In this document: in pieces, positions 1-24,499 of the stretch
Layout: every line of letters starts with the position of its first letter
How positions within the stretch are numbered: the first letter of the stretch is position 1
Source of the DNA: a virus
DNA length: 24,499 bases
IMG/VR virus record: IMGVR_UViG_3300017788_000163
Location: 1 to 24,499 of that record
Direction: 5' to 3' (one strand)
The notes under the pieces: generated by a model
Database searches by the model: none
What the model was told of the DNA's origin: nothing
What the model saw: the letters and a program-made list of their open reading frames with translations, nothing else
Program-made: the position numbers and the translations under genes

Positions 1-780
1 GATACTTATGTTAAACTTAATCTTAAAAAAAATGAGTGGTCTCTTGAAGATTTTCTCAGCATGTTAGGTATAGACGAAGTTGTAGAAAAGAAATACAAAA
101 AGGAGATGAAAGTTGAATCGACTTCAACTCCAAGTATTGTTGAAAGTGTTGTTATTCCTGACGATAAAAAGCAAGTTAAATCAGCACTATCTAAACCTAA
201 GGTTAAAAAGGATATTGCCCCAAAAGATTTAACTAAAAAGTTAACTCCTAATCCTTCTTCAAAAAAAGAAGTATCTAAAAAATCTGTAAAGAAAGAGTCC
301 AAACCTAAGGTTGTAACTACAAAAAAGATTTTAGTTACGCCTAAATCAAAAGCAGTTAAAACTCCAAATGCAGAAGTGGTCAATAAAATCAGACCTAAAA
401 AGGTAGAGTATTTGATTAAAAACAAATCGCTCATTATAGAGCTTGAAAACCTTAAACCTGTTAATATAGCTTTCAAGTATAGAAAAGAAAGGATAGATGC
501 AGAAAGAGGTTCAATATATCTATACATTACACATTCTGGAAATAGAGTGAGGTTCATACCTTCTAAATGTAGTGGTCTTTCTCAAGATATTATGGATGTT
601 TCATCTAAACTTCTTAATGGGAAGAATGAAAGATTCTCAGAAATTGATATGAGAATAGACTCAATCGTAGAAGAATGTAGAGGTATTTTCAAAGATATAG
701 ATGCTAAATATAAGAAGTCCCCTTCGAAATATGTTAGCAGAATGGAACTTGAAAATGTCAGAAAGAGAATAATGGCATAA
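1..780 (+). CDS. Lys-rich protein of unknown function, 5' end outside window
   Basis: The reading frame is open from base 1, so the gene begins upstream; the ATG at 61 is probably internal, since the codons before it continue in frame (…EWSLEDFLSMLGID). The visible 259 residues have three parts: a short N-terminal piece, a strongly Lys/Pro/Ser-rich low-complexity stretch of about 100 residues (roughly 125-420) that is probably disordered and basic, and a folded-looking C-terminal part of about 120 residues with mixed hydrophobic and charged segments. I recognise no family. A basic disordered linker would suit nucleic-acid binding, but that is a guess. It is convergent with the capsid gene and ends just before a shared terminator. 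Confidence 0.75.
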   Translation, partial: DTYVKLNLKKNEWSLEDFLSMLGIDEVVEKKYKKEMKVESTSTPSIVESVVIPDDKKQVKSALSKPKVKKDIAPKDLTKKLTPNPSSKKEVSKKSVKKESKPKVVTTKKILVTPKSKAVKTPNAEVVNKIRPKKVEYLIKNKSLIIELENLKPVNIAFKYRKERIDAERGSIYLYITHSGNRVRFIPSKCSGLSQDIMDVSSKLLNGKNERFSEIDMRIDSIVEECRGIFKDIDAKYKKSPSKYVSRMELENVRKRIMA

Positions 781-784
781 ACAA

Positions 785-818
785 AAAAGGAGGCTCGAAA
801 GCCTCCTTTTGTTTTTAT
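785..818. terminator. Bidirectional Rho-independent terminator
   Basis: An 11-bp perfect stem (785-795 with 800-810) closes a CGAA loop. T-rich sequence follows on the plus strand and the A-run on the left gives a T-run on the minus strand. It sits between the convergent gene ends at 780 and 834, so it can serve both. Confidence 0.85.
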
Positions 819-833
819 AGCTAATCTTAAAGA

Positions 834-2555
834 TTAAACCAAAGACTTACCACCAAGAGATACTACGAATGTGTAGTACATAGTTTGTGGAAGCTGACCT
901 GCTTCAACAAGAGCATAACGGCTCTTAACTGCAATCTTTGGTGACATTGTTCCTTCAGAAATTGTCTGAATTGGCTCTGCCATCAAATAAGGCATGAATT
1001 TCAAGCCTGGCTCTTCGTCTGTACCTTTGCGACCTACGAGAACGCGTGTATCTGTCCATTCCATGTTAGGGTCAACATAAACTGTCATACCTGCAAGTGT
1101 TCCGATAGGATACAATGAACCATTGTTTTGGTTGATTGTATTTGCCATAGGAGCAAATGTAAATTGTGCAACATCTGCAAGTGCAGTAGCAACCTGTGCG
1201 TTTGTTACAACAAAGTTTGCAGGGCCACGACGACCACGTGAAGCGATAATATTACCAGCTGCAAGAATCTTAGAAACTACACGGCGTTGAACTGTCGATA
1301 AGTTCTCAAACAATGTAGAAGCTGCGCCTGCAAGGTCAAAACCATTAACAGCTAATGTAGATGTTGTTCCGTCTTTCAACAAGTATGCAGATGAAGTTCC
1401 ATCAGAAGTTGAGTCCAAACGGAAGTTAAGAGTCTCACCCATAACTTGATAGAATTCATAGTTGTTTGACCAACCAAGAGCAAATGCACGGCTCAAGATG
1501 TGCTTGTTGATAGATTGTGAAATCTCATTAACAAGTGCATTCTCAACCATTGCAACAACATCGATACCATACTGACGATTCAAGTCTTGAATTTGCTCAG
1601 TTGTGATAGATGCTGCAACTTGGTAAGTTGTTGCTTCTACGAACTTTGTATATGCTTTCAAGCCCATAACACGATAGTAGGTTGATTCACCAGTTCCACG
1701 AGACATTGATTCATATTCTTGTGAACCATTAATCAAGTCACCTGACCAGTTATCAGCATCAGTTGCACCTGCACCAGAGAAACCATGAATATGGTTTTCG
1801 AGAGCATTTACCAATTCTGCATTACCTGTACAAGCCGCTTGCAAGTTTGTTGCAAGAGAAGGAACAGTCGAATTATTAGTTGTGATAACTGCTGTTGTTG
1901 GGGAAAATACATCAGAGATAGTTACTGTATCATCTGCTGTAACAGCTGCGCCTGTTCCATCTACTGTATATGTTCCGATAACACGGAAGATAGGATAACC
2001 AGTAATGCGAGATTTACCAACAAATGTTAATTTAACTGCATAACCTGCATCCAAGTCAGTTCCATCACCAGGAGCATCTAATCCCCAGTAAGTAGTACCA
2101 ACAACATAAGCTGCATCAGGGTTACCTGTAAGACCAGCGTTGATTGTTATAACTTCTGGCTTAGTAGCGCTATCTACTTTACCACCAGCATATACATAAT
2201 CAAGATATGTAAGAACACCAGCAGGGCCTGACATAGGAATAACATTAACGATTTCAAAACCAATTGTCTTCGCTGCTACTTGAATAGCCAAAGGAAGAAG
2301 TGATGGGAATTTATCACCTGAACCAGTTGTACCTGTGTAAAAACCAGATGCTCCTGTACCAAGTGTGTTGCCTGTTGCAACACTACCCATACCAGGTGTT
2401 GCACCAAGAGTTTGATATGCCGCTGATTCATTCAATGTATGATAGTGGCAATATTTAGAAAGCCAGTTAAGCTTTTCTCTATCCTTAATACCTGTTTGTG
2501 ACTCAATAATAGGAGCCCAGGTTTCGTGGATTTTTGCTTCGTTTAAAACTTGCAT
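834..2555 (-). CDS. Major capsid protein, T4 gp23-like
   Basis: This 573-residue protein resembles the T4 gp23 family (521 residues in T4). The matching blocks are a segment near residues 85-130 (SLLPLAIQVAAKTIGFEIV followed by PMSGPAG), the mid-region around an MGLKAYTKFVEA-type motif with AQDL-like ITTEQIQDLNRQYGID, and a C-terminal RRGPANFVV segment corresponding to the RRGVGNF region of gp23. It forms the hexameric capsid lattice. Residues 1-43 look like a removable propeptide: HTLNE43|S44 fits the [LI]-x-E cleavage consensus of gp21 and lies where T4 gp23 is cut (FLTE65|A). A second site, LNE6|A7, lies at the extreme N terminus. Base composition is visibly less AT-rich than in neighbouring genes, as expected for a highly expressed gene. 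It follows the protease gene by 29 bases, the T4 order 21-22-23. Confidence 0.93.
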   Translation of the reverse strand: MQVLNEAKIHETWAPIIESQTGIKDREKLNWLSKYCHYHTLNESAAYQTLGATPGMGSVATGNTLGTGASGFYTGTTGSGDKFPSLLPLAIQVAAKTIGFEIVNVIPMSGPAGVLTYLDYVYAGGKVDSATKPEVITINAGLTGNPDAAYVVGTTYWGLDAPGDGTDLDAGYAVKLTFVGKSRITGYPIFRVIGTYTVDGTGAAVTADDTVTISDVFSPTTAVITTNNSTVPSLATNLQAACTGNAELVNALENHIHGFSGAGATDADNWSGDLINGSQEYESMSRGTGESTYYRVMGLKAYTKFVEATTYQVAASITTEQIQDLNRQYGIDVVAMVENALVNEISQSINKHILSRAFALGWSNNYEFYQVMGETLNFRLDSTSDGTSSAYLLKDGTTSTLAVNGFDLAGAASTLFENLSTVQRRVVSKILAAGNIIASRGRRGPANFVVTNAQVATALADVAQFTFAPMANTINQNNGSLYPIGTLAGMTVYVDPNMEWTDTRVLVGRKGTDEEPGLKFMPYLMAEPIQTISEGTMSPKIAVKSRYALVEAGQLPQTMYYTFVVSLGGKSLV

Positions 2556-2584
2556 GTTATTTGCTTTATTTTTTTGTTTTAGGC

Positions 2585-4603
2585 TTATCGGTTAAAACGA
2601 CTTGCCAATTGATTTGCGATATTGTTTACGAAATCATTATCATAACCCAAATCGCTATTCGTGAAACCACCTTTCATATTAGAATTTGATTCATTAAGAG
2701 AAGTAGTTCTGCCTTTTGCTGACTCTAATCCTCTTGTTGACCAGAAGTTTCTAATTTGATATGGTGTATCCAAACGATACATTTTAGATTGTGCAACAAT
2801 ACGATTCTTCTCATCAGTTGTCAATGACTCCCAAATTGGAGAATATTCTACTGGCATTTCCTGAATCCACTTAGGGAGATTGGAATTGTCATTAGAAAGT
2901 GCAGTGTTCCAAATTCTAATTACATCGCTTTCGCCAAACCAAACACCTTCATTCAATGCATTAACGACTTTTTGTTTTTCAGTCTCATCAAGTGCAAGGA
3001 AATCATTTTGTTTCGCTTCGCTAAGTATAGACATAAATTGATAGTTATTCTTTTTCGCTACGCTTTCCACTTTTTGTTTTCTAATGGATTCGAGAATAGC
3101 ATCAATTCTGTCGCCGATTGGTTTAACCTCGCCGTTTGAATTATACAATGTAGCTTCATTTGAAGATTCATTAATAGATTCATTAACAGGGTTACCAATA
3201 TTTTTCTGTGTAGTTACATTTTCAGCAACATATTCTGTATAACGGATTGCGTTATCCAAATGCTCTGAAATATAGTCACTATGCTTAATTGAATTATCGA
3301 GGTTTTCTGCAAGATAATCTGCATACTTCTGTGTTTTATCTACATTTTCTGCGATATAATCTGCGTATTGTAAACCTGTATCCAATTTTTCAGCCAAATA
3401 ATTTGAATAGTTGATGTTCTTATCCAAATTCTCTGCTAAATAATTAGTATAGCTTTGTGTCTTATTAACGTTTTCTGCCAAATAGTTGGAATAATGTAGA
3501 CTCTTGTCTAAGTTTTCAGCAACATATTCGGAATATCTAATCGCTTCGTTGATTTTCTTAGCTTGAGATTCAACTTCTTCGCCAACGTGCTCAGTATATT
3601 GAATACTCCTGTCCAAGTTTTCAGCCAAGTAATTAGTATAAGTTTGTGTTTTGTGAACATGCTCTGCAATGTGCTCAGAATAATCGATTGAATCATTAAG
3701 ACTCTCTGCGATATAATTTGAGTAATTGCGAATGTTTTCGGTATTCTCCGCAAGATAGTTCGAATAATCGATGACTTGGTCGAGTTTTTCTGCCAAATAA
3801 TTAACATATTTGGTCATACGCTCGAACTCTCTAATGAAACTATCAGAATTAGAAGTTGTTACTTCTTCTGTTTTCATTTCATCAAGACGTTTTGAAAAAC
3901 GCTCGAACTCTTTGCGGATCTCCTTTGAATAGTCATTCAAGACTTCTTCGGTTACATAACGTGTCTGATCCATTTTAGAGGGTTGATTTTTATCTTGCGG
4001 GTCGAAAACATCAATAGCATCTTCGACACTTGCATATTTTGAACTCATATCATATATCTTAACTGAATCGCTATTGGAAAATCCAAGTGATTCATTCAAT
4101 CTTGTTAACTGTGCATTAGCAAAACCAGGGTCTGCAACTAAATCGTATGTAAAAATTCTTTTAATCTTTACAGATTTGTCTGATTCTACAACACCAGCTG
4201 CTCTTGAAGATATAGAAAGCTGAACTCCATCATCAATCAAAGCGCGGGCATCTCTACCTTTGGATGTAGAAAGCAAACGAACTTTACCTACAACTTGACG
4301 ATTATCTTTATCATACTCCAAACCTTCAATAAGGTGTGATGCTTCAGAAAGTCTAACTTCAAAATCTTGAGGGTGGTCTAATTGACCAGTCAAATTTCCA
4401 AGTTTGATTTTCTCATTAAGATAATCTAAATGCGGAAGATACTCTCTTTCCTCATAGATTCTCTTATTATTATTCTCTACACCAAACTGACAAAAGACTC
4501 CTTCCAATACATAATTCTTATCAGAGGACTCTTTAACTTTAAGTTTGTGATTACTGTTCTCTAATATGAGAACTACTTTTTGACCATCGAGTGTCATATC
4601 CAT
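2585..4603 (-). CDS. Prohead protease fused to repeat scaffold (gp21/gp22-like)
   Basis: Residues about 28-170 match the T4 gp21 serine protease: an EGVFCQFGVENNNKRIY segment, the catalytic His in GQLDHPQD and the catalytic Ser in SISSRAAG. The domain ends near RLNESLGF, which contains LNE|S, a plausible self-cleavage point. After a linker (about 175-265) comes a 14-unit tandem repeat (266-463) of the type YSNYLAENLDKSIQ, then a C-terminal 209 residues containing further sites (LSE|A, LNE|G, LNE|S). In T4 the protease (gp21) and scaffold (gp22) are separate adjacent genes; here they appear to be one 672-residue polypeptide. The N terminus also carries ILE15|N. It is predicted to build the prohead core, then be activated and degrade itself and trim the shell. 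ATG at 4603 is used; a second ATG at 4597 is possible. Confidence 0.88.
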   Translation of the reverse strand: MDMTLDGQKVVLILENSNHKLKVKESSDKNYVLEGVFCQFGVENNNKRIYEEREYLPHLDYLNEKIKLGNLTGQLDHPQDFEVRLSEASHLIEGLEYDKDNRQVVGKVRLLSTSKGRDARALIDDGVQLSISSRAAGVVESDKSVKIKRIFTYDLVADPGFANAQLTRLNESLGFSNSDSVKIYDMSSKYASVEDAIDVFDPQDKNQPSKMDQTRYVTEEVLNDYSKEIRKEFERFSKRLDEMKTEEVTTSNSDSFIREFERMTKYVNYLAEKLDQVIDYSNYLAENTENIRNYSNYIAESLNDSIDYSEHIAEHVHKTQTYTNYLAENLDRSIQYTEHVGEEVESQAKKINEAIRYSEYVAENLDKSLHYSNYLAENVNKTQSYTNYLAENLDKNINYSNYLAEKLDTGLQYADYIAENVDKTQKYADYLAENLDNSIKHSDYISEHLDNAIRYTEYVAENVTTQKNIGNPVNESINESSNEATLYNSNGEVKPIGDRIDAILESIRKQKVESVAKKNNYQFMSILSEAKQNDFLALDETEKQKVVNALNEGVWFGESDVIRIWNTALSNDNSNLPKWIQEMPVEYSPIWESLTTDEKNRIVAQSKMYRLDTPYQIRNFWSTRGLESAKGRTTSLNESNSNMKGGFTNSDLGYDNDFVNNIANQLASRFNR
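3215..3808 (-). repeat. 14-residue tandem repeat within scaffold (14 units)
   Basis: The 42-bp units encode the pattern Y-[ST]-x-[YH]-[LIV]-A-E-x-[LV]-x-x-x-x-x. There are twelve 14-residue units, one 21-residue unit (YTEHVGEEVESQAKKINEAIR split over two lines of reading, residues 336-356 approximately) and a final 9-residue partial unit, covering residues 266-463. The long unit equals three heptads where the others equal two, so the seven-residue phase is preserved. Eleven of the fourteen units contain a strict [LI]-x-E tripeptide; the other three have Val in place of Leu/Ile. The DNA copies are diverged, so the repeat is old and kept by selection on protein. Confidence 0.92.
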
Positions 4604-4666
4604 ATGACCCTGTGAGTAATTTTACAAAAAAAGAAAAATCTTAAAAGATTATCCTTTCTTATTTAA

Positions 4667-4677
4667 TTACTATATAT
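4667..4677 (-). promoter_or_regulatory. Candidate promoter upstream of protease-scaffold gene
   Basis: On the minus strand the 11-mer ATATATAGTAA, preceded by TATACTA, lies 64 bases before the protease start. The same 11-mer with a similar upstream TATATTA occurs at 15020-15030 before the membrane-protein gene. Both follow a hairpin terminator and open a new transcription block. No match to a named promoter class is claimed. Confidence 0.35.
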
Positions 4678-4729
4678 GATAGTATATTTACTTTTTTTTG
4701 AAAAAAAATGGGGTTTGGGGGGTTTTTTG

Positions 4730-4761
4730 AAAAAAATGCGTATTTTTTTACGCATATTTTT
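4730..4761 (-). terminator. Terminator hairpin after lysozyme gene
   Basis: A 7-bp stem (4736-4742 with 4749-4755) around a T6 loop, extended by A and T runs with one bulge, lies directly after the lysozyme stop at 4766. On the minus strand it is followed by a T-run. The remaining 4604-4729 holds a candidate promoter and an unusual run of G4-T3-G6 at 4710-4722, and no gene that I can see. Confidence 0.65.
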
Positions 4762-4765
4762 GTTT

Positions 4766-5650
4766 TTAGGTCTTATTTGGGTCAAAATTGCTCAAAAATA
4801 AAGCAACTTCTTTTTCTCTTCTTTTTCTCAGCCCTTTTTCTGTATTAGTCCCTGCGTTAATTTTTTCAGTTTTCCAAACCTCAGTTGCTTCTTTGTATTT
4901 TCTTTCATTAATCAATTTAGCGGTTTGGGATTTTCTAAATCCTGACTTTCCACCATTATAAGCAAAAGAAACACAAGCGGCATACATATCTAAAGTCATA
5001 GGAACATTGATAGATTTCTTTATAGAATTTTCACAAGCTATCAAATCTTTCCTGTATAAAGACTCTGCCTCTTGGATTGTAATTTTTTCGCCCATTTGGA
5101 GTTTGTTTGATAACATATGCCCATATCCAATTGCCCAATGTACAGTATCCCAAAATGGTTCTAATTGAACTTTCCCTTCAAGTCCTCTGATAAAGTCTAT
5201 ATTCTTATCTGTTAAATACCACTTTGTTTTATCAAGTAATACCCCAGAAACTTCTTTAGGTATTTCCTGAGTAATTGGCTCTTGACTCCAAGTAGATACA
5301 ATAGCAAAATTTATATAGGGAAGAGCATCATGAAGTTCTTTTACGAAACCATTTAGTTTTTCTATATCTTCTTTAGAATTTACAATTGCATCTGAAATTT
5401 CAACATATTCTAATGATTGTAAGGTAAGATTACCCGTTTTATCTTTTAATTTAGCGACATTAATAGTTATTCTTACTTGACCAGAAACATTCATTATAGC
5501 TGAACCATCTTTAATAAGGTCATTTTGAATAGCCTTAGACATTTCATTTGGAAATCCTTTTGTAAGCATTTCTTTAAGAAATTCAAATGGTATAAATAGT
5601 TTTATCTTTTTTTCTATCCCTGAATTGCTTTCTAAAATTAAATGTCTCAT
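4766..5650 (-). CDS. GH24 (T4-type) lysozyme with novel N-terminal domain
   Basis: Residues about 138-290 form a GH24 muramidase that cleaves peptidoglycan. The catalytic Glu is E158 in GLEG, exactly 20 residues before the His of the conserved IGYGH (178), as in T4 lysozyme. The second acid is D168, one position later than D20 of T4, and the residue equivalent to T26 is Ala (A173). Conserved FAYNGG and a C-terminal GLRKRREKEVALF support the family. Residues 10-135 are a separate domain of unknown fold with no signal peptide or membrane helix. The N terminus, MRHLILE|S, carries the [LI]-x-E prohead-protease tripeptide. The position between structural genes and this leader suggest a virion-associated enzyme used at entry rather than, or as well as, a lysis endolysin. 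No holin is recognised next to it. Confidence 0.85.
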   Translation of the reverse strand: MRHLILESNSGIEKKIKLFIPFEFLKEMLTKGFPNEMSKAIQNDLIKDGSAIMNVSGQVRITINVAKLKDKTGNLTLQSLEYVEISDAIVNSKEDIEKLNGFVKELHDALPYINFAIVSTWSQEPITQEIPKEVSGVLLDKTKWYLTDKNIDFIRGLEGKVQLEPFWDTVHWAIGYGHMLSNKLQMGEKITIQEAESLYRKDLIACENSIKKSINVPMTLDMYAACVSFAYNGGKSGFRKSQTAKLINERKYKEATEVWKTEKINAGTNTEKGLRKRREKEVALFLSNFDPNKT

Positions 5651-5673
5651 AAATTCTTAAATTTTTTCTAATT

Positions 5674-6405
5674 CTATATATCTATAACTTCCTTAGAAAA
5701 ATGCTTATGTTTTTCCCAATCTTCTTTTATTCTACAAGGAAATTTATAATTATGTCCCCATTTTTCTTCTATGTTCTTAAGGCTTAGTCTTTTTTCATAT
5801 AATTTTCTTCTATCTTCCAATCTTTCCATTCCACCGATGTTTTTACAATGGAGTAGTTTCAAGCTTGGGTATTTATCATAAACAATTGAACCGCTTGGAA
5901 AACAAGCGTGACACCCATGCTTATAGTTGATTTCATCAATAAGCTTTGGGTCAAATATAGGAGTCTTATCATACCAAGTATCTCTAATTCCTTTTGTTAT
6001 TTGCTTCCAAATTGGAGCATCTATATTCGGCATTTCATCAGACCACATGGAATATCCTGTGGTCTGAGGTATGCTTATATTTTTTCTTTTACAAGACTCT
6101 AAAAATAATTCTAAATTCTCATGATAAACAAATTCGTCTAAATCAAGAACACAGACCCAATCATAATCTTTGAATTCTTTCCAAACATTATTCTTAATGT
6201 CTATGTAAACATCATCTCTTATTTGACCATCTGTTTTATAGACTCTTCTTTCAACAAGAGGATGAGAATCACAAATATCAGCTGTTCTATCATCTGATTC
6301 ATTATCATATACTATAATCTTACTGCATATTCTTTCATAATGCTTTAAGAAAACAGGTAAAAGCTCTTCTTCATTCCAAGCTATGGTTATGCAAACCATG
6401 TTCAT
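5674..6405 (-). CDS. Glycosyltransferase, GT-A fold (GT2/GT92-like)
   Basis: This 243-residue protein has an N-terminal ITIAWNEEELLPVFLKHY segment followed by IIVYDNESDDRT and a metal-binding DLD at 88-90 (CVLDLDEF), the layout of the Glyco_tranf_2_4 group. It should transfer a sugar from a nucleotide-sugar donor; donor and acceptor cannot be read from sequence. The C-terminal half has several His and Cys residues (GCHACF) and is rich in aromatic residues. Its ATG overlaps the stop of the upstream gene in an ATGA, implying translational coupling. It ends with TAG, which argues against stop-codon reassignment in this phage. Confidence 0.82.
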   Translation of the reverse strand: MNMVCITIAWNEEELLPVFLKHYERICSKIIVYDNESDDRTADICDSHPLVERRVYKTDGQIRDDVYIDIKNNVWKEFKDYDWVCVLDLDEFVYHENLELFLESCKRKNISIPQTTGYSMWSDEMPNIDAPIWKQITKGIRDTWYDKTPIFDPKLIDEINYKHGCHACFPSGSIVYDKYPSLKLLHCKNIGGMERLEDRRKLYEKRLSLKNIEEKWGHNYKFPCRIKEDWEKHKHFSKEVIDI

Positions 6406-6911
6406 GGCATTCTGCCTACATGCTTAATGATAATATCCTTTACAAATTCATCAACTGAAACTTCATCTCTAATAAGATTCTCCCAGCACTCCTTAAACAA
6501 AAAAGGAACTGGATGGATTCCTATGTTAATCCATATACCAGAACACATATTTTCTTCATCTTCTGCTTCTACACAAGAACCAACTGTATGGTCAATTCCA
6601 GAAGCAAGAAGAAACACAAGTACCATATCCATAGCCTTGGCGATTTGAACAAATGTTCCTTCTTCTGTATCTCCTTCTTCTGAAATAAATTTCGCAGCGT
6701 GAATAACAGAAAGAACATAATCATCTAAGTCTATGTTTTCTTCTATGAGCAAATGCTCAGCTTCTTCTAAATCTATTTCAAATGATTCCATTCCTTTCAA
6801 ATTAACTAAAAGGATTGGGGTGTCTTCGTCATCATGAATTCTTTCAAATGAAGAATTTTCCCATTTGTGCTTAAAAGCATCCATTATATACTCACTTACA
6901 TCTACTTTCAT
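6402..6911 (-). CDS. Unknown acidic protein inside glycosyltransferase cluster
   Basis: I do not recognise this family. It is small and acidic with predicted helices, a Cys pair region (SCVEAEDEENMC) and a hydrophobic stretch (MDMVLVFLLASGI) too short and too charged nearby to be a certain membrane helix. The longest frame starts at 6926, but the internal ATG at 6911 forms an ATGA overlap with the stop of the upstream glycosyltransferase, the same junction seen at 6405 and 7612, so I prefer 6911 (169 residues, starting MKVDVSEY). Coupling on both sides suggests that it works with the glycosyltransferases, perhaps as a partner or adaptor; this is inference only. Confidence 0.75.
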   Translation of the reverse strand: MKVDVSEYIMDAFKHKWENSSFERIHDDEDTPILLVNLKGMESFEIDLEEAEHLLIEENIDLDDYVLSVIHAAKFISEEGDTEEGTFVQIAKAMDMVLVFLLASGIDHTVGSCVEAEDEENMCSGIWINIGIHPVPFLFKECWENLIRDEVSVDEFVKDIIIKHVGRMP

Positions 6912-7612
6912 TGTCCTACTCTCCATGTTATATTATCTATTATATGGTCTCTGTTGGGAACATCGTTTGAAATATGGTAAATCCAATTTGTTTGATGTTC
7001 TAAGTTAGAAGGATACATATAATTCCACGTTTCGTCAATAAAGCTAACAAAGGGATTATCTAAATTTGGACTTATGCATCTGGAGGCATAATTAAAAAGA
7101 GCTTGCTCATAAATTGGATTGAATCTATCATAATTCAATTCAGGCATGATTGCTCTAACCAAATGACACAGTCTTCTCATGATAGGTACTTTTGCAAGCA
7201 TGAGTCCAGTGTTAAAATATATATCGGGTTTTTCGACTATTTCCAGCATTTGTCTTTGTTGATTTATTCTCAACAAATTATACATATGCTGATTTAATGT
7301 ATTTGGATAATTTCCAATTCTTTCATTTCCATTTTGAACTGCTACAATCTTATCTTCTTGAATTAATTCAAAAGGATTGGGAGCATCACTTCTAATAATA
7401 CAATCTGCATCAAGAAACATCATTTCATCATAACCATAAGCAAGTAAATCTAATATTGCTTTATTGAAAGTTACTCCAAAATAATCTCCATAGTATTTAG
7501 TAGAAAATGCGAAAAATTCTGCACCCCATCTATTTGAGGCATCAATCATAGACTGTCTTGAATTTTCTCTTTGAAAATTATTTATATCTATTGTTATAAG
7601 AACTCTTCTCAT
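6908..7612 (-). CDS. Glycosyltransferase, GT8-like, copy B
   Basis: A GT-A type glycosyltransferase with VLITIDINN at the N terminus, a MMFLDADCII metal-binding DAD motif and a later DIYFNTGLMLAKV segment typical of GT8-like enzymes, followed by a YEQALFNY motif. The frame can start at 7624, but the ATG at 7612 gives an ATGA overlap with the upstream stop and places the DxD at residues 68-70, exactly where it lies in the neighbouring paralogue; I therefore choose 7612 (234 residues). The two adjacent genes share N-[AS]RQS, RWG, DAP.PFE, YEQALFNY and ETWN blocks, so they arose by tandem duplication and have diverged strongly. Confidence 0.84.
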   Translation of the reverse strand: MRRVLITIDINNFQRENSRQSMIDASNRWGAEFFAFSTKYYGDYFGVTFNKAILDLLAYGYDEMMFLDADCIIRSDAPNPFELIQEDKIVAVQNGNERIGNYPNTLNQHMYNLLRINQQRQMLEIVEKPDIYFNTGLMLAKVPIMRRLCHLVRAIMPELNYDRFNPIYEQALFNYASRCISPNLDNPFVSFIDETWNYMYPSNLEHQTNWIYHISNDVPNRDHIIDNITWRVGQ

Positions 7613-8337
7613 CTCATTCTCCAATCATAATCATTGATTGTGTGTTTTCTAACCCAAAAGTTAAAACCTGTAAAATGCCAAACATAATCTGTCATTCTTG
7701 GTTCTTCTATGAGAGGTTCTAACCTGTTCCAAGTTTCTTCAGTTAAGTGTAAATCATCAAATCTATATGCTTGAAGAACATAATTAAAGAGGGCTTGTTC
7801 ATAGTGGGCTGAATAAGCATAAGCCGAACGTTCAGGTGTTAGAGGTAAAGCATTTTCTATTGCTTTGAAAATAGTTTTGTGTCTTTTGATGTTTATTATG
7901 AAAAATCCAGAATTAAAGAAATTATCTAAGAATCTTTCTCTCGATACTCCCCATCTGAATTGTTCTTCAAGAACATGCCAATATTGTTCTTGAACTTGTC
8001 CTTTAACTACTTTCCACATCTCACTATTGTGGTCATGATTCTGTGGATGAATATCTAAAACAGCAACAAACTTTTGGGAATCTGTAAAAACTTCAAATGG
8101 ACTTGGAGCATCAATATGAATAAGCATATCTGAGTCAAAATAAACAGCTCTCTCATATCCTTCTATTTTATCAAAAGAACAAACTTTTGCAAATGAAGGG
8201 TAAAGCGACTTGTCGAATAAAGTTCTGATTTCTAAGAAATCACAACCCCATCTATCCGCCGCTGATGAAAGGGACTGTCTGGCATTATCAGACATGTGTC
8301 CATTTATATTAACTGTCCAAACTAAGTTTTTGCTCAT
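7609..8337 (-). CDS. Glycosyltransferase, GT8-like, copy A
   Basis: A 242-residue paralogue of the next gene. Shared landmarks are NARQSLSSAADRWGCDF, a YFDSDML metal-binding DSD at 68-70, IDAPSPFEVF, a FNSGFFIINIKR segment, HYEQALFNYVLQ and EETWNRLEP. The DxD and the NxG-type acceptor-side segment fit retaining GT8-like chemistry, but no donor can be assigned. It starts five bases after the upstream GT2 gene and its TGA overlaps the next start. Having two diverged copies side by side suggests sequential addition of two sugars, or two acceptors. Confidence 0.84.
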   Translation of the reverse strand: MSKNLVWTVNINGHMSDNARQSLSSAADRWGCDFLEIRTLFDKSLYPSFAKVCSFDKIEGYERAVYFDSDMLIHIDAPSPFEVFTDSQKFVAVLDIHPQNHDHNSEMWKVVKGQVQEQYWHVLEEQFRWGVSRERFLDNFFNSGFFIINIKRHKTIFKAIENALPLTPERSAYAYSAHYEQALFNYVLQAYRFDDLHLTEETWNRLEPLIEEPRMTDYVWHFTGFNFWVRKHTINDYDWRMR

Positions 8338-8342
8338 GTGGA

Positions 8343-8960
8343 TTAAATATGAATACCTAAAAGCTTTTCAACTCTAACATGTCTAAATTCTTTTGAAAGG
8401 GCTTCGTAAGTATAGCCATCTGAGAAGAATCCACCTTCAGATACCCAACCTACTTTTTCAATAGCTTCTCTTTTTACAACAACTTGTAAAGTATCTATTC
8501 CACCAACAACAATTGGCCATCCTTGTAGAATTTGAGGAGGTTGACCTACCCATGCTTGAAGAGGCCCCATGTGAACAATTTGACAAACTGCAAATCCTAT
8601 TTCAGGCCCAGTACCTTCAAGAGCACTTACCATTTCTTCCAAGAATTCTGGGAATATGATATTATCATCATCTAAAAAAGCAAAGTATTTACCTTTAAGC
8701 CAAGGCATCGCTAATTTTCTTACGGATGCTCCATAATCAGCATTATTTTCTTCTAATTCAAAAAACTTTCTTTTTGGATTATTTTTTGAAGTTTCTGTGA
8801 AATATTCTTTTAGTTTTGGGTCTGGGCCATCAGAAACAATAATATGTTCCCAATCTGAAAATGACTGCCAATCTACGCAAGTCATACAACGGCTAAGCAT
8901 CTTGATGCCTCTATTCCAAGTAGGAGTCAAAACGCTAATTGTTGGGTTTTTTGTTTTCAT
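8343..8960 (-). CDS. Glycosyltransferase family 2
   Basis: A compact 205-residue GT2 enzyme. It begins with ISVLTPTWNRG, the usual first strand of GT2 GT-A folds, then HIIVSDGPD, a NNADYGASVRKLAM segment and the metal-binding FAFLDDDN (DDD at 97-99). It ends soon after a GGFFSDGYTYEAL segment, so it has the catalytic domain only, without a membrane anchor. It is the first glycosyltransferase in the cluster and begins 38 bases after the methyltransferase homologue. Donor and acceptor are unknown; the adjacent fibre gene makes a virion protein acceptor attractive. Confidence 0.86.
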   Translation of the reverse strand: MKTKNPTISVLTPTWNRGIKMLSRCMTCVDWQSFSDWEHIIVSDGPDPKLKEYFTETSKNNPKRKFFELEENNADYGASVRKLAMPWLKGKYFAFLDDDNIIFPEFLEEMVSALEGTGPEIGFAVCQIVHMGPLQAWVGQPPQILQGWPIVVGGIDTLQVVVKREAIEKVGWVSEGGFFSDGYTYEALSKEFRHVRVEKLLGIHI

Positions 8961-8998
8961 TTGAAAATCTCTCTTATGGTTTTATTCCCATTATAGGA

Positions 8999-10330
8999 TT
9001 ATCTTCGATTAAAGTTCAACCCTGATTGTATTAATTTTTTAGCCCCTTTATTTATTGTTTCTTCGCTTATTGCATTTTTAATAGATTTTCCAACCGCTGA
9101 TGCTACTTTTACATTTGTTGCTCTACTTGCATAACCCCATGCAGTTCTCCAACCATCGAGTGAAATAAAATTATCAGGAAAACCTTGTAATCTATATAAT
9201 TCCAAGCTCGTTAATCTTCTAAGTCCTTTGTGATTACACCTTTGTCCGTTTGGAAGAAACTCAGGTGCTTTCTCTGGTTGACATATAATATTCTTATCCC
9301 ATCCTTTTCCACCATAGATAATTGAATAAGCTTCTGCTTCTAAATCTAATATCTGAGAACTGAATTTATATCCTAATTTTTTATTTTTTTCATCGTATTC
9401 TTCTAAAAAATTAAAATGCTTTTCGCTAATATAATATTTGTCTTCTGGGTTATAATCCACAATATCTTTTAATTTCCAAGTTCTTTTTTGAGGTCTTGGC
9501 CATTGAAATTCTATAGCCGAAATAGGATTATCAAATGCCACAAACCAAGTTCTTGTTCTTCTTTGTGGAACTCCATAATTCAGAGCATCGAGAATAGCTG
9601 GATTTACATTATAATAACCCGTTGCTTCTTGTATTGTTCTAAGAACAACAGCAACAGTTTTTTCAAAACCTTCTTCTCTTAAAGTTGTTTTGCTTTCTAT
9701 AAGAATTGCCTTTGGTTGTATTTTATTGATGATATTGATAAGTCTATGATAATCTGTATCGTGAAGTTCGTCTAAAGATATTTTACCCTCTTGAATAAGT
9801 GGAATTTGTTGAATGTCCAAAGAAGAAATTAAAACATCAGCTTTTGGAAAATCACCCTTTATCCATTCAGGATGAACATAAGGAACCGTTCCAAAATTAG
9901 TTGTATAAATATTTGACCATTTCTTTTTTTGACTTTCAAGAGAAAAAATACATCTACCCCCTTCATTCATTAAACCAAGAGTAGCCCCGCCTATATTACA
10001 ATAAACATCAGCAAATGTAAATTCAAATTCTTTTCTTTGTGGGAATGGTATGTCATAATCTATTAAAGAATTGTCTTGAATGCAATCTTCAATGATTTTT
10101 CTTATTCTTGGTTTTAATCTAATAGAATTAAATTCTTTGTAAAATTCTTCAAACCCCAATACAGATTCAATCTCACCTATTCTGTTTAATAGATGAGTGA
10201 ATGTAGCTTTTTCATTGCTAATTCTTCTCCCTTTTTTTAGTTTTCCTATTTCTTCTGAGGAGAATGTGTCTATACTTAAATACGATAGGAGTTCTCTTAG
10301 TGAATACAAGTTACCACCGAGGTTGTTCAA
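8999..10330 (-). CDS. Cytosine-C5 DNA methyltransferase homologue, catalytic Cys absent
   Basis: The 443-residue frame matches the C5-methyltransferase fold: motif I (DVYCNIGGATLGL, 108-120), motif II Glu (LESQKKKW), motif VIII (QRRTR, 256-260), motif IX (RRLTSLELYRLQGFP) and a motif-X-like ATNVKVASAVGKSI. Motif IV, normally GGPPCQ with the nucleophilic Cys, reads SSLDIQ (169-174), putting Ile at the Cys position, and the ENV of motif VI reads ESK (212-214). The frame is uninterrupted, so this is a conserved protein rather than a recent frameshift, but it should not methylate cytosine by the known mechanism. Residues 1-105 are an extra N-terminal region. No ATG occurs before residue 121; TTG at 10330 or TTG at 10309 must start it, unless it is reached by frameshifting from the upstream gene, which it overlaps by 20 bases. 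Confidence 0.8.
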   Translation of the reverse strand: MNNLGGNLYSLRELLSYLSIDTFSSEEIGKLKKGRRISNEKATFTHLLNRIGEIESVLGFEEFYKEFNSIRLKPRIRKIIEDCIQDNSLIDYDIPFPQRKEFEFTFADVYCNIGGATLGLMNEGGRCIFSLESQKKKWSNIYTTNFGTVPYVHPEWIKGDFPKADVLISSLDIQQIPLIQEGKISLDELHDTDYHRLINIINKIQPKAILIESKTTLREEGFEKTVAVVLRTIQEATGYYNVNPAILDALNYGVPQRRTRTWFVAFDNPISAIEFQWPRPQKRTWKLKDIVDYNPEDKYYISEKHFNFLEEYDEKNKKLGYKFSSQILDLEAEAYSIIYGGKGWDKNIICQPEKAPEFLPNGQRCNHKGLRRLTSLELYRLQGFPDNFISLDGWRTAWGYASRATNVKVASAVGKSIKNAISEETINKGAKKLIQSGLNFNRR

Positions 10331-10586
10331 GAGGACATTTTGAAGTGGTTAGTCTTGCTTTTGCTTTTATAAAACATCCACAAGCACTGCATTTTTCTTT
10401 CTCAGCATCTCTAAATTCGCATGAATTACAAATAGAAACCCGTTGTAAATAAAGAGGATTATCTTCAGACAGAATATCAAAACTTGAAACATCTGATGGT
10501 TCTGCATTTGATTCTGATTTTCCTGTTAATGTATTTATAGCATTAACAAAAATGTTCTTTTTTCTTTTTGAGCAATTACAACCCAT
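10311..10586 (-). CDS. Small Cys-rich zinc-binding protein
   Basis: This 91-residue protein has an N-terminal CNC, a Ser/Asn-rich middle and a C-terminal module with C53, C56, C66, C69, C71 and C84 in the pattern CNSC…CSACGCFIKAK…CP…W, ending in Trp. That is the layout of small zinc-ribbon proteins often seen near phage tail genes; it probably binds one zinc ion. There is no signal peptide or membrane helix. It lies between the collagen-like fibre and the methyltransferase homologue and overlaps the latter by 20 bases, so the two are probably co-translated. Function unknown; a fibre-assembly or regulatory role is possible. Confidence 0.75.
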   Translation of the reverse strand: MGCNCSKRKKNIFVNAINTLTGKSESNAEPSDVSSFDILSEDNPLYLQRVSICNSCEFRDAEKEKCSACGCFIKAKARLTTSKCPLEQPRW

Positions 10587-10613
10587 AAATATAAAATCCT
10601 GTAGTTATTGGTA

Positions 10614-13331
10614 TTACTTTCCTATTTTTTGCCATCTGTTCATAGTAGTATCGTAAATAAACTGAGCAACTGAGTCATCATTTATGACATGGTTTAATCC
10701 ATCTACCATTCTAATTCTTTCAGATGCAGAACCTGCTACACCATCTTCGTGGCTAAATGTCATAGTTTGACCTGTTTGATTCGATACATATAAGATTTGA
10801 CCATCTGAACCTGCGGATATTCCCACAACAGTCACTGACCCTATCGGAGCTCCACTAATAACAGCGTATGTATTTGATATTGAAGTAATGGTAACCGATG
10901 TTGAAGAAATAACTTGACCCCCAATAGTTATAGCTGAAGAAGGGCCTTGGTTACCTTGAACTCCTATTATACCTTGAACACCTTGCGTACCTTGAGTTCC
11001 CGTTGAACCAGATGTACCATCAGTTCCTTGGTTACCTTGGTCACCTGTTAATCCAGTCAAACCTTGATTTCCTTGAGTTCCGAGTGTTCCATCTGTTCCT
11101 TGACGACCTTGATTGCCTTGATTTCCAACTAAACCAGTTAGGCCATCAGTTCCTTGGTTACCTTGGTCACCTGTTAATCCAGTCAAACCTTGATTTCCTT
11201 GAGTTCCAAGTGTTCCATCGGTTCCTTGACGACCTTGGTTGCCTTGATTTCCAACTAAACCAGTTGGCCCTATATCTCCTTGGTTACCTTGATTACCGAC
11301 CAAACCAGTTGGGCCATCAGTTCCTTGGTTACCTTGGTCACCTGTTAATCCAGTCAAACCTTGATTTCCTTGAGTTCCGAGTGTTCCATCTGTTCCTTGA
11401 CGACCTTGATTGCCTTGATTTCCAGGGTCGCCTGTTACCCCATTCGTTCCTTGATTACCCTGATTACCTTGATTACCAACTAAACCTACTGGCCCATCAG
11501 TTCCTTGGTTGCCTTGATTACCAACCAAGCCAGTTGTACCCTGATTTCCTTGATTACCAACCAAACCAGTTGAACCTTGGTTACCTTGATTTCCAACCAA
11601 ACCAGTTGGGCCGTCAGTTCCTTGATTACCTTGAAATCCTTTACTACCAAGAGTTCCTTGGTTACCTTGATTACCTTGATTTCCAACCAAACCAGTAGAG
11701 CCTTGATTTCCTTGAGTTCCTGTTGAACCTGTTGGGCCAGCACCGCCTTGATTTCCTTGACCGCCTGTTAATCCTGTAGAGCCTTGATTACCTTGATTAC
11801 CAACTAAACCTGTTGAGCCAGCTTCGCCTTGATTTCCTTGACCGCCTGTTAATCCTATAGAACCTTGATTTCCTTGATTACCTACTAAACCTGTTGGGCC
11901 AGCTTCGCCTTGATTTCCTTGACCGCCTGTTAATCCTATAGAACCTTGATTTCCTTGATTTCCAATCGAACCAGTTGGGCCAGTACCGCCTTGATTTCCT
12001 TGGTTACCTAAATCACCAGCTCTTGCAAAAGAAACTACAAGCTCATCATCATAAAGAAATGCACCAGAATGGTCAACATAAGAAACTGTTAAATCATACC
12101 AAGTACCAGAATCTGTTACATCAGTAAGTAAGAAGTGGGCAAACTTAGCTTGGTCATTTCTATCAAATACTCTAATAGAACCCATTATTGGATTCGTGCT
12201 ATCATCTAATGTTTCAATCCAAGTACTTGCGGTAGCAGGTGGGTCAAAACTATCATCGCTCAAACTAATATTAGTTACTGATGTATAATTAGAATCATCA
12301 AATGCTATGTATCCACTCGATACATTTGATGGAACACTTGTGGTTGTGTCAAAAGTATAAGCTCTTGAATCACCTACTAAACCTTTATCACAACACTCGC
12401 CTTGATTACCTTGATTTCCAGTATCGCCTTTAGCTCCTTGGGGGCCTTGAGCTCCTGACCCTGGCCCTTGATTACCTTGAGGCCCAGTATCTCCTTGTTC
12501 TCCTATACCTCTCGGGCCTCTTTGTCCGTCAGGCCCTTGCGCACCTTGATTACCTTGATTACCAGTATTTCCTTGAGGGCCTTGAACTCCTTCTCCTTGA
12601 CGACCCTGATTGCCTTGATTACCAGTTCTGCCTTGAAATCCTTGTGTTCCTTGAGGGCCTTGAACTCCTTCTCCTTGACGACCTTGATTGCCTTGCGGGC
12701 CTTGATTACCTTGATTTCCCTGTGGGCCAGATATTCCCTGATTTCCAGCTTCACCCTTTGCTCCTTGTGTACCAGAACCTCCTCCAAGAAGACCTTTAGC
12801 ACCTTCATATCTATAAACAGTTACACCTACATTTGAAGGCGAACTTGTTGAAACAAATTCAGGAAGACCTTTGAAAAAAGTTAAAACTCCCGATTGGTAA
12901 TTAAATACCCAATCATTTTGGCCAACTGGAACTGGAACCCAAGCAGAAACTGGGGTTTCTCTTCTCCAAACTTTTACTTGATATTCTACACCAAATTGAT
13001 TAGGAGGAATACAATCATATACATCAGAAGTTGAATCATAAAAAGAATGCTCACTTCCTTCTACATAGTCAAGCTCTCGTTGGTGTAATTTGGTTATTAT
13101 CAAATCACCTGAGTCGCTATATGTAGTTCCATCTGCAATAGCATCGGATTTAAGAGGATTAGACGCAGGAATTCTATCAGAATCTATCCAAATTTTATCT
13201 TTAGAAAGAGGGAGGCGTTCATCAAATGACTCCTCAAACCCCTCTAAATTTATGTTAGTGGTTGCTTTGTTTGACTGAGTTTGATTATAGCTCAGATGCG
13301 ATTTTTGATTCGGTGTTAATCCGCTACTCAT
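10614..13331 (-). CDS. Collagen-like tail/virion fibre protein
   Basis: A 905-residue fibre with five parts: an N-terminal domain (1-182) with a DWVFNYQSGVLTF segment typical of phage fibre attachment regions; a first Gly-X-Y block (about 183-312); a globular beta-rich insert (about 313-437, including WIETLDDSTNP and DLTVSYVDHSG); a second, longer Gly-X-Y block (about 439-796); and a C-terminal head (797-905) with a GQILYVSNQTGQTMTF strand and a terminal RWQKIG. The triplets are dominated by GNQ, GPT, GLT, GLV and GTD. It should form a trimeric rod exposed on the virion. Many Thr in the Y position resemble GPT triplets that are O-glycosylated in the Bacillus exosporium protein BclA, and four glycosyltransferase genes lie downstream. 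No Pro-rich stabilisation is seen, so trimer stability must come from other contacts. Confidence 0.9.
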   Translation of the reverse strand: MSSGLTPNQKSHLSYNQTQSNKATTNINLEGFEESFDERLPLSKDKIWIDSDRIPASNPLKSDAIADGTTYSDSGDLIITKLHQRELDYVEGSEHSFYDSTSDVYDCIPPNQFGVEYQVKVWRRETPVSAWVPVPVGQNDWVFNYQSGVLTFFKGLPEFVSTSSPSNVGVTVYRYEGAKGLLGGGSGTQGAKGEAGNQGISGPQGNQGNQGPQGNQGRQGEGVQGPQGTQGFQGRTGNQGNQGRQGEGVQGPQGNTGNQGNQGAQGPDGQRGPRGIGEQGDTGPQGNQGPGSGAQGPQGAKGDTGNQGNQGECCDKGLVGDSRAYTFDTTTSVPSNVSSGYIAFDDSNYTSVTNISLSDDSFDPPATASTWIETLDDSTNPIMGSIRVFDRNDQAKFAHFLLTDVTDSGTWYDLTVSYVDHSGAFLYDDELVVSFARAGDLGNQGNQGGTGPTGSIGNQGNQGSIGLTGGQGNQGEAGPTGLVGNQGNQGSIGLTGGQGNQGEAGSTGLVGNQGNQGSTGLTGGQGNQGGAGPTGSTGTQGNQGSTGLVGNQGNQGNQGTLGSKGFQGNQGTDGPTGLVGNQGNQGSTGLVGNQGNQGTTGLVGNQGNQGTDGPVGLVGNQGNQGNQGTNGVTGDPGNQGNQGRQGTDGTLGTQGNQGLTGLTGDQGNQGTDGPTGLVGNQGNQGDIGPTGLVGNQGNQGRQGTDGTLGTQGNQGLTGLTGDQGNQGTDGLTGLVGNQGNQGRQGTDGTLGTQGNQGLTGLTGDQGNQGTDGTSGSTGTQGTQGVQGIIGVQGNQGPSSAITIGGQVISSTSVTITSISNTYAVISGAPIGSVTVVGISAGSDGQILYVSNQTGQTMTFSHEDGVAGSASERIRMVDGLNHVINDDSVAQFIYDTTMNRWQKIGK
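11021..11423 (-). repeat. 106-bp near-identical repeats in fibre gene (3 copies)
   Basis: Copies lie at 11021-11126, 11147-11252 and 11318-11423. The first and third appear identical over all 106 bases; the middle copy differs at three positions. Each encodes the series GNQGRQGTDGTLGTQGNQ followed by GLTGLTGDQGNQGT. Such similarity implies recent duplication or gene conversion. Confidence 0.88.
11745..11987 (-). repeat. 81-bp (27-residue) tandem repeats in fibre gene (3 copies)
   Basis: Units start at 11745, 11826 and 11907 and the same opening words recur once more at 11988. Each codes nine Gly-X-Y triplets (GLTGGQGNQGEAGPTGLV then GNQGNQGSI). The register of the triplet is kept exactly. 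Confidence 0.85.
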
Positions 13332-13347
13332 AGTATAGTATTAAAAG

Positions 13348-13779
13348 TTACTTTGCACACATAATATCAACAGTAACTGTGAATGATTTATTATTTCTCA
13401 AATAAATAACATCATTAGACCCAGTTACTACTAACATTTCTCGTATATCATACCAATCGGTAGAATCAAATGACCATTCTATCGACTTATCTAAAAATGT
13501 TATGTTTTCATCAGTAGGATACTTAACTATCACTATAATGAATAACAAATCGGATATACCGTTTACCATCGTCCCAGCAGGTGGGATTTCTCTAACTGTA
13601 TGAACATACTCACTAATAGGAATAGATATTCCAGTCATATCAACTTTATCTAAGGTATTGCTACCTTGAATAATACTAACCTTTCCACATTGTCCAAATG
13701 ATATGCTCTTCTGTCCTGAGTTTCCAAGACCATCCCCATAACAATCGAGGGGCATATTTTGAATAAAAGTTGTTGACAT
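13348..13779 (-). CDS. Small protein upstream of fibre, unknown (virion-associated?)
   Basis: This 143-residue protein is not recognised. It is Ser/Thr/Ile rich with alternating hydrophobic residues that suggest beta structure (SISEYVHTV, LLFIIVIVKY, EWSFDSTDW, FTVTVDIMCAK). It has three Cys (13, 31, 141) and no signal peptide; the LLFIIVIV run is short and followed by charged residues, so is more likely a core strand than a membrane helix. It lies 16 bases before the fibre gene on the same strand, so the two are probably co-transcribed and the product may cap, attach or chaperone the fibre; this rests only on position. Confidence 0.7.
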   Translation of the reverse strand: MSTTFIQNMPLDCYGDGLGNSGQKSISFGQCGKVSIIQGSNTLDKVDMTGISIPISEYVHTVREIPPAGTMVNGISDLLFIIVIVKYPTDENITFLDKSIEWSFDSTDWYDIREMLVVTGSNDVIYLRNNKSFTVTVDIMCAK

Positions 13780-13849
13780 ATTAGAGTATAATTTTATATA
13801 GTAGTCATATTCATAAGTTGAGGGTGAAGCTGAAATTTTGGTTCAGGAT

Positions 13850-14995
13850 TTAATTTTTTTTTTCATCCTGTTCATTTTCAGAATTAGATTCTTCCACTTC
13901 TGTCTCGCTCTCTTCTATAATGTCTTGTATGATTCTTTCTTCTGTTGAAATAACATCTGATTCGTATATATCTTCTGTATTAAGAGCTTCGATAGATTCA
14001 AATGATTCTTCAACTTCCTCTAATACTTCTTCTGATATTACATCTTCTTCTATTTCTACCTCTACCTTCGTTTCCTCAGTTTGAGTTAATTCTTCTGTAT
14101 TTGTAATATCTAATACTTCTTCTTCGATAGTTTCAGATGCAGTAGCTTCTACTATATCTTGAGATTTAGATTCTACATTTTCTACATTAGGAACTTCTTC
14201 TATAATTTCTCGAATAGAAGATTCTTCTATGGTAGATTCATTTTCAATAGTAAGTTCTTCTTGTTCTATAACATCTGTTTGAGTTTCAGTAGTAGGCTGA
14301 ACCACAATCTGATTTATACGAATAAAAGGAGTCTTAGGTGTTTCATCTTCGCTTATAGTCTCAACTTCTTCCGATGGCAATTCTTCTGTCGTCTTTACTT
14401 CGCTCGAAATTTCAGAATCTTCCACTACTTCTTCTTGTTCTTCAATCTTTTCTTCCTTCAATTCTTCTTTAGGTTCTTCTTTGGGTTCTTCTTTTACAGG
14501 AGTTTCTATCGCTTCTGTCTTTTCTTCTGGTTTTAGATAATCAGAAACTGACTTTAAGAAAGCCAAAGAAATAACAGGGATGGGTAAGCCTATAAGAAGA
14601 GAAAGTATGAATTTGCTCATTCTCGGGTCTAATTTCTGCATGGTCATCATTTCAACCAAGTCGATGAATGAATTAATCCATTGTGGATTAGATAGCATAG
14701 ATTGAGAAATAAAGTCATATGTATAATAAACATTCCCAAGCATCTGCATGACAACAAGAACGAAAAATATAAACCATACCGCAAAACGATTGACTTTATC
14801 TAAAACAGCTAATGTCATAAGAGATGCAATAGAACCAATCTCGAATGCCAAGGCAAGTATAATAGCCATCCAAGGCATATTACCGAGACCGAAAAATGTT
14901 ACGATATGTATTGTTGAAATCAAGGAGGAAAGGGCAGGAACGGCCAAAAATGACCCAACTACTATTTTCCTAAAGTCACTTGGTTTTAATTTCAT
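13850..14995 (-). CDS. Four-helix membrane protein with long acidic tail, unknown
   Basis: Residues 1-155 hold four likely transmembrane helices (about 10-34, 38-62, 67-92 and 127-150). From about 160 to 381 the chain is an extreme Glu-rich, low-complexity acidic tail with a few Thr/Ser/Ile/Val residues and one more ordered-looking island (KTPFIRINQIVVQP, near 222-235). No enzyme motif is visible. Too few cues exist to call it a holin, and the large acidic tail is unlike known holins. It could anchor a complex at the inner membrane or mimic nucleic acid; both are guesses. A candidate promoter lies 25 bases before the ATG. The 68 bases after its neighbour at 13779 contain nothing obvious. Confidence 0.78.
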   Translation of the reverse strand: MKLKPSDFRKIVVGSFLAVPALSSLISTIHIVTFFGLGNMPWMAIILALAFEIGSIASLMTLAVLDKVNRFAVWFIFFVLVVMQMLGNVYYTYDFISQSMLSNPQWINSFIDLVEMMTMQKLDPRMSKFILSLLIGLPIPVISLAFLKSVSDYLKPEEKTEAIETPVKEEPKEEPKEELKEEKIEEQEEVVEDSEISSEVKTTEELPSEEVETISEDETPKTPFIRINQIVVQPTTETQTDVIEQEELTIENESTIEESSIREIIEEVPNVENVESKSQDIVEATASETIEEEVLDITNTEELTQTEETKVEVEIEEDVISEEVLEEVEESFESIEALNTEDIYESDVISTEERIIQDIIEESETEVEESNSENEQDEKKN

Positions 14996-15019
14996 CTATT
15001 ATTGCTGTGTTTTTAAGTC

Positions 15020-15030
15020 TTACTATATAT
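15020..15030 (-). promoter_or_regulatory. Candidate promoter upstream of membrane-protein gene
   Basis: The minus strand reads ATATATAGTAA, 25 bases before the start at 14995, preceded by TATATTA. The 11-mer is identical to that at 4667-4677. Two occurrences, each just after a hairpin and before a gene start, suggest a phage promoter element. Confidence 0.35.
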
Positions 15031-15046
15031 CTAATATAAAAAGATA

Positions 15047-15080
15047 AAGCCATCGAGTTTTATCCCAATGGCTTATTTTT
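15047..15080. terminator. Candidate terminator hairpin
   Basis: A 7-bp stem (15047-15053 with 15068-15074) with a 14-base loop lies after the minus-strand gene ending at 15099; T-rich tracts flank it on both strands. The loop is long, so strength is uncertain. Confidence 0.45.
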
Positions 15081-15098
15081 TTCAAAAATCTGTGAAAA

Positions 15099-15374
15099 TT
15101 ACTTCTTTATAACGATATAACTTGGTTGAGATTTCTTATTTGCTCCACCATACATGGCTGAATCAATCTTATTCTCAATCTTTTTCATAGATTCTGTATT
15201 GTCTTTTACTTGTGTTGAAAACACAATCATTAAAGAATCTGTCAATTTTTTCTGAGACTCAACAGCAGTTACCGCATTTGATACGCGGGAACATGTTGTA
15301 CACTGAGACATCATTGTTGACAAAGACAATACGATAGCGATAATTGCTATGTTTTCTTTAAGTTTAGCAAGCAT
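15099..15374 (-). CDS. Small single-pass membrane protein with coiled coil, unknown
   Basis: The 91-residue product has a short charged start (MLAKLKEN), one hydrophobic helix (about 9-26), two close Cys (CTTC), then a polar helical region with heptad-like spacing (about 33-72) and a basic tail. The topology would place the helical part outside the inner membrane. This resembles the layout of inner-membrane spanins, but no overlapping outer-membrane lipoprotein gene is present and the Cys context (MSQC) is a poor lipobox, so I do not make that call. It follows two other small genes in the same direction, ten bases after the last. Confidence 0.65.
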   Translation of the reverse strand: MLAKLKENIAIIAIVLSLSTMMSQCTTCSRVSNAVTAVESQKKLTDSLMIVFSTQVKDNTESMKKIENKIDSAMYGGANKKSQPSYIVIKK

Positions 15375-15383
15375 AGTATAAAT

Positions 15384-15662
15384 TTAATTTTTATGCCTCG
15401 ATTCCCATTCGTCAACAAACGGGCAAATGGCATTTTCTATTTCCGCAAGGGCAACATCATGAATGCTGAGTCCTTTTGATTTATCATATATATATTCCAT
15501 ATCTTTTAGAACTTTCATGGCATTCAGCTCACCTTCTTCAATACCACGAAGCATAGTCTTCAAAGACATGATAAGAGTAAAAATTTCTCTATCATCCATT
15601 CGAGAAGCACTTAGTCTTCTCATGGCATATGATAAATCTGTATTATCTCTATTCATTGACAT
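15384..15662 (-). CDS. Small helical protein, unknown
   Basis: A 92-residue, probably all-helical soluble protein with repeated short charged helices (DDREIFTLIMSLKTML, LNAMKVLKDMEYIYDKS) and no recognised motif. It may start at 15662 or at the second ATG (15656). It is co-directional with its neighbours, 17 bases after the 16261-15680 gene and nine bases before the next, so the three form an operon-like unit. Confidence 0.65.
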   Translation of the reverse strand: MSMNRDNTDLSYAMRRLSASRMDDREIFTLIMSLKTMLRGIEEGELNAMKVLKDMEYIYDKSKGLSIHDVALAEIENAICPFVDEWESRHKN

Positions 15663-15679
15663 ATAACACTTGTCTATTT

Positions 15680-16261
15680 TTATTGGTTAGACTCATCTTC
15701 ATCTTCATCAGGAATTACATTAGGGTCAATTCCATTTTCTAATGAAGCAAGTTTAGATTTCATGTTATTTAGATGTTGAGCATCTTTTCTTTGCATATTT
15801 ACAGCTTCTGAGATAGGAGTTAAAATATTCTCATGGAAAGCCTTTGCTGATTCAAAACCAATTCCTTCTGCTGATTGCAGAGTATAAAGAATAGGCTCCA
15901 AAAGAGTTCCTGTAATTTCAAAAGTTTGTGTTTCTCTGCATTGATTAATAGCCGCTTCTATTTCTCTATGGATAGACACAAGAACGAGAGCGTCTGTAAA
16001 TCTCCATTTTGCTTTATCTTCAATAAAGGTTTTAATCTCATTACCAAAATTAAGACCTCCATGAACAGGATATAACTTCAAAACCGCTTCGTTTTCTAAA
16101 CGATGTACTTCTCCAGCAAGAAGCTCAGCTCTTTCTTGGATGCTTAAATTTACATCATCCCAAGGCCCGTTCAAACTATTATTAGAATTTGTAGCTGATA
16201 CTTGAACTACATCTTCAATCACTGATGTACTTCCATCGACCATATTAATAACCTTTGTCAT
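15680..16261 (-). CDS. Unknown helical protein, first gene of minus-strand block
   Basis: This 193-residue protein has a low-complexity N terminus, a long central region that is probably helical (SIQERAELLAGEVHRLENEA, then about 70-165) and a highly acidic C terminus (DEDEDESNQ). No family is recognised. It is the first gene transcribed leftward from the divergent non-coding region at 16262-16976, so its promoter should lie there. An acidic tail on a helical protein is common among phage assembly chaperones, but nothing specific supports that role here. Confidence 0.68.
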   Translation of the reverse strand: MTKVINMVDGSTSVIEDVVQVSATNSNNSLNGPWDDVNLSIQERAELLAGEVHRLENEAVLKLYPVHGGLNFGNEIKTFIEDKAKWRFTDALVLVSIHREIEAAINQCRETQTFEITGTLLEPILYTLQSAEGIGFESAKAFHENILTPISEAVNMQRKDAQHLNNMKSKLASLENGIDPNVIPDEDEDESNQ

Positions 16262-16401
16262 CTAATGACTCCTATTATAGAAAAATTGTTTACATTCATT
16301 TATGTATTATAGTTATATATCGAATTTTGTTGAATATGTTTACTAAATGATTGTTTTTAAGTCTAAATTAAAATTAAAAGTTACTTCTAAAAAATCACCT
16401 C

Positions 16402-16870
16402 GGTTACCCTATGTGGAAAACTTTTTTTGCTCAGGATGTAACCTTTTTGCCATCTCGATTGTTATATAGTATTATGGGCTACGGTATCTTAACCTGAGCA
16501 CCTAAGAAAAGCTTAGGGTTTCTGACCTTGAAATCCTTAAATGATAATGGTTTCCCTATCATTATTATCCCCCTAAACTCTTCCAAAGAGCTTAAACTGC
16601 TATCAACTCTGGTATCCTAAATTACCAGTTCTCTTATCTTTTGTTGTTTTACTTTAAAATTACTAAGTTATTATGTTATCATCTGGCTTAAGTAATTGAT
16701 TACAAAAAATAAAAAAATATACAAAAGATTACATATAAGGATATGTAGGACACATTCATATCCCTTGGTTGGTTTAACCTTGAAAGCTTGGGCTTCCTAA
16801 GTTTACATGAGTTAAATTGGGTGAAGTGTGCCCAATCTGAAAGATTGAGCCATTTTTGCGCATTTAACTC
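16402..16870. ncRNA. Candidate structured RNA in divergent non-coding region
   Basis: The 715-base stretch 16262-16976 has no convincing gene. Between 16402 and 16870 I find a dense series of complementary segments: 16402-16407 with 16438-16443; 16428-16435 with 16493-16500 (interleaved with the first, an H-type pseudoknot arrangement); hairpins 16501-16517, 16540-16563, 16574-16594 (one mismatch) and 16609-16628; a bulged 10-bp stem 16658-16667 with 16687-16697; 16739-16745 with 16757-16763; and a 9-bp stem 16809-16817 with 16862-16870 enclosing two mutually exclusive hairpins (16816-16821 with 16831-16836, or 16833-16838 with 16842-16847). All are Watson-Crick, so strand cannot be told from GU pairs. 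AT-rich DNA gives some stems by chance, so this is a candidate only. The flanks (16262-16400, 16871-16976) probably hold promoters for both directions. Confidence 0.4.
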
Positions 16871-16976
16871 TTTTATTTTACCCTATGAGCTCTATATTTT
16901 GTTTTATTTGTATGTAATGAAAGATATATACCCAAGCGGTTTAGACTGCACACACATTACTTTACATAATACAAAA

Positions 16977-17375
16977 ATGAGCTATAACCTTTTTTTAGAT
17001 GATAATAAAAATCCAAAAGATATATGGTCAGAGACAAAAAGCCCAGAATATGCAGTATATAATTGGGTAACAGTTAAAGACTATGAATCTTTTATTGATA
17101 TAATCAAAGAACAAGGACTACCTACAAGAGTATCATTTGACCATAATCTAAATGAAGAGCATTATAGTTTCGATGGAAAGAAAAAAATATCATATGATGT
17201 TTTTGAATATAAAACAGGATATGATTGCGCTGTATGGTTAATTGAATATTGTATAGATTATTCTGAAACCTTACCTCTATGCAAAGTTCATTGCGATAAA
17301 GGCAAAGGAAAATCAAATATAGAAAGCCTCTTAGAAAACTTCATTAGTTATCAGAGCAAATTAAAGAAGAAATGA
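16977..17375 (+). CDS. Cyclic-phosphate-processing receiver-like domain protein
   Basis: The frame is open from 16788, but the first 63 residues look like translated non-coding DNA, and the recognisable domain starts at ATG 16977 (132 residues). The order of motifs, NLFLDDNKNP (paired Asp 8-9), VSFDHNLN (D55, H56), TGYDCAVWLIEY and VHCDKGKGKSNIESL, matches the receiver-like family described as cyclic-phosphate-processing (LFLDDxRxP, SFDHDLG, TGxxxxxWL, HSxNxxGxxNM). These are cytoplasmic, phosphate- or nucleotide-handling domains linked by comparative genomics to RNA repair; the reaction is not proven. It is the first gene rightward of the candidate RNA region. Confidence 0.7.
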   Translation: MSYNLFLDDNKNPKDIWSETKSPEYAVYNWVTVKDYESFIDIIKEQGLPTRVSFDHNLNEEHYSFDGKKKISYDVFEYKTGYDCAVWLIEYCIDYSETLPLCKVHCDKGKGKSNIESLLENFISYQSKLKKK

Positions 17376-17397
17376 TTCAAACAAAACATAAATGATT

Positions 17398-17883
17398 ATG
17401 ACAAAAAAAGAAAAATTTGACCATCAAAGAGAAGTAAGCCATAGGTTTGAAGCTCTTGCTAAAGAATACTACACATTGGTTAATTTAGATAATCCTTTTG
17501 CTAAGGATGTTGAACACTGTGAAAATAGTACAAAAGAAGTCCTTTCTTTCTATAAGAAATTTGATGGTATAAGAAACTCAGTTCAAAATGAAGATTTGAT
17601 TCAAAAAAGATTTGAAAATTTCCTTGAAACAGGTGAAGAAGTTGTAGAAAAAATAAAACAAACAACTGAAAGCCTTTCTGTTTCAGGAGAAGAGTATGAA
17701 AAATTGGAAGAATCAAGAGCTATTGATTTTGCTAAAGCGATTAGAACTCAAGTGATTAAATTCAAAAATTGGATTAAGTCATCTAAGGATAAGATGATGA
17801 AACTTAAAGAAACCTTAAAGGAAGATATTTCTTCTATTGAGAAACAAATACAAAAACAATTGAACTTTGGTTCTATTAAATAA
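17398..17883 (+). CDS. Coiled-coil protein, unknown
   Basis: A Lys/Glu-rich protein of about 161 residues, probably helical throughout, with a long heptad-like C-terminal stretch (about 75-155). No family is recognised. ATG codons at 17392 and 17398 are both possible; neither has a Shine-Dalgarno, and I list the second because MTKKEKF is a more ordinary start. It lacks the [LI]-x-E leader seen in several neighbours. It is 22 bases after the receiver-like gene and 11 bases before the next, so it belongs to the same rightward unit. Confidence 0.7.
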   Translation: MTKKEKFDHQREVSHRFEALAKEYYTLVNLDNPFAKDVEHCENSTKEVLSFYKKFDGIRNSVQNEDLIQKRFENFLETGEEVVEKIKQTTESLSVSGEEYEKLEESRAIDFAKAIRTQVIKFKNWIKSSKDKMMKLKETLKEDISSIEKQIQKQLNFGSIK

Positions 17884-17894
17884 AAAATCTTAAT

Positions 17895-18512
17895 ATGAAG
17901 AATATATTGAATTATGACTTTTTTTCTTTCTTAAATGAAAGCACAGTTAGCTTTGATTGGTCAGATGTTGAAACATTTGATGAAACCGAAGTAACAAATG
18001 AAAAAGTTCATATTATACATACAGGTCACGCTTCAAAGTATAGATATGATATGAATAGTATAATCGATAAGAAAAACTTAGAAGATTTCATTACAATAGC
18101 ATTGCCTACAATGTTAAATTATTATTATTCTTATTCTAAAACAAAAACATCATTTACTATACAAAGTAAAAATTTCCCATATATTCTAAGATTAGAATTA
18201 TCACCTGCTGAAGCGAAAGGGACAAGTCTATCGGTGGTTGGTGATTTATATGATTTTGATAGAATAATGAATACTGAATATGATGAGCATTTTAGACATT
18301 TCTCTACCCTTCCAAACAGAAAGGGAACAATCATTAAAGATTACACAACTAATAATAGCATAAGAATTGAACCTGGTGATTACATCTTCAAAATAATCAC
18401 TGTCAATAGAAGAGAAGATTTCAAAGCATATAGTAAAGATATTGTAATAGACTTGGATTCTTCTTTGTCAGAATTAGTAGTTGAACCAAAAAAAGAACTT
18501 GAACTAAGCTAA
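17895..18512 (+). CDS. Unknown protein with capsid-targeting-like leader
   Basis: The 205-residue product begins MKNILNYDFFSFLNE|S, with L13-N14-E15 matching the prohead-protease consensus after a short aromatic/hydrophobic leader. The rest is a mixed alpha/beta domain of unknown family (central SFTIQSKNFPYILRLELS; DYIFKIITVNRRED near the end) with an acidic tail. No enzyme motif is seen. Like T4 internal proteins, it might be packed into the prohead, clipped and injected; if so the mature protein would start at S16. It is 11 bases downstream of the coiled-coil gene. Confidence 0.72.
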   Translation: MKNILNYDFFSFLNESTVSFDWSDVETFDETEVTNEKVHIIHTGHASKYRYDMNSIIDKKNLEDFITIALPTMLNYYYSYSKTKTSFTIQSKNFPYILRLELSPAEAKGTSLSVVGDLYDFDRIMNTEYDEHFRHFSTLPNRKGTIIKDYTTNNSIRIEPGDYIFKIITVNRREDFKAYSKDIVIDLDSSLSELVVEPKKELELS

Positions 18513-18527
18513 AAATAAAAAAAGAAA

Positions 18528-18962
18528 ATGAAAATTTTTCAAGATTACCTATCTGAATCAGTTGAACTAATGAGAGATTCTCTTCATTATGTTACCACTC
18601 TTTTGGAAGAAAAAGAAATACTTTCAAGACTTATTAGATTTGAAAGAGATTCTATTGGAGATTTAACATCAATTTCATTTGATGTTTCTGACATAAGTCC
18701 TAAGAAAAGAGAAATTGTTGTAAAGAATCTTCAAGAAAATGGATTCAAAAATGCAACTATAGAATTTCATGATTGGAATAAGCTTTGGTTAATTTCTATC
18801 GAAAGAATTAGGATTCAAAGAAAGAGCACTGCAAATTCTTTGGTTAATATTTTCTATTCTTCTTTGACAGAAAAGCCAGAAGCTCCATCTACTCAAGAAA
18901 AACCAGAAGAAGATGGTAAAAAGCAGTCAATGCTTATACGAATTATGGGAAAAAATAAATAA
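18528..18962 (+). CDS. Candidate internal (packaged) protein, unknown
   Basis: The N terminus MKIFQDYLSE|S is very close in layout to the capsid-targeting sequence of T4 internal protein III (MKTYQEFIAE|A): Met-Lys, aromatic, Gln, acidic, aromatic, aliphatic, then x-E. That places cleavage after residue 10. The body has a helical part and a ferredoxin-like alternation (ISFDVSD, IVVKNLQENGF, ATIEFHDW, LWLISIERIRIQRK), followed by a Pro/Glu-rich linker and a short basic tail (KKQSMLIRIMGKNK). No family is recognised. Its start is 15 bases after the previous stop. Confidence 0.74.
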   Translation: MKIFQDYLSESVELMRDSLHYVTTLLEEKEILSRLIRFERDSIGDLTSISFDVSDISPKKREIVVKNLQENGFKNATIEFHDWNKLWLISIERIRIQRKSTANSLVNIFYSSLTEKPEAPSTQEKPEEDGKKQSMLIRIMGKNK

Positions 18963-18968
18963 ACAATT

Positions 18969-19181
18969 ATGATTGAACCTGATGTCCAAACAGAAGAAAC
19001 TGTTGTATTGAAAACAAAGGCTGAGAAATGTATTGATGTTTTGAATAACTTCAAAGAAGATTTATTTCAAACGATAAAAGTCAATAGTTGTTTAGATGAG
19101 CAAATGGAATGCTTAAAAAAAATGAATATCTTTCAAGAAGGAAGTGAACTTTTGAAAGAAATATTCAAAATAGAAAAGTAA
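18969..19181 (+). CDS. Small helical protein, unknown
   Basis: A 70-residue acidic protein, probably two or three helices, with Cys at 18, 41 and 48. No leader, membrane helix or family motif is seen. It starts six bases after the previous stop and ends eight bases before the next start, so it is co-transcribed with them. Confidence 0.62.
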   Translation: MIEPDVQTEETVVLKTKAEKCIDVLNNFKEDLFQTIKVNSCLDEQMECLKKMNIFQEGSELLKEIFKIEK

Positions 19182-19189
19182 AGGAAACT

Positions 19190-19612
19190 ATGAAACGATA
19201 TATCAAATTATACGAAGAGTTTGCAGAAACTGAAGAATTGATTTTAACAAAATCTATCGAAGTTACATTTAGACTAATTCTGAAAGAAGAAGTTGACCCT
19301 GAAACTATTAAAAACAAATTCCATGATAAATTCATAGAAACCGATAATCCTCCTTTCATATACAAAGATTTTATATTTGAAAACTTTGAGATTGATTTTA
19401 TAGGAGATATTGAAACAGATGGTTCGATTGAATCTGAATATGCAATCAAAGCAAATGTAAAATTCGCAGTAGAAGAACCCTATGAGTTAAAAATTATAGA
19501 CCATTATATCAAAAATGGCATACAAGAATTCTTAGAAGAAAAGAGAAAAGAGTATATTTCCGATGAAACAGAGGGTATGGTATATGTGCAAATTGAATTA
19601 TACGAAGGATAA
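19190..19612 (+). CDS. Unknown protein with capsid-targeting-like leader
   Basis: The 140-residue product starts MKRYIKLYE|E, with L7-Y8-E9 in the [LI]-x-E position, and shares the pattern MK-x-x-IKL-[YF]-EE-[FY] with the gene at 22168, although the two proteins are otherwise unrelated. The body is a mixed alpha/beta domain with a strongly acidic surface (EIDFIGDIETDGSIE). A weak AAGGAA stands before the ATG. The stop is only three bases from the stop of the convergent terminase gene, with no room for a terminator between. Confidence 0.72.
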   Translation: MKRYIKLYEEFAETEELILTKSIEVTFRLILKEEVDPETIKNKFHDKFIETDNPPFIYKDFIFENFEIDFIGDIETDGSIESEYAIKANVKFAVEEPYELKIIDHYIKNGIQEFLEEKRKEYISDETEGMVYVQIELYEG

Positions 19613-19615
19613 CAA

Positions 19616-21400
19616 TTAACCAGCCATCATCTTGTAAATATCATTCATATTCTTTAATCCATATGGGTTTTCCCCTCCCATATTTTCTATCTTAGACATA
19701 ATTTGTTTTTTATATCTATCTTGAACGCCCTCATCCCAAATTTCACTTACGCAATCTGGAAATACATTTGATTTGAAGAAAGCCATGAGATTAATACAAC
19801 TCATAGATAAATCATCATGTCCCCTTTCATTTGAGTAAGTTCCCGCTTCATTTACACCAAAGGTTGTAAATTCAGATATGGTTAAATCATGTGTTAAAAT
19901 AACTCTTCTTGACCTAAATGCTTGCCTAAAATCTTCACAGTATATTCTTTTTAATTGATTATTGACTTTGATTCCTGGTTTAAATATTTTATCATCCGAC
20001 TTGTGCTTCGTATACACAAACATTTCATTGAAGAAGTTTTCATTTTGTTGCATAAGCTCTATAAAATACATTCCATTATAATTCATTTCTAATACAATTT
20101 TTAACCTTTCTTCTCCAAGAATATCATAAACAACGGCATTAACTATTTTAACAAAATCGGAAATTGAAACAGTATTTGAACGAAATACTCCAACTTGCTT
20201 TAAGGTGAAAAAGTCAACTTCTCCCTGAAATACTTTATTTCTACGCATAGCGCCCATACTCATAGGTTCTAATTTGAATATATTCAATACCGTATAATCT
20301 CTATTAGCACCTTCAGCTAAATCTATACTAAGAACATAGTATCTTTTACCTAATCTAAATCTACCATCAGAATCTCTATAATCAAAATCAAAACCTACAT
20401 CCCAAGTTAAATCTTTATAGTCAACCTCAGAATCATGCAAAGAGTTTATTTCTCTAAATTCATATTTCTTTTCACATCTTTTAGCAAAAGCTATAGAATG
20501 ACCATCTAATAAGAATGAAGCACCTGCTACAAATTGATTTCCAAATTCTTGATTAAATGCTTCTTCGCTACCTAAATCGGCTATCCATTTTTGCTTCCAT
20601 TCTTCATCGCGACCTGGGACCTGCCACCAATCAACTCTTAGGGCTTTGAAATCACTCTTCTTTTTTATAGCAGAATCATAAATTTCATAGAAAAGATTAA
20701 GACCATTAGCCGTAGAAGTAATAATCATCTTTGATTCTCTGATAGCAGAAAGGGTAGGTAAAATAGACTTATAGAAAGACCTTGCTATTTTTTCTGGAAC
20801 ATATGCAAACTCGTCCGCAAAGATAATATCGAAAGTAAAACCAATCGCAGGATTCTCGGTACAAGCTTCTGCGAAAATTCTACAATTATTATCAAATGCC
20901 ATTTTACCCATATTATTGACAGAAACTCCTGGTTTCATGTAAAAAGGTAAATAACGCAAAATAGTCTTTGTTTTATCTAAAATCTCTTCTGATGTAGCCC
21001 TTCTATTGGCGATAACCAAAATATTTTTATCTAAATGAAAGCAAACTATCCAAGCCAAAAAGATACAAGTTGTGATTGTTTTTCCAATTTGTCTCGAAGC
21101 CAAGAATACAACTCTCCCGTTTTCTGCATAAGCTTTTATAACTTCTTCTTGATAACCCCTTAATGTTATCTTTTGGATGCTACCGTCATCTGTTTTAGAG
21201 AAACAATAATTATTAGCAAAATAAAGAATATCCCTCTGACATCTTATGATTTCTTCAATTTCTTCTTGTGTATATTCAAATGCTACATTTTTCCCCCTCC
21301 AATCTGTATCCCCCTCATAAAATGGATTTTGCCTTGGCATCGGGCCACCATTTGTTATACTTACCATCAAATCTTTTATGGTTTCTGAACTCCAAGACAT
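19616..21400 (-). CDS. Large terminase subunit, T4 gp17-like
   Basis: This 594-residue packaging motor matches gp17 (610 residues in T4). The ATPase half has an adenine-side motif (LRGYQ, 80-84), Walker A ASRQIGKT (102-109, T4 has SRQLGKT), Walker B IIFADE (192-197) with catalytic Glu, and coupling motif TST (229-231). The nuclease half has SIDLAEGANRDYT (D360), LEMNYNG (E438) and GHDDLSMS (D529/D530), the RNase-H-like metal triad. It pumps DNA into the prohead through the portal and cuts concatemers. It is alone on the minus strand between plus-strand genes and far from the capsid genes, unlike the T4 order. No small terminase is recognised in the window. Confidence 0.95.
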   Translation of the reverse strand: MSWSSETIKDLMVSITNGGPMPRQNPFYEGDTDWRGKNVAFEYTQEEIEEIIRCQRDILYFANNYCFSKTDDGSIQKITLRGYQEEVIKAYAENGRVVFLASRQIGKTITTCIFLAWIVCFHLDKNILVIANRRATSEEILDKTKTILRYLPFYMKPGVSVNNMGKMAFDNNCRIFAEACTENPAIGFTFDIIFADEFAYVPEKIARSFYKSILPTLSAIRESKMIITSTANGLNLFYEIYDSAIKKKSDFKALRVDWWQVPGRDEEWKQKWIADLGSEEAFNQEFGNQFVAGASFLLDGHSIAFAKRCEKKYEFREINSLHDSEVDYKDLTWDVGFDFDYRDSDGRFRLGKRYYVLSIDLAEGANRDYTVLNIFKLEPMSMGAMRRNKVFQGEVDFFTLKQVGVFRSNTVSISDFVKIVNAVVYDILGEERLKIVLEMNYNGMYFIELMQQNENFFNEMFVYTKHKSDDKIFKPGIKVNNQLKRIYCEDFRQAFRSRRVILTHDLTISEFTTFGVNEAGTYSNERGHDDLSMSCINLMAFFKSNVFPDCVSEIWDEGVQDRYKKQIMSKIENMGGENPYGLKNMNDIYKMMAG

Positions 21401-21428
21401 AATTACCTCAAAACTGTTATAATTTTAA

Positions 21429-21440
21429 GATATATATATC
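21429..21440. promoter_or_regulatory. Candidate divergent promoter/operator palindrome
   Basis: The 63 bases between the divergent starts at 21400 and 21464 contain a TATAAT-like box followed by the perfect 12-bp palindrome GATATATATATC. Both genes need a promoter here, so the site is a reasonable candidate for shared control; the sequence is simple and AT-rich, so weight is low. Confidence 0.3.
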
Positions 21441-21463
21441 CTATATACAAAAAAATCGTTAAT

Positions 21464-22168
21464 ATGAACAGAAACATAAAACCATTCGTGTCCAGACTTT
21501 CTCATTTGCTTGAAGAGAATGAACCATCTACTGTGAGTGATTCTCAAAGAGAACTCATAAAAAAAGATATAGATAAGGCTCTTTTTAGTGCTATCAAGAA
21601 GTTTGAGTCACAGAGAGAGTTCATTAAAGATAAAATAAGAGAATTTGAAAGAGAATTAGAATTCCAAATTGTAGAAATGAGAAAAAAATTCGATGAAAGC
21701 GTTAATAGGCTTGAGGATATAGGCATCAAATTTGAGAATGGAATTATAACATTGAATGAAGTTACATTACACCTTAGAAAAGGGGAAAGATACTCTCAAT
21801 TCACAGAAGAAGAAAAGATAAAAATGTTTAATATTCTTAGAACTATTGACGAAGAAGCATACGATATTCTTGTTACTACATCTATTGAAAGTCAATATGT
21901 TGATGATAAATACGCTACAATCAGAGGACTATCATCCACACCTAAGGTAGATAAGAAAGGAACATTGAGACCTGGTTCGAGAGAAGCGTGGCATGACACA
22001 CAAATCGAAGAAGCTTTTGAAATAGTTTCGGAGTCTATTTTCCAAAATGTTATCAATTTCTTCAAGAATCTATTCAAAAAGAATGATAGAGAGCTTGATA
22101 TTATTGAACAGAAAGTTGAAAGATTTGAAGATTTAACCTTAAAATTGAAAAAAATAGCATTGAAATAA
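21464..22168 (+). CDS. Coiled-coil protein with candidate packaging leader
   Basis: A 234-residue protein, mostly helical. After the leader (MNRNIKPFVSRLSHLLE|E, with L15-L16-E17) comes a long heptad-rich coiled coil (about 28-85), a central helical domain, a more ordered DTQIEEAFEIVSESIF segment with an amphipathic stretch (FQNVINFFKNLFKK), and a terminal short coil. The FFKNLFKK stretch could touch membranes. No family is recognised. Its TAA overlaps the ATG of the next gene (TAATG), so the two are translationally coupled. It reads away from the terminase. Confidence 0.72.
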   Translation: MNRNIKPFVSRLSHLLEENEPSTVSDSQRELIKKDIDKALFSAIKKFESQREFIKDKIREFERELEFQIVEMRKKFDESVNRLEDIGIKFENGIITLNEVTLHLRKGERYSQFTEEEKIKMFNILRTIDEEAYDILVTTSIESQYVDDKYATIRGLSSTPKVDKKGTLRPGSREAWHDTQIEEAFEIVSESIFQNVINFFKNLFKKNDRELDIIEQKVERFEDLTLKLKKIALK

Positions 22169-22911
22169 TGAAAAAACTAATCAAACTCTTTGAAGAATAT
22201 TTTGACGACATAGATTTAATCAGAAGGCTTAAAAAGAAATATAGCTTAGAATGGATAAATCGTGTAAAATTTAACATATTCGACAATAGTCTAAATAAGG
22301 TAGATATAGAAGGAGCTCTTTCTGAGTGGGCATATACTGGTAATTATCATGTTTCTAAAAATGAAACATGCCAGATTTGTAGCCAACATCCTATTGTTTA
22401 TATGTTTGAAATCATTAATGATAAGACAAATAGGCTTCTTTTTATTGGAAGTGATTGTATTCAAAAATTTTCTGTTATTGATACAAAATCCATTAAGATT
22501 TATGATGAAAATAAAGAAAGAATTTTGGATGATAAACTTATCAAAAGAAAAATCAGAACAGATTTGAATAAGATGATAGGAAGCGAAGAAAAAATAAGAG
22601 CGCTTTCGACTTTGGAAGAATTATGTAATATTACACAAGACCCTTATCTTGAAAATCTTTACTTAGAATATACTGAAACAGATAAAATGAGTCCAAATAG
22701 AATTCTTTATATCTATAGACTCTTCAAACTCTATGGTATAGATTTTAATCCAAGAGATTTTAATGTTGATTTACTACATTATGCAAATGTCGATGAATTG
22801 GTCAAAATGGACCAGAATGATTATGATATCGTTTGGCAATTCTTAAATAATGACCAAAGAAATAAGGCAAAAGCAAGAAAGTTATATCGGATACAAAGGG
22901 GCGGAATTTAA
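22168..22911 (+). CDS. Zinc-finger protein with candidate packaging leader
   Basis: The 247-residue product starts MKKLIKLFE|E. Residues 66-101 form a Cys/His module, C68-x2-C71-x2-H74-x22-C97, reading TCQICSQHPIVYMF then LLFIGSDCIQKF. This Cys/His-then-GSxC layout occurs in a small zinc-binding domain found in phage and other viral proteins; its role is unknown, probably nucleic-acid or protein binding. The remaining residues are helical and charged, ending in a basic RKLYRIQRGGI. If packaged, this would be a DNA-associated or injected early effector. It is followed two bases later by the ankyrin gene. Confidence 0.72.
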   Translation: MKKLIKLFEEYFDDIDLIRRLKKKYSLEWINRVKFNIFDNSLNKVDIEGALSEWAYTGNYHVSKNETCQICSQHPIVYMFEIINDKTNRLLFIGSDCIQKFSVIDTKSIKIYDENKERILDDKLIKRKIRTDLNKMIGSEEKIRALSTLEELCNITQDPYLENLYLEYTETDKMSPNRILYIYRLFKLYGIDFNPRDFNVDLLHYANVDELVKMDQNDYDIVWQFLNNDQRNKAKARKLYRIQRGGI

Positions 22912-22913
22912 TC

Positions 22914-23375
22914 ATGATAACATCTTCTAATATATTTAATACTCTACATGGGTATAATCAAAAAAATAAAGAAGAAAAATACAAGTTATTGCATGGATTG
23001 ATTCAAGATGGGGATGTAGAAGTCCTTAAATTTTTGTTGAACCCTGTGTATAACTATAAGATAACAACAATGGATGATAAAGATACTATACTTCATTCTG
23101 CTTGTTATGCTGGTATACTTGAAACAGTTAAACTCATTCTAAATAATAGACTTGTAGATATAAATCATAGAGACTATTTAGGGAGGACACCTCTTATGAT
23201 GGCAACCCTTTTCTGTCAATATAAAATAGTTGAATTTTTACTTTCAAGGGGAGCTGACCCAAATATTCAAAGTATAAACGGAAGTCTCCCTATTGAAGAA
23301 GCGATTAAAAGAAAAGATGAAAAAAGCATAGAATTAATACAAAAATACAATACAACTCTAAACAAATCTCTCTAA
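22914..23375 (+). CDS. Ankyrin-repeat protein
   Basis: This 153-residue protein carries about three ankyrin repeats: a first degenerate helix pair (LLHGLIQDGDVEVLKFLL), a clear repeat (TILHSACYAGILETVKLIL with VDINHRD), a consensus repeat (GRTPLMMAT…IVEFLLSRGADPNIQ) and a final one (GSLPIEEAIKRKDEKSIELI). Ankyrin proteins bind other proteins; none has catalysis. No attached F-box, protease or toxin domain is seen. It follows the zinc-finger gene by two bases and so is likely to be co-expressed. It may bind a host target or a phage partner. Confidence 0.85.
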   Translation: MITSSNIFNTLHGYNQKNKEEKYKLLHGLIQDGDVEVLKFLLNPVYNYKITTMDDKDTILHSACYAGILETVKLILNNRLVDINHRDYLGRTPLMMATLFCQYKIVEFLLSRGADPNIQSINGSLPIEEAIKRKDEKSIELIQKYNTTLNKSL

Positions 23376-23397
23376 CTTTCATATAAGACCAAAAAGG

Positions 23398-23403
23398 AGA
23401 AGT
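23398..23403 (+). promoter_or_regulatory. Ribosome binding site, unusual for this region
   Basis: AAGGAG lies just upstream of the ATG at 23409 in the run AAAAAGGAGAAG (about 23392-23403). It supports that start, and stands out because the other right-arm genes have A-rich leaders without a clear Shine-Dalgarno. Confidence 0.55.
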
Positions 23404-23408
23404 TTTAT

Positions 23409-23699
23409 ATGGAATCAAACGCAAACTCAACCCCTAAAAATTGGGTTGAAGTAACAGAACCCCTATCCGCAATTCAAAACCTCATAAATGGCTGTCTTTT
23501 AGCTCAGTCAAGAGGAGCTTATTCTTTGGAAGATTCTTCTGCTCTTTGGGATTCTATCAAATATCTGATAGCACTCCAATCAAAATTGAGAGAAGAAAAC
23601 AAGAATATCAACGACATTCTTCAAGAAGAATTATCAAAACCAGAAGATTCTGAGAATTTTGAAGAAAGCCCTATGGATAGCGTTGAAGAAGAAGGTTAA
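23409..23699 (+). CDS. Small acidic protein, unknown
   Basis: A 96-residue protein with a helical middle (SAIQNLINGCLLAQSRGAY, LWDSIKYLIALQSKLREENK) and an acidic, probably disordered tail. No family is recognised. Unlike almost every other gene here, it has a good Shine-Dalgarno (AAGGAG about ten bases before the ATG), suggesting stronger or differently timed translation. It is the last gene before a strong terminator. Confidence 0.72.
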   Translation: MESNANSTPKNWVEVTEPLSAIQNLINGCLLAQSRGAYSLEDSSALWDSIKYLIALQSKLREENKNINDILQEELSKPEDSENFEESPMDSVEEEG

Positions 23700-23729
23700 T
23701 TACAAATAAGAAATTTAACCGTTTCTAAA

Positions 23730-23766
23730 AATACGCACACTTGATTATAGTGTGCGTATTCTTTTG
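23730..23766 (+). terminator. Strong Rho-independent terminator
   Basis: An 11-bp perfect stem (23730-23740 with 23750-23760) with a nine-base loop is followed by CTTTTG. It closes the rightward unit that starts at 21464 and separates it from the polymerase gene. Confidence 0.82.
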
Positions 23767-23810
23767 TATATTGCAATCTCATATTTATTCAATGCTTATA
23801 ATCCAGATAT

Positions 23811-24499
23811 ATGATAAACATAGAACAAAAAGGAAAAAGAGTAATCATCAGCAATTTTAATGAAAAGGGCATGGTAGAATTGCATGAATTTGAATTACAA
23901 AATAAAGAGTTTTTTGAATGGGAATACTACTCAGATAAGAAAAAAGCAGAAGATGTAAAAAGTTGGGAAGGAAGACCTGTTCAAAAAAACACAGGCTCCA
24001 AGCGATTGAATAGATTTAGATTAATTGAATGGATGGAATCTTTAAGCGAAGAAGATAAATCAAAAATCTATGATTTTCACCAACCTAAGAAGTTTTTCTG
24101 TGATATTGAGGTTGAAATCCAAGATGGATTTCCCGAAGCTGATTTAGCTCAAACCCCTGTTGTTTCTATTGCTCTTTCTGATGATGACAATATAATAACG
24201 GTTCTTGGAACAAAAGAAATATCAGCAAAAGAAATTGACGGAATTGAGGTAAAACTAAAAGAATACTTCAAATACTATACCCCAGATATAAAGTTTAAGT
24301 ATATTTATTTCAACTCAGAATATGATATGCTTTATACTTTCTTTGTTAAATTTCTTCCGAGAATACCATTTTTAACTGGTTGGTATTTCGTAGATTTCGA
24401 TTGGAAATATCTCATAAATAGAGCAAAGAAATTAGACATACCGATTGAGAAAAGCTCACCTTCTCAAAAATTAACTGGTATGAATGAAACCCCTTTACA
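23811..24499 (+). CDS. Family-B DNA polymerase (gp43-like), N-terminal part, cut by window
   Basis: The frame runs from ATG 23811 to the window end (229 residues) without a stop. Exonuclease motif I is FCDIEVE (D98, E100), as in T4 gp43 and other proofreading family-B polymerases. A TGWYFVDFDWKYLINRAKKL segment (189-208) matches exonuclease motif II (GWNxxxFDxxYxxNR), with D197 at the second acidic position but Tyr at the usual Asn. The N-terminal domain (about 1-95) lines up with the T4 start. The polymerase palm lies beyond the window, so whether the protein is complete or split cannot be judged. It is the replicative polymerase candidate of this phage. Confidence 0.87.
   Translation, partial: MINIEQKGKRVIISNFNEKGMVELHEFELQNKEFFEWEYYSDKKKAEDVKSWEGRPVQKNTGSKRLNRFRLIEWMESLSEEDKSKIYDFHQPKKFFCDIEVEIQDGFPEADLAQTPVVSIALSDDDNIITVLGTKEISAKEIDGIEVKLKEYFKYYTPDIKFKYIYFNSEYDMLYTFFVKFLPRIPFLTGWYFVDFDWKYLINRAKKLDIPIEKSSPSQKLTGMNETPL

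Follow-up and report, generated by a model that had tools for sequence, protein, structure and literature searches.

The window, as we call the whole stretch of DNA that was analysed (24,499 nucleotides), is the 24.5-kb record of a T4-like phage and encodes a Gp23 major capsid protein, a prohead protease and a terminase. The terminase has its nearest counterparts in uncultured giant phages, Sphingomonas phage PAU and Tenacibaculum phages, which makes a host of the Bacteroidota type plausible. At the junction of virion genes and replication genes lies a 715-bp gap (16262-16976) that holds no ORF of at least 60 aa, barring the upstream read-through of the right-hand ORF; the gene-free region of 715 bases reported in a sequence-only reading of this DNA is thus borne out. 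The locus is composed of the following features, where G004 is a 200-kb relative:

15680-16261, minus strand: flanking gene without known function; synteny conserved in the comparison with relatives
16262-16976, no strand: intergenic stretch separating divergent operons; relatives keep its place and its size (complete copies, 598-715 bp)
16314-16321, minus strand: GATATATA late-type promoter motif of the left operon, a gap-enriched motif in G004
16412-16420, minus strand: DnaA-box-like nonamer TTTTCCACA, with a counterpart in some relatives
16437-16469, plus strand: predicted ECF-type promoter, with TGTAAC (16437-16442), a 17-bp spacer and TGTTATATAG (16460-16469)
16470-16860, plus strand: predicted noncoding structured transcript of about 390 nt, both ends predicted; fold z of the body -4.1
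16634-16727, plus strand: T-rich then A-rich tract; long A-U helix in the RNA, possible unwinding element
16824-16850, plus strand: AAGTGTG and covarying terminal hairpin (arms 16830-16837 and 16843-16850, loop TGAAA)
16923-16930, plus strand: GATATATA late-type promoter motif of the rightward operon, gap-enriched and aligned among relatives
16977-17375, plus strand: flanking gene for a cREC_REC protein (cyclic-phosphate processing receiver; Pfam PF20274, E 1.7e-15)

Two other parts of the window caught our eye by inspection: a 905-aa protein with long collagen-like GNQGNQG repeats (10614-13331, minus strand), probably a tail or fibre protein, and a run of glycosyltransferase-like genes beside a possible cytosine methyltransferase (5674-10330, minus strand, with the methyltransferase at 8999-10330).

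Our comparison set comprised five independent relatives, mostly fragments (L002, L003, L004, L005, which equals L006, and L007), and so six independent sequences with the window. Their terminases are 79-82% identical, and a gap of 600-800 bp is kept at this place in all five. The same two genes border it in L002, L003, L004 and L005/L006; the L007 contig begins inside the gap and retains the part upstream of the cREC gene. In G004, the gap at this locus is the sole one of at least 350 bp. The gap is mostly diverged among relatives, and two blocks, A and B, stand out in the alignment. The element is absent from the distant relatives that we found through the terminase (about 40% identity), the cREC gene or the left gene, and BLAST of the gap against 50,697 phage records gave short chance matches only. 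Matches in L013 and L014 were rejected as A-rich stretches within genes, and the gaps upstream of cREC in L195 and L203 were rejected because they proved to contain tRNAs and genes that are small or unclear.

The genes on either side seem to carry promoters of their own. In G004, 47 of the 64 copies of GATATATA lie in gaps, where 3.7 would be expected, and most have the orientation of the gene that follows; GATATATA(G) is the apparent late-type promoter motif of the clade (G004 and the window) and is sometimes followed by a small leader hairpin, as at about 16936-16949 after the rightward copy. It is distinct from the late motif of T4, TATAAATA, which shows no gap enrichment in this clade. Since the two copies that flank our gap point outward, the left one at 16321 and the right one at 16923, the DNA between them looks like a separate rightward transcription unit.

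Block A, which would start this unit, looks like a promoter. Its consensus, TGTAACC-TTTTG.C.T.TC-N4-(C/T)GT..TATAG, is conserved among relatives, and in six phages TGTAAC-N16/17-(C/T)GT..TATAG occurs once per genome. The -35 element (AAC) and the 16-17 bp spacer are present in all copies; the -10 element reads CGT in L007 only and TGT in the other five. The counterpart of the DnaA-like nonamer, TTWTCCACA, lies 3 bp upstream of TGTAAC in L002, L004 and L005, has one mismatch in L003 and is absent from L007. ECF-type promoters of Flavobacterium psychrophilum have a CGT -10 box (PMC9723704), and G004 encodes an ECF-type sigma factor (PF07638, above its cut-off). The same arrangement is found in an unrelated 168-kb phage contig, G006: it has 45 copies of TGTAAC-N16/17-CGT, of which 39 fall in gaps. 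Most precede a gene by 30-90 bp, and spacers of 12-14 or 18 give no TGTAAC...CGT site at all. Several of these sites share a CTTTTGCCTT.TC spacer with block A, and directly upstream of the first site lies an ECF-sized sigma gene (4017-4580). G006 therefore looks like a phage that runs many genes with its own ECF sigma factor.

Some observations on promoters of this type stand apart from our locus. G006 (IMGVR_UViG_3300031521_000012, loci L226-L234) has two ECF-like sigma genes. Directly downstream of one of its TGTAAC-N16/17-CGT promoters are about 390 noncoding bases (L036 478-868, that is, G006 18169-18559; moderate folding with z -1.7, no Rfam match), possibly another phage noncoding RNA. 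In L195 (2606-2979), TGTAACAAAATTTGAAAAAAAAACGTACATTG, a TGTAAC-N17-CGT sequence, lies just upstream of a four-tRNA cluster, with a cREC gene further downstream.

Block B, common to the relatives, consists of AAGTGTG and a hairpin that lies about 370 nt downstream of block A. In this hairpin both sides have changed in 4 of the 8 pairs, its covariation score is reached by 0 of 500 shuffles, and RNAalifold recovers it. The body is poorly alignable and fast-evolving: among the six independent sequences covariation is confined to the terminal hairpin, and RNAalifold on the body gave no other supported helix. An intrinsic terminator would be a G+C-rich stem with a U run directly behind it; the hairpin is followed by a U-rich stretch in L003 and L007 and more weakly so elsewhere, a terminator scan made no call in the window, and not every copy of the unit ends in a terminator of the classical kind. 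In L007, the unit is tandemly duplicated at the contig start (1-297 and 411-708; 298 bp at 94.6% identity, 411 bp apart), and since the duplicate copy ends just past block B, blocks A to B would seem to be one unit.

Based on these findings, we propose, with a probability of roughly 60%, that the gap holds a self-contained transcription unit, directed rightward and spanning about 16470-16860, which makes a folded noncoding RNA. A sigma factor of the ECF type, encoded by the phage or by its host, would act on the promoter at 16437-16469, transcription would run rightward from about 16470 to give an RNA of about 390 nt, and the transcript would end at or near the covarying hairpin (16830-16850). 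A “new large RNA” had been one of the suggestions in the sequence-only reading; a distinct noncoding unit with its promoter block, its covarying hairpin and separate flanking promoters fits that suggestion, at a size of about 390 nt and not 715.

Folding agrees with the dense hairpins described there. Perfect stems of at least 6 bp number 19; dinucleotide shuffles average 10.7 +/- 3.3, and 2% of them have as many. Stems with at least two G/C number 10, against 3.6 +/- 1.9 (0 of 150 shuffles reach 10). The folding energy of 16380-16920 lies below shuffled controls on both strands (z = -3.62 on the plus and -3.64 on the minus strand; 0 of 100 shuffles as low). Since random 340-base windows of these genomes already have a mean z of about -1.0, the real excess is about 2.5 units. 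The transcript body, with a z of -4.1 on the plus strand, is likewise beyond background and equally low on the minus strand, and six relatives have a mean z of -2.4 against this background (p 0.002). Near-equal folding of the two strands is what inverted repeats would give. The possible pseudoknot did not hold up: its letters are present (GGTTAC/GTAACC and TGCTCAGG/CCTGAGCA), but the 2 crossing stem pairs compare with 0.65 expected and are matched by 16% of shuffles, which is chance level, and its first arm is not conserved among relatives. Moreover, both 5' arms precede the point where transcription is predicted to begin, so that a single transcript started there would lack them and be unable to fold this way. 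We also rejected a long-range pairing of the 5' CCTAG with an apical CTAGG, which had seemed good on inspection but for which cognate pairs were no better than non-cognate ones (p 0.36). In the same test the A-U helix was favoured at p 0.008, which is not significant after 28 tests.

If the rightward RNA were instead a long 5' leader acting in cis on the operon that begins at the cREC gene, as had also been suggested, the promoter would point the right way, and a strong terminator is indeed not present in all copies. This reading is less likely because the rightward genes are preceded by an GATATATA motif of their own at 16923. All relatives have an GATATATA or TATATAG motif between unit and gene, and in L007 the unit is duplicated together with its hairpin, upstream of a second promoter; we consider a leader improbable. 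More improbable still is a functional RNA from the minus strand, or a role of the inverted repeats as DNA, whether as protein sites or as a cruciform. We take the plus strand solely from the promoter, since the two strands fold equally well and two C.A mismatches in the hairpin become G.U pairs when read on the other strand; both points would suit the minus-strand explanation. At the right end of the gap, however, no late-type promoter motif points leftward, and a DNA binding site would keep its letters rather than covary.

As to what a rightward transcription unit might do, our leading candidate, held tentatively, is a transcription-primed replication origin like oriF and oriG of T4, in which the RNA would be a cis-acting primer or R-loop former: transcription through the very weak T/A duplex would open the DNA and leave an RNA primer from which replication would start. 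In T4, oriF and oriG each combine a promoter with an unwinding element located downstream of it, and three active origins of this phage are found at a switch of transcription direction and base bias (PMC3016281). By its letters alone, our locus has the oriF-type layout of a promoter followed by an A+T-rich unwinding element, and few duplex stretches in these genomes are less stable than the T/A tract. The gap lies where transcription diverges, the only one of its size in the 200 kb of G004, and the cumulative GC-skew minimum of that genome (179054) is about 240 bp past the right end of the gap (178231-178816), which thus lies just left of the minimum and at most about 800 bp away. Although gene orientation explains most of this raw minimum, the gap is also the best-fitting switch point in G004 when gene strand is removed and 4-fold and third-position GC skew is used, in a fit over a 4-kb grid supplemented with the gap, in which the grid neighbours rank next and a second switch point lies near the contig end. 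Against this, the 4-fold A/T skew of G004 does not back the gap as a switch point, and the strand-corrected skew is significant in G004 only, not in the shorter G001, G002 and G003 or the window. Genes for DNA polymerase B, a gp44-type clamp loader and a 5'-3' exonuclease start 7-16 kb rightward, in a block that also encodes ribonucleotide reductase; the exonuclease is of the family to which T4 RNase H belongs. The DnaA-like nonamer in the gap would suit an origin but is missing in L007; a DnaA-box cluster was not seen (no gap has more than one TTWTCCACA, and L007 lacks it), and we found no direct-repeat iterons in the gap. The earlier mention of an origin is compatible with several circumstantial facts, and an origin stays a candidate. 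The hairpin speaks against it. T4 R-loops require no specific sequence (PMC3016281), so a conserved 3' hairpin is left unexplained by an origin: a primer needs none 370 nt downstream, and an RNA that has a function of its own, or a terminator, would account for the hairpin better. Next after the origin we therefore rank, as somewhat more doubtful, a trans-acting structured regulatory RNA that would bind host or phage RNA or protein without a DNA-level role; both can be true. Such an RNA would fit the unit's own promoter class, distinct from the late-type promoters, and the covarying hairpin with its conserved loop, and the promoter before the tRNA cluster of L195 indicates that promoters of this class can drive stable RNAs. 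Its fast-evolving body without another supported helix and its restriction to one narrow clade speak against it. The transcription unit itself has the most of our confidence, an origin less, and a trans-acting RNA comes after that.

To our knowledge, origins are unmapped for most large environmental T4-like phages. The fullest form of our proposal, which we regard as rather unlikely, is that an ECF-sigma-driven folded phage RNA of a new class doubles as the primer of the main replication origin, with a conserved hairpin at its far end and a fixed place at the virion/replication junction in a T4-like clade. If the transcription unit is as we propose, the locus would be a defined, testable candidate for the start of replication in these large T4-like phages, or would represent a new phage RNA family, and one promoter of an unusual class would be tied to one locus per genome.

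Among known systems, the unit resembles ROOL and GOLLD, the former of which had been raised as a comparison on size, in being noncoding, structured and phage-borne. It differs in being shorter, in its poorly conserved body, in having no tRNA island (the window, loci L002-L007 and the 200-kb relative are all free of tRNAs) and in its lack of an Rfam match: covariance models at the gathering score, including ROOL, GOLLD, HEARO and OLE, gave 0 matches in the window and likewise none in the 200-kb relative and others, and at E<=10 the gap region gave no meaningful match. With T4 oriF and oriG it would share an unusual promoter with an upstream box, an A+T-rich weak duplex downstream, a site at the switch of transcription direction and base bias, and T4-like replisome genes nearby; as an origin it is a candidate drawn from sequence alone, and the unit is longer (about 390 nt), ends in a conserved covarying hairpin and has an ECF-type promoter instead of a MotA-type one. 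The ECF sigma promoters of Bacteroidota have in common with block A the AAC in the -35 element, the 16-17 bp spacer and, in L007 and G006, the CGT-type -10 element, whereas most copies here read TGT and the use of an ECF sigma factor is predicted. ColE1 RNA II is a folded primer RNA made beside its origin; as proposed here, the RNA of this phage clade would by analogy be another folded primer next to an origin.
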